A stretch of DNA of 64,000 nucleotides from an uncultured Paraglaciecola sp. (GTDB lineage Bacteria; Pseudomonadota; Gammaproteobacteria; Enterobacterales; Alteromonadaceae): assembly GCF_913020055.1 (NCBI RefSeq), contig NZ_CAJWCF010000004.1, positions 1 to 64,000 on the forward strand, read 5' to 3'. The notes under the pieces were generated by a model that had not been told where the DNA came from, ran no database searches, and saw only the letters and a list, made by a program, of their open reading frames with translations. Each line of letters begins with the position of its first letter. Position 1 is the stretch's first letter. Positions 1 through 64,000 of this stretch are shown here, piece after piece. A program made the translations under genes and the position numbers.

Positions 1-931
1 TAGCCACAGTTGCAGATGTCTCAACTACAGGTGCCGCTGGCCTAGACACCCAACCAGCAATCATAATCATGCCAATGGCACCGGTTATGAGTATTGATGG
101 GCGAGATATACCGATATGTTTTAGATTGAAATAGTGACGTATCCAAGCCGAGACTAATCCAATGGCCATCAACACTAACCAAGCATTTGGGTGTTGATAG
201 GTCATAGGGTAATGATTGCTGATCATAATAAACAACAAAGGTAGGGTTAGGTAGTTGTTGTGCACTGAACGTAGTTTTGCGCCCAATCCCCAGCTAGGAT
301 CAATCTCTGTTTTATTGGTAACTGCGTCAACCATTAACCTTTGAGCAGGCATGATTTTAAAGAAAACGTTACCGGCCATGATAGTCCCTACTAAAGCTCC
401 TACATGCATAAATGCGCCACGTCCACTAAACCAATGGGTCGCCAAATAACTGGCAGCTGCAATCAGTATTAAAAACATAATGCCAAACACACGTGGGTAC
501 TTGGCTAATGGGCTGCGACACGCTGCTTCATAAATAAATAATCCACCAAATATCAGTCCTAAACCTCTACTTATTGCTTGGGTAGGGGTTAAGTCCATTA
601 CAGAGCTGTCAATTAGGTAGATAGCTGCGCCATGGTAATAAACTAAACCAAGTAACAAAAAGCCACTGAGCCAAGTGGTGTAGGCTTCCCATTTGAACCA
701 GTGTAATTTCTCAGGTATCACTTCGGGGCCATATTCGTATTTTGATACTTCATAAAACCCGCCGCCATGTACGGCCCACAAATCGCCTTTGATGCCTTTT
801 TGTTTTTTCCAATCTGGCGGAGTACGTAAATTATTATCTAACCAGATAAAATAAAATGAAGCACCTATCCAAGCTACGCCAGCGATAACATGAAACCAGC
901 GAAGAAATAACGAAATCCAATCAAGCAACAT
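1..931 (-). CDS. puuD: Urate hydroxylase PuuD (membrane urate oxidase), C-terminus cut by window edge
   Basis: The frame stays open from an ATG at 931 to the window edge, about 310 residues, and is absent from the ORF track because its stop lies outside. It begins MLLDWISLFLRWFHVIAGVAWIG and reads as a polytopic membrane protein with conserved HWFKWEAY and ATHWFSGRGAF stretches typical of the PuuD membrane domain. This family oxidises urate to 5-hydroxyisourate using a C-terminal cytochrome c domain, which would lie off the left edge. The ATG overlaps the guaD stop (TAATG), so it is the last visible gene of the operon and probably translationally coupled. Substrate assignment rests on family recall plus the urate-pathway neighbours. 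Confidence 0.88.
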   Translation of the reverse strand, partial: MLLDWISLFLRWFHVIAGVAWIGASFYFIWLDNNLRTPPDWKKQKGIKGDLWAVHGGGFYEVSKYEYGPEVIPEKLHWFKWEAYTTWLSGFLLLGLVYYHGAAIYLIDSSVMDLTPTQAISRGLGLIFGGLFIYEAACRSPLAKYPRVFGIMFLILIAAASYLATHWFSGRGAFMHVGALVGTIMAGNVFFKIMPAQRLMVDAVTNKTEIDPSWGLGAKLRSVHNNYLTLPLLFIMISNHYPMTYQHPNAWLVLMAIGLVSAWIRHYFNLKHIGISRPSILITGAIGMIMIAGWVSRPAAPVVETSATVA

Positions 932-2292
932 TAAAGTGCTCCTTCTAGTGTTTGTGTGTGCCTATGGTAGACGGCTGTGCCAGCTACGTAAGTAGCGACT
1001 ATGGCTCGATCATCGGCCAACATACTTAATGCAAATATAAGATCTTCTGGGCTACGATGTTGTTTAAAACGAAGTGTACTTAGTTCATCAAACTCTGGGT
1101 CAAGGATAACAAAATCTGCATCTGTACCCGGATTAAGGTTACCGATTTCCTGTTCTAGACCTAATCCCAGTGCTGCACCTTGAGTCATTAAATATAAGCC
1201 ATGCATGGGATCCATTTGGTTGCCTTTAAGCTGACATATTTTATACGCTTCTCCCATAGTCCTAAGCATACTAAAACTAGTGCCTCCACCAACATCGGTT
1301 GCCAGCATAACAGGCACATTTTGCTGTTCGGCTTTGGCTAAATCGAATAGGCCACTACCTAAAAATAGATTTGATGTTGGGCAAAAAGCAATGCTTGCTT
1401 GGGTTTCTTGTAGGCGTTGCCATTCAGCTTGTTCTAAATGAATACCGTGACCCAACACTGCGCCTTTTCTAAGTAAACCAAAATGGTCATACACATCTAA
1501 ATAGTTTTTACGTTCTGGGAATAGTTCTTTTACCCAAGCGATTTCTTTGTGATTCTCAGATAAATGGGTTTGGATAAATACATCAGGATATTGCTGTGCT
1601 AATTCACCTAACAGGTGTAATTGTTCAGGGCTACTGGTAGGCGCAAAGCGCGGTGTAATAGCATATCTTAATCGGCCATTGTTATGCCACTTATCAATCA
1701 GTGCTGCGCTGTCTTGTTGCGCACTCTTAGGTGTGTCTTGTAACCAATCAGGGCAGTGTCTGTCCATGCACACTTTACCGGCGATCAACAACATGTTGTG
1801 AGTCGCAGCTTCACGGAAAAGGGCGTCGGCAGCTTGCTTGTGCACCGATGAATACACCATGCCTGTGGTAGTGCCATGACGATGTAATTGTTTAATAAAT
1901 ATCTTGGCTATGTGACTGGCGTATGCTGGATCGGCAAACTTACGTTCGACCGGAAAAGTATAGTCAGCTAACCAATCAAGTAACTGTTCACCAAAACTAG
2001 CAAGCATTTCGGTTTGCGGAAAGTGTAAATGACTGTCAATAAAGCCTGGTAACAGTAATTTTCCAGAGTAATCCTTAATATCTGATTCAGGATATTGATT
2101 TATATGGGTTTTATATTCACCAATAAACTCTATTTTTCCGTTACGCGTAACCAAAAGTCCATCTTCAAAATACTGATAGTCCTGTTTTGGACAAGCACTA
2201 TGTGTTGGGAAATGTAGTATTGAAGCTCTATAAGCTTGTGCTGTATTCAATCTGAAATTCTCATTAACTACCACGGTAACTACTAAAACCAA
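931..2292 (-). CDS. guaD: Guanine deaminase
   Basis: Guanine deaminase converts guanine to xanthine, the substrate of the adjacent xanthine dehydrogenase. Visible amidohydrolase motifs are the metal-binding DSHLHFPQ, the QTHLSEN segment, GHGIHL, and the late metal Asp in ATDVGGGTS. The stretch ITPRFAPTSSPEQ is characteristic of bacterial GuaD. Length (~450) fits the family. The start is uncertain: the ORF opens at a TTG inside uraH, with in-frame GTG (2274) and TTG (2250) alternatives; the ATG overlapping the uraH stop is out of frame and closes after five codons. The first aligned family residues lie after residue 15, so the true start may be internal. Confidence 0.93.
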   Translation of the reverse strand: MVLVVTVVVNENFRLNTAQAYRASILHFPTHSACPKQDYQYFEDGLLVTRNGKIEFIGEYKTHINQYPESDIKDYSGKLLLPGFIDSHLHFPQTEMLASFGEQLLDWLADYTFPVERKFADPAYASHIAKIFIKQLHRHGTTTGMVYSSVHKQAADALFREAATHNMLLIAGKVCMDRHCPDWLQDTPKSAQQDSAALIDKWHNNGRLRYAITPRFAPTSSPEQLHLLGELAQQYPDVFIQTHLSENHKEIAWVKELFPERKNYLDVYDHFGLLRKGAVLGHGIHLEQAEWQRLQETQASIAFCPTSNLFLGSGLFDLAKAEQQNVPVMLATDVGGGTSFSMLRTMGEAYKICQLKGNQMDPMHGLYLMTQGAALGLGLEQEIGNLNPGTDADFVILDPEFDELSTLRFKQHRSPEDLIFALSMLADDRAIVATYVAGTAVYHRHTQTLEGAL

Positions 2293-2590
2293 AGGGCGAT
2301 ATCAATAAAGGAACATGATAATGCCCGCCGTTTTTAGTCAGTTCAAAGTTCACATCAACAAAGGGATAAAATGCGTCTTTATGATGTGTCAGTAGGTAGT
2401 CCTTTGTATAAAAACGTAAGCAATATTTACCCGCGCTAAACTCAAAATCCGCCCAATCCTTACATCGACCGTCTTCATCCGTTTGTGCTTCGATCACTTG
2501 CCCGTCATTAGTGGTTAACACTAGTTTCATATTGCCTGCTGGTTTTCCAAGCGTGGTGTCTAGTACGTGACTGGAAAGACTGATGCTCAT
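2264..2590 (-). CDS. uraH: 5-hydroxyisourate hydrolase (transthyretin-like)
   Basis: A 108-residue HIU hydrolase, the usual family size. It opens with LSSHVLDTTLGKPA, the conserved N-terminal block carrying the active-site His, and ends in the diagnostic C-terminal tetrapeptide YRGS. It hydrolyses 5-hydroxyisourate, made by PuuD, to OHCU, the substrate of the upstream gene uraD. The start overlaps the uraD stop by four bases (ATGA), and its 3' end overlaps the guaD ORF, so it is embedded in a tightly coupled operon. No signal peptide is visible, so a cytoplasmic enzyme is expected. Confidence 0.95.
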   Translation of the reverse strand: MSISLSSHVLDTTLGKPAGNMKLVLTTNDGQVIEAQTDEDGRCKDWADFEFSAGKYCLRFYTKDYLLTHHKDAFYPFVDVNFELTKNGGHYHVPLLISPFGFSSYRGS

Positions 2591-3126
2591 GATGTTTGTA
2601 TTCCTTTTTCTAGGCCTTTTTCGAGCCTTAGTAGGGTGATTTTAATTTGTTCTGCTGCGGCCAATTCAATTTCGCGAGCAGTACTATTATTTATCCGCTG
2701 CATAAGGGCATCAAGCATAGTCTCCGCGCTGAGTCCCGTGGCACAAATAATAAAAATAAAGCCATGCTTGGCTAGATACTCATGATTAGCGTCTGCTAGA
2801 GCTTGCAATGTATGTTCACTCGCTTGAGCTGCTCCCTGTTGTTCATTACTGGCGATGTTTTTAGTGGCAGCATACTTAGCCCGTAAACTATTCACGTCAC
2901 CAATCATTGGATGGGCTTCAAAAGCGATTAAAAAGTCTTGTTCATGGCATTGTTGCCAAATGTCTTGTGCGGCCTGACTAATGTTGTCTATATCAGTAAA
3001 AGGACGAGTTTTGGCCATACCTTCAAACCACTTAGGGGCAGCACAGCATTGACTGAGCCACAGCTGGGCTTCTGATTGGCTTAAGTTATTGATACTTTCT
3101 AACGACGCCACTGTTTGTTGATTCAT
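2587..3126 (-). CDS. uraD: 2-oxo-4-hydroxy-4-carboxy-5-ureidoimidazoline decarboxylase
   Basis: OHCU decarboxylase yields S-allantoin, completing stereospecific urate breakdown. The 179-residue length is typical. FEAHPMIGD contains the family's catalytic His, and the C-terminal region FIICATGLSAETMLDALMQRI matches the conserved helical segment. The start overlaps the xdhC stop by four bases and the stop overlaps the uraH start by four, so translation is probably coupled on both sides. The protein is cytoplasmic by appearance. The order uraD-uraH next to puuD gives the full urate-to-allantoin module. Confidence 0.94.
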   Translation of the reverse strand: MNQQTVASLESINNLSQSEAQLWLSQCCAAPKWFEGMAKTRPFTDIDNISQAAQDIWQQCHEQDFLIAFEAHPMIGDVNSLRAKYAATKNIASNEQQGAAQASEHTLQALADANHEYLAKHGFIFIICATGLSAETMLDALMQRINNSTAREIELAAAEQIKITLLRLEKGLEKGIQTS

Positions 3127-4001
3127 GCTTGTGGTTCACCTTGTTTAACAAGTGATTGAATAAGTTGTTTGTTATCACGCCATGCTTGTTTTTTTTGCGC
3201 TTGTGTTTCATTTTCTGGTTCGAGTAACTGAATGAGTTGTGCTGCCATAGAAACAGCCACTTCAATAGGGCGTTTGCCAGGTATAGTTAATAATCCAACT
3301 GGGCTGACTAAACGCTGAATAACTTCAAGTTGATAGTTTTTGTGTTCTAATCGTGTTCTAAAGCGTCTGGCTTTAGTATCAGAGCCAATCATGCCAACAA
3401 AGTCCAACTCTAACCGCTTAAGCGATGTTTCGACTAGTGCAAAGTCCAGTTGATGATTATGGGTCATGATCATCACCCAAGAACCTGTAGGTAATGTGGC
3501 AATTGTTTCGTCTGGTTGTTCACTGAATACCAATTTCACGTTACTTGGCAGTGCTTGCTGGGCAATTTCATCAAGCATGGTTTGACGGTTATCTATCCAG
3601 CTAATTTGCAAAGGTAGTTGCGCTAAAATAGGCACTAATGCTTGTGATACGTGGCCAGCACCATAAATAGCGATATGCTGACTGTGCCCTGTAAACACTT
3701 CAAATAATACGTTGGTAGCACCCCCACAACACTGACCTAATTTACTGGAAAGAGGATAGTGTTCTACTTTTTGGGTTGTAACGTTATCTAGCAGAAAATT
3801 ACGGGCTTGTTTTATTACTTCAAATTCCAAATGCCCACCGCCTATAGTGTCAAACGCGCTGTCATCACATACCAGCATTTTGCTACCAGCATTTCTTGGT
3901 GTAGAGCCAGCAGTAGCGAGTAATGTGACTAACACATAACTTTTACCTTGTTGTTGGCATTGGTGCAGAGCGTCAAACCAGGTTTTCGTTGGTAAACTCA
4001 T
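3123..4001 (-). CDS. xdhC: Xanthine dehydrogenase accessory protein XdhC
   Basis: XdhC binds molybdenum cofactor and delivers the sulfurated form to XdhB. The N-terminal XdhC/CoxI domain shows TTAGSTPR-like residues (LATAGSTPRNAGSKM), GGGHLEFE and the cysteine pair in GQCCGGA. A C-terminal Rossmann-type domain begins at AIYGAGHVSQAL and includes the MTHNHQLD and GMIGSDTKARRF motifs. Length 292 fits. It overlaps xdhB upstream and uraD downstream by four bases each. A second, divergent XdhC/CoxI homologue lies at 57527. Confidence 0.95.
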   Translation of the reverse strand: MSLPTKTWFDALHQCQQQGKSYVLVTLLATAGSTPRNAGSKMLVCDDSAFDTIGGGHLEFEVIKQARNFLLDNVTTQKVEHYPLSSKLGQCCGGATNVLFEVFTGHSQHIAIYGAGHVSQALVPILAQLPLQISWIDNRQTMLDEIAQQALPSNVKLVFSEQPDETIATLPTGSWVMIMTHNHQLDFALVETSLKRLELDFVGMIGSDTKARRFRTRLEHKNYQLEVIQRLVSPVGLLTIPGKRPIEVAVSMAAQLIQLLEPENETQAQKKQAWRDNKQLIQSLVKQGEPQA

Positions 4002-6340
4002 ACTTGCCCCTCAAGCCATATTTGGGCTTGCTCAACAGCGTTATAGACTTTTTCTGGCGTAGCGGGTGGGTGTAACAAAGGATCAATTTGATAATCGGTG
4101 ATACTGGATATCGCATCTTTTAACGCGCACCAAACTGAATTAGCTAACATGAAGGGGGGTTCGCCCACCGCTTTTGAATGATAGATACTGTTTTCGTCGT
4201 TGGCTCTGGGATACAAATCGACATTAAAAATTTCAGGGGTATCACCAATCGCAGGAATTTTATAGGTAGCGGGGTTATTACTAATAAGTTTACCGCTTTC
4301 ATCCCAGAGCAGTTCTTCGCTGGTTAACCATCCCATGCCTTGAATAAAACCACCTTCAATTTGTCCAATATCTATGGCCGGATTGAGGCTTTTTCCCACG
4401 TCATGCAGTATATCAACCCGATTAACTTTGTATTCACCAGTTAATGTATCAATCGAAACCTCTGAACAGCTAGCGCCATAAGCAAAATAGAAAAATGGTC
4501 TGCCATTACCTGTAGCTCGGTCGTAGTGGATTTTTGGGGTTTTATAAAAACCAGATGCCGAAAGGGATACTCGGCCGATATAGGCTTGTTGAATTAAATC
4601 TGCGAAGGTAATTCGATGTTCGTTTAACAATACATGCTGCTCACTAAATCTAACATCTAATGAATTACCATTAACCTGTTCAGCATAAAATTCAGCTAAG
4701 CGTTGTTTGATAATCAAACAGGCATTTTGTGCTGCCTTACCGTTTAGATCTGTACCACTTGAAGCTGCTGTGGGTGAGGTGTTGGGTACTTTATCAGTTC
4801 GAGTCGAAGTGATTTCGACATGAGATAAAGGCACGCCAAATTCATTCGCGACTATTTGGCCAATTTTAGTATGTAAACCTTGGCCCATTTCGGTACCACC
4901 ATGGCTGATTTGCATACTGCCGTCGGTGTAGACGTGTAATAACGCACCAGCCTGATTCAAATGTTTAGCGGTGAAGGATATACCAAATTTAACCGGTGTT
5001 AAGGCTAACCCTTTTTTGATAATAGGGCTGTTTTTGTTGAACTCGGTTAATTGTTTACGGCGTAATTGATACTCGCTAGATACTTCTAACTTATCAATCA
5101 GGTCAGCTAATAAATTATGCTCTACCTGCATACCATATTGAGTGGTGTTTCTACTGTCTTTGCCATATAAATTAAGCTTACGAATTGTTAGAGGATCTTT
5201 ACCTAATTTTCGCGCAATGGCATCCATCATAGCCTCGGCTACAATCATGCCTTGAGGTCCACCAAAACCACGGTAAGCAGTATGTGATACTTGATTGGTG
5301 CGACACCTATGGCCCTCTAGATAACAATCCGCGAGGTAATAACCATTATCTGCGTGAAACATCGCTCGGTCGACTATGGCATCAGACAAATCCGGTGAGT
5401 GCCCACAATTACCGTTGATCTCAACATGTGTTGCTTGGATCAAGCCAAATTTATCGGTTGCTACCTTAAATCGGTTTTCAAAAGGATGACGTTTTCCGGT
5501 TGCCATCATATCCAACATACGCGGTAATCGAAGTTTTACAGCTACTTTGTTACGGCTAGCAAATACTGCTGCTAAACAGGCCCATTGCGCCGCTTGTGTT
5601 TCTTTTCCTCCAAACCCGCCGCCCATACGGCGCATATCAACCACTACTTTATGCAGTTTAATATCTAACACTTCAGCAATCAGCTTTTGCACTTCACTAG
5701 GATGTTGGCTAGAAGTGTACACCAACATGCGATCTTCTTCTTCGGGAATGGCCATAGACACTTGGCCTTCAAGATACATATGTTCTTGACCGCCAATGAT
5801 CATTTCGCCTTGAATTTTTACCGGGCTTTGGTGATAACTTTTATCAAAATCACCACGACGCATAAAGTGTGGCGGACGCACAAAGTTTTCTTGCTGTTTG
5901 GCTTGATTAACTGTCAAACATGCATCGGTCGCTACAATCACTATTTTGGCTTTTAGTGTTGCTTGGCGCGCCAAGTTTACGCTGGTCGCCAAAACTGCAA
6001 ATATAGGTTGGCTATGGTACAAAATTTTTGTACTAGCTAATAAAGGATCGCCGGGGAATACTGGGCCTATATCTTTATGACCGGGTATATCGTCAACAGT
6101 AATAACGTCTATCACTCCGGCACTGGCTTTTACCAATGACAAGTCGATAGATTCGATTTTTCCACTGGCAACAGTACTAACGCCTACCGCAACATGATGG
6201 ATGTTGGCTGCCTCGGGCATATCATCTACGTAACGTGCAAGGCCACTTACCTGTCGCTGTGCACTTTCATGTTTGTGTGACTTACCAGCAGCACCTTGGG
6301 GCGCGGAGTCAAAACCTGGTTGATTAATCAGTTTACGCAT
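3998..6340 (-). CDS. xdhB: Xanthine dehydrogenase molybdopterin-binding subunit
   Basis: The 780-residue large subunit of a two-gene xanthine dehydrogenase, which oxidises hypoxanthine and xanthine to urate. It shows the family motifs GGGFGGKETQ, AYRGFGGPQGM, the Moco contact region GGTEMGQGLHTK, and the C-terminal VGEPPFMLANSVW segment with the catalytic Glu. The N-terminal SGLARYVDDMPE is the usual opening of the aldehyde oxidase/xanthine dehydrogenase a/b hammerhead domain. It overlaps the xdhA stop by eight bases. Activity depends on Moco, for which a complete moa set plus mobA is encoded at 26.3-29.7 kb. Confidence 0.96.
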   Translation of the reverse strand: MRKLINQPGFDSAPQGAAGKSHKHESAQRQVSGLARYVDDMPEAANIHHVAVGVSTVASGKIESIDLSLVKASAGVIDVITVDDIPGHKDIGPVFPGDPLLASTKILYHSQPIFAVLATSVNLARQATLKAKIVIVATDACLTVNQAKQQENFVRPPHFMRRGDFDKSYHQSPVKIQGEMIIGGQEHMYLEGQVSMAIPEEEDRMLVYTSSQHPSEVQKLIAEVLDIKLHKVVVDMRRMGGGFGGKETQAAQWACLAAVFASRNKVAVKLRLPRMLDMMATGKRHPFENRFKVATDKFGLIQATHVEINGNCGHSPDLSDAIVDRAMFHADNGYYLADCYLEGHRCRTNQVSHTAYRGFGGPQGMIVAEAMMDAIARKLGKDPLTIRKLNLYGKDSRNTTQYGMQVEHNLLADLIDKLEVSSEYQLRRKQLTEFNKNSPIIKKGLALTPVKFGISFTAKHLNQAGALLHVYTDGSMQISHGGTEMGQGLHTKIGQIVANEFGVPLSHVEITSTRTDKVPNTSPTAASSGTDLNGKAAQNACLIIKQRLAEFYAEQVNGNSLDVRFSEQHVLLNEHRITFADLIQQAYIGRVSLSASGFYKTPKIHYDRATGNGRPFFYFAYGASCSEVSIDTLTGEYKVNRVDILHDVGKSLNPAIDIGQIEGGFIQGMGWLTSEELLWDESGKLISNNPATYKIPAIGDTPEIFNVDLYPRANDENSIYHSKAVGEPPFMLANSVWCALKDAISSITDYQIDPLLHPPATPEKVYNAVEQAQIWLEGQV

Positions 6341-7811
6341 GAGGCGCCTCCTCAGATATTGAGGGGATGTGTACTACTCGGGTTTCGATATTTTGTGTGC
6401 TGTGATTTGTTTCTAACCAAAAACGTTTCCACAAATTAGCCAGCATTGAGATCCGATAGGTTTTACTGGCACGCACATCATCTAAAGGAGAGAAAGCCTG
6501 TTTGAGTATTTCGTTACCCAACTCAAAGGTTTCCTTATTTGACCATGTTTTTCCTATGAGTTGAGTGTTTAGCGCAGGCACAGTCGCTGGAATAGCAGCC
6601 ACTCCACCAAATCCACTGTTAATCCTTTGGACTTTGCCCTCAATGATTTGAGCATTAAACACTGCACATACCGCTGAAATATCGTCCTCATAACGTTTAG
6701 ATATTTTATAGGCGCGAACAACATTGGTTGGACTCGTGTAGGGAATGAAAATGGACTCTATCCATTCAGACTTTTGTAATGCTGTCTTGCGGTAGTCTAA
6801 GAAGAATTTATTTGCTGCTATTGTTCTTTTTTGTTGGCCATCATCCACATTGATCATTGCGTTAAGTGCCAGCATCGCCGGGGGCATATCACCAATCGGC
6901 GATGCGTTGGCAACATTTCCACCAAGGCTCGCTTGATTACGAATAGGCGTGGCGGCAAAACGCCATAACAGTTCGGATAGTTGTGGGAAATGTTTTAGTA
7001 AGCTTGATTCAATTTTACCCAGGGGTAGGGCAGCACCAATCAATAACCCTTGCTGTTGTTCAACAAGTTCGTTTAATTCTGGTACTTCACCTAAAGCAAT
7101 AAGCTTGTCAAAGCTGTTTAATTGCTGGGTGACTTGCAACGCTAAGTCTGTACTACCTGCAAATACATTTGCTTCAGGGAATTTAGTTTTGGCAGCAGCT
7201 AGTTCTAGTCTTGATGTAGGCACCAGTAAATTATCAGTGCTGACATTATGAGTGTTTATGTCATTTAATTGTTTAACTGTCTGAATTTCTGTTTGTTTAA
7301 ACTTATCAGGTGATTTGTTTTGGCAGGCGCTTAACGTGGCGTCGATAATAGGGCGATAACCTGTGCAGCGGCATAAATTGCCTGAAAGTGCTTGAATTAC
7401 GGCTTCTCTGTTTGGTTGTTGTGTTTTTTGGTACAAAGCAAACATCGACATTATAAAACCAGGCGTACAAAACCCACACTGAGAACCATGATGCTCAACT
7501 AAACTTTGCTGTACTGGATGTAAATCTTTTCCATCAGGTAAGTGTTCAACGGTAATTAATTGTTTGCCATGTAGAGCAGATAAAAATGTCACACAACTAT
7601 TAATGGCCCGATATTCAAGACTACTACTTGTTTGTTCACTACTATTTATCACTTCAGCTAAGACTACTGTACAGGCCCCACAATCTCCTGAAGCACAGCC
7701 TTCTTTAGTGCCTGTTAGGGTTTGTTGTTCGCGCAAATATTCAAGCAAAGTTAAGTCAGCTCGGGCTTTATCTATGGTAGTTATTTCGTTGTTGAGCAAA
7801 AAGCTGATCAT
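6333..7811 (-). CDS. xdhA: Xanthine dehydrogenase FeS/FAD small subunit
   Basis: Fused iron-sulfur and FAD subunit. The N-terminal [2Fe-2S] ferredoxin domain carries CASGDCGAC, the second cluster domain carries QCGFCTPGF and GNLCRCTGYRP (residues ~95-155), and the FAD domain follows with VFAGSTDLALQV and GNVANASPIGD. The ORF track begins at an in-frame TTG (7823), but the ATG at 7811 is preceded by GGAGC at proper spacing and begins MISFLLNN, so 7811 is chosen. It is the promoter-proximal gene of the purine operon, downstream of a recognisable promoter and RutR-like operator. Confidence 0.95.
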   Translation of the reverse strand: MISFLLNNEITTIDKARADLTLLEYLREQQTLTGTKEGCASGDCGACTVVLAEVINSSEQTSSSLEYRAINSCVTFLSALHGKQLITVEHLPDGKDLHPVQQSLVEHHGSQCGFCTPGFIMSMFALYQKTQQPNREAVIQALSGNLCRCTGYRPIIDATLSACQNKSPDKFKQTEIQTVKQLNDINTHNVSTDNLLVPTSRLELAAAKTKFPEANVFAGSTDLALQVTQQLNSFDKLIALGEVPELNELVEQQQGLLIGAALPLGKIESSLLKHFPQLSELLWRFAATPIRNQASLGGNVANASPIGDMPPAMLALNAMINVDDGQQKRTIAANKFFLDYRKTALQKSEWIESIFIPYTSPTNVVRAYKISKRYEDDISAVCAVFNAQIIEGKVQRINSGFGGVAAIPATVPALNTQLIGKTWSNKETFELGNEILKQAFSPLDDVRASKTYRISMLANLWKRFWLETNHSTQNIETRVVHIPSISEEAPHA

Positions 7812-7843
7812 ATTGCGCTCCAAAATTAGGGTTTAGAATTGAT

Positions 7844-7872
7844 ATTATCCAGACTAGTGTAGTGAAATACAA
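7844..7872 (-). promoter_or_regulatory. Predicted sigma-70 promoter of xdhA operon
   Basis: On the minus strand a -35-like TTGTAT (7872-7867) is separated by 17 bases from a -10-like GATAAT (7849-7844). This would place transcription start about 25 bases before the xdhA ATG. A copy of the operator half-site CCAGACTA (7849-7856) lies in the spacer. Assignment is by eye. Confidence 0.5.
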
Positions 7873-7880
7873 CAAAAACC

Positions 7881-7894
7881 AGACTAAATGGTCA
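7881..7894. promoter_or_regulatory. RutR-like operator upstream of xdhA
   Basis: AGACTA-AA-TGGTCA is an imperfect 6-2-6 palindrome resembling the known RutR consensus TGACCA-NN-TGGTCA. It lies eight bases upstream of the predicted -35 and is centred near -50. Matching sites lie before the NCS2 permease (13089) and the TonB receptor (19054). The likely binder is the TetR protein at 8170, an inference from motif and context. Confidence 0.6.
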
Positions 7895-8169
7895 GGTTTG
7901 GTTTATGATTAAGAAAAAGGTCTTATTGAGTGTGTTAATTATTTATAGATGTTTCTAAAGATAATTGTGATTTTGCGACAATTGTAGTTTGGCCAAATAA
8001 ATTGTGTAAATTTGCATAGAACTCCAAAATGAACATCTACTATTTGAATCCTTATAAGTAATTTTTTGGTTACAAATTTATGCTTCTAGCAATCGAATAG
8101 ATTGGGTGATATTTTTAAATTAATAATTAGAGCCTTGTAGGTTTTACACCAAGGGAAATAAAATAATAA

Positions 8170-8814
8170 ATGTGTGCAAGTATTAATTACAAAGAAATCA
8201 GTATTGGTGAACTTAACCGCAATAAAATACTAGATGCGGCGGAAAAGGAGTTTGCCTTGCATGGGTTTAAAGGAGCGCGAGTACAACAAATAGCTGATCG
8301 TGCTGAATTGCCGAAAACCAACGTGCTTTATTATTTTAAATCTAAAGAATCTCTCTATCTGGCATCATTAGAAGATATATTGCGACTATGGAATAGTCGG
8401 TTTGACGAGGCAACAGTGAATGATGACCCCGCTGAAGTTCTGGCTCATTATATCGCTGATAAGATGGAGATATCTCGTCTGCGCCCAGATGCCTCTAAGA
8501 TGTTTGCACTAGAAATCATCAATGGTGCACCTAATTTAAACGCGTTTTTTAAAGATCAACATGCGTCGTGGATGGCGGGACGAGTAGACGTTATTAAACA
8601 ATGGATAGATCAAGGCAAGTTAGTGGCAACCGATCCCCACTATTTGTTATTTAATATTTGGGCAACTTCACAACATTATGCTGACTTTTCGGTACAAATT
8701 AATGAACTTAGAGGTAATCCTATGACTCAAATTGATTTTGCTGAAGCGACCAGTAATTTGATCAAGTTAATATTAACTGGTTGTGGATTGTCTGTTCCAA
8801 CAGAATTTCAATAA
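8170..8814 (+). CDS. TetR-family regulator, RutR-like
   Basis: A 214-residue TetR regulator. The N-terminal HTH covers roughly residues 15-60 (RNKILDAAEKEFALHGFKGA...NVLYYFKSKESLY, quoted in parts). The C-terminal domain, with SRLRPDASKMFALEI and a long GRVDVIKQWIDQGKL helix, resembles that of RutR, the pyrimidine/purine-responsive regulator of E. coli. It lies divergent from xdhA and just before puuE, with which it probably forms an operon (eight-base gap). A RutR-type operator occurs at three purine genes in the window, supporting it as local purine regulator. The ligand cannot be read from the sequence; uracil, urate or xanthine are possible. Confidence 0.88.
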   Translation: MCASINYKEISIGELNRNKILDAAEKEFALHGFKGARVQQIADRAELPKTNVLYYFKSKESLYLASLEDILRLWNSRFDEATVNDDPAEVLAHYIADKMEISRLRPDASKMFALEIINGAPNLNAFFKDQHASWMAGRVDVIKQWIDQGKLVATDPHYLLFNIWATSQHYADFSVQINELRGNPMTQIDFAEATSNLIKLILTGCGLSVPTEFQ

Positions 8815-8822
8815 GGTGATCG

Positions 8823-9725
8823 ATGAAACATGCATACCCTAGGGATTTAATAGGTTACGGACAAAATCCTCCTCATCCAAAATGGCCAAATAAAGCCAGA
8901 ATTGCAGTGCAATTTGTACTTAATTACGAAGAAGGCGGTGAAAACTGTGTGTTGCACGGTGATGAACAATCAGAAACCTTTTTATCTGAGATCATAGGTG
9001 CGCAAGCTTTTCCAGACAGACATTTAAGTATGGAGTCTATGTATGAATATGGCAGCCGTGCTGGTTTTTGGCGACTGTATAATTTATTTGTTCGTTATAA
9101 TTTACCGATTACCGTATTTGGAGTGACGATGGCACTGCAACGTAATCCAGAAGCAGTTGCCGCGATGCAAGAAGCAAATTGGGAAATTGCCAGTCATTGT
9201 ATGCGCTGGATCAGTTTTCAAGATATGCCTGAAGCCCAAGAAAAGAAGATGATTAATGCTGCTATTCAGTTACATCAAGCGATCACAGGCAGTAAACCGA
9301 AAGGTTGGTATACAGGTAGAACAAGTCCTAACACACTGAAATTGATAGCTGACCGAAGTGATATTTTATACTGCGCCGACTCTTATGCAGACGACTTACC
9401 TTATTACGATAAACACTACTCTGAACCTCTATTAATGGTGCCTTATACCCTAGACACCAACGATATGCGTTTTGCTACCCCACAAGGTTTTAACAGTGGT
9501 GAGCAATTTTATCAGTATTTAAAAGATGCATTTGATGTTTTGTATGCCGAAGGTGAAGTCGCCCCAAAAATGTTATCTATTGGTTTGCATTGCCGTATTA
9601 TTGGTCGTCCAGCGCGGATGACAGCACTACAAAAATTTATAGAATATGTACAAAGTCATGATCAGGTTTGGTGCTGTACTAGAGAGCAGATAGCGTTGCA
9701 TTGGAAACAGAAGTTTCCAAACTAA
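8823..9725 (+). CDS. puuE: Allantoinase PuuE (polysaccharide deacetylase family)
   Basis: PuuE-type allantoinase opens allantoin to allantoate and belongs to the polysaccharide deacetylase fold rather than the amidohydrolase family. Family signals are the start MKHAYPRDLIGYGQNPPHPKWP (quoted in part), QFVLNYEEGGENCVLHGD, SMESMYEYGSRAGFWR, WEIASHCMRW and the C-terminal GLHCRIIGRPAR. Length 300 is typical. It lies eight bases after the TetR gene and supplies the step following the urate-to-allantoin operon. The later allantoate-degrading genes are not in the window. Confidence 0.94.
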   Translation: MKHAYPRDLIGYGQNPPHPKWPNKARIAVQFVLNYEEGGENCVLHGDEQSETFLSEIIGAQAFPDRHLSMESMYEYGSRAGFWRLYNLFVRYNLPITVFGVTMALQRNPEAVAAMQEANWEIASHCMRWISFQDMPEAQEKKMINAAIQLHQAITGSKPKGWYTGRTSPNTLKLIADRSDILYCADSYADDLPYYDKHYSEPLLMVPYTLDTNDMRFATPQGFNSGEQFYQYLKDAFDVLYAEGEVAPKMLSIGLHCRIIGRPARMTALQKFIEYVQSHDQVWCCTREQIALHWKQKFPN

Positions 9726-9776
9726 GACAACATTTGCAGCGTACCTTTGATAAACCTTAGCTAGTAAGGAATATAC

Positions 9777-10217
9777 ATGTATTTTGAAGATTTTCAGCCG
9801 GGTCAAACATCTCAGTTTGGCGCTTATCAAGTTACTGAAGAAGAAATAATAGAGTTTGCCAGTAAGTACGATCCTCAGTTTTTTCATTTAGACCAAGAGG
9901 CGGCGAAAGAATCGCTATTTGGGGGACTGTGTGCGAGTGGCTGGCATACTGCAGCTATGTTTATGCGTATGTTGATTGATAGTCTTCCGGAAGACCATGG
10001 CTCACTTGGATCGCCGGGTATCAATAACCTCAAATGGTTAAAACCTGTGTATCCAGGGTATATTTTAAGCGTAAAAAGTTGTGTGAAATCTAGTAGATTG
10101 TCTGAAAGTAAACCAGGTGTCGGTTTAATTTGTGTCAATTATGAGATTGTTAATCAACATGATGTGGCTGTGATGGCGTTAGAATCCAATGCATTTTTTA
10201 AATGCCGAAATAGTTAA
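9777..10217 (+). CDS. MaoC-like hot-dog dehydratase/hydratase family protein
   Basis: A 146-residue single hot-dog domain protein. The start MYFEDFQPGQTSQFGAYQVTEEEI (in part) and the motif DPQFFHLD, with Asp and His at the positions used by R-hydratases, followed by LFGGLCASGWHT, identify the MaoC family. The substrate is unknown; such proteins act on enoyl-CoA or related compounds. It follows puuE by 51 bases on the same strand and may be co-transcribed, but a purine role is not established. A bidirectional hairpin closes the unit. Confidence 0.8.
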   Translation: MYFEDFQPGQTSQFGAYQVTEEEIIEFASKYDPQFFHLDQEAAKESLFGGLCASGWHTAAMFMRMLIDSLPEDHGSLGSPGINNLKWLKPVYPGYILSVKSCVKSSRLSESKPGVGLICVNYEIVNQHDVAVMALESNAFFKCRNS

Positions 10218-10228
10218 GTTTTACCATT

Positions 10229-10259
10229 CTTTGCAACAGCTAACCCAGTTGTTGCAAAG
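10229..10259. terminator. Bidirectional hairpin between convergent genes
   Basis: CTTTGCAACA / TGTTGCAAAG form a perfect 10-bp stem with an 11-base loop between the MaoC-like gene and the leftward alpha/beta hydrolase. No long U tract follows, so termination is likely but not certain. Confidence 0.5.
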
Positions 10260-10271
10260 CTCAGTTTTGCT

Positions 10272-11363
10272 CTAAGACTCCAAAAAGTCCACTATCAAAG
10301 GATACACATCCAATGATGCATTTTGCCCAATAACGCAATCCACATGCCCGTAGTCAGGAATTTCTTGACGGTGATATAAATCGTTGCCATTTACACTGCG
10401 TAGTAGATTATAGGTTTCTAGGGTACTGCGAGGTAATACGCAGTCGTTATTAGTACCTGAGATAAACAGCATGGGCAGGGCTAATTTTTGTACATGCGGA
10501 AGGTAACTATTCTCTCCTTTGGCATTAATAAGCTGGTTTGCCAGTAACATTTCTGTCAACTGCTTCATTGCGCGCAAATTGGCTCTGCCAAACATGCGTG
10601 GTAGGGCATTGTGAGTAGCAATATTTAGCTGACTATGTTCATACAATTCACCAAATATAGAACTAATGCGGTGACATACGGGGCTGTTGCAACGCTCGTG
10701 TTTAGGAACGGGCATAAACACCAAGCTAGCATCGTATAATTTTGTGCACCAACCCGCATTAGAATCAGTAAACGCAGTTAAGTGTTTTTTACCGAAATAG
10801 GGTAACCATGCAGGGAGTCGTAATTTGGCTTTATTAGTATTTAAATCTAACGAATACAAGTGAGTGGAAACTTGTGAACACACAACTTTTCTGACGTTCT
10901 GCAGACCTGATAACAAGGCCATAGTTAAAGTTGATGATCCTACGCCATGGGCAAATACATCAACTGCCCTAGCTTTTGTAATCTCACACACTCGAGCAAC
11001 AGCCGCAGGATAATCTAGTGTGGCTACATCATCCATGGTGGATTGCAACGCACTAACAGGTAATTCAATACTTAATCGATGATCTAACAACCACACGTCA
11101 TATTTGTGATTTACTAAATATTCCAACAAATTACATTCTATGGTGTCGATGGCATACATTAAACTAGACACCGCAATACAATGAGACAAGATAATCGGCC
11201 CTTTATTGCCTCCTTGAAACCGGGTTAACCGCAGTTCAACGTTATCTTCTGTGGTAAAAAAGTGTTGTTCAGGCTTACCAGCATTAAGTGCTCGGATAGG
11301 CGTTATAGTTTGGTGGGGATCGTATCGTTGTACATCACTAATATAGTCGCTGAAATTATTCAT
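10272..11363 (-). CDS. Alpha/beta hydrolase, related to the cholesterol-oxidase-associated hydrolase domain; nucleophile replaced by Gly
   Basis: A 363-residue protein without signal peptide. An alpha/beta hydrolase fold is suggested by the oxyanion region ILSHCIAVSSLMYA, the strand VWLLDHRLS, the elbow DVFAHGVGSSTL, and late FISGTNNDCVLP and YGHVDCVIG giving the acid and His. In relatives the elbow is typically HCxGS or GxSxG; here the nucleophile position reads Gly (codon GGC). It is therefore either catalytically dead or mechanistically altered. It is flanked by purine genes but carries no purine signature; its own promoter region (11364-11700) lacks a RutR-like site. Confidence 0.72.
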   Translation of the reverse strand: MNNFSDYISDVQRYDPHQTITPIRALNAGKPEQHFFTTEDNVELRLTRFQGGNKGPIILSHCIAVSSLMYAIDTIECNLLEYLVNHKYDVWLLDHRLSIELPVSALQSTMDDVATLDYPAAVARVCEITKARAVDVFAHGVGSSTLTMALLSGLQNVRKVVCSQVSTHLYSLDLNTNKAKLRLPAWLPYFGKKHLTAFTDSNAGWCTKLYDASLVFMPVPKHERCNSPVCHRISSIFGELYEHSQLNIATHNALPRMFGRANLRAMKQLTEMLLANQLINAKGENSYLPHVQKLALPMLFISGTNNDCVLPRSTLETYNLLRSVNGNDLYHRQEIPDYGHVDCVIGQNASLDVYPLIVDFLES

Positions 11364-11700
11364 CTTGGCTTCCTTAGTTCAGAGAAAAAGGCGATACCCA
11401 AGTATAGATAAATTGCTGAAAAAACAACCAGCAACTCTCCATCTAAATTTTACTGTTGATTCGTGGTAATACGATGTGAACCTATAACTCAATGATGTCG
11501 ATGAGAAGCTTTGTTTTTGAGCATGCGTTGATAAATTCGTGCATGCTATTGAGAGTTGAATTATTCGTTGTTCTAGTAAACCATTAGAACAATGATTTTT
11601 CGCCGAGAACACTCTTTATGCAATAATTAACCTACCAAACGGATAAGTCAATATGGCGTTTATTAAAGATCGCCTCGGCTAAAAACTTAGCCATTTTTGA
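11364..11700. repeat. Intergenic region with three inverted repeats
   Basis: No supported gene lies in these 337 bases; the 77-residue minus ORF there lacks a ribosome site and recognisable family. Three perfect inverted repeats occur: AGCATGC/GCATGCT (11521-11548, 14-base loop), TTGTTCTA/TAGAACAA (11569-11593, 9-base loop) and GGCTAA/TTAGCC (11677-11692, AAAC loop, followed by ATTTTT on the plus strand). The last lies just after the NCS2 stop and may terminate transcription. The others are of unknown meaning. Confidence 0.5.
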
Positions 11701-13029
11701 CTATTTCAAATCTAATACATACCTCAATACAAACACTGCGGCCATGATATAGGTGATCAAGGTGACTTGTTTATAACGCCCTGTACCGAGCATGATACCC
11801 ACATAAGTAATAAACCCGAGTGCTATGCCTTCGCTAATACTGAAAGTTAATGGCATGGCAAGTAAGGCCACAGTGGCGGTAGCGAGTGACGTAAGATCGT
11901 CAAAGTCGAGTTGTCTGAATGAGTCCATCATCAATATGCCCACCATTATCAGCGCGGGTGTGGTTGCCATTAGGGGAATGACTTTCATAAGTGGGGTTAA
12001 AAACAAAGCCAGCATAAAACACAAAGCAACAAACACTGAAGTCAGTCCGGTTCTGCCGCCAGCAGATACACCTGCTGCTGATTCAACATAAGACGTAACA
12101 GGTGAGGTACCAATTGCTGCGCCTATTACACTGGCCGCTGCATCGGCTGTCATCGCTTTGCCCATTTTAGGTAATTGACCGTTTTTATCCAATAAATTGG
12201 CGCGTCGGGATACACCTATTAAGGTGCCTATGGTATCGAACATATTCACAAACAGTAGAGCGAAAATAAGATCCCAAGTTTCAGCAAAAAATTCGATGGG
12301 GTACATAATATCCATAGCAAAAAATGTGCTGCTTATATCGTCAGGAAGACCAATGAATTGACTGGTATGTTGGGTTAAATAACCGTCACCCACTGGGATA
12401 AATGCACCCACTAAGCTGAGTACAACGATTGATATTAGGATCGCACCCGTTACTTTTCTAATGACTAAAACTATGGTTAATATTATGCCTGCTAACGCCA
12501 ATAACGTGGCGGGCTCAGACAAATCGCCAATAGATACAAACGTTGCAGGATTGTCGACTACTAAACCAGCATTTTTAAGGCCGATAAATGCGATAAACAA
12601 GCCAATACCGCATTGCACACCAATTTTAAGTGCTGCGGGAATTGCTTCAGCTATTTTAGTGCGCACCCCCGTCACAGATAACAACAGAAATAAAATACCG
12701 TTCCAAAATACAATGCCTAAGGCTGCGTCCCATGGTATTTCTCGCGTTAAACAAATCGTAAAAGCGAAGAAAGCATTTAATCCCATACCAGGCGCCATTG
12801 CGATGGGGTAGTTGGTCATAAAGGCCATTAATAATGTACCTAAACATGCCGCTATCGCTGTGACAGTGATAAGTCCTTCTATCGGCATGCCACCAGCACC
12901 TAAGATGCTCGGGTTGACTACCAGTACATAAGACATTGCAGCAAAGGTGGTTAAACCAGCAATAAATTCAGTTTTGAGATTGGTACCTTTTTCTTTCAAT
13001 TTAAAAAAGTGTTCAAGAAAGTTAGACAT
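11701..13029 (-). CDS. NCS2-family purine permease (AzgA/GhxP type)
   Basis: An inner-membrane nucleobase:proton symporter, ~442 residues. The family is recognised from SNFLEHFFKLKEKGTNLKTE (N-terminal hallmark of the hypoxanthine/guanine/adenine branch), TFAAMSYVLVVNP, MAPGMGLNAFFAF and FVNMFDTIGTLIGV, with about twelve hydrophobic segments. The ORF opens 66 bases earlier, but the ATG at 13029 fits the family start and follows AGAGTGA. A RutR-like operator and a plausible promoter lie upstream. It would import the nucleobases that GuaD and XDH process; exact specificity cannot be decided by eye. Confidence 0.92.
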   Translation of the reverse strand: MSNFLEHFFKLKEKGTNLKTEFIAGLTTFAAMSYVLVVNPSILGAGGMPIEGLITVTAIAACLGTLLMAFMTNYPIAMAPGMGLNAFFAFTICLTREIPWDAALGIVFWNGILFLLLSVTGVRTKIAEAIPAALKIGVQCGIGLFIAFIGLKNAGLVVDNPATFVSIGDLSEPATLLALAGIILTIVLVIRKVTGAILISIVVLSLVGAFIPVGDGYLTQHTSQFIGLPDDISSTFFAMDIMYPIEFFAETWDLIFALLFVNMFDTIGTLIGVSRRANLLDKNGQLPKMGKAMTADAAASVIGAAIGTSPVTSYVESAAGVSAGGRTGLTSVFVALCFMLALFLTPLMKVIPLMATTPALIMVGILMMDSFRQLDFDDLTSLATATVALLAMPLTFSISEGIALGFITYVGIMLGTGRYKQVTLITYIMAAVFVLRYVLDLK

Positions 13030-13054
13030 ATTTATCACTCTGGTTTTGTATGAA

Positions 13055-13083
13055 AATATTTTGATTTTACAATTATTGTGCAA
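13055..13083 (-). promoter_or_regulatory. Predicted promoter of the NCS2 permease
   Basis: Minus-strand TTGCAC (13083-13078) and AATATT (13060-13055) are separated by 17 bases. The RutR-like operator ends six bases upstream of the -35, the same arrangement as before xdhA. Confidence 0.4.
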
Positions 13084-13088
13084 AAAGC

Positions 13089-13102
13089 TGACCACCTAGT
13101 CT
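13089..13102. promoter_or_regulatory. RutR-like operator between NCS2 permease and add
   Basis: TGACCA-CC-TAGTCT matches 11 of the 12 half-site positions of the site before xdhA read on the other strand (TGACCA-TT-TAGTCT, in fact all 12), with only the two-base spacer differing. It is centred near -48 of the predicted permease promoter and could also influence the divergent add gene. Confidence 0.6.
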
Positions 13103-13309
13103 GGCAATGGTCTGATTTATGCTGTTAACATACGTTAGATGTTATCGAACGTGAAGAAACAATCCGATATTTTTACTCTAGCCCTTTGATTTGGCTGAAA
13201 TATATCACCTAGAAACAGCTACCATAGCTAGTGTTGCACCAATTATTAACTTAGTTAGCTATTTTGGTGCAAGTATTATCAACATGCCCTAGATTAAGTA
13301 GGTGAAAAA

Positions 13310-14317
13310 ATGACAAAAAATGAATTGAAGCAATGGGTAGCATCCCTGCCAAAAGTTGAGTTACACCTGCACATAGAAGGGTCGTTAGAGCCTGAATTAA
13401 TGATGGCTCTAGCAGACAAACATCAGATTGCATTGCCTTATGCGAATATTGAAGAAGTAAAACAAGCATATAACTTCGAAGATCTGCAAAGCTTTTTAGA
13501 CCTTTATTATTTTGGTGCGTCGGTGCTTAAAGACGAAGACGATTTTTATCAGCTGATGTGGAATTATTTACTTAAATGTAAAGAAGATAACGTTGTTCAT
13601 GTAGAAATTATGTTTGACCCACAAACCCATACAGAACGAGGCATTGGCTTTGATGTGTTTATGCAGGGTTTTAAACGGGCTATGCAACAAGCTGAACAAG
13701 AGTGGGGCCAATCCTGTTTATTGATTATGTCTTTTTTGCGGCATTTGACAGAACAAAGTGCCATTCAAACATTAGAATCTGCAAAACCTTATTTAAACGA
13801 TATTATTGCTGTTGGATTAGACAGTGCTGAGTTAGGCAATCCACCTGAAAAATTTACTCAAGTGTTTGAAATGGCCAAAGAATTAGGTTTAAAACGCGTG
13901 GCGCATGCTGGGGAAGAAGGCCCTGCAGATTATGTGTGGGGAGCACTTAAAGCTTTAGATGTACATCGAATTGACCATGGTGTGCGTAGTATTGAAGATC
14001 CTAAATTGATTGAGTTCTTAATCCAATCACAACATCCGTTAACCGTTTGCCCTCTGTCTAATACTAAGTTAAAAGTGTTTAGCCATATGCAAGAGCATAA
14101 CGTTTTGCAATTACTTGACTTGGGTCTGATGGCTACGATTAACGCAGACGATCCTAGTTATTTTGGTGGATACTTAAACGACAACTTTTTTGCCATAATC
14201 GACCATTTACCTATCCAAAAACATCAATTGCATCAATTAGTAATAAACAGTTTTAATGCTAGCTTTATGCCTGCAGAGCAAAAACGAAAATGGTTGGAAA
14301 AAATAGATTCTTACTAA
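13310..14317 (+). CDS. add: Adenosine deaminase
   Basis: Adenosine deaminase converts adenosine or deoxyadenosine to inosine. Motifs present: VELHLHIEGSLEPE (metal-binding HxH), AHAGEEGP (His and catalytic Glu), RIDHGVRS (His), and ATINADDPSYFGG (metal Asp). Length 335 matches the bacterial family. AGGTGA precedes the ATG. It is divergent from the purine permease and shares its upstream region, fitting a purine salvage role. Some short bacterial members act on adenine instead, so adenine deaminase activity cannot be fully excluded. Confidence 0.93.
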   Translation: MTKNELKQWVASLPKVELHLHIEGSLEPELMMALADKHQIALPYANIEEVKQAYNFEDLQSFLDLYYFGASVLKDEDDFYQLMWNYLLKCKEDNVVHVEIMFDPQTHTERGIGFDVFMQGFKRAMQQAEQEWGQSCLLIMSFLRHLTEQSAIQTLESAKPYLNDIIAVGLDSAELGNPPEKFTQVFEMAKELGLKRVAHAGEEGPADYVWGALKALDVHRIDHGVRSIEDPKLIEFLIQSQHPLTVCPLSNTKLKVFSHMQEHNVLQLLDLGLMATINADDPSYFGGYLNDNFFAIIDHLPIQKHQLHQLVINSFNASFMPAEQKRKWLEKIDSY

Positions 14318-14323
14318 CGCCTA

Positions 14324-14587
14324 TTATTTATCTTGAGAAGCCATTGCAATGACTAGTTGTAAGGCTTCATCTTTGCTAAACCCGCTTTCTATAAGCGCTT
14401 CGTAATGTTTACGTAACAATTCTGCTTGGGCTTTAACTAATCTTGGATCACTTAATACTGTTGTCTGATTAAGCAATTGCTCTGACAGTTGTTCGTTCAT
14501 AAAATTAAACGGTTTGCTTTCTTGTGCGTTAACCATGCCTATAGAGAAAGCTAATATGGCAATAATCGGAATATAGGTGTTTTTCAT
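14324..14587 (-). CDS. Small secreted protein, unknown function
   Basis: I do not recognise the family. The likely start is the internal ATG at 14587 (GAGAGA upstream), giving an 87-residue protein with a signal peptide MKNTYIPIIAILAFSIGMVNA and cleavage after the alanine. The mature part is helical and charged, ending in a segment (LRKHYEALIESGFSKDEALQLV, in part) typical of small periplasmic proteins. It is convergent with add, six bases away, and lies downstream of the permease/cupin gene. Confidence 0.6.
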   Translation of the reverse strand: MKNTYIPIIAILAFSIGMVNAQESKPFNFMNEQLSEQLLNQTTVLSDPRLVKAQAELLRKHYEALIESGFSKDEALQLVIAMASQDK

Positions 14588-14705
14588 GATATCTCTCAGT
14601 TCGTAGGATAGACCCACTGGTTAGTGGCCGCTTGATAGCGACCTGCAATGTACGTTCACGTTACTTCGTTTACGAGTAATAATTAATCTCAAAGTTCAGT
14701 ACTCA

Positions 14706-16430
14706 TTAACGACTGAGTTCTTCTATCAGAGTTCGATACTTCGGGAACTGTTTGATTAAGTTAGCCGTTTTACCTAACTGCATATCAGCATATTCAAAAC
14801 CAGGAGCCACGGCTTCACCAATTAAACCATACCCATACTTACCGGAAGTTGATATTTTTGAAGCTTTCCAAGTGCCACCTTCGACCATCATTTGCATCTG
14901 ATGACCTTGGCTTGGATCTGGTCCTAAAATGGTGGTTTGTAAACTACCGTCAGCGTTCAGCATATAGTAGGTAATAGGATCACCCATATGGAAATAGTGC
15001 ATGATATCTGATTGGTTCATATGAAAATGACCAATGGGAGATTTCGCACTTAACAGATAGTAAATGCTAGTCATGGTGACTCGATTGCCATTGTCAGTGG
15101 TAATAGTAGGGCGATGGTCCGCTTTAAAAGTTTGGCGAAAATACCCTCCTTCAACATGTTCTTCTAAGTTTAATGCTTTAGCTAACTGTTTTGCAGTGAG
15201 CAGGTTGTTGTCATTGGTTACACTGGCTAATTCACTAATGGATGCCGACTTTTCAGAACTTGGTGTGAGGCGTTGCTGGCTCACATTGTTTATTTCACTT
15301 TGTACTGCATAGGGCATGGTTGTTTTGTATTCGCCCCAATTAGCGACAATTGTATTCACCACTTTACTACCCACTAGATAAGCTGATTCGAGCGCAGATT
15401 GCATGCCTGCATAACCATTCTCACCGCTTTCTAATCTTAAATTTTCAATAGCGCTTAAATCTGCTGGAGGCATTGAATAATTGCTACCAGTACGCACTAC
15501 CATAAAACGCTTTTTATCCACTTTTTTAATGTTATCTAAGTAGATCATTGATTGATAACTGCCGGTATCTTCCATGCCAGAACTAACAAAATTTCCTTGC
15601 CCAGCTGTCCAGTAGTGAGTCCAATCGTTTGCCCATTGGTTTAATAAATCACCATGCCAAAAAGTGGATGCGGCCAAATGTTCGCCTTTTAATACAAAAG
15701 GTAATTTTTGAGCATTCGGATAACCCACGTATTTATCTCGAAGAGTTTGCATACGTGGGTAATCATTTAATTCAACATCTTTAGTCAGTGTGTAAGCCCA
15801 ATCCACTAGTTGAGGGTTAAGTTGATATACCTCACCATTTGAAGATTGGCCATGCCTATTCACTTGATTGAGGTCAATGGTTTGATTTTTGAGTATTGGA
15901 TCAGTGGTAAATAACGGAAAGTAACCTGATGACCAGCTGTCAGGAATTTCTCTAGCATCAATTTGATGGGCCAAATCACCGTCGAGCAGCCAAGTAGCCC
16001 AAGCGGCAGAGCCTAAAGAAGCATCCGCTGGGTCAAAACCAGCAATCCCAGCTACTAACCAATAGGCATGGGTTAAATCAAATCTAGGATCTAAGCCTAA
16101 GGCCATTATTGCAGTTGCCGCTTTAGCAGTTCCCATACCAGTCACTATGCCCATTACGCCCGTTTCAGCATTGATACAAATATCATGGTGTGAAACAGCA
16201 AAAGGTAAACAAGTATCAAGCTTTTGGCCTGCTTTCCAAAGTTGAAATTCACCCGGTTTATCACCTTCATCAGCACCAATTTCAAACATGGTGACAACGA
16301 CAACTTTTATTTCAATGGGGACGTCGGCAATTTGTAAGTCATTACTAGTATCATTTTGCGGTGAGCAACTTGATAACAGCAGCAGACTTAAAATTGTTAG
16401 GTAACTCGCTTTTAAAATATTAGTAAACAC
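14706..16430 (-). CDS. Purine nucleoside permease (NUP) domain fused to DUF985-type cupin, lipoprotein
   Basis: Residues ~45-390 match the NUP family (VVVVTMFEIGADEGDKPGEF, GMGTAKAATAIMALG, VAGIAGFDP); residues ~410-560 read as a DUF985 cupin (VEGGYFRQTF, GHFHMNQSDIMHYFHMGD, EAVAPGFEYADM). A lipoprotein signal ends at LSSC. The ORF track starts at 16463, but that ATG lies in the loop of a terminator-like hairpin. GTG at 16430, after GGAAG, leaves a clean lipoprotein leader and is chosen. It follows the TonB receptor by ~70 bases. NUP proteins are phosphorylase-like in fold, so binding or cleavage of nucleosides is as plausible as transport. Confidence 0.8.
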   Translation of the reverse strand: MFTNILKASYLTILSLLLLSSCSPQNDTSNDLQIADVPIEIKVVVVTMFEIGADEGDKPGEFQLWKAGQKLDTCLPFAVSHHDICINAETGVMGIVTGMGTAKAATAIMALGLDPRFDLTHAYWLVAGIAGFDPADASLGSAAWATWLLDGDLAHQIDAREIPDSWSSGYFPLFTTDPILKNQTIDLNQVNRHGQSSNGEVYQLNPQLVDWAYTLTKDVELNDYPRMQTLRDKYVGYPNAQKLPFVLKGEHLAASTFWHGDLLNQWANDWTHYWTAGQGNFVSSGMEDTGSYQSMIYLDNIKKVDKKRFMVVRTGSNYSMPPADLSAIENLRLESGENGYAGMQSALESAYLVGSKVVNTIVANWGEYKTTMPYAVQSEINNVSQQRLTPSSEKSASISELASVTNDNNLLTAKQLAKALNLEEHVEGGYFRQTFKADHRPTITTDNGNRVTMTSIYYLLSAKSPIGHFHMNQSDIMHYFHMGDPITYYMLNADGSLQTTILGPDPSQGHQMQMMVEGGTWKASKISTSGKYGYGLIGEAVAPGFEYADMQLGKTANLIKQFPKYRTLIEELSR

Positions 16431-16450
16431 AGATTTTCTTCCAATAAAAA

Positions 16451-16477
16451 AGGGTAAATACATGACATATTTACCCT
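16451..16477 (-). terminator. Terminator/attenuator hairpin between TonB receptor and NUP gene
   Basis: In the leftward transcript AGGGTAAATA-TGTCATG-TATTTACCCT forms a perfect 10-bp stem with a 7-base loop, followed directly by TTTTT. It begins 26 bases after the TonB receptor stop and covers the ATG taken as start in the ORF track. Confidence 0.7.
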
Positions 16478-16502
16478 ATAAGGTTGTTTTGATAAAAGCT
16501 AA

Positions 16503-18929
16503 TTAAAACTTATAGCTGAATTTCGCTTGGTAGTGGCGAGGTAATTCAGGCAATACAATTTGAGCACCAAATAAATCTGGGAAGTTAGCTCTAAAATACC
16601 TTTCGTCAGTTAAGTTTTTGATATTGAAGCTTGCAGTCCATGTGTCTGCTTCATAAAATATACCAGCATTAATCAAAGTGTAGGAAGGTAATGTAACGGC
16701 TTGAGAGAAACTTGAAAATGTCTCATCAGCCTTAACAAGACTCGCGTTTAGCGCATAACCATTTTGAAAGTCGTAAGTAGCATTTAACGTATAAATGTTT
16801 TCAGGGATACCCGCTTTGCGCGATGCTTCCTTGTCACCTTCGCCAATTAATGTCAGTCCAATTGGATTACCACCGTATATTAATGAAGCATCAGACAAGG
16901 ATGTGAGGTCTTCTATTCCCAAGAAACCAAACAAACTACCACCTTCACCGTTGTTATAGGCAGTTAGGTTATACACTTTTAAGTTTGTGTAACCCGCACC
17001 AATAACAAGTTGATCTGACACTACCCAACGTAATTCAAATTCTGTTCCTTTGTTTTCCGTTGTAGCGTTAGTAACAATAGCCTGTGCGTTAAAGTCACTG
17101 CGTTCTTGTTCATAAACAGACAATGCGAAGTATAAACTGTCGTCGAGAAATGAACCTTTAACACCATATTCAAACAATTCAGACGTATCGAATGCACCAT
17201 TATAAGGATTTCCATCGCCATCTATTAATTGTCCATAACCAATTTCCGCTCCTTGACCCGCAATCAAAGTCGCTTGTTCAGCAGCAGTAATGTAAGGGAT
17301 TAAACCAAAATCGGTTTTATAAGAGATACTGGCATTCCATGAGGTGCCATCAAAGGTTTCTTCTGCACTGTTAACAGTTGTTTGATTAAGTAACAAATCG
17401 CCGCGGCTGGTTGTCTCTACATCTATTGTGTCATAACGCACACCTAGTACGATGTTTAGCCCCATTTCCCAAGTTAGATCAGTCATCACAGCAAAACCTA
17501 AATCGGTATAACTTCCCGTATCATGATTATCGAAATCTTTACCAATGCGAGTGCCTAACAAACGTCTGTCCAATGCGGTTGAAGGACCCGTCAGATCTCG
17601 TCTATTAAAAAATTCATTGGCAAAATCATCAGCATGGAAAAACTCTGTATGACGAATTGAAGGTGAAATTTGAACTTGTGCTAGTAAGGTGTCAGTTTCA
17701 TATTCAGATGAAAAAACCAGTTTATTTTCAAACACAGAACTGTCGTGAGTTTGAGAAAAACCATAGGCGTTTTCATTTAAATTATCGTAGGCCTCATAAA
17801 ACATTTGGTTTTTGATTTCCCAACCACTATCCGTGTAATAAAAAATATCGAAATAAGCGGTTTCAACGGTATTTAACAACACATCATCAGTTGCTACTAA
17901 TACTTGGTTTCCACGTAGAGTAGCGGTGCCTGGATTATCTAACTGCATCGCTTCGGTAGCATCAGCATCGGTAAATGCGGGAGCGAAAGGATAGAAAAAA
18001 CCATTGCCTCCAAGGTTAACTACACCATACTCTTGGTGCGAAATTGAACCATCACCATTGGTATCTAGTGGTTTGGCTGTTCCTGTTACGTAAGTACCAT
18101 TATCAATTAAATCTTGGCTTAAACGGTTCCAGCCTGCTACTTGGTTGCCATCATAGTCATGATACATTCCGCCAAATTCAAAGCGTAAATTATCAGTGAT
18201 ATCTACATTAAATGACGCCTGTAAAACTGTTTGGTCGGTGCCTGAATTATCATAATAACTACCTGAGTTTTCGACTTCACCGTAAAGGTAGAAACCGGCT
18301 TCTTTTCCACCAATGGTTGTTGGACCACCTAGCTCAGCTGATAGGATACTTTTATCCCAGCTACCTAGTGAGTAGGAAAATGCACCTTCGTTTTGCGCTA
18401 AATATTGTCCACCACTGGCACGTGCCGATTTTGGATTGAAATTTAGATATCCACCAATCTTAGCTGGGCCATAGATCGGTGATGCCGGACCACGAACAAT
18501 ATCAATTCGGCTTGAAGCACCTATTGGTGTTGGATAGTTACCTGGGTTATCTAAGCGTTTTACACCACGGAAATAGGTTTCACCTGGTGTACCACGCACA
18601 TCTAGCGAGCCTGCAACACCAAAAAACGATTGAGTAAATGTACCTGGGGCGAACGCAACTAATTCATCTATATCGCTCACTGCAAAACGTTCAAGCTGTT
18701 CTTGACTGATAGTTGATGCTGATCGTGGTGTTTCAAGGATTGATTTACCAAAACCGAATACGGCTTCAACATCTTGTCCGGGTAAGCTGCCTAAAGAGCC
18801 TGTTACCTGAATTCGCTCGACACTTTCTTCTTCACTATCTTGCGCGATGGCTTGTAGTGGAATGAAGGTAGCTAAACCAATAGCAACTGCTTTAGTAAGT
18901 GGATTAGTTAAAAAGGTTTTGTTTGTCAT
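16503..18929 (-). CDS. TonB-dependent outer-membrane receptor, candidate purine/nucleoside uptake
   Basis: About 808 residues from the ATG at 18929 (the track uses an upstream TTG). A signal peptide ends at LQAIAQ, followed by a TonB-box-like VERIQVTGS, a plug domain (TPRSASTISQEQL, RIDIVRGPASPIYGPAKIGG) and a beta-barrel ending in Phe (YQAKFSYKF). An EF-hand-like loop DTNGDGSISHQEYG lies near residue 275. The substrate is not readable from the protein. Its co-linear NUP gene and an upstream RutR-like operator suggest purines or nucleosides. Confidence 0.88.
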   Translation of the reverse strand: MTNKTFLTNPLTKAVAIGLATFIPLQAIAQDSEEESVERIQVTGSLGSLPGQDVEAVFGFGKSILETPRSASTISQEQLERFAVSDIDELVAFAPGTFTQSFFGVAGSLDVRGTPGETYFRGVKRLDNPGNYPTPIGASSRIDIVRGPASPIYGPAKIGGYLNFNPKSARASGGQYLAQNEGAFSYSLGSWDKSILSAELGGPTTIGGKEAGFYLYGEVENSGSYYDNSGTDQTVLQASFNVDITDNLRFEFGGMYHDYDGNQVAGWNRLSQDLIDNGTYVTGTAKPLDTNGDGSISHQEYGVVNLGGNGFFYPFAPAFTDADATEAMQLDNPGTATLRGNQVLVATDDVLLNTVETAYFDIFYYTDSGWEIKNQMFYEAYDNLNENAYGFSQTHDSSVFENKLVFSSEYETDTLLAQVQISPSIRHTEFFHADDFANEFFNRRDLTGPSTALDRRLLGTRIGKDFDNHDTGSYTDLGFAVMTDLTWEMGLNIVLGVRYDTIDVETTSRGDLLLNQTTVNSAEETFDGTSWNASISYKTDFGLIPYITAAEQATLIAGQGAEIGYGQLIDGDGNPYNGAFDTSELFEYGVKGSFLDDSLYFALSVYEQERSDFNAQAIVTNATTENKGTEFELRWVVSDQLVIGAGYTNLKVYNLTAYNNGEGGSLFGFLGIEDLTSLSDASLIYGGNPIGLTLIGEGDKEASRKAGIPENIYTLNATYDFQNGYALNASLVKADETFSSFSQAVTLPSYTLINAGIFYEADTWTASFNIKNLTDERYFRANFPDLFGAQIVLPELPRHYQAKFSYKF

Positions 18930-19386
18930 TGTGTTTCCCAAGGTAGTGATTTTGCATATGTGTTGTATTAGGCTCTTTGGACTATTCAGCCCACTGTTTT
19001 AGTTATCAATTTAATTTTTTACTTACGGTTTAGCATTATCGATGCCAATGTCTTGTCCAAATGGTCTAGTCACAATAGTATTTACTAATACATTGATATA
19101 AATAGTAAAGTTACAAAGCGACAAGCGAATGTTCGGTTTGTTTATTACTCGGTTCATTAGTCCGTCAAAATTCTTGCGCACCAAGTTAAATCATTTTCCT
19201 TTGTATTGCACCATTGGAGGGCTTAGTTCTAAAAAAATAACGTTTTAACAATGGCTTAGATTTGTTGTTCTTTTGGCAACTGATTAGTTTTTCAGCGTCC
19301 GTCGTCCTAAGCAAAAGTAGATGCCATGTTTTACTTTGGGTTTGTCGTATAATCCACAAATCGTTTAGCTTGTTTAGGAATAACCC
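18930..19386. other. Divergent promoter region TonB receptor / sulfurtransferase
   Basis: The 457-base gap contains the RutR-like operator (19054-19067) serving the leftward receptor. A perfect TATAAT at 19348-19353 lies 34 bases before the rightward sulfurtransferase ATG, but its -35 is poor. A minus-strand GATAAT (around 19036-19041) downstream of the operator could be the receptor -10. No ORF or RNA gene was recognised. Confidence 0.5.
19054..19067. promoter_or_regulatory. RutR-like operator upstream of the TonB receptor
   Basis: TGTCCA-AA-TGGTCT is a 6-2-6 imperfect palindrome of the same class as the sites at 7881 and 13089. It lies ~125 bases before the receptor ATG and contains TGGTCT and TGTCCA halves related to TGACCA/TGGTCA. 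Confidence 0.5.
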
Positions 19387-20220
19387 ATGCTGCTAAAAAC
19401 TAATATGGTCTCCAACCAATGGCTGCAAGACAATATTGAACACCCAAAACTTATAGTGTTGTACACCCAAATGGACAACCCAGTCTTAGGGGGAATTGAC
19501 GATAAACCAATTGGTTATGTTCCAAATTCGATATTTTTTGACTTTGAAATCGTGTTCTGTGAACTAGGTTCTGGTTTACCTCATACTATGCCAAGTAAAG
19601 AACTCTTTGATAAAGAAGCTAAAAAATTAGGTATAAACCAAAATAGTATTATTGTGGTTTATGACAACAAAGGGATTTATTGCGCACCTAGAGTTTGGTG
19701 GATGTTTAAGTCAATGGGGCATGAACTCGTTTATGTTCTTGATGGCGGGTTGCCTGTTTGGCTAAATCAACGTTTACCTACCCAATCTCATCTTGTTTCT
19801 CCTAATAAAGTCGGTAATTTCAACGGCGAGTTTAACAACAGCCATTTTATCTGCGCAGAAGAAATACTGCAGACGCAGACAAGTATCACTATATTTGACG
19901 CCAGAAGCGAAGGACGTTTTAACGGCACACAAGCTGAGCCTCGCAAAGGTTTACGTTCAGGACATATTCCTAACTCCACTAATTTACCCTTTGATCAATG
20001 TTTGAATGGCACATCGTTAAAGTCGACATCTGAGTTAAAAGGTATTTTTACTAAGCTGGGGCTAGATCCGAATATGAAACTGGTTGTTAGTTGTGGGTCG
20101 GGCGTAACGGCCTGTATTCTAGCTTTAGCTGCTACACAAGCAGGCTTTAAAAAAATTGCTGTATATGATGGTTCATGGAGTGAATGGGGCGCTAGAACTG
20201 ATTTACCTTTAGAAGCTTAA
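19387..20220 (+). CDS. sseA: 3-mercaptopyruvate/thiosulfate sulfurtransferase (tandem rhodanese)
   Basis: Two rhodanese domains in 277 residues. The N-terminal inactive domain holds YVPNSIFFDFE and VYDNKGIYCAPRVWWMF; the C-terminal domain has DARSEGRFNGTQAEPR and the active-site loop CGSGVTACILALA. The CG(S/T)GVTA loop is the mercaptopyruvate sulfurtransferase form, so transfer of sulfur from 3-mercaptopyruvate is the best call. AGGA precedes the ATG; a second Met at codon 7 is an alternative. It stands alone, divergent from the TonB receptor, and is followed by a strong hairpin. A link to Moco sulfuration is possible but unproven. Confidence 0.9.
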   Translation: MLLKTNMVSNQWLQDNIEHPKLIVLYTQMDNPVLGGIDDKPIGYVPNSIFFDFEIVFCELGSGLPHTMPSKELFDKEAKKLGINQNSIIVVYDNKGIYCAPRVWWMFKSMGHELVYVLDGGLPVWLNQRLPTQSHLVSPNKVGNFNGEFNNSHFICAEEILQTQTSITIFDARSEGRFNGTQAEPRKGLRSGHIPNSTNLPFDQCLNGTSLKSTSELKGIFTKLGLDPNMKLVVSCGSGVTACILALAATQAGFKKIAVYDGSWSEWGARTDLPLEA

Positions 20221-20227
20221 TTAGAAA

Positions 20228-20253
20228 CTCGCAAAGCCATATAGCTTTGCGAG
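20228..20253. terminator. Hairpin after sulfurtransferase gene
   Basis: CTCGCAAAGC-CATATA-GCTTTGCGAG is a perfect 10-bp stem eight bases after the sseA stop and ~20 bases from the end of the convergent EF-hand gene. No U tract is obvious on either side. Confidence 0.6.
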
Positions 20254-20273
20254 CCGCTAATTAAACAATCAGT

Positions 20274-20507
20274 TTAGTGAGATAGGTCTTTAGTTTTAAC
20301 TGCTAATTCAGAGGGTGATAAAAAACCATCTTGATCAATATCAAGCTCTGCAAAAATTGCGCTTAGGGTAGTATCTACACTTGCTTCTTCCTTACTTATT
20401 TGACCGTCTTTGTCTGCATCTAGTGGGTGAATGGTGGTGTCAGAAGATTCAGCCAGTACGTGCAGAGAAGCGAAAGTAACGATTGTTGCTATTAGTAATT
20501 TTTTCAT
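20274..20507 (-). CDS. Small secreted EF-hand protein
   Basis: A 77-residue protein with a signal peptide (MKKLLIATIVTFASLHVLA) and two EF-hand loops: DADKDGQISKEE and DIDQDGFLSPSE, each with the 1-3-5-12 acidic ligands. It should be periplasmic and bind calcium; its partner is unknown. It is a close paralogue of the next upstream gene, sharing EF-hand order, the DGYLSPSEL-type second loop and the signal peptide, so a tandem duplication is likely. Confidence 0.82.
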   Translation of the reverse strand: MKKLLIATIVTFASLHVLAESSDTTIHPLDADKDGQISKEEASVDTTLSAIFAELDIDQDGFLSPSELAVKTKDLSH

Positions 20508-20602
20508 TGTATTTTTCCTTTAAATATCAAATTTGAGTAATAAATTTTATGAGTGAGGTTGTGTTCCAGTTACGCAGGTCTTCACAGGTCACTCAGTGTC
20601 CA

Positions 20603-20815
20603 TTAATTATGGTTTTCCAACTCGCTTGGTGACAAATAGCCGTCTTTATTGGTATCGAGTTCAGAAAACATCGCCAACAACGCGGTATCTTCAGCAGCTT
20701 CTTCGATACTTATTCGCCCATCATTGTCAGAATCCAATTTAGCGATTAAGTCTTCTTCAGCGATTAATGCCATTGATGCAAACGTTAGAGCGACCAGAGG
20801 GATTAATTTTTTCAT
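20603..20815 (-). CDS. Small secreted EF-hand protein, tandem paralogue
   Basis: The start at 20815 is chosen because AGGAG lies nine bases upstream and it yields a signal peptide (MKKLIPLVALTFASMALIA); the track's earlier start adds an unlikely extension. The 70-residue product has two EF-hand loops, DSDNDGRISIEE and DTNKDGYLSPSE. It lies ~95 bases upstream of its paralogue on the same strand. Calcium binding in the periplasm is expected; the physiological role is unknown. Confidence 0.82.
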   Translation of the reverse strand: MKKLIPLVALTFASMALIAEEDLIAKLDSDNDGRISIEEAAEDTALLAMFSELDTNKDGYLSPSELENHN

Positions 20816-21191
20816 ACGTTGACTCCTGTTTAGTATCAGTTTTAAAACGACCAGTTGTTCATTAATAAACAAACAAACTGTCTTGTCGAACTGTTAGCGC
20901 TTTTACTCGCCTAGCTAAGTAAAATGCCAAAAAGGTACGCAGCGATTATTAATAGCTGTCGCTGCAAACCTCTTATCAATAACATTACAAGTGTTGTGCC
21001 AAACATTTAAAATCGATTGATATCATAGGGTTACGCTGATTTTTTAGGATGTATGTAGGAATGACTAAATTACTTATTAACAATCTGTCTCTTGACACAG
21101 ACAGAAATTAATCGGGTTTAATAATACTGATTAAAATCAAAGGAATAGGGTGAGGCTTATGGCATACATAAGCCTTTATTAAGGGATTTTA
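20816..21191. other. Intergenic region between EF-hand gene and glucosylglycerate operon
   Basis: This 376-base gap holds the presumed promoter of the leftward EF-hand gene and the 3' end of the glucosylglycerate operon, including the hairpin at 21153. I see no ORF with a ribosome site and no recognisable RNA gene. Confidence 0.4.
21153..21175. terminator. Hairpin downstream of glucosylglycerate operon
   Basis: AGGCTTATG-GCATA-CATAAGCCT is a perfect 9-bp stem 17 bases after the last stop of the leftward operon. The best T-rich flank is on the plus strand, so directionality is uncertain. Confidence 0.5.
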
Positions 21192-22964
21192 TTAGGTTGC
21201 AAGTGACCCATTTTGAATATTGGATATCCACAAGGGTTGATAGGGCGCCAGTTGGTATTCAATATCTTCCATACTCAGTGTTTCACCGCTGATAAGGTCA
21301 TACCAAGTGTCGGTACCTATTAAGTTCATATCACTTAATCTAATATTTTGTGGTTGATCACTAATGTTATAGATACAAAAAATACTTTGAGTTCTGTTTA
21401 TACTTTGACGCCAAAAACCAAATATTTGTTCGCCTAATTGCAAAGTAAATTGGGTGGCACTTGGATGAAACGCCGGTTGTAGCTTACGAATATTCAACAG
21501 TTTAATGATCCCCTCATGCGCCTTATAATGTTGGCTATAGGGCGACGCTAGCTGTTCTTGTAATACGGTATAGTCCCATTTATGTCGATTGATGGAACGG
21601 TTCTGACTGGTGTTTTTGACTTTTTCATAATCGTTTCCTGTACCTAGTAAACTATGAATATAAATTCCAGGAATACCTTCTAGGCCGAACATAATGCTAT
21701 GGGCACATATAAATCTGTCTAATCCCCATTTGTCCGCACCTTTGACTGTACCTTGCAGCGCATCGTAAAGGGCAATATTGATTTCATAGGCTTTTTGTTT
21801 GCCGTCTTCAGAGGTACGCCACGAAATTCGTCCCCCAAAGTTTTGCATGGTATTGACAAGATCAGTGAGTTCTTGATCCTGTAATAATCCTTCGGCAGGT
21901 CTGAGTCCAATACCATCATGAGACGCGATGAAATTAAAGAAGAAGGTGCCATTTTGTGCCGGTGGCATGCTACCTAACCAAGACTTTAGGTGTTTACATG
22001 AACCTGTTACCAAAGTGTTGACTAACAGTGGTGGTAACGAAAAATTATAAATGCCGTGTGCTTCGTTAGCGTTTCCAAAGTAAGTTAGATTTTGCCTATT
22101 CGGAATATTTGTTTCGGTAATAATAACCGCATCACTCACCGCATGTTCAATTAGGGTGCGCAATAAGCGCACTACTTCATGAGTTTGTTCGAGGTTAATG
22201 CAGCTAGTGCCTGTTTTTTTCCAAAGAAAAGCGACCGCATCCAAACGAAATATCCGAATACCTATGTCTAGGTATTGGCGGATGATTGAAACAAAGGTAT
22301 CTAAAACAGCAGGGTTTCTAAAATCAAAATCAACTTGGTCATGACTAAAGGTGCACCACACTTGTTTTTCACCGCTAGGTGTTTCAGTTGATCTAAGTAA
22401 GTCGGAGGTTCTAGGTCTTACTACGGTAGATAAATCATCTTCTAAGGACGCAGTGTAAAAGAAATCACAACCAGGGCCTTCTCCCTTAATAAAGTTTTCA
22501 AACCATGCACTTCTGGATGAGCAATGATTAATTACCACGTCCGACATCACTCGGTAATCCTGAGTAATGGCGTGTATATCATCCCAGTCCCCAAGGGCTT
22601 CATTGACGCTAGAATAATCAATTACCGAAAAACCATCATCAGAACTATAGGGAAAAAACGGCAATATATGCACGCCATTGATGGCATCGCCACAGTATTC
22701 ATTTAGAAAGCTATGCAGAGTATGTAGTGGCTTCTCTCCTGATTTTTCAATGCTATCGCCGTAGGTGATTAACATCACATCCTTTTGCTCCCAATTGTTA
22801 TGATGACGTTTCGGCTCAATCAATAAACTAGGATCTTCTAAACGCATGGTGCGCAATAATTGATCACCCAAGTCAGGGTATGAAATACCTAATTCAACAT
22901 CTTCATATATAACAGCTAAGTGATGTTCAATTCGATCGGTTAGTTGCTCTAATACAGATAACAT
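21192..22964 (-). CDS. GH13_18 glycoside phosphorylase, probable glucosylglycerate phosphorylase
   Basis: A 590-residue GH13 enzyme of the sucrose-phosphorylase group. Motifs: [27 protein letters not shown], the nucleophile region [11 protein letters not shown], the acid in ITETNIPN, and [10 protein letters not shown]. It is not a hydrolase-type amylase; this subfamily splits alpha-glucosides with phosphate to glucose-1-phosphate. Among known specificities, glucosylglycerate phosphorylase fits best because the three upstream genes make glucosylglycerate and phosphorylate glycerate. Specificity is inferred from the operon, not the protein alone; sucrose or glucosylglycerol are alternatives. 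Confidence 0.85.
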
Positions 22965-22973
22965 TTATTGCCC

Positions 22974-24200
22974 CTAAGCTTGTTTAAACTCTGCAAAATC
23001 TTGTTCTACCGCTTCTTTTAACTGCTCTAATACATCTGGCATGGCGCTAACAACACGGTTCCAACTGGGAATAAATGGCGTTTCCATTGGATTATCTAAG
23101 AAACTTTCACCAGCTTTCATAATATTTTGAGCAAAAAGCTCCACCGCTTTTTCTTCGCTATGAATGTCCAATTTGAGACCGTTGATAATGGCATCATTGT
23201 TATAGGTTTCGATAAAGTCTAAAGCTATCCGGTAATAGGTGGCTTTTAATGATCTAAAGGTTTCGGTGGAAAAGGTTTCACCCTGCGTGGCGAGTTTTCT
23301 AATTAATGCTTTGGTGATATCGATAGACATTTTCGATAGTCCGCCTTGGTCATTATTAGCTGATAAGTCTTGGTGTTTATGATCATAGGTTTTGGCTATG
23401 TCTGCCTGACATAACCTATTATGTGAGTAGTTACGTTGCATCTCAGACAATACACCGATTTCTAGACCCCAGTCACTGGGTATACGGATATCATTTAACA
23501 CATCACGTCGAAAAGAAAACTCACCTGCCAATGGATATCTAAAACTGTCCATATATTCAAGGTACTCATTGTGACCCACTACTTTTTGTAAGGCTCGAAT
23601 TAATGGTGTAACTAATAATCTTGAAACACGTCCATTGATTTTCCCATCTGCCACACGAGCGTAGTAACCCTTACAGAATTCGTAGTTGAATTGTGGATTA
23701 GCAACTGGATAGATTAGCCTTGCTAATAATCCACGGTCATAGGTAAGAATATCGCAATCATGTAGCGCCACAGATTCGGCTTTTCCAGTGGCTAATACAT
23801 AGCCCATGCAGTACCAAACATTACGACCTTTGCCCAATTCTTTAGGTGCCAAACCTAATGCTTCTAATTTTGCATCTAAGGCTTTTAATCTAGGGCCTTC
23901 ATTCCATAATACTCGGTGATTTTGCGGTAAGGTGCCAAAGAACTTTAAGGCATGTTGGTATTGTTCAAGGTTAGCTCTGTCTAAACCAATTACGATTTGT
24001 GAAAGGTAAGGGACTTTTGCGATATGTTCGATAATGTTGGGTAATGCTGTACCTTCAAGTTCGGAAAATAAAGAGGGTAGTATTAACGCCATTGGGCGCT
24101 TTTTTGAGAATTCTACTAGCTCACTTTCTAGATCTTCAACAGGCCTTTCAGACAAGTTGTGTAGGGTTGTGACTATGCCATTTTGATAAAAATCAGCCAT
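22974..24200 (-). CDS. gpgS: Glucosyl-3-phosphoglycerate synthase
   Basis: A GT-A glycosyltransferase of the GpgS type (408 residues), which joins glucose from an NDP-glucose donor to 3-phosphoglycerate. Visible are ALILPSLFSELEG, VIGLDRAN, the GKGRNVWYCMGYVLA block, and the metal-binding ALHDCDILTY (DxD). The C-terminal region has SDWGLEIGVLSEM, typical of GpgS and mannosylglycerate synthases. Ten bases separate it from the downstream phosphorylase and eleven from the upstream phosphatase, so it lies inside one operon. No membrane segments. Confidence 0.88.
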   Translation of the reverse strand: MADFYQNGIVTTLHNLSERPVEDLESELVEFSKKRPMALILPSLFSELEGTALPNIIEHIAKVPYLSQIVIGLDRANLEQYQHALKFFGTLPQNHRVLWNEGPRLKALDAKLEALGLAPKELGKGRNVWYCMGYVLATGKAESVALHDCDILTYDRGLLARLIYPVANPQFNYEFCKGYYARVADGKINGRVSRLLVTPLIRALQKVVGHNEYLEYMDSFRYPLAGEFSFRRDVLNDIRIPSDWGLEIGVLSEMQRNYSHNRLCQADIAKTYDHKHQDLSANNDQGGLSKMSIDITKALIRKLATQGETFSTETFRSLKATYYRIALDFIETYNNDAIINGLKLDIHSEEKAVELFAQNIMKAGESFLDNPMETPFIPSWNRVVSAMPDVLEQLKEAVEQDFAEFKQA

Positions 24201-24211
24201 GATATCTCCGT

Positions 24212-25048
24212 TTAAGCGTTAAATTGTGTATCGTTAAAAATGATTTGTTCGAGGCTTTCTGCCCAGCCACGTGGGCCATAATTTTGGCTAGTGTAGACAT
24301 GGGGTTGTTTGGTTAAAGAAGGTGGTAGGTTAGCGGGTGACAAAATGCGGATCGCTATATCTGCTACCTCCAGCATAGCAACATCATTTTGACCATCTCC
24401 TAAAGCAATCGAGATACAACCTTCTATACCGCGTTCAATCTGAAATTGCTGTGTTAGCCAATTTAATGCTTTACCCTTATCGCATTCGCCAGAAAGATGT
24501 AAAAAACGTCCCCCTTGTAAAAGTGAACATCCTAGTTTTTCAATTTCGGTTATAAACTTAGTTTTTGTTTTAGCACTGCCTAACCATAAAATTGGTTCAC
24601 CATATTCACGTGCTGCCGCTAGCTTGGCCGCTTTTATTGAAAGCCCTGTAGCCTCAACAATTTCTTGAGTAGACATGTTAGAAAAGTGATTGAACTGACC
24701 TTTGTATTGCTCCTTTAACTTTGCAAGCAGTGATAACCAAAACTCTCTGGATTTTGAAAACTCTTTAACCCAGAAACCTTTTTCAGATTTTGTATGCTTT
24801 GGTTGAAAGGCAAAATAGCCAATTGGAATGTAAACAGCAGCACCATTTTCAACTATAAATGGTCCATCTAAACCGATTTGTTGTGTTAACTCGGTTAGCT
24901 CTGCAAAAGTCTTACTAGTATTGGGAATGACGGGGATATTTGCTGAACGAAGTTTCTGTAACATGGGTAATGCGGGTGCAAAACTATAGGTGTGATGGTC
25001 TAGCAACGTACCGTCTAAATCCGAGAAAATTAGTACATTTTTAAGCAT
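24212..25048 (-). CDS. gpgP: HAD-IIB phosphatase, probable glucosyl-3-phosphoglycerate phosphatase
   Basis: A HAD-superfamily enzyme of the mannosyl-3-phosphoglycerate phosphatase branch. The nucleophile motif is FSDLDGTLLDH near the N-terminus and the metal motif GDGQNDVAML near residue 225; PVIPNTSKT supplies motif II. The start at 25048 (AAGG upstream, MLKNVLIF) is preferred to the track's 25093; it overlaps the kinase stop by eight bases. Next to GpgS it should dephosphorylate glucosyl-3-phosphoglycerate to glucosylglycerate. Confidence 0.87.
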   Translation of the reverse strand: MLKNVLIFSDLDGTLLDHHTYSFAPALPMLQKLRSANIPVIPNTSKTFAELTELTQQIGLDGPFIVENGAAVYIPIGYFAFQPKHTKSEKGFWVKEFSKSREFWLSLLAKLKEQYKGQFNHFSNMSTQEIVEATGLSIKAAKLAAAREYGEPILWLGSAKTKTKFITEIEKLGCSLLQGGRFLHLSGECDKGKALNWLTQQFQIERGIEGCISIALGDGQNDVAMLEVADIAIRILSPANLPPSLTKQPHVYTSQNYGPRGWAESLEQIIFNDTQFNA

Positions 25049-25922
25049 GAATAGCCTTTGTTTTGTGAGCGATGATGGCTCTACTCGAATCAAGTTTAAA
25101 AACGTGATCGCATTTATTAGGCAGAGTGTGCAGCGAATGTTCGGTTAAACGCTGGTAATGTTGAATAAAACGTTGAATTTGTTGCTCATTCATAATACTG
25201 GGATTGTCATCAGTGGCTGCTTTAAGTTTTAGTTCTTGTTCTAATCGCCACGCAAAGACCTCACCAAAGGACGGCGCTTTTAACATTATCCATTGGTCCA
25301 TCAAGCTATAAAGGGGTAAATAATGCAGAGACAGTTGCAGATTGACATGGTTTCTCCAGTCGGCATTGTGGTCTTCATTTGCTTCGAACGTATTGACTGG
25401 TGTTTTTAGTTGGTCTGCAGTTTGTGCTTCAACACCCCAACACCATCCTTCAAAAATCACGACATCCACTGTGTTATCTACTTTTGTCCAAGCATTTATA
25501 GGGTAGGGGTCATCTGTCGCTTTATTAAATCTTGGGATAACGGTTGGTTGTTGATGTTTAAGATTATGCAATACCATTTTTGCCTGACTCATATTATGTG
25601 TTCCTGGCACGCCACGAGTGACAAACAAGGGATGTACATCAGCTGCAATTATTTGTCGCTCTATACGACTAAAATAAAAATCGTCTAGCGACATCACTAC
25701 TACATTTAAACTATAAGTCTCAGTCAGGTAGTCTTTTAAAAAATCGGTTAATGTGGACTTCCCAGAACCTTGGCTGCCATTAATTCCTACAAAATAAGGT
25801 TTTTTTGCACTTGATTGGTGCAGCCTAATTTCATCGGCAAGAGGAACGAAATAATCCTCAGCGATTTTAAAAAATCCATTAGAGAGCTTGTTTCTGTTGA
25901 TAAACCTGCTGATTATAGACAT
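25041..25922 (-). CDS. P-loop kinase, probable D-glycerate 3-kinase
   Basis: A 293-residue kinase with Walker A GINGSQGSGKSTL, followed by VVMSLDDFYFSR and VIFEGWCWGVE, as in plant-type/GlxK-unrelated glycerate 3-kinases. It would convert D-glycerate to 3-phosphoglycerate, the GpgS acceptor. It is first in the operon, so the pathway can recycle the glycerate released by the phosphorylase. The start follows AGAGG within a small palindrome. Related P-loop proteins include uridine kinases, but length and motifs favour glycerate kinase. Confidence 0.84.
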   Translation of the reverse strand: MSIISRFINRNKLSNGFFKIAEDYFVPLADEIRLHQSSAKKPYFVGINGSQGSGKSTLTDFLKDYLTETYSLNVVVMSLDDFYFSRIERQIIAADVHPLFVTRGVPGTHNMSQAKMVLHNLKHQQPTVIPRFNKATDDPYPINAWTKVDNTVDVVIFEGWCWGVEAQTADQLKTPVNTFEANEDHNADWRNHVNLQLSLHYLPLYSLMDQWIMLKAPSFGEVFAWRLEQELKLKAATDDNPSIMNEQQIQRFIQHYQRLTEHSLHTLPNKCDHVFKLDSSRAIIAHKTKAIHA

Positions 25923-26293
25923 TTAAAACCTCTGGTTTTGCACTTTAAAAGTGCTTTAAATTTAAGCTGTTAGTTATTTTCTAATAAGATAATTACAACA
26001 TATGTGCCATCTTGTGCTGTTTGCATCACCAAACACAGCAGTTTGTAGTAAGTTGAACTTAGTTTCCCCATTACAAAATTTTAAATTTATGGTACAAATA
26101 CCCAACTGTTGTTTGACCTAATAGGCAAATGACCGGTGCATAACTCCGAGCTATCTCACCTAAATCAAAGACAAGGTGTTGTAGCCGTGAATTTGGCAAT
26201 GTTGTCAATTCGCCAGGGTTGTAAGAGAAATCGAACAGCCTCCCGCAAGTGCCATATTTGATGTCACTTCACTTTGGAAAGGTGTTAAACAAA
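25923..26293. other. Divergent region: glycerate kinase promoter and moaA leader
   Basis: Next to the kinase start two palindromes sit in its 5' leader: GCACTT-TAA-AAGTGC (25940-25954) and AAAACC-NNN-GGTTTT (about 25925-25939). The right-hand half is the moaA leader with the Moco riboswitch candidate. No ORF was found in the gap. Confidence 0.5.
26130..26262 (+). ncRNA. Moco RNA motif (molybdenum cofactor riboswitch candidate)
   Basis: The moaA leader contains conserved-looking blocks of the Moco RNA class: ACTCCGAGC, a hairpin CACCT...AGGTG (26157-26178), GCCGTGAATTTGGCA, and AACAGCCTCCCGCAAGTGCC. AATTTGGCA (26190-26198) pairs with TGCCATATT (26250-26258) at eight of nine positions, closing a multi-branched core just before the ribosome site. 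Class membership is from memory of the motif and its usual position before moaA; a covariance-model search would decide. Expected role: lower moa expression when Moco or a related cofactor is sufficient. Confidence 0.7.
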
Positions 26294-27262
26294 ATGTTAG
26301 AAGATAAATTTGGACGCCGTTTCCATTACTTACGGCTGTCTATTACGGACGTGTGTAATTTTAAATGCAATTACTGTTTGCCCGATGGTTATGCTTGCGA
26401 TACTGAGCGTAATTTTTTGGCTTTACCCGAAATAGAAACACTGGTTAACGGATTTGCCGAGCTGGGCACCAGCAAAATCCGTATCACCGGTGGTGAACCT
26501 TCTCTTAGAAAAGACTTACCCGAGATCATAAAGGCTTGCTCCACTGCAACTGGTATTCAACACGTAGCCATGACCAGCAATGGTTATAAGTTGGAGTCAG
26601 ATATTCATAAGTGGGTTGATGCGGGACTAAATTCATTGAATATCAGCATTGATAGCCTCGACCCTAGAATGTTCTCGGCCATTACCGGTCACGATAAACT
26701 TGAGACTATTTTATGTGGTATCGATAAAGCCATAGCTTTAGGTGTGAAAGTCAAAATCAACGCAGTTTTGATGAAACAATACAACGAGCAAGAACTCCAA
26801 AATTTCCTTGCTTGGTTAAAAATTACGCCTGTCACGTTAAGATTGATTGAGTTAATGCAAACTGGCGACAATAAAACGTTTTTTGAGGAAAACCATGTTT
26901 CCGGCACCCCGATTAGACAACAGTTGATTGACAACGGTTGGGGCCAGCTTATTCGAGACAAAGCTGCGGGACCGGCACAAGAGTTTTTCCATGCAGATTA
27001 TAAAGGTAAAATTGGCCTGATCATGCCCTACGGCAAAGACTTTTGTGCAACCTGTAACCGTTTAAGGATTTCGGCAACAGGAAAATTGCATTTATGTTTG
27101 TTCGCCGATCAAGGTTTGGATATTCGACCTACTTTACAATCAGCTGATAGCAACGAATTACAAACCACACTAAAAACGTTATTAGGAGACAAGGAAGCAA
27201 CACATTGGTTACAAGATGGCTTTACTGGCGGCACCAAACATTTAGCCATGTTAGGCGGCTAA
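26294..27262 (+). CDS. moaA: GTP 3',8-cyclase MoaA
   Basis: A radical SAM enzyme for the first step of Moco synthesis. The N-terminal cluster motif is CNFKCNYC in LSITDVCNFKCNYCLPDG; ITGGEPSLRKDLPEI follows. The C-terminal second cluster has FCATCNRLRIS and HLCLF, and the protein ends with the required GlyGly. The ATG at 26294 (MLEDKFGRRF) is chosen over the track's 26249 because it fits the family start and follows GGAAAGG. It heads a six-gene Moco operon behind a riboswitch candidate. Confidence 0.94.
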   Translation: MLEDKFGRRFHYLRLSITDVCNFKCNYCLPDGYACDTERNFLALPEIETLVNGFAELGTSKIRITGGEPSLRKDLPEIIKACSTATGIQHVAMTSNGYKLESDIHKWVDAGLNSLNISIDSLDPRMFSAITGHDKLETILCGIDKAIALGVKVKINAVLMKQYNEQELQNFLAWLKITPVTLRLIELMQTGDNKTFFEENHVSGTPIRQQLIDNGWGQLIRDKAAGPAQEFFHADYKGKIGLIMPYGKDFCATCNRLRISATGKLHLCLFADQGLDIRPTLQSADSNELQTTLKTLLGDKEATHWLQDGFTGGTKHLAMLGG

Positions 27263-27307
27263 GGGCAGGGTGATGAGAAGAGTGGCGAATATTAATGAGC
27301 TAGTGAA

Positions 27308-27913
27308 ATGTTAGCTGGATTAATTTTAGCAGGCGGAAAATCAAGCCGAATGGGGTTAGACAAAAGTTTATTAACCCTGCCTGGCAGCCAGCAGTCATTG
27401 CTTGAATATAGCCAAAAAAAACTAGCCTTAGTCTGTGATGACAATGTGCTTATCAGTGGCTCGCAGCATGACGAAGGCATCATGGATGTTATTCCAAATT
27501 GCGGCCCTTTGTCGGGTATACATGGGGCATTAACCCATATTGAATCTCAGCAAAGCCATATTAATGAGTTGTTAGTGGTAGCCGTTGATATGCCTGATAT
27601 ATGTCATGAGGACTATATTTATTTACTCAAAAGGGGTAGAGAAAGCCAGCGTTTATGCTGCTTTGAAAACTGTTTTTTACCCTTGTACCTTCCGTTATCA
27701 ATTGATGTGGCAAAATATCTGTCGGATTTACTCACGCCTAAGCCTAATGGGGCAGGGTTACAGCCTAAAAAACCTCAATACTCGATAAAACAAATGTTGA
27801 ATTCGTTACAAGGAATTCAAATACACGCTTTAAAAAATTCACAATTAAATAATATTAATACGCCTTTGCAGTGGCACCAGCGCTGCGCCGAGCAACCATT
27901 TACTAGGGCATAA
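27308..27913 (+). CDS. mobA: Molybdenum cofactor guanylyltransferase (MobA-like)
   Basis: A 201-residue nucleotidyltransferase with the MobA opening LAGLILAGGKSSRMGLDKSLL and a mid-domain VVAVDMPDI metal site. MobA attaches GMP to Mo-molybdopterin. XDH-type enzymes usually use unmodified or CMP-type Moco, so this gene may serve other molybdoenzymes. The C-terminal third (GAGLQPKKPQYSI onward) is poorly conserved relative to the core. It lies in the moa operon, 45 bases after moaA and one base before moaB. A second member of the superfamily, MocA-like, is at 58531. Confidence 0.82.
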   Translation: MLAGLILAGGKSSRMGLDKSLLTLPGSQQSLLEYSQKKLALVCDDNVLISGSQHDEGIMDVIPNCGPLSGIHGALTHIESQQSHINELLVVAVDMPDICHEDYIYLLKRGRESQRLCCFENCFLPLYLPLSIDVAKYLSDLLTPKPNGAGLQPKKPQYSIKQMLNSLQGIQIHALKNSQLNNINTPLQWHQRCAEQPFTRA

Positions 27914-27914
27914 A

Positions 27915-28457
27915 ATGAAAGCCAGTGATTCAACAACAAAACAATCTCTTAATATTGCAGTGTTAACTGTGTCGGATACGCGCAGTAAGGAAAATGATAC
28001 ATCTGGACAGTATTTGTGTGAAGCGGCAACCACCGATGGGCACCAAGTTATTGAGAAAAAGATAGTTATCGATGACAAGTTTCAGATTAGGGCTGTGGTA
28101 TCTAATTGGATAGCTGCTGACGATGTTCAAGTAGTATTGATCACAGGTGGCACTGGATTTACAGCAAGAGACACCACACCAGAGGCGATGTTGCCTTTGT
28201 TTGAAAAAGAAATAGAAGGGTTTGGTGAGTTATTCAGACACGTGTCTTATATAGAAATTGGTACGTCAACCGTGCAATCTAGAGCGTTAGGTGGCATGGC
28301 CAATGGTACAGCCATTTTTTGTATGCCGGGTTCGACCGGAGCCTGTAAAACCGCTTGGACAGGAATTTTACAACAGCAATTGGACTCAACCCATCGACCA
28401 TGTAATTTTGTGGTGCATTTAAAAAACAATGATGTTAATTGTTCAAGTAGAGGATGA
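27915..28457 (+). CDS. moaB: Molybdopterin adenylyltransferase-type protein MoaB
   Basis: A 180-residue MoaB/MogA-fold protein. The TVSDTRSKENDTSG block, VLITGGTGFTARDTTPEA, and the late FCMPGSTGACKTAW motif are the family signatures. MoaB-type proteins adenylylate molybdopterin or have a partly redundant role with MogA. One base separates it from mobA, and the stop overlaps the moaC start (ATGA). Confidence 0.92.
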   Translation: MKASDSTTKQSLNIAVLTVSDTRSKENDTSGQYLCEAATTDGHQVIEKKIVIDDKFQIRAVVSNWIAADDVQVVLITGGTGFTARDTTPEAMLPLFEKEIEGFGELFRHVSYIEIGTSTVQSRALGGMANGTAIFCMPGSTGACKTAWTGILQQQLDSTHRPCNFVVHLKNNDVNCSSRG

Positions 28458-28951
28458 GTCCAGATATGCAAGAAAATAGTGCAGTGTTAACCCATGTAAA
28501 TGAGCACGGAAAAGCCAACATGGTAGATGTGACAGATAAGCAGGTCACCCAAAGGCAAGCGGTGGCAGAAGGATATATAAGCATGTCAGCAAAAGCATTT
28601 AGTATGTTAAAAGACAATACACATGCCAAGGGGGACGTGTTGTCTATTGCACGAATTGCAGGTATTCAAGGAGCAAAAAAGTGCAGTGATCTTATCCCTT
28701 TATGTCATCCATTAATGTTATCTAAAGTTCAGATAGACTTTCAAACTATGGACTCTGAAAATAAAGTGCGAATTCAAGCTTTATGTAAATTGGCTGGGCA
28801 AACCGGGGTTGAGATGGAAGCACTTACCGCAGTCAGTGTCGCCGCGTTAACTTTATTTGATATGTGTAAGGCTGTAGATCCCCACATGCAAATTAGCGAC
28901 ATAAAAGTGTTAAGTAAACAAGGTGGCAAAAGTGGTGATTGGTCATGTTAA
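28454..28951 (+). CDS. moaC: Cyclic pyranopterin monophosphate synthase MoaC
   Basis: MoaC forms cPMP together with MoaA. Family motifs are ANMVDVTDKQVTQRQAVAEG, AKKCSDLIPLCHPL and TGVEMEALTAVSVAALT, with conserved catalytic residues in LCHPL. Length 165 is typical. Translation starts at an ATG overlapping the moaB stop by four bases and the end overlaps moaD by seven, indicating coupling throughout. Confidence 0.95.
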   Translation: MSPDMQENSAVLTHVNEHGKANMVDVTDKQVTQRQAVAEGYISMSAKAFSMLKDNTHAKGDVLSIARIAGIQGAKKCSDLIPLCHPLMLSKVQIDFQTMDSENKVRIQALCKLAGQTGVEMEALTAVSVAALTLFDMCKAVDPHMQISDIKVLSKQGGKSGDWSC

Positions 28952-29205
28952 AAGTGTTGTTTTTTGGACAGTTAAAAGAGATCATTAAAACCGATTGTTT
29001 AGAGGTTGAATTAGTACAAGGTGACAAGCAGCTAAACACAGTGGCAATGTTACGTAAGGTACTGCAAGAAAAAGGCGAACTTTGGAATGAATATTTGGCT
29101 TTTGGTAAAGCCTTAGTAGCAGTTAACCAAGAAATGAGTAGCGACGATACTGCATTAAAGGATGCTGACGAAATTGCTTTTTTCCCACCTGTAACCGGCG
29201 GTTAA
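28945..29205 (+). CDS. moaD: Molybdopterin synthase sulfur carrier subunit MoaD
   Basis: A small beta-grasp protein of 86 residues ending in PPVTGG; the terminal GlyGly is thiocarboxylated and donates sulfur to MoaE. The ATG at 28945 (MLKVLFFGQLKE) is preferred to the track's upstream TTG. It overlaps the moaC end by seven bases and is followed by moaE eight bases later. It is slightly longer than E. coli MoaD, with LVQGDKQ insertion near residue 28. Confidence 0.94.
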   Translation: MLKVLFFGQLKEIIKTDCLEVELVQGDKQLNTVAMLRKVLQEKGELWNEYLAFGKALVAVNQEMSSDDTALKDADEIAFFPPVTGG

Positions 29206-29213
29206 ACGACTCT

Positions 29214-29675
29214 ATGAGCCATTTTACCCATATCAATGTTCAAACTCAGGATTTTGATTTTGCTCACGAATATCAAAAATTAAGAAACAGCAGTAACAGC
29301 GATGGTGCGTTAGTCACCTTTGTTGGATTAGTGCGAGATTTAAATCTACAACAATCAGTTAGTGGTTTATTTTTAGAACATTATCCAGCTATGACCAATA
29401 AGGTATTAACCCAAATAGTCGAACAAGCTAGGAGTAAGTGGCAGTTAGGCAGCGTGTCAGTTATCCACCGAGTGGGGCAACTAAATGTCTCCGACCAAAT
29501 AGTATTTGTGGGTGTCACTAGCCAACACCGTCAATCTGCCTACCATGCGAATGAGTTCATTATGGATTTTTTGAAAACCCAAGCGCCTTTCTGGAAAAAA
29601 GAAACCACCGAACAAGGTGATAAATGGATTGAGGCTAAGAGTAGTGATACAAAAAAAACAGAAGATTGGTCGTAA
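29214..29675 (+). CDS. moaE: Molybdopterin synthase catalytic subunit MoaE
   Basis: MoaE (153 residues) converts cPMP to molybdopterin with MoaD. Diagnostic segments are GALVTFVGLVRD, LFLEHYPAM, VIHRVGQLNVSDQIVFVGV, and the active-site lysine region KTQAPFWKKE. It closes the Moco operon; a long hairpin lies ~100 bases downstream. No moeA or mogA is visible nearby, so molybdenum insertion must be encoded elsewhere. Confidence 0.95.
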   Translation: MSHFTHINVQTQDFDFAHEYQKLRNSSNSDGALVTFVGLVRDLNLQQSVSGLFLEHYPAMTNKVLTQIVEQARSKWQLGSVSVIHRVGQLNVSDQIVFVGVTSQHRQSAYHANEFIMDFLKTQAPFWKKETTEQGDKWIEAKSSDTKKTEDWS

Positions 29676-30040
29676 ACCTAATTGTCACTAGGCGTTTGGT
29701 AAATTATGAATGGGCGCTTGAATATTCACCTATGGTTGGATTGAGTCTGTCCAATGAAAGGCATAAGTATTTGCAAACCAAGACTAAAGTTGAATAGCTT
29801 GGTTTGTAAAGCATGGTATGTTCTCGTTATAGGCATTTAACAAGACTAAAAGTTTATGTGAGTGTTGCTGAAACCTTAAAATATGAGTTGTTTTGTTTTA
29901 TATGACAAGACGTGCATTCCTAATTATATAAGAAGTTCAAGGATTTATTGGTAACAATATTCAACGCCAAAGGGATAAAAGTACTTTACTCAAGCTAGGA
30001 AACCGCTGTGATTATTGAAAGTGTAGGAGGAGGTAATTAC
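29676..30040. other. Intergenic region after moa operon, with long hairpin
   Basis: The gap holds a 13-bp stem, TTTGCAAACCAAG (29770-29782) against CTTGGTTTGTAAA (29798-29810), with one G-U pair and a 15-base loop. No T tract follows, so a pure terminator role is uncertain. The right part should carry the promoter of the binding-protein gene. No further ORF is supported. Confidence 0.5.
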
Positions 30041-30910
30041 ATGCAATGGATCCGATTTAAAAGTTTTCGGTTTTTGTATAGTTTAAATTTTGGCAAATTC
30101 ATATTTGGCTTATTTATATTGTTTGCTGTTTCCTCTCAATCATCCGCTAAAACATTGAAACAAGAATTAGATGATTTGCCTCAAATCAATATAGAAATAG
30201 CGTCGTTTCACTTCCCACCTTTCACTCAAAGAACCAAAAAAGGAGGAGTTTCAGGTAAGGGAGTTGAAACCGCCAAAGCCTTCTGCACGATTGCTCGCAT
30301 GACATGTGAAGTGATTCTCTACCCAACTGCTCGTGCCTATATGAATATAGAAAATGGCACTAGTGATGTTTTGATGACCGCTGATATACGTAGATTTGAG
30401 CGGTGTTGTGACTATAGCAAATGGTCTTACCCTTTTGTTGCAGGCTTGATTACAGAACGCTTAAATGATGATATACCGTTTAAAGAAGCCAACTTAAAAG
30501 GCCATAGTTTAGTTATGGTGAGAGGATGGCAATCCATTTATGACGTATATCCAAATCTCAAGGACTTAGTCGCTAAGGGTGAAGTTGAACTGATTGAAAC
30601 GAATTCAATCGAGTCAGCTATAAAGATTTATAGTCGAAGTAGAACTTCATTGTTATGGGGGTCAAGAAAGGTTTTTGAATGGTATTTTAACCAAATGTCG
30701 GTGCAGTGGAAGGAGGAAGACTTTAAACCTTTGGTGTTAAGTAGTGCAGGTATCTGGATTTCTAAACGAAGTGAGCAACATGAAAATATACTATATAGAT
30801 TCAATTTAGCTTTCCAATATTTAAAAACGCAAGGAAGTTTAGATAAAGAGAATTTTCTTGAGCCTTCCCTAATGAAATTAGTCTATTCTGAAGCTGAAAC
30901 TCCTAATTAG
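30041..30910 (+). CDS. Orphan periplasmic solute-binding protein (family 3-like)
   Basis: The ATG at 30041 is chosen because AGGAGGAGGT lies six bases upstream; the track start is earlier. The ~289-residue product has a signal peptide ending near SSQSSA and a family-3 binding-protein pattern: IEIASFHFPPFTQR, GVSGKGVETAKAFC, LYPTARAYMNIENGTSDVLM and YPFVAGLITER. Similar solitary proteins are common in Alteromonadales; no ABC permease or ATPase is adjacent. Cysteines at RMTCEV and RCCDY may form a disulfide. The ligand is unknown. Confidence 0.75.
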   Translation: MQWIRFKSFRFLYSLNFGKFIFGLFILFAVSSQSSAKTLKQELDDLPQINIEIASFHFPPFTQRTKKGGVSGKGVETAKAFCTIARMTCEVILYPTARAYMNIENGTSDVLMTADIRRFERCCDYSKWSYPFVAGLITERLNDDIPFKEANLKGHSLVMVRGWQSIYDVYPNLKDLVAKGEVELIETNSIESAIKIYSRSRTSLLWGSRKVFEWYFNQMSVQWKEEDFKPLVLSSAGIWISKRSEQHENILYRFNLAFQYLKTQGSLDKENFLEPSLMKLVYSEAETPN

Positions 30911-31032
30911 AAAAACCCTATTATCACCCATTCCATGGGTTTCTCTTTGTCTTTTTTGTCTTTTTTGTCTTCTTTGGCAATGCCCATCAATTTAGACAGT
31001 TGAACTACAAAGTCTATTCTGCCCCCATAATA
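30907..31032 (-). pseudogene. Decayed nitroreductase fragment with expanded KKD repeat
   Basis: Minus-strand translation reads GGRIDFVVQLSKLMGIAKED, then (KKD)2, then KEKPMEWVIIGFF and stop. It aligns with QIDVAIQLFEVMGITREDKEKRMEWMMRGF of the intact nitroreductase at 34007. An in-frame stop lies just upstream and no start or remaining domains were found. A 9-base unit (GACAAAAAA) is tandemly expanded within it. Confidence 0.5.
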
Positions 31033-31153
31033 TTCTTAGTATAGAAACCAATGTGGGTATTACTTCCAAGTGTTTTTTTCAGTAATAATTTGAGTGTTTA
31101 GCTTAGTTCGACCTTGCTACTTTTTAAATATAAGTGGCTTTTATATATTTTAT

Positions 31154-31993
31154 TCAACCCTTCCTATAGACCTCAAAATCAATCTCACTTAGGCGGTAGT
31201 AATAAACGATTGAAGCCACAATCAGTTGAAAATAAATGCAGCTGACAATGTCCTGATAGTCTCGCATATCCAGTGCAGAGAGGATGAGGTCGACTGATAG
31301 TTTAATTAGCACTGCCATCCCAGACAATACAAACAAATACACGGTGCGACGGGTATCGCGTATTCTTACTTGCTCAGGTTGCAAAGGATCGGGTTTTTGA
31401 AAGTAAACATAGTAATAAATCCCGCCTGCAAGGATCAGGTCTATTATGGCTAGGCCAAGCAGGTTGATGTAACCGGCGAAACCATCAAAGGGGTGTTGCA
31501 CTAAATACCAGATAAGAACGATGTACGTTATATGGCCTATTGCCAGTGCGTACAAATAGTTTTTGCCAATAAAGTCGGTCAGTTTACGGGGGCTAAGCTG
31601 AGCTTTTCTGCTTGGCCCTTGGTTTAGTTTACGCAGTAACTTAGCATAGTTTGTACTAATAATTGCAACCCAAATTAGAGGAGCCATTTGCAGCATAAAA
31701 TAAAAGGAACTCACCGATTGACTGTCCCAACCGAGTAACTCATCTGCTCCAATGGCGATGCTGAATACGAAAATGAATATACCAAGTATCATCATCAAAA
31801 AATTAGCGTTTCTATATTTAAGTATTTGCTTCTTAATTGTTTCCACCGAAACCGGATACAAGTTTGCATATTCACTGGGTGGATGTTGCTCAATGGCGTT
31901 TTCAGTTCGCTCCACCAGTATTTTGGGGAAGTAATAAGAGACTAAAATTATTTGGCTTAAAAATACGCCAAAAAGAAAGTCGATTGTATCCAT
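31154..31993 (-). CDS. Polytopic membrane protein, paralogue of 32220 gene
   Basis: Not a family I can name. The 279-residue protein has about six hydrophobic segments. It shares an unusual set of motifs with the upstream neighbour: YxPKILVER, PPSEYANLYPVSVETIKK, KYRN, and AQLSPRKLTDFI. These define a duplicated pair within one GntR-headed operon. A cytoplasmic loop between the first and second segments carries the PPxxYAxLY block. The last residues (SEIDFEVYRKG) also match the paralogue's end. Function unknown. Confidence 0.75.
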   Translation of the reverse strand: MDTIDFLFGVFLSQIILVSYYFPKILVERTENAIEQHPPSEYANLYPVSVETIKKQILKYRNANFLMMILGIFIFVFSIAIGADELLGWDSQSVSSFYFMLQMAPLIWVAIISTNYAKLLRKLNQGPSRKAQLSPRKLTDFIGKNYLYALAIGHITYIVLIWYLVQHPFDGFAGYINLLGLAIIDLILAGGIYYYVYFQKPDPLQPEQVRIRDTRRTVYLFVLSGMAVLIKLSVDLILSALDMRDYQDIVSCIYFQLIVASIVYYYRLSEIDFEVYRKG

Positions 31994-32075
31994 GTCGTGC
32001 TCCTTAAATCATTGACTTAGCAGGCTCTGGGCTCTGACTATTATTTTGTTTTTTCTACTCTGTATTTGCGTAAAC

Positions 32076-32165
32076 TCAGCCAGCATTATTTTTCGCTTTT
32101 AGTGTGGCGAGTATTACTATTACTGCCACCACCACGGTTATTCCGATAATCAACAAAATATGCAT
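32076..32165 (-). CDS. 29-residue single-span membrane peptide
   Basis: Too short for the ORF track. An ATG preceded by CAGGAGTC at ideal spacing opens MHILLIIGITVVVAVIVILATLKAK..., a single hydrophobic helix with a basic cytoplasmic tail (AKNNAG), then TGA. It lies between the two paralogous membrane genes on the same strand, so it should be co-transcribed. It is likely a small membrane subunit or regulator of the neighbours; coding status is inferred from the ribosome site and composition. Confidence 0.6.
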   Translation of the reverse strand: MHILLIIGITVVVAVIVILATLKAKNNAG

Positions 32166-32219
32166 ATTATGACTCCTGCTGAGTGGATAAAGCTGTTCAC
32201 TGAGCTATAAGGGTTTTCC

Positions 32220-33080
32220 TTAGACCGGGGCATCATTTTTATAATTATCGAAATTGATATCTTCAATTTTAATAGAGCGCAACATGGCACCTATGCCAAA
32301 TACCGCTATCAATTGCCAGTAGAGACTGTTTAAGACAATTTCGAACTGGTCTAAGGCATAAGTCTGAAAGGCGACCGTGACCAACAAAAAAATACTGATT
32401 ACGATACTTACAGTGGCCATTGAATGCAGTGACAGACTAATTTCTTTGTTCCGGTCCCGACTATCCTGATAGGGATTGAGTTTTCTGCCATACAGTTTCC
32501 ATACACCCAAGGCAACAAACAGGCCGTTGCTTAGACTAAGTGCTGAGACGGTAACCACTGCGTCAAATACCCAGGTCCATTGATTGACATACAGAACGAA
32601 CAGAATAAAAGTCACATACAGTACTAGCGCAAAACCAAACAAAATCGGGGATATAAAGTCAAACAGTCGGCGAGGGCTGAGCTCGGCGTGACGGGCAGTA
32701 CGAGTATCGTTTATTCGCATTAAACGTAGTTCCCTGAAACCTGAAATTTCTAGCAATGCAAGGGGTATGAATTGCAGCATACCAAATGCCAATGGCAGGG
32801 CTTCCAAGCGGGTATGTTGGGGATCATAGTCACCGGCAAAGAGTCCGTAAAGAAGCAACACCCCTAAACCACAGGCCAAAATAATGTGATTGAACAGACG
32901 ATATTTTGCCTGGCCCTTTTGTATTGTATCTAAGGACCCAGTGTAGAGTTTTGCATAGTTTTGCGGTGGGTAGTTATTTATAACGTAGCCCATTCGGCGC
33001 AGGAGTTGTCGCGGATAGACATAAGAAATCAATATGATTTGACAGAGGAAAACTAAGATAAATAATAGGTTAATTGTCAT
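32220..33080 (-). CDS. Polytopic membrane protein, paralogue of 31154 gene
   Basis: A 286-residue protein of unknown function with about six hydrophobic segments. Shared motifs with the downstream paralogue include YVYPRQLLRR, PPQNYAKLYTGSLDTIQK, KYRL and AELSPRRLFDFI, and a common ending (KIEDINFDNYK). It starts ten bases after the GntR gene and so probably belongs to that regulator's operon, as is common for YtrA-type GntR proteins that control neighbouring membrane systems. No ATPase is encoded nearby, unlike typical ytr operons. Confidence 0.75.
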   Translation of the reverse strand: MTINLLFILVFLCQIILISYVYPRQLLRRMGYVINNYPPQNYAKLYTGSLDTIQKGQAKYRLFNHIILACGLGVLLLYGLFAGDYDPQHTRLEALPLAFGMLQFIPLALLEISGFRELRLMRINDTRTARHAELSPRRLFDFISPILFGFALVLYVTFILFVLYVNQWTWVFDAVVTVSALSLSNGLFVALGVWKLYGRKLNPYQDSRDRNKEISLSLHSMATVSIVISIFLLVTVAFQTYALDQFEIVLNSLYWQLIAVFGIGAMLRSIKIEDINFDNYKNDAPV

Positions 33081-33090
33081 GAGCTGCTCC

Positions 33091-33471
33091 TTATTTGTTT
33101 CGTTCGTTCATTAGATTGGCAAAGGCAATACGAATTTCTGAATCCGTTACCCCAGCATTTCTAAATGAGCTGATGCTTACACTAAGTTGCTGATTGACCC
33201 AGGCATTCAAATCAATACTGCAATTTGCTTTAGCATCCGGGTGTACAAAGGTGCCACGATAGCCACGTGTTTGGATCACAGCATCCCGTTCAAGCAGGCG
33301 ATACGCTTTCGCAACAGTTTTACTGTTCAGCTCAAGATCATTTGCTAGCTGTCTAATTGAAGGTAGAGGATCACCCGGTTTTTTACTGTCGCTGGCGATG
33401 GCCTGTTTAATTTGTGCTACCAATTGTGCAAATAACGGAATGGGGTCATCAATGTTAACTATTATTTCCAC
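33091..33471 (-). CDS. GntR-family regulator, YtrA subfamily
   Basis: A 126-residue regulator. The winged HTH occupies residues ~8-75 (IPLFAQLVAQIKQAI, GDPLPSIRQLANDLELN, TVAKAYRLLERD, RGYRGTFV) and the short C-terminal helical part (~50 residues) lacks a ligand domain, as in the YtrA subfamily. It heads the leftward operon with the two paralogous membrane proteins and the small peptide. Autoregulation is likely for this subfamily, but I could not identify a clear operator upstream. Confidence 0.88.
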   Translation of the reverse strand: MEIIVNIDDPIPLFAQLVAQIKQAIASDSKKPGDPLPSIRQLANDLELNSKTVAKAYRLLERDAVIQTRGYRGTFVHPDAKANCSIDLNAWVNQQLSVSISSFRNAGVTDSEIRIAFANLMNERNK

Positions 33472-34006
33472 TATTCAATTGCTCCATATGTACCCTGTGA
33501 TGTAATGGTACAACTAAATCATGTTTTTACAAGTAACTATGTTGATCTTTTCTTTTGTAATGACTTAAGTAATTGAAATTAAAGTTTTTTTAATTGTTAA
33601 TTGAAGAGGTGTTAATGCTTAATCTAAAGAAACATAGATATTTCTTCATTTTGTAAATGGGATACAAGGGCTGTAGTAGCTAAATAAAGTTCAACTTTTA
33701 TCGCACAGATATCTTATATTTCACTGTTCTAGCCACCCAAAAGGCATGGGATAATGGTTTAGAATGCAAAGTCGCCAGACAAGCCAGAATGAATGAGCAC
33801 CAACCTATAGCAATGGCCTAAACGCTTAAAAAAAACTTGAAAAGCAGGAAGGTAGAGACGAGTAAATCCGCAAACTGGCGAATAAATTAAAATTTAAAAA
33901 TGGCTGTTATACACGCTAAGAGCGGCTATTAAAACTAGCCGCTCTTTTTAATGTTTGAGATGTGGGCATATTTCCAGCGGGACAATCTAGTTCACGCTAG
34001 GCTGCT
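33472..34006. other. 535-base gap with an orphan terminator
   Basis: The gap separates the GntR operon promoter from the end of the nitroreductase gene. Only tiny ORFs (under 12 codons) occur. A strong plus-strand terminator sits at 33918-33949, yet no plus-strand gene precedes it, so an unrecognised RNA of about 100-250 bases may end there. Confidence 0.5.
33918..33949 (+). terminator. Strong rho-independent terminator
   Basis: AAGAGCGGCTA-TTAAAAC-TAGCCGCTCTT, an 11-bp perfect stem with 7-base loop, runs into TTT on the plus strand. It lies 60 bases beyond the 3' end of the leftward nitroreductase gene, for which the T tract is on the wrong side. Confidence 0.8.
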
Positions 34007-34678
34007 CTAAAACCCATGATAAGACACAAAGTCTTTATTATCAGCGCGGGTTGAACGCACTTCGTTCGCCGCAAAGTCTTCATCTGGGTAACCCATCGCA
34101 ATACAAATCATAATTGCTTCGTCATCTGGTATTTGTGCATGTTTGTGTACTACATCGGATTGCATAATTCCTTGGCCGTTAATGACACAACCTAAACCTA
34201 GATCCCAAGCGGCTAGCACAATGCCGTAAGCCAATGAGCCCAAACCAAACTGTGTAATGCCTGCAGGCTCGAGGGTTTTGTCGTAAGTTAGAACAAGTGA
34301 TACGGGTGCGTCAAACTGACGAAAGCCTCTCATCATCCATTCCATACGTTTTTCTTTGTCTTCTCTGGTAATACCCATCACTTCAAATAATTGAATAGCC
34401 ACGTCAATCTGACGTTGTCTGTGTATACCTTCATAATCTTCTTTATATGGGAAGTCACGAACATTGGGTTTACCCGCCAGCGTTTCCTTAGTGTTACCTT
34501 CACGTATTTTATCTAGAACATCACCTGTAACAGCATGGATTTTCCACGTCTGGGTGTTGTAAGACGAAGGCGCCCACTTCGCTGCGTTGATAACCGCATC
34601 TACTAGTTCTTTCGATACTGCTTTGTCTTTGAACCCTCTAACACTCTTTCGTGATGCGGCAAATTCTGCAAAATTCAT
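34007..34678 (-). CDS. Nitroreductase family oxidoreductase
   Basis: A 223-residue flavin nitroreductase. FMN-contact motifs are SRKSVRGFKDKAVS near the start, WAPSSYNTQTWK, and GLGSLAYGIVLAAWDLGLGC, with late AIMICIAMGYPDE. Such enzymes reduce nitroaromatics, quinones or enones with NAD(P)H. It stands alone, leftward, with its own promoter region. A decayed fragment of a homologue lies 3 kb away at 30907, pointing to an ancient local duplication. Confidence 0.9.
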   Translation of the reverse strand: MNFAEFAASRKSVRGFKDKAVSKELVDAVINAAKWAPSSYNTQTWKIHAVTGDVLDKIREGNTKETLAGKPNVRDFPYKEDYEGIHRQRQIDVAIQLFEVMGITREDKEKRMEWMMRGFRQFDAPVSLVLTYDKTLEPAGITQFGLGSLAYGIVLAAWDLGLGCVINGQGIMQSDVVHKHAQIPDDEAIMICIAMGYPDEDFAANEVRSTRADNKDFVSYHGF

Positions 34679-34927
34679 ATAAACCTATATTGTTCAAATA
34701 GTATACCTAATGAGTATCAATATAACGTAAGCGTCTAATAGGTAAAAATCATGCAAACTTATTATCGGGCTAACGTCTTATTTATTCGGCAATTATCATT
34801 AATTTTTAGCAGTAGTGAATGGAACTCACCATTCCCTTAGCAAATATTTATTTTGGGTTTGGTCTTACCGTATGAACTAGATACAATACTGTGCAGATTA
34901 GTTTGTTGATCCTATAAGTGATTGAAT

Positions 34928-35566
34928 ATGTCCAAAACCATGAATATTGCATTTTTAGTGTTTGTATTGCTGTATATGTTAGGTCTATTTTATGTGGTGG
35001 ATTTTTTATGGCTGCTTAAAATTATACCCATTGCCATCACGGGAGTTAGCGTTTTTAAAACCCAAGCTAGCTCAAGTCGTTCCGTATTAATTGTGGCGTT
35101 AGTGTTCAGCGGTTGTGGCGATTTATTGCTCGCATTTGATGAGTTTATCTTTGGTGTTGCAGCTTTTCTTTTAGCCCAATTAAGTTATGCCTTAATATTT
35201 AGGGCTTACTGGCAAAGTATCTCAACTCGTTGGGCAATGAGTGTTGGGTTGTTAATTTATATGGTATTTATGGCGTGGCTATTACTACCTAGTCTAGGTG
35301 ATTTACAGTTGCCAGTTATGGCCTATTTGTTGGTTATTAGTGCAATGGGTTTATTGGCTGTCCAGTCATCGTTGCCTATACGCTGGGCAGTATTGGGAGC
35401 TGTTGTGTTTATTATTTCGGATTCTTTGATTGCTGTTAATAAGTTTATTAGTCCAGTTCCATTTGAGAGCTATTGGATAATGAGTACCTATTATGCGGCG
35501 CAATTTATGTTGGTGACTAGTTTGCTTAAATCAGCTAAACCTCAGAGCAAAGCTAGGAAAAATTAA
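34928..35566 (+). CDS. YhhN-family membrane protein (lysoplasmalogenase-like)
   Basis: A 212-residue protein with about eight hydrophobic segments. FSGCGDLLLAFDEFIFGVAAFLLAQLSYALIF (quoted in parts) matches the conserved GD...F.xG...F..aQ.. core of the YhhN/TMEM86 family, whose animal member hydrolyses lysoplasmalogen. The ATG at 34928 is used rather than the track's TTG. It ends at a bidirectional terminator shared with fur. Enzymatic activity in bacteria is inferred from the family. Confidence 0.82.
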   Translation: MSKTMNIAFLVFVLLYMLGLFYVVDFLWLLKIIPIAITGVSVFKTQASSSRSVLIVALVFSGCGDLLLAFDEFIFGVAAFLLAQLSYALIFRAYWQSISTRWAMSVGLLIYMVFMAWLLLPSLGDLQLPVMAYLLVISAMGLLAVQSSLPIRWAVLGAVVFIISDSLIAVNKFISPVPFESYWIMSTYYAAQFMLVTSLLKSAKPQSKARKN

Positions 35567-35577
35567 TGCAAAAAAAA

Positions 35578-35599
35578 GCCGCATTAATTGCGGCATTTT
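35578..35599. terminator. Bidirectional terminator between yhhN-like gene and fur
   Basis: GCCGCA-TTAAT-TGCGGC flanked by an A run on the left and ATTTTT on the right; it works for both convergent genes. Confidence 0.85.
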
Positions 35600-35615
35600 T
35601 ATACTAGGTAGAAAA

Positions 35616-36035
35616 TTAATCTACGTCGCAGTCTACTTTACACTCGCCATAAAGATATAAACTGTGATGGGTCAGTTTCATATTATGACGTTCGGCTACT
35701 TCGTCTTGACGTTTTTCGATAACGTCATCTTCAAACTCAATAACTTTACCGCACTTTAAACAAACCAGATGATCATGGTGGTTTTTATGACTTATTTCAA
35801 AAACCGACTTACCGCCTTCAAAGTGATGGCGATTTAAAATTCCCGCATCATCAAATTGGTTTAATACCCGGTAAACTGTAGCCAAACCGATATCTTCGTC
35901 ATGATCAATTAGAATTTTATATACGTCTTCAGCACTGATATGTTGATTTTCAGGGAGTTGTAATATTTCTAGGATTTTTAAGCGAGGGAGAGTGATTTTT
36001 AAGCCCGCTTTTTTCAATTCTTTATTTTGATCCAT
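35616..36035 (-). CDS. fur: Ferric uptake regulator Fur
   Basis: The 139-residue Fur repressor. The N-terminal winged helix contains AGLKITLPRLKILEIL and DIGLATVYRVLNQFDDAGI; the metal-binding part has HFEGGKSVFEI, HHDHLVCLKCGKVIEF and a second cysteine pair in GECKVDCDVD (structural zinc). It controls iron genes with Fe(II). Adjacent leftward genes are fldA, the DUF2788 gene and ybfF, the usual gammaproteobacterial neighbourhood. I did not find a clear Fur box in its short upstream region. Confidence 0.96.
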   Translation of the reverse strand: MDQNKELKKAGLKITLPRLKILEILQLPENQHISAEDVYKILIDHDEDIGLATVYRVLNQFDDAGILNRHHFEGGKSVFEISHKNHHDHLVCLKCGKVIEFEDDVIEKRQDEVAERHNMKLTHHSLYLYGECKVDCDVD

Positions 36036-36115
36036 TATCTTACTTACATATAAATGTGTGAGTTCATTATAGGGTACCTAGTTTGATTTAAAAGCTATTT
36101 ACCTGTTTAGTTTGT

Positions 36116-36139
36116 AAAAAAGGAGCCGTAGCTCCTTTT
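36116..36139. terminator. Terminator downstream of fldA
   Basis: AAAAAGGAGC-CGTA-GCTCCTTTTA: a 6-bp GC-rich core stem extended by A/T pairs, six bases after the flavodoxin stop and usable by the leftward transcript. Confidence 0.75.
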
Positions 36140-36144
36140 ATAAT

Positions 36145-36669
36145 TTATCCTAACTCAGCTAAACAAAGCTCATCGTGTATTTGTTTGCACCACGCTTTTA
36201 CTCTTTGCTCAGTGAGTTCAGGTTGACGGTCTTCGTCGATCCCTAAACCTACAAAGTGGTTTTCGTCGGCCATTCCCTTAGATGCTTCAAAGTCATAACT
36301 GTCGGTTGGCCATTGGCCTACTAAAATTGCGCCTTTAGCTTCGACTATGTCTCTTACCATTCCCATAGCATCAAGGAAATATTCTGCGTAATCTTCTTGA
36401 TCACCACAGCCAAATATTGCCACCAACTTATCTTCAAAATCGATTAGTTCGAGTTCAGGAAAAAAGTCATCCCAATCACATTGTGCTTCACCATAATACC
36501 AAGTCGGAATACCGAAAAGTAACAGGTCAAACTCAGCAATATCTTCTTTGCTGCTTTTGGCAATGTCTTTAACATCTATTAGGTTTTTGCCTAATTCTTT
36601 CTGGATCATCTTAGCAATATGTTCTGTATTGCCAGTGTCGCTGCCGAAAAATAGCCCCACACTTGCCAT
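36145..36669 (-). CDS. fldA: Flavodoxin FldA
   Basis: Long-chain flavodoxin, 174 residues. FMN phosphate loop GLFFGSDTGNTEHIAK at the N-terminus, IPTWYYGEAQCDWDDFFPEL and FGCGDQEDYAEYFLDAMG form the isoalloxazine loops. It carries electrons for radical SAM and other reductive enzymes, possibly including MoaA. It is located between fur and the DUF2788 gene, as in related genomes, and is followed by its own terminator. Confidence 0.95.
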   Translation of the reverse strand: MASVGLFFGSDTGNTEHIAKMIQKELGKNLIDVKDIAKSSKEDIAEFDLLLFGIPTWYYGEAQCDWDDFFPELELIDFEDKLVAIFGCGDQEDYAEYFLDAMGMVRDIVEAKGAILVGQWPTDSYDFEASKGMADENHFVGLGIDEDRQPELTEQRVKAWCKQIHDELCLAELG

Positions 36670-36737
36670 TATTACTTGTTCCTCAACTTAGATAAAAATT
36701 CAATCTGGTTTCAATTAACGCTAAATCTAGAAATAGC

Positions 36738-36947
36738 TTAGCCGTCGATAACCAATTGCATGATGCCTTTAAATATAAATCCTGCGGCACCTAAAAACAG
36801 AACAAAATACACAACAAGTTTGCCTATAAGTGGCACGTTGTTTTTATTAAGTACATCGTGAACTACATACGCCATTAGTAGAAACAGGCCTATTATCGTT
36901 ACGTTTAAACCAATTGCTTCGATTTGCTCATAATGGTCACTTAACAT
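36738..36947 (-). CDS. DUF2788-type small membrane protein
   Basis: A 69-residue protein with two hydrophobic helices: VTIIGLFLLMAYVVHDVL and the C-terminal LVVYFVLFLGAAGFIFKGI. A KNNVPLIGK linker lies between. Sequence and position between ybfF and fldA fit the DUF2788 family recalled from Shewanella and Vibrio. No function is known. Confidence 0.78.
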   Translation of the reverse strand: MLSDHYEQIEAIGLNVTIIGLFLLMAYVVHDVLNKNNVPLIGKLVVYFVLFLGAAGFIFKGIMQLVIDG

Positions 36948-37030
36948 GTACTTTGATCATCTCTCTTAAAAATCTGGCGCATATTAACATAGAGTCTTTA
37001 CTATGAAAATTGCCCTGAGTGTTAGCATGC

Positions 37031-37804
37031 TTATTTTATCAAAAATGCCGATATTAATTTGCCACATATCTCTGGTTTTTCAGCATGTAACCAATGGCCA
37101 GCACGACTTACCATTTTTGACTGGCTATTAGGAAATAACTGGACTACCGCCGGTTTATATTCGGCTAACAAATAATCTGAGTGTTCACCTTTTAAAAACA
37201 AAACTGGACCTTCATAAGGATGAACTGACGTTATAGCTGAAGATATTTTTGCGTAATCTTTTTGCAGTAATTCAAGATTAAAACGCCATTTCCAAATATC
37301 GTTTTCATTGTACAAGCTTTTTAACAGAAATTGCCGCGTTGAAATGTCTTCTACATATCTTGCTAAGGCAACATCTGCTTCTTTTCGACTGGTAATATCA
37401 GCTAAAACAACATTGTTTAATCCTCGAAATACATTCGAGTGGCGCGCGCTGTATTCAACCGGTGCGATATCTAAAACGACCAAGTGATTTATTAGTTCAT
37501 TTTGATTAAGAGCCAGTTGCATGGCTACTTTACCGCCTAAAGAATGTCCAACTACGCTGAGTTTTGTAATCTTTAGACTGTTGATGAGCGTATGAATTAG
37601 TTCTGCATAGTGCTCAAAACTAAAGGATTGAGTTGCAGCGGATTTTCCATGATCAGGTAGATCTATTGATAACACCTGATAAGAATCAGTAAATTGCCTG
37701 CGTAATGCAGACAGGTTATCTAAACTTCCAAATAAGCCGTGAATTAACATTAACCAAGGTTTATCTGCTGAGTCAGAGTGTATTTGATAGTTTACTGCGT
37801 TCAT
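37031..37804 (-). CDS. ybfF: YbfF-like esterase (alpha/beta hydrolase)
   Basis: A 257-residue hydrolase without signal peptide. LIHGLFGSLDNLSAL gives the oxyanion HG, VVGHSLGGKVAM the nucleophile Ser, and GHWLHAEKPE the catalytic His; the acid lies in the C-terminal third. It matches the YbfF acyl-CoA/palmitoyl esterase group. The context ybfF-DUF2788-fldA-fur is conserved in the class. Substrate in vivo is unknown. Confidence 0.88.
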   Translation of the reverse strand: MNAVNYQIHSDSADKPWLMLIHGLFGSLDNLSALRRQFTDSYQVLSIDLPDHGKSAATQSFSFEHYAELIHTLINSLKITKLSVVGHSLGGKVAMQLALNQNELINHLVVLDIAPVEYSARHSNVFRGLNNVVLADITSRKEADVALARYVEDISTRQFLLKSLYNENDIWKWRFNLELLQKDYAKISSAITSVHPYEGPVLFLKGEHSDYLLAEYKPAVVQLFPNSQSKMVSRAGHWLHAEKPEICGKLISAFLIK

Positions 37805-37840
37805 ATAACCTGTATCGATCCCTAAAGAAAAAAAGCAAAA

Positions 37841-37864
37841 ACTAATGAGGTTTCCCTCATTAGT
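37841..37864 (-). terminator. Terminator of etfD
   Basis: ACTAATGAGG-TTTC-CCTCATTAGT, a perfect 10-bp stem with tetraloop, ten bases beyond the etfD stop; the leftward transcript then reads TTTTGCTTTTTTTC. Confidence 0.85.
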
Positions 37865-37874
37865 TCAACAAATC

Positions 37875-39527
37875 TTACATATTAGGGTAGTTTGGCCCAC
37901 CGGCACCTTCAGGTACAACCCATGTAATATTTTGAGTCGGATCTTTGATGTCACATGTTTTGCAGTGCACGCAGTTTTGTCCATTTATCTGTAGTTGTTT
38001 TTCACCTTGTTCTGTTTCAATAATTTCATAAACACCCGCTGGGCAGTATCGTTGCGCGGGTTCATCATACTTCGCCAAGTTAACCGTGATAGGAACTGTC
38101 TTGTCTTTTAGCTTTAAATGACAAGGTTGTTCTTCTTCATGGTTAGTATTGGATAAAAACACAGAAGATAATTTGTCAAAACTTAAAACACCGTCGGGTT
38201 TAGGATAGTCAATTTTAACGCAGTCGTCTGAGCTCTTAAGTAACAGATGATCTGCAACCTCATCTCTGAAATTAAAGGGTAAGTTACCTTTGAACCAGTT
38301 TTGTTCTAGCGTGTTGTAAGCACCGCCCATAAAGGTGCCGAATTTATGCAGGGCAGGGCCGAAGTTACGTGATCTGAATAATTCATCGTACAACCAAGAA
38401 TCTTTAAATTTCTGAGTGTAACTAACTAATTCTTGTGACGGAGCCGCATCAGCATTACTTAACACTTCCATTAGTGTTTCTGCAGCAAGTAGCCCAGATT
38501 TCATCGCTGTGTGATTACCTTTGATTTTAGCAAAGTTTAAGGTACCGGCATCACAACCCACTAATAGACCACCAGGAAAGGTCATTTTAGGTAAAGAGTT
38601 AAAACCACCTTTGGCGATTGCTCTTGCGCCATAAGATACTCGTTTACCACCTTCGAGATACTGTTTGAAAACAGGGTGATGTTTCAGTCGTTGGAATTCA
38701 TCAAATGGACTTAGATGAGTATTGCTATAGTTCAGGTCTAATATTAGCCCTACTAAAACTTGGTTGTTTTCTGCATGGTAAAGGTAAGAGCCACCTGTGG
38801 CGTCTGTGATTGGCCATCCTGCGGTATGTACTACTAGGCCTTCTTGATGTTTGGCAGGATCAATATCCCAAATTTCTTTGAAACCAATGCCGTAATGTTG
38901 CGGAGATTGACCTTTATCTAACTCAAACTTTTCAATTAGCTGTTTACCTAGATGCCCACGGCAACCTTCTGCAAACACAGTATATTTAGCTTTTAATTCC
39001 ATACCAGGCATAAACGAATCTTTAGGTTGGCCTTGTTCATCAAGACCCATATCGCCAGTTATAACACCACCGACACTGCCGTCTTCGTTGTATAAAACGT
39101 CTGATGCAGCAAAACCTGGGAAGATCTCAACACCAAGTGCTTCAGCCTGTTCAGCTAACCAGCGGCATACATTACCCATACTAACAATGTAGTTACCATG
39201 GTTGTGCATAGTCTTTGGGGTCATGAAACTAGGGATTTTACTGCCTTTGTTTTCATTGTTAAGCCAATAAATGTCGTCCCCAGTGACTGGTGTATTAAGT
39301 GGTGCGCCTTTTTCTTTCCAATCTGGGAATAGCTCATCCAATGCGCGAGTTTCAAAGACTGCGCCTGACAAAATGTGTGCGCCAACTTCAGAGCCTTTTT
39401 CAACAACACAAACCATTAACTCTTGGTTTTTTTCCTGAGCAATTTGCATCAACCGGCACGCAGTTGACAGACCAGCAGGGCCAGCACCGACTACTACTAC
39501 ATCAAACTCCATCGATTCTCGTTCCAC
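37875..39527 (-). CDS. etfD: Electron transfer flavoprotein-ubiquinone oxidoreductase
   Basis: A 550-residue membrane-associated enzyme passing electrons from ETF to ubiquinone. FAD site VVVVGAGPAGLSTACRL; quinone/FAD region GAHILSGAVFE, FAEGCRGHLGKQL, GLLVGCDAGTLNFAKIKGNH; C-terminal 4Fe-4S ligands in CVHCKTCDIKDPTQNI. A GTG at 39527 follows GAGGA at good spacing and gives MERESMEFD, as in relatives; the ATG at 39512 is the alternative. It is divergent from etfBA and shares its promoter region. Confidence 0.95.
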   Translation of the reverse strand: MERESMEFDVVVVGAGPAGLSTACRLMQIAQEKNQELMVCVVEKGSEVGAHILSGAVFETRALDELFPDWKEKGAPLNTPVTGDDIYWLNNENKGSKIPSFMTPKTMHNHGNYIVSMGNVCRWLAEQAEALGVEIFPGFAASDVLYNEDGSVGGVITGDMGLDEQGQPKDSFMPGMELKAKYTVFAEGCRGHLGKQLIEKFELDKGQSPQHYGIGFKEIWDIDPAKHQEGLVVHTAGWPITDATGGSYLYHAENNQVLVGLILDLNYSNTHLSPFDEFQRLKHHPVFKQYLEGGKRVSYGARAIAKGGFNSLPKMTFPGGLLVGCDAGTLNFAKIKGNHTAMKSGLLAAETLMEVLSNADAAPSQELVSYTQKFKDSWLYDELFRSRNFGPALHKFGTFMGGAYNTLEQNWFKGNLPFNFRDEVADHLLLKSSDDCVKIDYPKPDGVLSFDKLSSVFLSNTNHEEEQPCHLKLKDKTVPITVNLAKYDEPAQRYCPAGVYEIIETEQGEKQLQINGQNCVHCKTCDIKDPTQNITWVVPEGAGGPNYPNM

Positions 39528-39968
39528 TTGTTTGTCCTCTTTTTAGATTTAACTATTCATAAAAATGTACTTAACTATTCACATAAAAAATAGTTGCGAA
39601 CCTTATTCATAACCATATTTTAGTCGGCGAATGTCTGTTTTTACATCAGATTAAGCGTTTAATTGTACAAAAACTAATAACACTAGTAACTAGCTTTGGG
39701 ATATATAAATACTTCGATTAGTCACAAATTATTCATATTAAACAATGAGTTAATTTGTTCTTTAGACTGAAATAATAATATTCCAAAACTCAATATATGA
39801 CATATACTATGACATATATTTCTGTTTAAAAGTGCTGACACTAACAACAGACTACAATTTGACATCTAAGTTGACGGTAACGTCAACACAAAGTAAATTG
39901 TTGCCAACCAGATTTGAGTCGCCAATTGACTTACTTTTTAAACTTGATACCTGATAGTAGGGGTGAAA
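39528..39968. promoter_or_regulatory. Divergent etfD / etfBA control region
   Basis: The 441-base AT-rich gap holds two regulator-like elements. TATGACATATA is repeated directly at 39796-39806 and 39808-39818 (12-base period). GTTGACG-GTAA-CGTCAAC at 39870-39887 is a perfect 7-4-7 palindrome 82 bases before etfB. ETF genes in this group are often under fatty-acid or branched-chain amino-acid regulators (PsrA, LiuR). Which protein binds here is not determined. No ORF is supported. Confidence 0.55.
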
Positions 39969-40718
39969 ATGAAAATACTCGTGCCGGTAAAACGCGCCAT
40001 TGATTACAACGTAAAGGTCAGGGTTAAACCAGACAACAGCGCTGTTGATTTAACTAACGCCAAAATGTCGATCAACCCATTTTGTGAAATAGCTGTAGAA
40101 GAAGCGGTACGCCTCAAAGAAAAAGGCATAGCGACTGAAATCGTAGTTGTTTCTATTGGTAATAAGAGTTGCCAAGAACAAATTCGTACCTCGCTTGCAC
40201 TAGGAGCTGATCGCGGAATTCAAATTGATACTGAGTTGAGTCTTGATTCATTGCAAATTGCCAAATTATTACAGAAAGTGGTTGAGCAAGAAGCACCTGA
40301 CTTGGTCATTCTCGGTAAACAGTCTATTGATTCAGACAATAATCAGACAGGACAAATGCTAGCTGCACTTACAGGTATGCCACAAGGCACGTTCGCTTCT
40401 GAAGTATTAGTTGATGCTAGTAAGGTCAAAGTCACCCGTGAAATTGACGGTGGTTTACAAACCATCGAGCTGTCTTTACCAGCGGTTTTGACAACTGATT
40501 TAAGACTTAACGAACCACGTTATGCGTCTTTACCTAATATTATGAAAGCTAAGCGTAAACCCTTAGAAGTTAAGCCTGCTGCTGAATATGGTGTAGAACT
40601 AACGTCTGGTGTGAAAGTGTTAAAAGTTGAGCCGCCAGCCCAACGTTCAGGTGGAATTAAGGTGGCAGATGTCGCTGAATTGGTCGACAAATTAAGAAAT
40701 GAAGCGAAGGTGATCTAA
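39969..40718 (+). CDS. etfB: Electron transfer flavoprotein beta subunit
   Basis: The 249-residue beta subunit, starting [19 protein letters not shown], with [29 protein letters not shown] and the [17 protein letters not shown]-binding signature. The recognition loop region is [17 protein letters not shown]. The ATG at 39969 follows AGGGGT and is preferred over the GTG two codons earlier. It overlaps etfA by one base. It accepts electrons from acyl-CoA dehydrogenases such as the one at 43505. Confidence 0.96.
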
Positions 40719-41644
40719 TGGCTATTTTAGTATACGCGGAACATGACAACGAACAGCTTAAAACTGAGACTCACAAGCTCATGCACGCAGCATCACAACT
40801 AGGTGGAGAAATTCATTTGTTAGTTGCTGGGTCTGGTTGCGCTGCGGTTGCGGAACAAGCAGCTAAAATCGATGGTGTGAGTAAAGTGTTATTGGCTGAC
40901 AATGCTGAATATGCGCAACAAATGGCAGAAAACATTGCTGAATTAGTAGCAGAACTGGGTAAAGAAGCCAGCCATATATTGGTGGCTGCAACGACTACTG
41001 GCAAAAACTTTATGCCAAGAGTGGCGGCCTTATTAGATGTCGCGCAAATTTCTGACATTATTAAAGTTGAAAGCGCCGATACATTTGTTCGTCCTATCTA
41101 CGCGGGTAACGCAATTGCTACTGTTCAATCGTCTGACAAGATTAAAGTCATTACGGTTAGAACTGCTGCATTTGATGCTGCTGCTGAAGGCAACTCAGCT
41201 CCAGTTGAGGCTTGCTCTGTAGTAAAATCATTAGATAAATCAGCGTTTGTTTCAGCAGAATTAACTGAGTCTGAAAGACCAGAGCTAACCGCTGCAGATA
41301 TTATTATTTCTGGTGGTCGTGGTATGCAGAATGGCGAAAACTTCAAGTTACTTGATGGTATAGCTGACAAACTTGGTGCAGCCATGGGCGCGTCAAGAGC
41401 GGCAGTCGATGCGGGATTTGTTCCAAACGATATGCAAGTAGGGCAAACAGGTAAAATTGTTGCACCTAACTTATATATTGCAGTGGGCATTTCTGGCGCA
41501 ATCCAACATTTAGCCGGAATGAAAGACTCTAAAGTTATCGTTGCCATCAATAAAGACGAAGAAGCGCCAATATTCCAAATTGCAGATTATGGCCTAGTGG
41601 GTGATTTGTTTGATGTATTACCGGAGCTAGAAGCCGCTTTATAA
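40718..41644 (+). CDS. etfA: Electron transfer flavoprotein alpha subunit
   Basis: The 308-residue alpha subunit that binds FAD. The C-terminal FAD domain shows [43 protein letters not shown] (in parts), [23 protein letters not shown] and [20 protein letters not shown], the standard ETF-alpha signature. It starts within the etfB stop (TAATG), so translation is coupled. A terminator follows 26 bases after the stop. Confidence 0.96.
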
Positions 41645-41669
41645 TACACTTTTTATGGTTCAGCTTTAT

Positions 41670-41700
41670 AAAGCCATGGCACTTATGTCATGGCTTTTTT
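41670..41700. terminator. Terminator after etfBA
   Basis: AAAGCCATG...CATGGCTTT with 9-bp stem, partly extended inside the loop, followed by TTT on the plus strand; also usable in part by the convergent CBM48 gene. Confidence 0.8.
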
Positions 41701-41735
41701 GTATTTAGCGCTAAAGTTGTTATGCTTTTAAATCT

Positions 41736-42044
41736 TTAAACCTGCACCACTGAGTTATCAGCAATAGAGACGGGTGAAGGGACATAGGCATCTGCCTCCC
41801 AATCATTTTCCCATATTTTGTCATCAAGCAAATATCTAAACTGGTACTGTGAATCTTTGGCTAAATTAATAGTAGTAGTAAAATCACCGTTTTTTAGTTT
41901 CTTCATCGGTGATGTCGTCATATCCCACTCATTAAAGTCTCCCACTAAACGCGCCGAACCGGCAGCGTGAGCTTGGTTTTTGGGCAGCTTAAAAGTGACC
42001 TTGCACACTGCTTTAGATTTCAAATATTGCTTTTTAAACGCCAT
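41736..42044 (-). CDS. Stand-alone CBM48 / AMPK glycogen-binding-like domain protein
   Basis: About 102 residues from the ATG at 42044, which follows AGGAGA; the track start is too far upstream. The whole chain is one early-set domain: KVTFKLP, ARLVGDFNEWDMTTSPMKKL and YQFRYLLDDKIWENDWEADAY are the hallmarks of CBM48 in branching enzymes and AMPK beta. No enzyme is fused. It may bind glycogen or regulate glycogen enzymes; function is unproven. Confidence 0.85.
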   Translation of the reverse strand: MAFKKQYLKSKAVCKVTFKLPKNQAHAAGSARLVGDFNEWDMTTSPMKKLKNGDFTTTINLAKDSQYQFRYLLDDKIWENDWEADAYVPSPVSIADNSVVQV

Positions 42045-42358
42045 TGTATTTCTCCTGTTTACCTTAAGTATAAAATTATATTGTTGTATCGAAACTCTGT
42101 TTAACAAACACCTAAATGCGCAAAAGTTGGGCAACGAAGTTACTTTTTGGTGCGATTTTTAAGAAACTTTAAAAACATTAAGAAAATATAGTATCTTACT
42201 GATAATAATGGGTTTTATAATCTTGCTCTACTAACATAAGTATCTGTGTGACCAGATTACTGGTTGATTATTACATTTAGGTTTCATTACTTTTAATTTA
42301 GTGCAAAAAACATGCAAGATGTTATTCAAGGCGTGACTTAGTAACGTCGCCACTAGAC

Positions 42359-43333
42359 CTACCGCTTAAATTTCTTTGAATACTGGCTGGGAGACAGCCC
42401 AGTGTGTTTTTTAAATAGTCGCGTAAAAGAACTAAGGTCATCATAACCCACGTGACTAACTATTCGTTCAATACTATCATGAGTAGTTTCAAGCTGTTTC
42501 TTTGCCGCTTCAATGCGTAAGGTCTGCAAATATTCCAATGGATTCTGTTCAGTGGCTTTTTTGAATCTACGATTAAATGTTCTTAGGGTCAGGTTAACCA
42601 ATAAAGGTAAATCACTTACCGCGATTCTTTTAGTGTAGTGCGCTTCTAACCATTCTTGAACAATTAATATGTCGGGGTCTTGATGATATTTTTTGGTCAG
42701 AATATTGGCATAGGCAACTTGTTCTCCCCGATAAATATCGATCACATGTGCTTTAGCGGTCGTGGTTGCTACATCATGTCCACAATAACGTTCAATTAGT
42801 AACAACGCTAAATCGAACCATGCCATCCCACCTCCAGAACAGTAGATATTTTGTGCAGAAGTGATCATTTTTTCAGCGCAAAGATTAACTTGTGGATAAC
42901 GGGATCTAAATAGACTTGCATAGCCCCAATGAGTGGTCGCCTCTTTACCATCTAATATTCCGGCTTCCGCTAACAGAAAAGCACCACTGCAGTTGCTGGC
43001 AATATCAGATCGATTAGCGAAGTGTTTTTTAATATGTGCCAACAAAGGGCGATTGTTTTTAATCACGCTACCCAACTCTCCGCCTATAGTTGGAATAAGC
43101 AGTAAGTCAGTATGATCAACATCTTCAATGGCAATATGACTATTAATAACAAGTTGATTGATACAGCGCACGGGACGTTTTTTAATCGAAGCAATTTGTA
43201 CTTCGAAAAAAGGAGAGGGCTGCTGACCTTGCATGCGTTGCCAGGTGACTCCTGCCAAAGCAAATAGATCCAGTGCTCCTGTAATGGCACTAGCATAGGC
43301 CTGATCAAAGCCAAGAATGGTTACTTTAAACAT
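42359..43333 (-). CDS. GlxA-type transcriptional regulator (DJ-1/PfpI + AraC HTH)
   Basis: About 324 residues from the ATG at 43333. The N-terminal DJ-1/PfpI domain contains ILGFDQAYASAITGA, LLIPTIGGELG and the elbow SNCSGAFLLAEAG with the conserved Cys; the C-terminal AraC domain shows VSDLPLLVNLTLRTFNRRFKK and SHVGYDDLSSFTRLFKKHTGLSPSQY (in parts). It lies divergent from the acyl-CoA dehydrogenase operon with a perfect palindrome between, so it is the candidate regulator. Ligand unknown. Confidence 0.9.
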   Translation of the reverse strand: MFKVTILGFDQAYASAITGALDLFALAGVTWQRMQGQQPSPFFEVQIASIKKRPVRCINQLVINSHIAIEDVDHTDLLLIPTIGGELGSVIKNNRPLLAHIKKHFANRSDIASNCSGAFLLAEAGILDGKEATTHWGYASLFRSRYPQVNLCAEKMITSAQNIYCSGGGMAWFDLALLLIERYCGHDVATTTAKAHVIDIYRGEQVAYANILTKKYHQDPDILIVQEWLEAHYTKRIAVSDLPLLVNLTLRTFNRRFKKATEQNPLEYLQTLRIEAAKKQLETTHDSIERIVSHVGYDDLSSFTRLFKKHTGLSPSQYSKKFKR

Positions 43334-43400
43334 AAGAAATAACTGCAATGATTAGTCATAAATAACAACTCGTTATATGTGTCGTAAATGACCATTAATA

Positions 43401-43414
43401 TGTCATATATGACA
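43401..43414. promoter_or_regulatory. Perfect 14-bp palindrome between glxA-like and acyl-CoA dehydrogenase genes
   Basis: TGTCATATATGACA is self-complementary and lies 68 bases before the regulator start and ~90 before the dehydrogenase ATG. Its ATGACA half with TATA flank recurs twice upstream of etfBA (39796-39818), suggesting a shared regulator. Confidence 0.5.
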
Positions 43415-43504
43415 GTTATAGCGAAGGGATAATTTTGCCAATCTACGCCTATCATTTTGAACAATTACAGTTTTTTCTGTAATCACTGGTTAAGGTTAGA
43501 AAAT

Positions 43505-45310
43505 ATGAGCAATGAACTGGTCAAACGTAAAGAACTAGCGTTTCAACTTTATGAATTATTAGATACAGAAAACTTATGCGAGCGAGAAAGGTTTGTTGAA
43601 CATAATCGCGAAACTTTTGACGCTGTTATGGATATTGCTAACAAAATAGCCACCGAAAAATTTGCCACTCACAATGCCAAAGGTGACGCGAATGAACCCA
43701 CCTTTGACGGTCAAAAAGTGACGATGATCCCTGAAGTTAAGGAAGCATTTGATGCTTATGTTGAATCAGGCCTAATTGCAGGGCGATTTGATTTCGATGA
43801 AGGTGGCATGCAATTACCTGAAACTATTATGACTGCTTGTGCTGGCTATTTTATGGCAGCGAATCCTTCAAGTACCGGTTACCCATTTTTAACCATTGCA
43901 GCGGCAAACGTCATCCGTAATTTTGCATCTCAGCAGTTAAAAGACGCTTTTATGCCAAAAATGTTAACTGGTGAATTTACCGGCACAATGGCATTGACTG
44001 AGCCTCACGCTGGTTCGTCGTTAGCTGATATTCATACCACTGCAATTAAACATGAAGACGGTAACTATCGACTAAAAGGTAATAAGATTTATATATCTGC
44101 TGGTGATCATGAATTATCTGACAATATCGTGCATTTAGTATTGGCCAAAATTCAAGGGGCCCCAGCCGGTGTAAAAGGTATTTCATTATTTGTGGTGCCT
44201 AAATTTCGTCTCGATGAAAATGGAAACCCAGCACAGCGAAATGACGTGGCTTTGGCAGGGCTTATTCACAAGATGGGGTACAGAGGGACAACTTCAACTG
44301 CGTTGAGTTTTGGCGAAAACCAAGACTGTCATGGTTATTTAATTGGAGAAGAACATCAAGGCTTGCGTTACATGTTCTTGATGATGAATGAAGCGCGTTT
44401 AGGGGTGGGTTTTGGTGCTGCAATGATTGGGTATAGCGGATATCAATACTCATTAGAATATGCCAAAGAACGCACCCAAGGCCGTGTTGCACCTAATAAT
44501 AAACCTACAGACAATCCAGCGACTATTATTCAACATGGCGATGTCAAACGTATGCTTTTGGCACAAAAAGCCTATGTAGAAGGTGCGATGGCGTTATGCT
44601 TTTATGCAGCGCGTTTAGTTGATGATTCGCACACACTCACGTCTGATGATGAAAAACGACAAGCCTCTGAACTATTAGATCTGTTAACACCTATTGTCAA
44701 AGCTTGGCCTTCAGAGTTTGGACCTAAGGCCAATGATTTAGCAATCCAAGTGTTAGGTGGCGCAGGTTATACCCGTGAATACCCTGTTGAACAGTGTTGG
44801 CGTGACAATAGACTTAACCCAATTCACGAAGGCACCAATGGCATTCAAGCGTTAGATTTGCTAACTCGTAAATTATGGCAGGGGAATGGTTCAGGGTTAA
44901 AGTTATTACAACAAAGAATGCAAGACGACTTCAGTAAAATCACTGGGACCCAAAGCCAGCAGTTGATTGCAGCTTTGTTGCCTTATTTGCAACAAATGCA
45001 GTCATTGTTACCTTTACTTGGCCAACATTTAAAGTCTGAAAAGCAGCCGACCTTGTTAGCCAATGCCACTTGTTTCATGAATATATTTGGTCAAATCGTG
45101 ATGAGCTGGATGTGGATCCGACAAGCAAATGTGGCGGAAAAAGCACTCAATAAGACCGACTTAACTGGCGAAGAAAAAGCATTCTATTTAGGTAAAGTTC
45201 AAGCCGCCAAATATTTTGTACGCTGGGAATTACCACTTGTGCAAAGAGATATTTCGTTGATAAATGATATGGATGACAGTTGCAGTGAAATGCAGGCTGA
45301 ATGGTTTTAA
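43505..45310 (+). CDS. Acyl-CoA dehydrogenase (long C-terminal type)
   Basis: A 601-residue flavoprotein of the larger acyl-CoA dehydrogenase class with extra C-terminal domain. TMALTEPHAGSSLADI is the acyl-CoA dehydrogenase signature, KMGYRGTTSTALSF and AIQVLGGAGYTREYPVEQCWRDNRLNPIHEGTNGIQ (in parts) carry the FAD and catalytic Glu region. The start at 43505 (MSNELVKRKELAF) is preferred to the track's extension. It heads an operon with an MDR reductase and an SDR enzyme. Electrons would pass to ETF. The acyl substrate is unknown. Confidence 0.92.
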   Translation: MSNELVKRKELAFQLYELLDTENLCERERFVEHNRETFDAVMDIANKIATEKFATHNAKGDANEPTFDGQKVTMIPEVKEAFDAYVESGLIAGRFDFDEGGMQLPETIMTACAGYFMAANPSSTGYPFLTIAAANVIRNFASQQLKDAFMPKMLTGEFTGTMALTEPHAGSSLADIHTTAIKHEDGNYRLKGNKIYISAGDHELSDNIVHLVLAKIQGAPAGVKGISLFVVPKFRLDENGNPAQRNDVALAGLIHKMGYRGTTSTALSFGENQDCHGYLIGEEHQGLRYMFLMMNEARLGVGFGAAMIGYSGYQYSLEYAKERTQGRVAPNNKPTDNPATIIQHGDVKRMLLAQKAYVEGAMALCFYAARLVDDSHTLTSDDEKRQASELLDLLTPIVKAWPSEFGPKANDLAIQVLGGAGYTREYPVEQCWRDNRLNPIHEGTNGIQALDLLTRKLWQGNGSGLKLLQQRMQDDFSKITGTQSQQLIAALLPYLQQMQSLLPLLGQHLKSEKQPTLLANATCFMNIFGQIVMSWMWIRQANVAEKALNKTDLTGEEKAFYLGKVQAAKYFVRWELPLVQRDISLINDMDDSCSEMQAEWF

Positions 45311-45355
45311 TTGATTGGTAAACACCACGTTATAAAATATTAATAGAGAATCATT

Positions 45356-46360
45356 ATGAAAAATAAACAGTTTTTATTGGCATCTCGACCCGTAGGAAAG
45401 CCCACAAAAGAAAACTGGGATTTCGTTGAAAACGAAGTGCCTGAATTAGGCGACAATCAAATATTGGTTGAAGTGGAATATATCTCCTTAGATCCGGCCA
45501 TGCGTGGTTGGATGAACGAAGGTAAGTCTTACATCGAACCTGTGCAAATTGGTGCGGTAATGCGCGCCGGTACAGTGGGTAAAGTGCTTAAGTCTACCAG
45601 TAGTCAGTTTGTAGAAGGTGATTACGTATATGGGCACTGTGGGGTTCAGAAGTATGCTGTGGTAGGTACTGAGGGCATACATAAAATAGATCCAAGTCTA
45701 GCGCCTTTAGAGCGTTACTTAGGTGTGTTGGGAATGCCCGGTATGACTGCTTATTTTGGTTTGCTGGATACAGGTTTACCAAAAGAGGGAGAAACCGTTG
45801 TGGTATCTGGTGCGGCAGGTGCAGTAGGCTCAGTGGTAGGACAAATCGCCAAAATAAAGGGGTGCCGAGTCGTGGGTATTGCTGGCGGAGCTGATAAATG
45901 TGCCTACCTAGTAAATGAATTAGGTTTTGATGCGGCTGTTGATTATAGAAATGAAAACGTAAAAAAGGCGTTACGAGCTGCATGTCCAAAAGGAATCGAC
46001 GTATATTTTGACAATGTTGGTGGTGAGATACTTGACGATGTATTAACTCAAATCCGCATGAAAGCACGCATAGTAATTTGTGGTGCTATCAGTCAATACA
46101 ACAATACAACCCCAGTAAAAGGTCCATCCAATTACCTGACTTTACTGGTAAATCGCGCCAGAATGGAAGGCATAGTAGTGTTTGATAATGTCGCTAATTA
46201 TTCTAAAGCTGCCGCTGAAATGGCCGGTTGGATAGCCGAAGGAAAATTAATAGCAAAAGAACATGTGGTTAAGGGCATTGAACACTTCCCAGAGACATTA
46301 CTAATGTTATTCAACGGTGAAAACATGGGTAAATTGGTACTAAAAGTAGAAACAAATTAA
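45356..46360 (+). CDS. Zinc-free MDR NADP-dependent oxidoreductase (CurA/PTGR-like)
   Basis: A 334-residue medium-chain reductase. EYISLDPAMRGWMNEGKSY and GMTAYFGLLDTGLPKEGETVVVSGAAGAVGSVVGQIAK (in parts) identify the leukotriene B4 dehydrogenase/prostaglandin reductase branch, which reduces enone double bonds with NADPH. No zinc ligands are visible. It begins 45 bases after the acyl-CoA dehydrogenase and is in the same direction as the SDR gene. Substrate unknown. Confidence 0.9.
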   Translation: MKNKQFLLASRPVGKPTKENWDFVENEVPELGDNQILVEVEYISLDPAMRGWMNEGKSYIEPVQIGAVMRAGTVGKVLKSTSSQFVEGDYVYGHCGVQKYAVVGTEGIHKIDPSLAPLERYLGVLGMPGMTAYFGLLDTGLPKEGETVVVSGAAGAVGSVVGQIAKIKGCRVVGIAGGADKCAYLVNELGFDAAVDYRNENVKKALRAACPKGIDVYFDNVGGEILDDVLTQIRMKARIVICGAISQYNNTTPVKGPSNYLTLLVNRARMEGIVVFDNVANYSKAAAEMAGWIAEGKLIAKEHVVKGIEHFPETLLMLFNGENMGKLVLKVETN

Positions 46361-46402
46361 TAATAGTGGGCATTGATCTATTTACACAGTGAGAAAAATT
46401 TT

Positions 46403-47167
46403 ATGAAAAAAGATATTTTTGATTTAACCGGTAGAGTGGCGTTAGTTACTGGGGCAAGCCGAGGTATTGGTGAATCTATCGCAAGACTACTGGCTGCTTA
46501 TGGTGCACGAGTAATCGTTTCTAGTCGCAAGATTGATGGTTGTGAAGCTGTTGCACAAAGCATTCGTGACGATGGTGGAGATGCAGTAGCTATGGCCTGT
46601 CATGTGGGTGAAATGGCGCAGATTCAAAATATTTTTGAACAGGTCAACGAAAAATATGGGCGTTTAGATATTTTAGTTAATAATGCCGCAGCTAATCCTT
46701 ATTTTGGCAATATCCTAGACACAGACTTAGCTGCCTATGACAAAACTGTTGATGTGAATATTCGTGGATATTTCTTTATGTCGACTACAGCCGGCAAAAT
46801 GATGAAGGAGCAGGGTGGTGGTGTAATTCTTAATACCGCATCGGTAAACGGTATATCACCAGGTATGGGACAAGGTATTTATTCTATTACTAAAGCTGCA
46901 GTCATCAGTATGACCAAGTCGTTTGCCAAGGAGTGTGGTGGGTTTAACATTAGAGTTAACGCTTTGTTGCCGGGTTTAACTGAGACAAAATTTGCCTCAG
47001 CACTTACCGGAAACGACAAAATTCTTAAAACAGCGTTAAGGCAAATACCTTTAGGAAGAACGGCTCAGCCAGATGAAATGGCCGGCACTGTTTTGTATCT
47101 CGTTTCCGATGCTTCAAGTTACACTACAGGTACTACTGTAGTGGTTGATGGTGGGTTTTTAAGTTAA
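46403..47167 (+). CDS. Short-chain dehydrogenase/reductase
   Basis: A 254-residue SDR from the ATG at 46403, beginning DIFDLTGRVALVTGASRGIG. Cofactor motif TGASRGIG, structural NNAAANP, catalytic Ser in NTASVNG, YSITKAA (Tyr-x-x-x-Lys) and C-terminal TGTTVVVDGGF are all present. It is third in the acyl-CoA dehydrogenase operon; a beta-hydroxyacyl or alcohol oxidation in the same catabolic route is plausible. A terminator follows. Confidence 0.92.
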   Translation: MKKDIFDLTGRVALVTGASRGIGESIARLLAAYGARVIVSSRKIDGCEAVAQSIRDDGGDAVAMACHVGEMAQIQNIFEQVNEKYGRLDILVNNAAANPYFGNILDTDLAAYDKTVDVNIRGYFFMSTTAGKMMKEQGGGVILNTASVNGISPGMGQGIYSITKAAVISMTKSFAKECGGFNIRVNALLPGLTETKFASALTGNDKILKTALRQIPLGRTAQPDEMAGTVLYLVSDASSYTTGTTVVVDGGFLS

Positions 47168-47193
47168 ATTTTACCCGTGAAATTATTTGTTTG

Positions 47194-47220
47194 AACGGCA
47201 ACTACTAAGTTGTCGTTTTT
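47194..47220 (+). terminator. Terminator after the acyl-CoA dehydrogenase operon
   Basis: AACGGCAACT-ACTA-AGTTGTCGTT, a 10-bp stem with one G-U pair, followed by TTT, 26 bases beyond the SDR stop. Confidence 0.8.
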
Positions 47221-47421
47221 ATTTTTGCTTATCCCCATGATTACTGGCACTAAAGATAAAATTGAATAGAAGTTCATAATGAGGAATCTTTGAGTGTAAA
47301 TAATGAATGACGAACACTCATAGGGGTTATACGGGGATTTGTATTTTTGTTTTGCCAGTCGCCCCTCAAATGCGTTTAAATAGCGTTGGGATATAACTCA
47401 ATATTGTCAAAGGCTTACTGA

Positions 47422-49911
47422 ATGTTCAAACTGAATAAAAAAGGCTTTTTATTAGCCACTGCTACCTCTTTTCTTTTTGCCTGTTCGGCAACCCAGACTA
47501 CAGATTCAATCGTTATAAAAGCTGATGCGATACAACCGAAAATTATCAAGTCTGATAAGTCAATTGGCACTGACCCTCAATCAAAGTTATTAACTTTAGA
47601 ACAAATCATGGGTGATCCAGATTGGATAGGTCGTCAACCTAGCTCTGCGTATTGGGCTGATGATAGTCAAAGTATTTATTACCAGCAAAAACAGCAAGCG
47701 TCACCCTTATCAGACTTATGGGAAAAACCACTAAGCGCAAAGGGCAATGGTACTAAGGTTGGGTTGACACAGTTACATATACACGATTATAAAAATCGAG
47801 TGTTTAATCAAGATAGGGATACTGCTGCTTGGGTATTTGAAGGTAATATATTTGTCAAAAACCTCTCCGAAAATACGTTAAAACAACTGACAAAAGATAA
47901 TAGGCAACCACACAACTTAGTCTTTCTAAATGATGGACGTTTAAGTTTTCAAAGTGGTAACGCTCTTTACGCTCTTCACCCAGAACATGGCTTATATGAA
48001 CAACTAGTCTCATGGAAGTTTGCTGATGAACCTACAGCCGTAGAAGAACCAGAAGACTATATTGCCGAACAGCAGCAACAATTAATTGAAGTGGTTGCAT
48101 TAAAACGTCAACACAAAGAATTAGGTTTTGAGAAAAAGAAACAACTTGGGCAAAAAAACCTTAGCTTAGCGCCAGCTGAATTCTATTTTTCAGAAGGAAA
48201 CGAGACCGCTAAAGCCAGTTTGTCGCCTAATGGCAAATGGCTAGTATTGGTAGAACAAGAAGAATCTACTTGGCGGGATGATGGTGACATTATGCCCAAC
48301 TATATTAATGATGATGGAAGAATAGCTGCTGACAAGGTGCGTCGTAGAGTTGCTGACTCTAAACCTGGCCAACAGAGTATTTGGTTGCTCAATTTACAAG
48401 ATAGAACCAAACGTAAACTCAGTTATAAAAGTTTGCCTGGGTATAACGAAGATGTATTGGAAGCAGTGAAAAGAGAGAATGCGAACGCCAAGGGAGAAAC
48501 CTATGCTGCTAACCGTTTACCTAGAGATATTAACCTAATACAAGACTGGTATTGGACGCAAGGTGCGGTACAATGGCATAACAACGGCGAAAATGTCGCG
48601 GTCATGTTGGAAGCATGGGACAACAAAGACAGGTGGCTAGCGACGATTAATACCGAGAGCGGCACGTTAGTTAATCAACACCGCTTACATGATGATGCTT
48701 GGATTAATTATAAATTTAACAGTTTTGGCTGGTTAAATAATAGTGCTGAATTGTACTATTTGTCAGAGGAAACAGGTTATTCACAACTTTATGTTAAACC
48801 GTTAAATGGTCAGGCGAGGGCTGTTACTAACGGACGTTTTGAGGTCGACTCGTTGACCTTAACTTTCGACGATAAATTTATGTATTTTAAGGCAAATAAA
48901 AAACACCCAGGCATATACGAGATATACCGAGTTGCCTTAGCTGATTATACATTAGAAGCACTTACCACGTTAAATGGCATGACAGATTATCAATTAAGCC
49001 CTGATGAAAAATCATTATTGTTAACCCATTCAAGCCTAGTTCGTCCGCCAGAGTTATATTTGCAGTCAGTTGCAAATCAATCCGTTACCCAGCTCACCCA
49101 TACAACTAGTCAGGCATTTTTAGACATGGAATGGCTTGCTCCTGATATTGTTCCAGTAAACTCTTCGCACACTGACCAACCTATCTATTCACGTGTTTAT
49201 ACACCTCGAAATATGCAACCAGGTTTAAAGGCTAAGGCTGTTGTGTTTAACCACGGCGCGGGTTATTTGCAAAACTCTCATCTTGGTTGGTCAGGTTACT
49301 TCAGAGAGTTTATGTTTCACAACTTGTTAGTGCAAAAAGGATACGTGGTACTAGATATGGATTATCGCGCATCGGCAGGGTATGGCAGAGATTGGCGTAC
49401 CGCTATTTATCGACAAATGGGCACTCCTGAAATTGAAGACCTAAGAGATGGGATTGATTGGTTAGTTGAGAATGTGAATGTTGATCGCCAAAGGGTAGGT
49501 ACATATGGTGGTTCTTATGGTGGTTTTATGACTTTTATGGCGCTGTTTAATGCACCTGATTTATTCCAAGCAGGGGCAGCATTAAGACCTGTTAGCGATT
49601 GGGCACACTACAATCATGGATATACTTCTAACATACTCAATACTCCTGATGTGGATCCTATTGCCTATGAAAGGAGCTCTCCAATTTACTTCGCCGAAGG
49701 ATTAGAAAAGCCATTGCTTATCAACGCGCCAATGATAGACAGTAATGTTTTCTTTGTAGATGTAGTGAGATTAGTTCAGCGTTTAATTGAATTAGAAAAG
49801 GAAGATTTCGAAACGGCAATCTACCCAGTTGAATCACACGGCTTTGTACAACCAAGTTCATGGTTAGACGAGTACCGTAGAATTTATAAGTTGTTTGAAA
49901 CTAATTTATAG
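47422..49911 (+). CDS. S9-family prolyl oligopeptidase-like lipoprotein peptidase
   Basis: An 829-residue serine peptidase of the DPP IV/acylaminoacyl peptidase type. The lipoprotein signal ends at LFACSATQ. A beta-propeller fills residues ~60-560 (WLNNSAELYYLSEETGYSQLY). The hydrolase domain has the nucleophile in GTYGGSYGGFMT, a catalytic Asp in MIDSNVFF and His in ESHGFVQPSSW. It is probably anchored in the periplasm or outer membrane and cleaves peptides. It stands alone, ending at a strong hairpin shared with rrtA. Confidence 0.9.
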   Translation: MFKLNKKGFLLATATSFLFACSATQTTDSIVIKADAIQPKIIKSDKSIGTDPQSKLLTLEQIMGDPDWIGRQPSSAYWADDSQSIYYQQKQQASPLSDLWEKPLSAKGNGTKVGLTQLHIHDYKNRVFNQDRDTAAWVFEGNIFVKNLSENTLKQLTKDNRQPHNLVFLNDGRLSFQSGNALYALHPEHGLYEQLVSWKFADEPTAVEEPEDYIAEQQQQLIEVVALKRQHKELGFEKKKQLGQKNLSLAPAEFYFSEGNETAKASLSPNGKWLVLVEQEESTWRDDGDIMPNYINDDGRIAADKVRRRVADSKPGQQSIWLLNLQDRTKRKLSYKSLPGYNEDVLEAVKRENANAKGETYAANRLPRDINLIQDWYWTQGAVQWHNNGENVAVMLEAWDNKDRWLATINTESGTLVNQHRLHDDAWINYKFNSFGWLNNSAELYYLSEETGYSQLYVKPLNGQARAVTNGRFEVDSLTLTFDDKFMYFKANKKHPGIYEIYRVALADYTLEALTTLNGMTDYQLSPDEKSLLLTHSSLVRPPELYLQSVANQSVTQLTHTTSQAFLDMEWLAPDIVPVNSSHTDQPIYSRVYTPRNMQPGLKAKAVVFNHGAGYLQNSHLGWSGYFREFMFHNLLVQKGYVVLDMDYRASAGYGRDWRTAIYRQMGTPEIEDLRDGIDWLVENVNVDRQRVGTYGGSYGGFMTFMALFNAPDLFQAGAALRPVSDWAHYNHGYTSNILNTPDVDPIAYERSSPIYFAEGLEKPLLINAPMIDSNVFFVDVVRLVQRLIELEKEDFETAIYPVESHGFVQPSSWLDEYRRIYKLFETNL

Positions 49912-49923
49912 ATTTTGTATGTG

Positions 49924-49953
49924 TTGCGAGTAAAACAGCGGTTTTACTCGCAA
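49924..49953. terminator. Long bidirectional hairpin between S9 peptidase and rhombosortase
   Basis: TTGCGAGTAAAA-CAGCGG-TTTTACTCGCAA, a perfect 12-bp stem (13 with the inner C-G pair), between convergent genes. Confidence 0.75.
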
Positions 49954-49977
49954 TGATTAGGGCATTGATTTGAATAG

Positions 49978-50580
49978 TTATATTTTTTGCCTATTGTTAT
50001 GAATTTTATCTGCGACAAAATAAAACAAAATTATAATGCTACCTGTTATTGTGCCAAACAAATGGGCATCAATCGCTACATTAGCTTCGATTAATTGCGC
50101 AACATTTTCACTAGCGCCATATATTTGTTCATGACCTACTTTTAGCCAAACTCCCAGTAACATTATCCAACCGCTTTTAAATTTATTCTGAATATCAAAA
50201 TAGGCGCCAATAATAAACAAGCCATGTAGTACCCCTGACAAACCTACATACCAAATCATTTGAGGCGCAAACAAAAACAGGCCACACGATGTACCCAAAC
50301 ACAAAGTGAAAAATAGAGTTACATAACGTTTTGTTTGGTAATACTGACCATGTAAAGCCCACAGTAAGGTTAAACCAACTATATTTAATACTAAATGCAT
50401 ACTATTAGTGTGTAGAAAATGCCCTGTTAACAGTCGCCACAATTGCAAGTTATTCAGTTGATGTCTGTCATACGCCAGAAAGTCACTACTCATAGGCTCT
50501 ATTAAGGCCATAATAATACTAATAATGACTATTAACAGAGGGGCTAGACTGTATTTTATTTGAGTGGGTAGATTAAACAT
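49978..50580 (-). CDS. rrtA: Rhombosortase (rhomboid-type intramembrane protease)
   Basis: A 200-residue polytopic protein. WRLLTGHFLHTNSMHLVLN, GLSGVLHGLFIIGAYFD (nucleophile Ser in GxSG) and the late DAHLFGTITG (His) match the rhombosortase subgroup, which processes GlyGly-CTERM proteins exported by the type II system. I did not find any GlyGly-CTERM tail among the complete proteins in the window, so its substrates lie elsewhere. It stands alone and leftward. Confidence 0.87.
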   Translation of the reverse strand: MFNLPTQIKYSLAPLLIVIISIIMALIEPMSSDFLAYDRHQLNNLQLWRLLTGHFLHTNSMHLVLNIVGLTLLWALHGQYYQTKRYVTLFFTLCLGTSCGLFLFAPQMIWYVGLSGVLHGLFIIGAYFDIQNKFKSGWIMLLGVWLKVGHEQIYGASENVAQLIEANVAIDAHLFGTITGSIIILFYFVADKIHNNRQKI

Positions 50581-50752
50581 ATAGTTATTATGGTTACTTT
50601 GTATACCTATAGTAACTAATTTCCATTCGATAAGTTAGAGCCGGTTAATTTTGAACAATATAAAAATATTGTCATTAAACAACGATAACTATTTGCAAAT
50701 ACAGTCATGCATCGTTAGTGTTCGAGCCTATTTATTGTTGTTGGGAAAATAT

Positions 50753-52498
50753 GTGCGTTTTATAAAAATTTCATTTGTTTTTTGTATCGTTTTATTGATT
50801 AGTTTGCCATTACAGGGCAAACAAAAACGAGAAGACCGAGAGCCAGAAGCGGCAACAGGTTTACAACAAAAAAGCGCATTTCAAGCAAAAGACTTTATGG
50901 TAGTGGCTGCTAATCCATACGCGTCTTGGGCGGGTAAAAATATATTAGTTAATGGTGGTAATGCAATTGATGCCGCAATTGCGGTACAGGCTATGCTAAC
51001 GTTAGTAGAACCCCAGTCTTCAGGTATAGGTGGTGGTGCGTTTATTCTTTATTGGGATAACAAAGCCAAAAAATTACATACTTATGACGGTCGAGAAACA
51101 GCTCCCTCCAAAGCAAAAATTGATTTGTTTTTGGATGATGGAAAACCCGTTAAATGGATTGATGCAGTTGTAGGAGGTAAATCCATAGGTGTACCTGGGG
51201 TGCTAAAAGCACTTGATATGGCACATAAAGAATTTGGCACCTTAGATTGGTCAACACTGTTTACTGATACCATTTCCCTAGCGAAAAATGGTTTTACCGT
51301 TTCAAATCGTCTCGCTTCTTTATTAGAGCGCAAAATTCATCCCGGCCTTAACCAATTTAGAACGTCCTCTATTTATTTTTACCCTGGTGGCAAACCTCTC
51401 ACTGAAGGTTCTGTTAAAAAGAACGCTGCGTTAGCTCGCACTTTAACTACCATAGCTAAAGATGGTGCTGAGAGTTTTTACAACGGTAAACTTGCTGAGA
51501 ATATTGCAGGCGCAGCACAGTTTTCAATTATTAATCCAGGCTTGTTAACTTCGCAAGACATAGCAGAGTATAAAGCCGTTAAACGGTCACCCGTTTGCGG
51601 CAGTTATCGCACTTATCAGATATGCGGTATGGCGCCACCAAGCTCAGGTGGTATTAATGTATTACAGATATTACGCACTTTAGAGCCTTTTAATATGGGC
51701 CAATATCCAATTGACTCTATTCAAACCGTTCACTTATTTACCCAAGCTTCTAGGTTGGCTTATGCTGATAGAGAGATGTACATTGCTGATAGCGACTTCA
51801 GTCGAATTCCTTTCAGTGCGTTGTTAAGTAAACGTTATTTGGCAGAACGCTCAAGGAAAATTAGCTTAGATAAAGACATAGGTAAAACTTTGGCAGGTAA
51901 ACCTTTTCTTATCTCCAATTTTTCTAAAGGTCAAACCCTTGAACAGCCCAATACTAGCCATATCAGTATTGTCGATAAAGAGGGCAATGCAGTTTCTATG
52001 ACAACCAGTATTGAGTTCGCCTTTGGCTCAGGGGTGATGGTGGATGGATTCTTATTAAATAATCAGCTTACTGATTTTTCATTTAATCCTTATAGATATA
52101 ATGATGCAGTGCTTAATAGGGTTGAACCTAAAAAACGCCCCCGAAGTGCGATGAGTCCTACCATGGTTTTCGATGAAACCGGTCAACTGATTCTTGCCAT
52201 AGGTTCACCAGGAGGAAGTCGTATTGTGAGTTACGTCGCACAGACTATTATGGGTGTTCTTGATTGGGGGTTAGATATACAACAAGCCATCAATTTACCT
52301 AAAGTGACTAATAGGAATGACTATACAGCGTTAGAAAAAGGTACTGAAGTTGAAGGCTTAAAACCAGTTCTTGAAAAAATGGGGCACAAAGTCCAAATTA
52401 GAGATTTAAACAGCGGTTTACATGGCATCCAAATAATCGACGGAGTACTGATTGGCGGTGCAGATCCTAGGCGTGAAGGTGTTGCAGTAGGGTTATAG
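50753..52498 (+). CDS. ggt: Gamma-glutamyltransferase
   Basis: A secreted Ntn-type enzyme that cleaves gamma-glutamyl bonds of glutathione and relatives. MVVAANPYASWAGKNILVNGGNAIDAAIA (in parts), PQSSGIGGGAFILYW and, at the autocleavage site, PNTSHISIVDKEGNAVSMTTSIE (in part) with the conserved Thr are clear; the late PRSAMSPTMVF and GSPGGSRI motifs bind substrate. The ORF track opens at TTG 50651. A GTG at 50753 after GGGAAAAT gives a proper signal peptide and is preferred, though uncertain. Confidence 0.9.
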   Translation: MRFIKISFVFCIVLLISLPLQGKQKREDREPEAATGLQQKSAFQAKDFMVVAANPYASWAGKNILVNGGNAIDAAIAVQAMLTLVEPQSSGIGGGAFILYWDNKAKKLHTYDGRETAPSKAKIDLFLDDGKPVKWIDAVVGGKSIGVPGVLKALDMAHKEFGTLDWSTLFTDTISLAKNGFTVSNRLASLLERKIHPGLNQFRTSSIYFYPGGKPLTEGSVKKNAALARTLTTIAKDGAESFYNGKLAENIAGAAQFSIINPGLLTSQDIAEYKAVKRSPVCGSYRTYQICGMAPPSSGGINVLQILRTLEPFNMGQYPIDSIQTVHLFTQASRLAYADREMYIADSDFSRIPFSALLSKRYLAERSRKISLDKDIGKTLAGKPFLISNFSKGQTLEQPNTSHISIVDKEGNAVSMTTSIEFAFGSGVMVDGFLLNNQLTDFSFNPYRYNDAVLNRVEPKKRPRSAMSPTMVFDETGQLILAIGSPGGSRIVSYVAQTIMGVLDWGLDIQQAINLPKVTNRNDYTALEKGTEVEGLKPVLEKMGHKVQIRDLNSGLHGIQIIDGVLIGGADPRREGVAVGL

Positions 52499-52507
52499 GC
52501 TGGAAGC

Positions 52508-52951
52508 CTATTCCACACTCACTTCATCAACCTTCCAATCTTTGTCTACTTTTATCAATTCCACTAAACGCATGTCTTTAATAATATCACCATCTAATTC
52601 TCCCTCAAAAAACAATGATATTTTGGCGTCTTTAGCGAATTCATTTCGGCCAGCACTGCGTGTGCTGGGTTGAATTTTGACCTTATCGAATCGCATATTT
52701 AACACGTGTTTTTGTACGCCTTTGTTAGTGTGATATGAACGCATTAATCGCTCCATTTTTGGCGTGCTTAATTTAATGGCTCCTTCTAAATTTTTACTGT
52801 GATAAATATGTTCGAAAAACTCAATGGCTGCGAATTCAGGAATATCACTATCTAACATTCCGAATTTCCCTCCGCCTTTTTTTACTGGGGCTTCTTCACA
52901 TGCGATGAAAAAAAGAGAAAATATTAAGATAAAGCTGATATTTTTTAGCAT
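52508..52951 (-). CDS. Small lipoprotein, NTF2-like, unknown function
   Basis: The ATG at 52951 opens a lipoprotein signal ending FFIACEEAP. The mature part (~130 residues) has EFAAIEFFEHIYHSKNLEGAIKLSTP (in part) and ends with KDWKVDEVSVE, a layout common to NTF2-like lipoproteins. I cannot name the exact family. It is convergent with ggt (ten bases) and lies downstream of cysK, from which a terminator separates it. Confidence 0.72.
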   Translation of the reverse strand: MLKNISFILIFSLFFIACEEAPVKKGGGKFGMLDSDIPEFAAIEFFEHIYHSKNLEGAIKLSTPKMERLMRSYHTNKGVQKHVLNMRFDKVKIQPSTRSAGRNEFAKDAKISLFFEGELDGDIIKDMRLVELIKVDKDWKVDEVSVE

Positions 52952-53024
52952 GTTAGATTCCATAAATTATATTTAAGCTTATTTTTATAGTTTCATCTTA
53001 TCCTGTTTTTTGATAGACCAAAAG

Positions 53025-53050
53025 AAAAGGGAGGCTAGTGCCTCCCTTTT
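53025..53050. terminator. Terminator between cysK and the lipoprotein gene
   Basis: AAAAGGGAGGC-TAGT-GCCTCCCTTTT, a perfect 11-bp stem, ends cysK transcription; flanking A/T runs make it effective in both directions. Confidence 0.88.
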
Positions 53051-53098
53051 AATAAAAAAAGATGTAAACAAAGTTTACAATATTATCAATTTATACGG

Positions 53099-54064
53099 TT
53101 ATTGAATATTTTCTGAATCAGAAAACTCACCGGCAAACAAAGGACTACTCAAATAACGCTCAGATGCGCTGGCTAAGATAACCACTATGATTTTGTTGGC
53201 ATTCTCTGGCTTTTCTGCCCAACGTTTGGCTGCAACTACAGCGGCACCTGAAGAAATGCCGGCTAAAATGCCTTCTTCCTTCATTAGACGATGGGTCATT
53301 GCCATACATTCTTCATTACTGACTTGCTCAACAGCATCAACAGTGTCTAGGTCTAGGTTGCCAGGGATAAAACCAGCGCCTATTCCCTGAATTTTGTGAG
53401 GACCAGGAGTAAGTGCTTCACCTGCTTTGGCTTGAGTGATGACTGGAGAATCAGTGGGCTCAACTGCCACAGTAGTGATAGCTTTGCCTTGGGTATTCTT
53501 GATATAACGGCTTACACCAGAAATGGTTCCGCCAGTTCCAACACCAGCAACAAAAATATCTATTTTACCGTCTGTATCATTCCAAATCTCTGGGCCAGTG
53601 GTTTTTTCATGAATTTCAGGGTTGGCTGGATTTTCAAATTGATGCATAGGAATATACTTTGAAGGATCGGATGCTACAATTTCATTTGCAGCAGCAATCG
53701 CTCCTTTCATTCCTTTAGGCGCTTCTGTTAAGACTAAATTTGCGCCCATGGCTTTAAGTAACTTACGACGCTCTAAGCTCATTGAGCTAGGCATGGTTAA
53801 GGTGATCTTATACCCTCTAGATGCTGCTACAAATGCTAACGCGATCCCGGTATTTCCACTTGTTGCTTCCACTATTTCGTTACCTGGTTTAAGTAAGCCT
53901 TTTTTCTCGGCATCCCAAATCATGTTTGCGCCTATACGGCACTTAACACTGAAGCTTGGATTTCTGGATTCAATTTTTGCGTAAACGTTGCCACCGGTAA
54001 CTCGATTGAGTTTAACCAAAGGTGTTTTACCAATAGCGAGTGAATTGTCGTCGTATACTTGCAT
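53099..54064 (-). CDS. cysK: Cysteine synthase A
   Basis: O-acetylserine sulfhydrylase, 321 residues. The PLP Lys lies in [11 protein letters not shown], the substrate loop in [12 protein letters not shown], and the phosphate loop in [25 protein letters not shown] is also conserved. It makes cysteine from O-acetylserine and sulfide. The gene is monocistronic, with its own terminator. A fatty-acid or sulfur regulator site was not identified upstream. Confidence 0.95.
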
Positions 54065-54325
54065 AGTTATTTCCTTGCTTAATATTTTTATTTTTAACAG
54101 TGTAACCTTAATTGGTACACCGTCTATCAGTAATTGTAGCGCCTATTTTCTTAATATTTATCAAACAACAACTGGCCCTATAAATATTATTGATACATAT
54201 AGCCTATAAAACTGTTTTATCATAATGACATTCATAACTATAGGTAAGGGTAGAAGGCTTTATTTAAAGAGCTTTTTCGCTATATCTTATGGTTAATTTT
54301 TTGTTAATGATTTTTGAGGTTTTAA

Positions 54326-55162
54326 ATGGCGTTTAATGGAACAGAAAAATATATTGCTAGCCGCGAGTTACAACTTGCTGTTAACGCGGCTATCACGTTA
54401 GAAAAACCGTTATTAATTAAGGGGGAGCCGGGCACGGGTAAAACCATGTTGGCTGAAGAATTGGCAAAAAGTTTAGATGCCAATCTAATCCAGTGGCATA
54501 TTAAATCTACAACAAAAGCCCAGCAAGGTTTATATGAATACGATGCTGTTTCTCGTCTGCGTGACTCGCAGCTAGGTGATGAAAAGGTCCATGATATTGG
54601 CAATTACATTGTTAAAGGTAAGTTGTGGCAGGCATTTGATGCAGAAAAACGCACCATATTATTGATTGATGAAATAGACAAAGCCGATATTGAGTTTCCA
54701 AATGATCTGTTGTTAGAGCTGGATAAAATGGAATTTTTTGTTTATGAAACACAACAGGTTATCAAAGCCAAACGACGTCCAATTGTAATCATTACATCGA
54801 ACAATGAAAAAGAATTACCTGACGCATTCTTACGACGTTGTTTTTTCCATTATATTCAGTTTCCTGATGCCCAAGAGATGCGTCAAATTGTGGATGTACA
54901 CTTTCCGGAAATTAAGAAAATACTTCTTAACCAAGCGTTACAATCATTTTTCGATCTACGTGATGTACCTGGTTTGCGTAAAAAACCTTCTACATCAGAA
55001 TTGCTAGATTGGTTAAAATTATTAGTGGCTGAAGACATTCCAGCTGAAGCATTACAAAACAAAGACGGCAAACAAAGTATTCCACCTTTATATGGCGCTT
55101 TGTTGAAGAATGAACAAGATATCCACTTGTTCGAAAAATTGGTCTTTATGGCGCGCCGTTAA
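54326..55162 (+). CDS. MoxR-type AAA ATPase (CoxD-like)
   Basis: A 278-residue AAA+ ATPase. Walker A GEPGTGKTMLAEEL, Walker B TILLIDEIDKAD, and sensor I ITSNNEKELPDAFLRRC are intact. The next gene overlaps by one base and encodes a VWA protein, the usual MoxR partner; CoxD/CoxE pairs help mature molybdenum hydroxylases. The presence of XdhC- and MocA-like genes two and three positions downstream supports this. A general chaperone role remains possible. Confidence 0.88.
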   Translation: MAFNGTEKYIASRELQLAVNAAITLEKPLLIKGEPGTGKTMLAEELAKSLDANLIQWHIKSTTKAQQGLYEYDAVSRLRDSQLGDEKVHDIGNYIVKGKLWQAFDAEKRTILLIDEIDKADIEFPNDLLLELDKMEFFVYETQQVIKAKRRPIVIITSNNEKELPDAFLRRCFFHYIQFPDAQEMRQIVDVHFPEIKKILLNQALQSFFDLRDVPGLRKKPSTSELLDWLKLLVAEDIPAEALQNKDGKQSIPPLYGALLKNEQDIHLFEKLVFMARR

Positions 55163-56346
55163 TGTTAATTGATTTCTTTTTTAAACTCAGAGAATACAAA
55201 CTGTCAGTGAGTCTAAGAGAGCTTCTCGACTTACTTAAGGCACTTGAAAAAGGTGTGATATTTGCCAGTGTTGATGATTTTTATATATTAGCCAAACTGG
55301 TAATGGTTAAGGATGAGAGTCAGTACGATAAGTTTGATAGGGCGTTTGCAGATTATTTTGAAGGTGTGCAAAGCATTGATCTTTTTGGTAAAGATATCCC
55401 TGAAGAATGGTTGAAAAATGCATTGGAACGACATTTTAGTGAAGAAGAAAAGGCACAAATTAAAGCTTTGGGTGGCCTTGAAGAACTGATGAAAACCCTC
55501 AAAGAACGTTTGGCTGAACAAGAAAAACGTCATCAAGGTGGTAATAAATGGATTGGTACGGGAGGCACATCACCCTTTGGTGCTAACGGTTACAATCCTC
55601 AAGGCGTGCGTATAGGCCAAGAAGGAAATAGGAATTTTTCAGCTGCTAAAGTGTGGGATAAAAGAGAGTTTAAGAACCTAGCCGGTGATGTTGAATTAGG
55701 CACCCGTAATATAAAAGTAGCCCTGAGAAAACTGCGTAAATTTGCCCGTACAGGAGCAACTGAAGAACTCGACATCCCAACTACTATAGGCTCTACCGCT
55801 AAGAACGCTGGGTTACTTGATATTCATATGGTGCAAGAGCGACACAACGCGGTAAAAGTATTGATGTTTTTTGATGTAGGTGGCTCAATGGACGCACACA
55901 TTAAAGAGTGTGAAGAATTGTTTTCTGCGGTACATACTGAATTTAAATATCTTGAATATTTCTATTTTCATAATTGTGTTTATGAGGGCGTTTGGAAAGA
56001 CAACAAAAGGCGTGACAGAGAAGTTATTCCGATTGCCAATATCATTCACAAATATGGTGCTGACTATAAGTTAATATTTGTAGGTGATGCCACCATGGGG
56101 CCTTATGAAATTACCTATCCTGGAGGCAGTGTAGAACATTGGAATGAAGAAGCGGGTTCTGTATGGATGCAACGTTTACTTAATCATTTTGAACATGCAA
56201 TATGGCTTAACCCGCAGTTGAGTCAGTACTGGAATTATTATGCGTCAGTTAGCATAATGAAAGAACTGATGACAGAAAGAATGTTCCCCCTCACGCTAGA
56301 TGGAATAGGGGAGGGAATTAAAAGCTTAACTAAAAGAAGTGGATAA
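55162..56346 (+). CDS. CoxE-like VWA domain protein
   Basis: A 394-residue protein. The N-terminal half is charged (LSVSLRELLDLLKALE, ending with a glycine-rich linker around residue 130); the C-terminal VWA domain starts near residue 225 with VKVLMFFDVGGSMDAHI, a MIDAS motif in which the first Ser is Gly, as is usual in CoxE-type proteins. It also contains IFVGDATMGPYE. It overlaps the MoxR gene by one base and should act with it. Confidence 0.86.
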   Translation: MLIDFFFKLREYKLSVSLRELLDLLKALEKGVIFASVDDFYILAKLVMVKDESQYDKFDRAFADYFEGVQSIDLFGKDIPEEWLKNALERHFSEEEKAQIKALGGLEELMKTLKERLAEQEKRHQGGNKWIGTGGTSPFGANGYNPQGVRIGQEGNRNFSAAKVWDKREFKNLAGDVELGTRNIKVALRKLRKFARTGATEELDIPTTIGSTAKNAGLLDIHMVQERHNAVKVLMFFDVGGSMDAHIKECEELFSAVHTEFKYLEYFYFHNCVYEGVWKDNKRRDREVIPIANIIHKYGADYKLIFVGDATMGPYEITYPGGSVEHWNEEAGSVWMQRLLNHFEHAIWLNPQLSQYWNYYASVSIMKELMTERMFPLTLDGIGEGIKSLTKRSG

Positions 56347-56357
56347 AATAGTCAGTT

Positions 56358-57521
56358 ATGGAAAAATCAACAGACTTAGCAATAAATCAAATAAAAAAAC
56401 AAGCAGATAATGATGTAGAGTCTAGCGCGCTAGACTCTACTGAACACAATCCACATCTTACCCGCAAAGAAACACGACAAATTGTCACTCCATATGCGTT
56501 TTTTGTATCTGATGATTTATTAGGTACGCCTCTGGCAGGACCTTTTCGAAGAGGTTTTGCATTACTAATCGATTTAGTATTTATTGCCTTATTAACCCAG
56601 GTAAGCAGTTTGGTTTTGGCAGCTGTAGCAGCTTGGACTTTTTTCAGAGCAGGCAATCGATTAAAAACAAAGAAACGTTTCAATGGGGCTCGCATATTTT
56701 TAAGGCTACTTGTTGCTTTGTTGTTGTTTGTTGTTGCTATGGGCATTGTGGATGAAATTAATGAAAATGATGCATTTGATAATAATCAGCCTGACGTGTC
56801 AGAAAGCAACGATATTAACGTAGGTGGAATTGAAATAGTTGCAATAACGGCAAAGTATTTGTTAGAGACTAAGGAAATGAAAGAAAAAATCACTGCAGGC
56901 GATTGTGAACCTGCCTATGACTGCGTTGAAACCTTAGGTGAAGAACTTATTCAAGACATTATAGATATTGGCTTTAATAAAGACGCTATTGATGGCGTAT
57001 TAGAAGGTTATCTTTCAGCAGTTTCAGAAAACCTTAATACAGAGCAACAAGCTGAGTTATCGAACCATTTACTGAATATTGTTGCGACGAACTATAAATC
57101 TGAAAGCTTAGAAGAACCTTTATCTACTGAAGTAAAAGTTAATAAGGCATTAGAGAATAAGGAAAATACGAAGTCCAAGGGCTTACTTAACTGGTTAGAA
57201 GATTTAGTAGAAGAGCTAGGTCTGGGTTTTGGTTGGGCAGCGTTTTATTTCAGTATTTTTACTGCTTGGTGGAAAGGGCAAACTCCAGGAAAAAAATTAA
57301 TGGGTATGAAGGTTATTAAGCTTGATAATAAGGCATTAAATTTATGGGAAAGTTTTGGTCGTTATGGCGGCTATGCAGCAGGTTTTGCCACAGGATTAAC
57401 CGGGTTTTTACAGGTCTTTTGGGACCCGAATCGTCAAGCTATTCAAGATAAAATATCTGAAACCCTAGTAATTGATTTGCGTAAACCCAAAGTACATTTT
57501 GTTAAAGAGATGACGGAATAA
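56358..57521 (+). CDS. RDD-family membrane protein
   Basis: A 387-residue protein with two membrane-rich parts. TPLAGPFRRGFALLIDLVFIALL carries the RDD-type Arg and Asp pair; residues ~85-290 are acidic and soluble; the C-terminal GQTPGKKLMGMKVI, WESFGRYGGYAAGFATGL and IQDKISETLVI complete the RDD family pattern. Function is unknown. Its place between CoxE-like and XdhC-like genes in a tight operon suggests a common task or at least common expression. Confidence 0.82.
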   Translation: MEKSTDLAINQIKKQADNDVESSALDSTEHNPHLTRKETRQIVTPYAFFVSDDLLGTPLAGPFRRGFALLIDLVFIALLTQVSSLVLAAVAAWTFFRAGNRLKTKKRFNGARIFLRLLVALLLFVVAMGIVDEINENDAFDNNQPDVSESNDINVGGIEIVAITAKYLLETKEMKEKITAGDCEPAYDCVETLGEELIQDIIDIGFNKDAIDGVLEGYLSAVSENLNTEQQAELSNHLLNIVATNYKSESLEEPLSTEVKVNKALENKENTKSKGLLNWLEDLVEELGLGFGWAAFYFSIFTAWWKGQTPGKKLMGMKVIKLDNKALNLWESFGRYGGYAAGFATGLTGFLQVFWDPNRQAIQDKISETLVIDLRKPKVHFVKEMTE

Positions 57522-57526
57522 CATTA

Positions 57527-58534
57527 ATGGCCAATAGAATCACTCAGTTGTTAGGCCATTGGTCCGAAAACCGAGATCAACATTTATGGGTTTTAGCAAC
57601 AATCGTTGAAACAGACGGCTCATCATATAGAAAAGCCGGAGCCATGATGTTAATAAACGACATGGGACAATATTTTGGTTTATTAAGTGGAGGCTGTTTA
57701 GAGTCAGACATTATGCGTCAAGCTAGGCGTTGTTGGGACAATCAACAAAATCGAATTATTGAATATGATATGCGTGAAGAAGAAGATCTTGCATGGCAAC
57801 TGGGAATTGGTTGCGGTGGTATGGTAAGGATTCTGCTGCAACCCGTTAACTCAGACAATTCCTATCTAAATCTCGATGAATTAAATAGTTGTTTAGGGCA
57901 AAGACAACATGTTGAGTATCACCAACAAGTCGATGAAGGTTTTCCACAAAATGAAGTGCTGCCGATCATAGACGAGTTACAAACTGCTGTTGCTACAAAG
58001 AATAAGATTCGGTCTGCAGACGTTTTTGTTCAACAGTTGAGTCCCGCACCATTGTTGGCGGTCTTCGGCGCGGGTGTAGATGCAAAACCTGTGGTAGGCA
58101 TTGCGGCTGAATTGGGTTGGCAAGTGATACTTATTGATCCTAGGGTAGGCTACGCCAAAACCGAGTTTTTTCTTAAGGCTAAGCAGATTATTCGACAGCC
58201 AATAGACGAATTACAAAACGCGACATGGTTAACACAAATAGATATTGCGCTGGTATTAACTCACAACATTAAACTGGATGCACAAGCATTAAAATTAGTG
58301 CAAAACAGTAGCGCTAAATATGTTGGATTACTCGGGCCTACTCATCGTACCGATAGAGTTTTGGATATTGCAAAATTGACTAGGAGTAATTTAAGTAAAC
58401 CACTAGCGAACCCAGTAGGTTTGCGTCTAGGTGGTGAGTTGCCAGAATCAATCGCGTTATCCATGTTATCTGAAGCACATGCGATTCTAGAAAATGCCAA
58501 CGCTTTATCCATCAGTGGCGTATTAAATCAGTGA
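57527..58534 (+). CDS. XdhC/CoxI-family protein (second copy)
   Basis: A 335-residue homologue of XdhC. The N-terminal domain shows VETDGSSYRKAGAMML, GLLSGGCLESDIMRQAR and GIGCGGMVRILLQP; the C-terminal Rossmann-type domain has LLAVFGAGVDAKPVVGIA, VLTHNIKLD and GLLGPTHRTDRVL. It differs clearly from the XdhC at 3123 and probably serves Moco sulfuration or insertion for some molybdenum hydroxylase. It starts five bases after the RDD gene and overlaps the next gene by four bases. Confidence 0.9.
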   Translation: MANRITQLLGHWSENRDQHLWVLATIVETDGSSYRKAGAMMLINDMGQYFGLLSGGCLESDIMRQARRCWDNQQNRIIEYDMREEEDLAWQLGIGCGGMVRILLQPVNSDNSYLNLDELNSCLGQRQHVEYHQQVDEGFPQNEVLPIIDELQTAVATKNKIRSADVFVQQLSPAPLLAVFGAGVDAKPVVGIAAELGWQVILIDPRVGYAKTEFFLKAKQIIRQPIDELQNATWLTQIDIALVLTHNIKLDAQALKLVQNSSAKYVGLLGPTHRTDRVLDIAKLTRSNLSKPLANPVGLRLGGELPESIALSMLSEAHAILENANALSISGVLNQ

Positions 58535-59136
58535 AAACAGAGTTGATCATGTTGGCCGCAGGACAAAGCAAACGTTTTAACGGAATAAAACAATTGGCTG
58601 ACATACAAGGGCAGCCGATGATTTGCCATTGCCTTTCACATTATTGTCAAGGTGATAAGTGGATCAATGGCATTACTAATGGATACGTTGTGTTAGGTTC
58701 AAATGCAGAGTCTATTTGTAAGGTACTTCCAGCCAATATTAATCAGTTTGTAGTTGATTCTTGGCCATTAGGAATGGGGCATTCTTTGGCTCAAAGTATA
58801 CAATTAATTGCAAATGACACTACTCATATATTGATTTGTTTAGCCGACCAGGTTGCACTTAATCAGCAACTTATTTTAAAAATGTTAGAACAAACAAGCC
58901 GATTCCCAAATCATATTATTGCTGCTAGTTATGCGAATAAGGTAGGGGTGCCTGCAATATTTCCAAGGCAGTATTTGTCTGAATTAGCTCAAATGACAGG
59001 GGACAATGGCGCCAAATCACTGCTCCAAAAATATTCTCAACAGGTTCTCGCTGTTGATATGCCAGAAGCCGCTTTTGATATTGATACGATTGAAGATTTA
59101 AACGCTTTGTTAGTTAAATCAAGGTATGTTGAATAG
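58531..59136 (+). CDS. MocA-like molybdenum cofactor nucleotidyltransferase
   Basis: A 201-residue nucleotidyltransferase starting ELIMLAAGQSKRFNGIKQL (in part), with DSWPLGMGHSLAQSIQ and ICLADQVALNQQ, typical of MocA/MobA-like proteins that make molybdopterin cytosine dinucleotide. An adjacent XdhC-like gene is the classical partner. The start overlaps that gene by four bases. A substrate other than Moco cannot be ruled out. Confidence 0.85.
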   Translation: MKTELIMLAAGQSKRFNGIKQLADIQGQPMICHCLSHYCQGDKWINGITNGYVVLGSNAESICKVLPANINQFVVDSWPLGMGHSLAQSIQLIANDTTHILICLADQVALNQQLILKMLEQTSRFPNHIIAASYANKVGVPAIFPRQYLSELAQMTGDNGAKSLLQKYSQQVLAVDMPEAAFDIDTIEDLNALLVKSRYVE

Positions 59137-59186
59137 CTAACGCATAGGGCTTATTCTTTATGTAAACAACTAATCAGTCAGGCCTT

Positions 59187-59618
59187 ATGCAAGATAAACA
59201 ACCAAACAGTGAACGTATGTCACTCATTCGACACGCCATAGTGTTTCAATTGAAATTGGGTTTAGATGCGTTACGTGATGTTTTGATGAGTCCCATTTCT
59301 ATCGTCTTAGTCGTAACAGACATCATTCTGGCTCATAATTCTAAACAAAGTTATTTCTTGAAATTAATGAGGATCGGGCGAAAGAGTGATCATTGGATCA
59401 ATTTATTTGGTGTTAACTTGCCCAGCGCAGAAACGGAAGATAAAAATGACACCGCGGATAGTAATGTTGATGACTGGTTTTCGAAAATTGAAGAGGTGAT
59501 CAAAGAACAACAAGTTGACGGTAAACTTTCGCAATTAGGCAAAGAAAAACTTCAACAATATTATAGACGAATGAATCAACCTAAAGACTTGCCTGAAGAT
59601 GAAGGCAAAGCTAACTAA
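59187..59618 (+). CDS. Hypothetical protein, conserved-looking
   Basis: I do not recognise the family. The 143-residue protein has an amphipathic and hydrophobic N-terminal half (FQLKLGLDALRDVLMSP, ISIVLVVTDIILAHN) without a classical signal, followed by a charged tail ending in a helical segment (LGKEKLQQYYRRMNQ). It lies 50 bases after the MocA-like gene on the same strand, possibly at the end of that operon. A role at the membrane surface is a guess. Confidence 0.65.
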   Translation: MQDKQPNSERMSLIRHAIVFQLKLGLDALRDVLMSPISIVLVVTDIILAHNSKQSYFLKLMRIGRKSDHWINLFGVNLPSAETEDKNDTADSNVDDWFSKIEEVIKEQQVDGKLSQLGKEKLQQYYRRMNQPKDLPEDEGKAN

Positions 59619-59744
59619 CCTGAACTAAAAAGACTGAAAACCTAGTTGTTTCAAACAACGTTTAACAAATTAGGTTAAAGCGCATAATCTTTATGTCCCA
59701 CAACTACCTCTTTAAAATTGATAACTCAGCCCAATATCCGTTGT

Positions 59745-60425
59745 ATGAAACAAAATAAACGATTAAGCCAAAGCATCCTCTATTCAGTCATTGGGATTAC
59801 GATGTTGTGGTGTATTAAATCCGCTCAGATATTGTTCAACTTAGATCTTTCCTTTATGGGATTGGTACCTTTAGAAGTGCACGGTATGTTAGGTATACTG
59901 ACAGCGCCTTTGGTGCATGGGTCTTTAGAGCATATCTTCAATAATACTTTCGCCATCCTAATTTTGGCTAGCTTTTTGTATTACGGTTACCCTAAATCTT
60001 GGTGGAAAGTTTTAAGTCTAGTGTGGGTATTGTCCGGTATTGGGGTGTGGTTGTTTGCCAGACCAGCCACACACATAGGTGCGAGCGGTTTGACTCATGG
60101 TTTATTTTTCTTTTTATTTGTAGCCAGTATTTTTCGTCGTGATAAAAGTTCTGTGGCAATAATGATGATTGCTTTTTTACTTTATGGTGGCATGACAATG
60201 ACTATTTTCCCTAGGGAAGAAGGTATTTCTTTTGAATATCATTTTTTTGGTGCCTTAGCAGGTGTTATAGCTGCCCTAATTTGGAGAAACAGTGATCCAA
60301 AACCAGCGGAGAAACGCTACGAATGGGAAAGCGAAGACTTTGATAATGATACAGAGATAAACTTTGATGAAGAATGGCAAATCCAAGATCCATCCGAATT
60401 AGATGACAAACCGAGACTACATTAA
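59745..60425 (+). CDS. Rhomboid-family intramembrane serine protease
   Basis: About 226 residues from the ATG at 59745. APLVHGSLEHIFNNTFAI provides the HxxxN rhomboid motif, THIGASGLTHGLFFF the nucleophile GxSG, and EYHFFGALAG the late catalytic His. The C-terminal tail is strongly acidic (WESEDFDNDTEINFDEEW, in part). It is distinct from the rhombosortase at 49978. Its stop overlaps the next gene's ATG (TAATG), so the two are coupled. Confidence 0.88.
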   Translation: MKQNKRLSQSILYSVIGITMLWCIKSAQILFNLDLSFMGLVPLEVHGMLGILTAPLVHGSLEHIFNNTFAILILASFLYYGYPKSWWKVLSLVWVLSGIGVWLFARPATHIGASGLTHGLFFFLFVASIFRRDKSSVAIMMIAFLLYGGMTMTIFPREEGISFEYHFFGALAGVIAALIWRNSDPKPAEKRYEWESEDFDNDTEINFDEEWQIQDPSELDDKPRLH

Positions 60426-60901
60426 TGCCCGATACCCAGCAAAACACATCCGAGATAAACGATAAGTTTAGTTTGTTACTAAGAGTTAGATATGGGGAAT
60501 GTGACGCTCAGCAAGTTGTGTTTAATGCTCGTTATGCAGATTATATCGATGTCGCTATGACTGAATATTTCAGAGTGGCTGTAGATGGTTTTCAAGCTTT
60601 GCTTGATAGAGGCTTGGATAATCAGGTGGTAAGTTTACATATTGATTGGCTTTCTTCTGCTTGCTTTGATGATGTTTTGGCCATTAATGTCACAACCCAA
60701 AGAGTGGGTAACACATCTTATACTTTTGATGTGTCAATCAACGACTTTTCTTCACAAAAAATAATTGCCAATTGCACTATTACTTATGTGATGGTCGACA
60801 CTCAAAACTATCAAAAGACCCCCGTTCCAGATTGGTTACGAGCAAAACTGTGTAGCCCAGCACCTTTGCCCTTAATTAACCATGCAGGTGTGCTTACATA
60901 G
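60425..60901 (+). CDS. Acyl-CoA thioesterase (4-hydroxybenzoyl-CoA thioesterase/YbgC type)
   Basis: A 158-residue hot-dog thioesterase. VRYGECDAQQVVFNARYADYID carries the conserved catalytic Asp of the YbgC/4HBT group, followed by the LHIDWLSSACFDD strand and an ITYVMVD end strand. It would hydrolyse short or aromatic acyl-CoA thioesters. It starts at an ATG overlapping the rhomboid stop. Confidence 0.87.
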   Translation: MPDTQQNTSEINDKFSLLLRVRYGECDAQQVVFNARYADYIDVAMTEYFRVAVDGFQALLDRGLDNQVVSLHIDWLSSACFDDVLAINVTTQRVGNTSYTFDVSINDFSSQKIIANCTITYVMVDTQNYQKTPVPDWLRAKLCSPAPLPLINHAGVLT

Positions 60902-61036
60902 CCTGAATACGTATGCATTAAGTTGTTGATTTACCTAGACTCAAGGTACTCTCTACTCTTACCATCTACTTTTTATTAACAGCTGCGAAAGATCTGTCAT
61001 TCAGCCGTATTTCATAGCTGCTTTAGAGAATATTTA

Positions 61037-62545
61037 ATGCACAAAACAAAACCCCAATTAAACTTTTGGCAAATCTGGAATATGTGTTTTGGATTTTTAG
61101 GGATCCAATTTGGCTTTGCTCTACAAAACTCTAATGTTAGCCGAATATTTGAAGCTTTAGGTGCTGACTATAGCAATCTAGCCATTCTTTGGGTGGCAGC
61201 GCCCATTACGGGGTTAATTGTACAACCTATTATCGGTTATATGAGTGATAACACTTGGAATCGTTTAGGTAGAAGAAGGCCTTATTTTTTATGGGGAGCA
61301 ATTGCTGCAAGTTTGTCATTGTTCATTATGCCCAACTCACCAACACTTTGGTTAGCTGCCGGTATGTTATGGGTTATGGACGCCTCGATTAATGTTTCGA
61401 TGGAACCCTTTAGAGCATTTGTGGGTGACATGTTACCCAAAAAACAAAGAGCCATGGGTTATGCAAAGCAAACTTTTTTTATTGGTGTGGGTGCGGTTGT
61501 AGCCTCGGCATTGCCTTGGATGATGACCAATTGGTTTGATATAAGTAACGTTGCGCCAGCGGGTATGATCCCTGATTCGGTTAAGTTCTCTTTTTATGCC
61601 GGTGGTAGTATCTTCTTTGTTGCAGTGCTTTGGACTGTACTATCTACAAAAGAATATTCACCTGAACAGCTAGAAGCCTTTGAAGAAGCGCTAGCTGCGG
61701 AGCAGAAAACGCCAATTGAGGCACAAGTTACCCGCGCTAGTAGTAAATATATTAAAGGTGGAGTCATTTATTCTGTCATTGGTTTAGCTCTGTATTTTAT
61801 AATTTCAAGTAATATGCAACACCTAAATAAGAACTTATACATATTAGCAGGCGGTTTGGCCGCGTTTGGTGTTTGCCAATTGATTGCCGGTTATCTAGCT
61901 AAAAATGGCTCTACCAGCAATGGTTTTTCTGAAGTTATGAACGATCTATTTGCCATGCCTCAGGCTATGCGTCAGTTGGCGGTTGTACAATTTTTCTCAT
62001 GGTTCCCTCTGTTTTCCATGTGGATATACACCAACTCCGCGGTAACGTCATATCACTATGCAAGTACCGACGTAACATCAGCTATTTATAACGAAGGTGC
62101 TGATTGGGTTTCTATCTTGATGGCAACATACAATGGTGTTTCAATTTTTGCGGCAATTATCATTCCTATAGTCGTCAGATTCTCTAACTTGCAATTTGCC
62201 CATTTGATTAACCTTAGTTTGGGCGGTTTAGGCTTTATTTCCTTTATTTTTATCAAAGATCCCGCTTGGTTAGTATTGTCGATGGTTGGGGTGGGATTTG
62301 CTTGGGCTTCGATTTTGTCGGTACCTTATGCCATTTTATCCAATGTATTACCCGCCAAAAAAATGGGTGTGTATATGGGCATATTTAACTTCTTTATCGT
62401 TATTCCTCAAATACTAGCGGCCAGTATTTTAGGATTTCTGATCACTAAGGTTTTCGATAATCAACCCGTTTATGCATTAGTTTTGGGGGGGGGCAGTATG
62501 TTGATTGCCGGTGTTATGACCCTTCGTGTCAAGATCCCTGAGTAG
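61037..62545 (+). CDS. MFS sugar transporter, SLC45/MalT-like
   Basis: A 502-residue transporter with twelve predicted segments. WNMCFGFLGIQFGFALQNSNVSRIFEALGA (in parts), GYMSDNTWNRLGRRRPYFLWGA and the later ISILSVPYAILSN-like segment (WASILSVPYAILSNVLPAKKMG) match the SLC45/maltose-transporter branch. With the alpha-amylase lipoprotein directly downstream, maltooligosaccharide or maltose import is the best guess. A run of nine G near the 3' end (62485-62493) encodes GGG. Confidence 0.88.
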   Translation: MHKTKPQLNFWQIWNMCFGFLGIQFGFALQNSNVSRIFEALGADYSNLAILWVAAPITGLIVQPIIGYMSDNTWNRLGRRRPYFLWGAIAASLSLFIMPNSPTLWLAAGMLWVMDASINVSMEPFRAFVGDMLPKKQRAMGYAKQTFFIGVGAVVASALPWMMTNWFDISNVAPAGMIPDSVKFSFYAGGSIFFVAVLWTVLSTKEYSPEQLEAFEEALAAEQKTPIEAQVTRASSKYIKGGVIYSVIGLALYFIISSNMQHLNKNLYILAGGLAAFGVCQLIAGYLAKNGSTSNGFSEVMNDLFAMPQAMRQLAVVQFFSWFPLFSMWIYTNSAVTSYHYASTDVTSAIYNEGADWVSILMATYNGVSIFAAIIIPIVVRFSNLQFAHLINLSLGGLGFISFIFIKDPAWLVLSMVGVGFAWASILSVPYAILSNVLPAKKMGVYMGIFNFFIVIPQILAASILGFLITKVFDNQPVYALVLGGGSMLIAGVMTLRVKIPE

Positions 62546-62555
62546 GAGTTTAATT

Positions 62556-64000
62556 TTGTTAGTATCTAATAAAAAGTTTGTCGGCGTTGCTTTAGTATCT
62601 AGTCTCTGTATGTTGTCTTGCCAACCGCAAAATGACAATGAGGACATACTAAATCTTCAGATAACAAAGAATCTATTCAAGAGTTCTATGGAACTAAAAA
62701 TTCGTTTGCAAAAGAAGCGGTCTATTTTGTAATGACCGACCGTTTTGTTGATGGAGACCCGAGTAATAATCAATTACAACAATGCGGTGATTGGCCTACA
62801 TTCGATGTGCCACTGACAGGTGATAATGGCCAAACCGCGAATGTTGGTTATTTAGGCGGAGATCTTAAAGGCGTGTTAAATAACGCTCAATACATTAGTG
62901 ATATGGGATTTACTGCGGTGTGGTTAACGCCCATTTTAGATAATCCCGATCAGGCTTTTGCAGGTGGTGAAGTCATTGAGTTTGGTGGTGCATTTAAGGA
63001 TGGCGGTAAAACCGGTTATCACGGTTATTGGGCTAATAACTTCTATCAAATTGATGAACACTATCCTTCACAAAATCTTGGGTATAAAGAATACACCCAA
63101 CAGATGCGCGAGCAATTTGGTTTGAAGTCTGTATTTGATGTTGTAGCTAATCATGGTTCGCCTTCTTTTGATATGCCCATAGATCAAGCTAAATTCGGCG
63201 AGTTGTATGATATTGATAGCCAGTTAGTGGCTGATCATCAAAACCTCAAGCCAGAAGACTTGGATAGCAATAATCCTCTGCACGATATGTTTCACCATAC
63301 ACCAGATATTATGCAGCTATCCAACCTAAATGATACTAACCCCGTGTTGCAAGAGTATTTAATAAACTCCTATTTATATTGGATAGAGCAGGGCGCGGAT
63401 GCATTTCGAATTGACACCATAAAACATGTACCCCATGCTTTTTGGAAATTAATGTCAGACAAAGTTCGCGCCAAACACCCAGACTTTTTCATGTTTGGAG
63501 AGAGCTTTAATCATGATGCAAACTTTTTGGCCCAACATACCTTAGCTAAAAATGGTGGTATTAGTGTGTTGGACTTTGTTGGAAAAAATGCACTTGTGGC
63601 TACATTTGAAAATCCGCAAAGTGACTATGCTGATTTAACCGACTATCTATATTTAACTCACGGACCCTACGTTAATCCTTATGACCTGACGACTTTCTAC
63701 GACAACCATGACATGCCTAGGTTAAACGCAACAGACAATGGTTTTATTGATGCCAATAATTGGTTGTTTACTAGCCGTGGCATTCCTGTTGTATATCAAG
63801 GCTCGGAAATGGGTTTTATGCGAGGTAAAGCAGAACACCAAGGTAATAGAAATTATTTGGGGCAAAACAACATAGAATTGGCAAAAAGCCATAAAATCCA
63901 TACAGCCTTGACTAACATTGCCAATGTTCGGAAAAAAATACCCGCATTGCAAAGCGGTCTACAAGTAAATATCGAGTTGGCGGGCAATAAAGCTGCTTTT
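62556..64000 (+). pseudogene. Alpha-amylase lipoprotein (GH13), frameshifted near the signal peptide and cut by window edge
   Basis: A TTG at 62556, seven bases after AGGAG, opens a lipoprotein signal (ALVSSLCMLSCQPQ). Shortly after the lipid Cys the frame fails (stop at 62732), while the GH13 enzyme continues in another frame from about 62642 to the window edge (KEAVYFVMTDRFVDGDP, DVVANHGSPS, FRIDTIKHVPH, FMFGESFNHD, FYDNHDMPR). Catalytic Asp, Glu and Asp are intact in that frame. Either one base is missing or two are extra between 62642 and ~62680, by mutation or sequencing error. The C-terminus is beyond 64000. Confidence 0.85.

Follow-up and report, generated by a model that had tools for sequence, protein, structure and literature searches.

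A YtrA-type GntR regulator paired with an undescribed family of seven-helix membrane proteins in a small, probably self-repressed operon

YtrA-type GntR regulators usually control transporters (PMC4494728). What, then, does such a regulator control when the genes behind it encode membrane proteins of no recognised family and no ATPase? We address this question for an operon of an uncultured Paraglaciecola sp., located in a stretch of 64,000 nucleotides (contig NZ_CAJWCF010000004.1, positions 1 to 64,000) that is referred to here as the window. The operon lies on the minus strand at 31154–33471, and all four of its open reading frames are where the first-pass annotation had placed a GntR regulator, two paralogous membrane proteins and a 29-residue peptide. 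The gene order on this strand is gntR (33091–33471, 126 residues, GTG start), MP-A (32220–33080, 286 residues), the 29-codon ORF (32076–32165) and MP-B (31154–31993, 279 residues). No promoter-like sites above chance level were found in the operon region. The intergenic gaps gave no match to Rfam, which together with an ordinary folding energy (z = −0.98) speaks against a structured RNA within them. The operon contains no ATPase, as had been stated, and does not have the combination of ATPase and permease genes that marks a YtrA–ABC transporter operon. An ABC exporter was rejected on this basis, since no ATPase recurs in the homologous operons either: among the recurrent neighbours an ABC ATPase is near only three loci, and in the one inspected (L024) it is on the other strand.

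MP-A and MP-B are indeed paralogues, with 27% identity over their full length (E = 3e-26), and the motifs PPxxYAxLY and LSPR(K/R)LxDFI noted in the earlier annotation occur in both. Its description of them as belonging to no recognised family also stands: neither protein scores above a curated Pfam or NCBIfam cut-off, and 52 homologues of the membrane proteins gave only scattered weak matches in the same databases. AlphaFold2 produced confident models of each protein alone (pLDDT 94.4 for MP-A and 92.2 for MP-B), in which the seven helices are laid out alike and match no solved fold; a search of PDB and viral folds with these models gave no match at E < 0.001. A weak match to the PDB sequence 9u9h (E = 0.0095) was judged to be due to chance. 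The searches for a known membrane family (Pfam, NCBIfam, PADLOC, PDB sequence and fold) were thus all negative, and the proteins contain no motifs indicating transport, lipid chemistry or wall chemistry. They constitute a new, undescribed family of seven-helix membrane proteins. One lead is DUF3169 (PF11368), which also comprises multi-span membrane proteins of likewise unassigned function, and which matches weakly over TM2–TM3 in 4 of the 52 family members (best E = 1.9e-4). However, MP-B scores 16.5 bits against a gathering threshold of 31.6 bits and MP-A gives no match whatever; the matches do not amount to membership.

Hydropathy, charge and the models together predict seven transmembrane helices, with the N-terminus outside and the C-terminus inside the cell. 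The mean number of Lys and Arg residues is 7.1 in loop 1, 6.5 in loop 3, 4.3 in loop 5 and 2.8 in the tail, all of which are cytoplasmic in this topology, and does not exceed 0.6 in the outside loops. The family motifs PPxxYPKLYP, RxAxLxPRxLFDF, LYGKKxDPYQ and NFDVYK are all on the predicted cytoplasmic side, and the 30 most conserved positions include 21 in cytoplasmic parts and none in the outside loops.

A maximum-likelihood tree divides the family into an A group, in which MP-A is placed near proteins from Alteromonadaceae and Colwelliaceae, and a deep B group that includes MP-B, with support that is not firm (93/86). A recent duplication giving rise to A and B within the host lineage is contradicted by this tree. 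Proteins of the B type are encoded alone behind their own GntR at several loci (L018, L065, L066, L067, L070 and L117), and in Marinicella sediminis (L046) A is followed by B, as in the window. No third copy was found in the host genome. The window operon therefore appears from the tree to combine two old membrane-protein lineages under one regulator, and such a joining would have happened at least twice.

The family profile identified 54 loci in named genomes and further loci among relatives. They come from Gamma- and Alphaproteobacteria, Acidobacteriota, Calditrichota, Ignavibacteriota, Myxococcota and Verrucomicrobiota (six phyla), and no archaeal or actinobacterial genome is among the profile matches in the named genomes. 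Throughout these phyla the membrane protein is linked to GntR: 66 of 72 homologues are encoded on the same strand as a YtrA-type GntR gene and no more than 150 nt behind it (median gap 10 nt), without ABC genes. The six exceptions are second copies (window MP-B, L041 and L046), a locus with an intervening hydrolase gene (L113), and L055 and L063, at which no regulator was detected. What had been presented as a four-gene unit is thus better described as a core of GntR and one membrane protein, with a second membrane protein and a peptide as optional additions. The regulators have a median identity of 62%, as against 31% for the membrane proteins, and the pairwise identities of the two correlate (r = 0.58).

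The assignment of the regulator to the YtrA type was borne out. Its GntR domain covers residues 15–76 of 126 (Pfam GntR, 1.3e-13), and the protein has the architecture and size of the YtrA subfamily, namely a winged helix followed by a short C-terminal domain (about 50 residues), 120–130 residues overall. Its profile matches the short solved regulators 6sbs, 3by6 and 4ham in the PDB, of which 6sbs is YtrASa of Sulfolobus. It is 61–68% identical to the regulators of nearby relatives.

Just upstream of this gene, 17 nt before its start, is a putative operator (TGTACCATTACATCACAGGGTACA, 33489–33512, minus strand) with the inverted repeat GTACC-N12-GGTAC. Of 68 non-redundant loci, 61 have this repeat ahead of gntR, with 9 or 10 of 10 positions matching; 9 of 10 is reached by 0.16% of shuffled sequences. 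The spacer is exactly 12, other spacers between 6 and 23 being found at 0–3 loci each with the exception of 21 (28 loci), which is the signal of a third half-site. Across loci the palindrome is mostly 36–44 nt before the gntR start codon. In its extended form, TGTACC-N12-GGTACA, it resembles a YtrA operator, which is a palindrome of about 24 bp that lies ahead of the regulator's own operon and has its GT/AC half-sites far apart, and we regard it as a candidate on the basis of this pattern. A pattern search allowing up to one mismatch found a single copy in the window genome, at 33489–33512, so that the simplest reading is a self-controlled regulon of one operon. By analogy with YtrA and YtrASa (PMC12772383; PMC6746942), GntR probably represses its own operon. 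A separate observation concerns a very distant branch of the membrane-protein family (L121–L124, from G315, G407, G005 and G014), detected at about 70 bits. Its members are encoded directly behind a YtrA-type GntR, and three of the four loci have two tandem palindromes upstream.

The first-pass annotation took the missing ATPase as a possible sign of a different kind of envelope system. By itself the lack of an ATPase does not make the system a new kind, because operons that pair YtrA with a membrane protein and have no ABC genes have already been described in Sulfolobus and actinomycetes (PMC6746942). Within this known type of operon, what is new here is the membrane-protein family, the operator and the recurrent micropeptides. 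The YtrASa operon of Sulfolobus acidocaldarius (Saci_1851–Saci_1850, together with Saci_2078; PMC6746942) likewise begins with a YtrA-type GntR gene followed by a membrane-protein gene and has no ABC genes; the two also have in common autorepression (presumed here), two membrane proteins under one regulator and a very small regulon. It differs in being archaeal, in having a compact 14-bp core operator rather than a palindrome of 24 bp with half-sites 12 nt apart, and in that no micropeptide has been reported for it; the likeness drawn here is one of gene layout. The actinomycete SCO3812 group (Tsypik et al., 2016), as summarised in PMC6746942, also pairs a YtrA-like regulator with a membrane protein instead of ABC genes; it belongs to a different phylum and is likened to the window operon by that description. 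The ytrGABCDEF operon of Bacillus subtilis (PMC12772383) is similar in that it regulates itself, as we presume for the window operon, and encodes both a YtrA repressor and YtrG, a small transmembrane protein. There, however, an ABC transporter serves as the effector, ytrG stands first in the operon name, ahead of ytrA, and no seven-helix protein of the window family is known. By description, YtrG and the window peptide agree in kind and size.

The 29-codon ORF of the window has the features claimed for it, with AGGAG 7 nt 5′ of the ATG and a single predicted membrane helix (MHILLIIGITVVVAVIVILATLKAKNNAG). In 5000 rounds of dinucleotide shuffling, the 226-nt gap never yielded an ORF that equalled it in length, hydrophobicity and ribosome site. 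In 12 of 75 cases (the window counted) a membrane-protein gene is followed on its own strand by a small hydrophobic ORF that has a ribosome site, compared with 1 of 75 for the antisense strand as control; one of the 12 (L043) may be due to chance. Two kinds are prominent among them. Kind 1 peptides are 37–55 residues long and consist of a helix and a charged tail, with the consensus METxGFIFGLSGLSF...LKKEFEELKK; they occur in Calditrichota, Ignavibacteriota and Gammaproteobacteria. Those of L030 and L072 were detected by profile and not by eye, and the L072 peptide is encoded behind a hydrolase gene. Kind 2 peptides are 25–26 residues long, and their start overlaps the stop of a B-type gene (L065/L114, L115 and L117). 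Between the sister species represented by L114 and L115 the peptide gene has three synonymous and no nonsynonymous changes, and the comparison of L023 with L024 gives dN/dS of about 0.4.

The window peptide was considered as a member of kind 1 and rejected, as it does not score against the micropeptide profile. Thus peptides recur in this place and of this kind in relatives, while the window 29-mer itself has no sequence relative. The latter fact, and the absence of any peptide from most relatives, could be taken to mean that the window ORF is untranslated and that the three larger genes alone matter, but its strong ribosome site, the shuffling result and the excess of position-matched peptides over the control (12 versus 1) make this improbable. 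Most likely the peptide is a small subunit, accessory or regulatory, that is packed against the seven-helix protein, which we infer only from the recurrent position. Outside the operon, kind 1 peptides are rare (2 of 369 genomes of the class). The better of these matches, from another gammaproteobacterium, is a stand-alone micropeptide at L104:1486–1626 with a transmembrane helix and a short coil (MSTFVILAFVFGLVGFSLAAVAFAQTATLKKRIDRLEARSQTESAP); neither a GntR nor a family membrane protein is encoded beside it.

At nine loci (L014/L026, L034, L038, L041, L046, L050, L072/L110, L113 and L119) the operon also includes, on the same strand, a gene for a hydrolase of 720–840 residues with a class C β-lactamase/AmpH-like fold. 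Both examples that were scanned have a weak match to DUF3471. At L020 and L066 a relative of the hydrolase is encoded further away on the opposite strand, and the window operon and most loci have no hydrolase. At L041 and L113 its gene is located between GntR (or GntR and one membrane protein) and a further membrane protein, which indicates that the gene order of the operon is fluid. The hydrolase is probably exported, and its presence in the operon points outward, to the envelope, without fixing the reaction.

The operon is patchy in the genus, only 8 of 22 genomes, the host included, having any match, and so is not part of a core envelope function. In four congeners the block moaA–moaE ... 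nitroreductase–YhhN is conserved, continuing through fur and flavodoxin in three of them, and in none of the four does the slot between moaE and nitroreductase contain a GntR or a family membrane protein. In the window this variable slot is 29676–34006; the congeners have an HppD-like gene, a glycosidase-like enzyme and others in it (names assigned by eye). Because the contents differ in this way, we regard the operon as a patchy insert in a variable slot, and it was probably acquired. A mobile element was considered and rejected, with no match among the plasmids and phages searched. Just past the end of MP-B is a decayed nitroreductase fragment (30913–31004, minus strand), in two pieces that are 80–83% identical to the intact gene at 34007–34678, so that the operon sits between an intact and a broken nitroreductase copy.

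Our preferred reading, to which we assign a probability of a little under one half, is that the four genes form one operon under repression by its own product, GntR, and that its inner-membrane proteins protect or adjust the envelope. A dimer of the YtrA-type GntR would bind the 24-bp TGTACC-N12-GGTACA just upstream of its own gene, as YtrA precedents suggest, and would thereby repress itself, both seven-helix proteins and the single-helix peptide. Repression may be relieved when the inner membrane or the cycle of cell-wall precursors is disturbed; the B. subtilis YtrA operon answers to inhibitors of the lipid II cycle (PMC12772383). Once made, the membrane proteins would have this protective or adjusting effect from within the inner membrane, and in some relatives the same operon would also supply the probably exported hydrolase of β-lactamase fold. 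The occurrence of that hydrolase in the operons of nine relatives helps the envelope reading, and the function of the operon is probably in the envelope.

It is doubtful that the seven-helix proteins are instead exporters or importers of small molecules, with GntR sensing the substrate directly. Such a function would agree with the usual targets of YtrA regulators (PMC4494728) and with the transporter role proposed for the Sulfolobus membrane proteins (PMC6746942). However, there is no transporter family or fold match and no ATPase, the outside loops are short, and conserved polar residues within the membrane are few except in TM1, TM3 and TM7.

Rather unlikely is signalling of the kind known from SdpR and SdpI of Bacillus subtilis, where a small autorepressor without a ligand domain and a multi-span membrane protein form a two-gene operon; SdpR is of the ArsR type, and SdpI is from a different family from the window membrane proteins. 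Here the active seven-helix protein would be a sensor whose cytoplasmic face captures the repressor at the membrane and so derepresses its own operon, with the micropeptide or hydrolase tuning the signal. The conservation of the cytoplasmic face above all other parts of the membrane protein is consistent with this, as are the near inseparability of regulator and membrane protein and the correlation of their identities, although shared ancestry alone would also produce such a correlation. The C-terminal domain of the repressor is short, at about 50 residues, and none of the YtrA members has a known physiological ligand (PMC6746942). Against a sensor, Pfam gives no sign of SdpI homology (no match for MP-A or MP-B at E up to 10, and none among the 25 families listed for the 52 members), and one type of regulator serves both the A and B clades, which have few residues in common, so that a specific interface is not obvious. 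Finally, it is very unlikely that the proteins confer self-immunity to a toxin or an envelope-active peptide made by neighbours. The patchy presence and the variable genomic slot speak for such a role, and the pairing of a regulator with a membrane protein is as in immunity loci, but among about 60 loci no recurrent neighbour resembles a toxin or bacteriocin, PADLOC gave no convincing match, and none was found on the plasmids or phages searched.

The envelope operon that we favour touches on a long-standing blank, the input signal of YtrA regulators. A bolder and quite unlikely proposal, made attractive by the lack of a known ligand for any YtrA member (PMC6746942), is that the seven-helix proteins are a receptor family with a cytoplasmic signalling face that directly captures the ligand-less YtrA repressor, the single-helix micropeptides being built-in modulators. 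If true, such a membrane switch would explain why no YtrA ligand is known. The family offers two deep paralogue clades for comparison and membrane micropeptides at a fixed genomic address. In six phyla one such membrane protein is hardly ever found apart from a YtrA regulator, whose operator is sharply defined, so that a single small operon is enough to test the regulator, its target and a candidate sensor.
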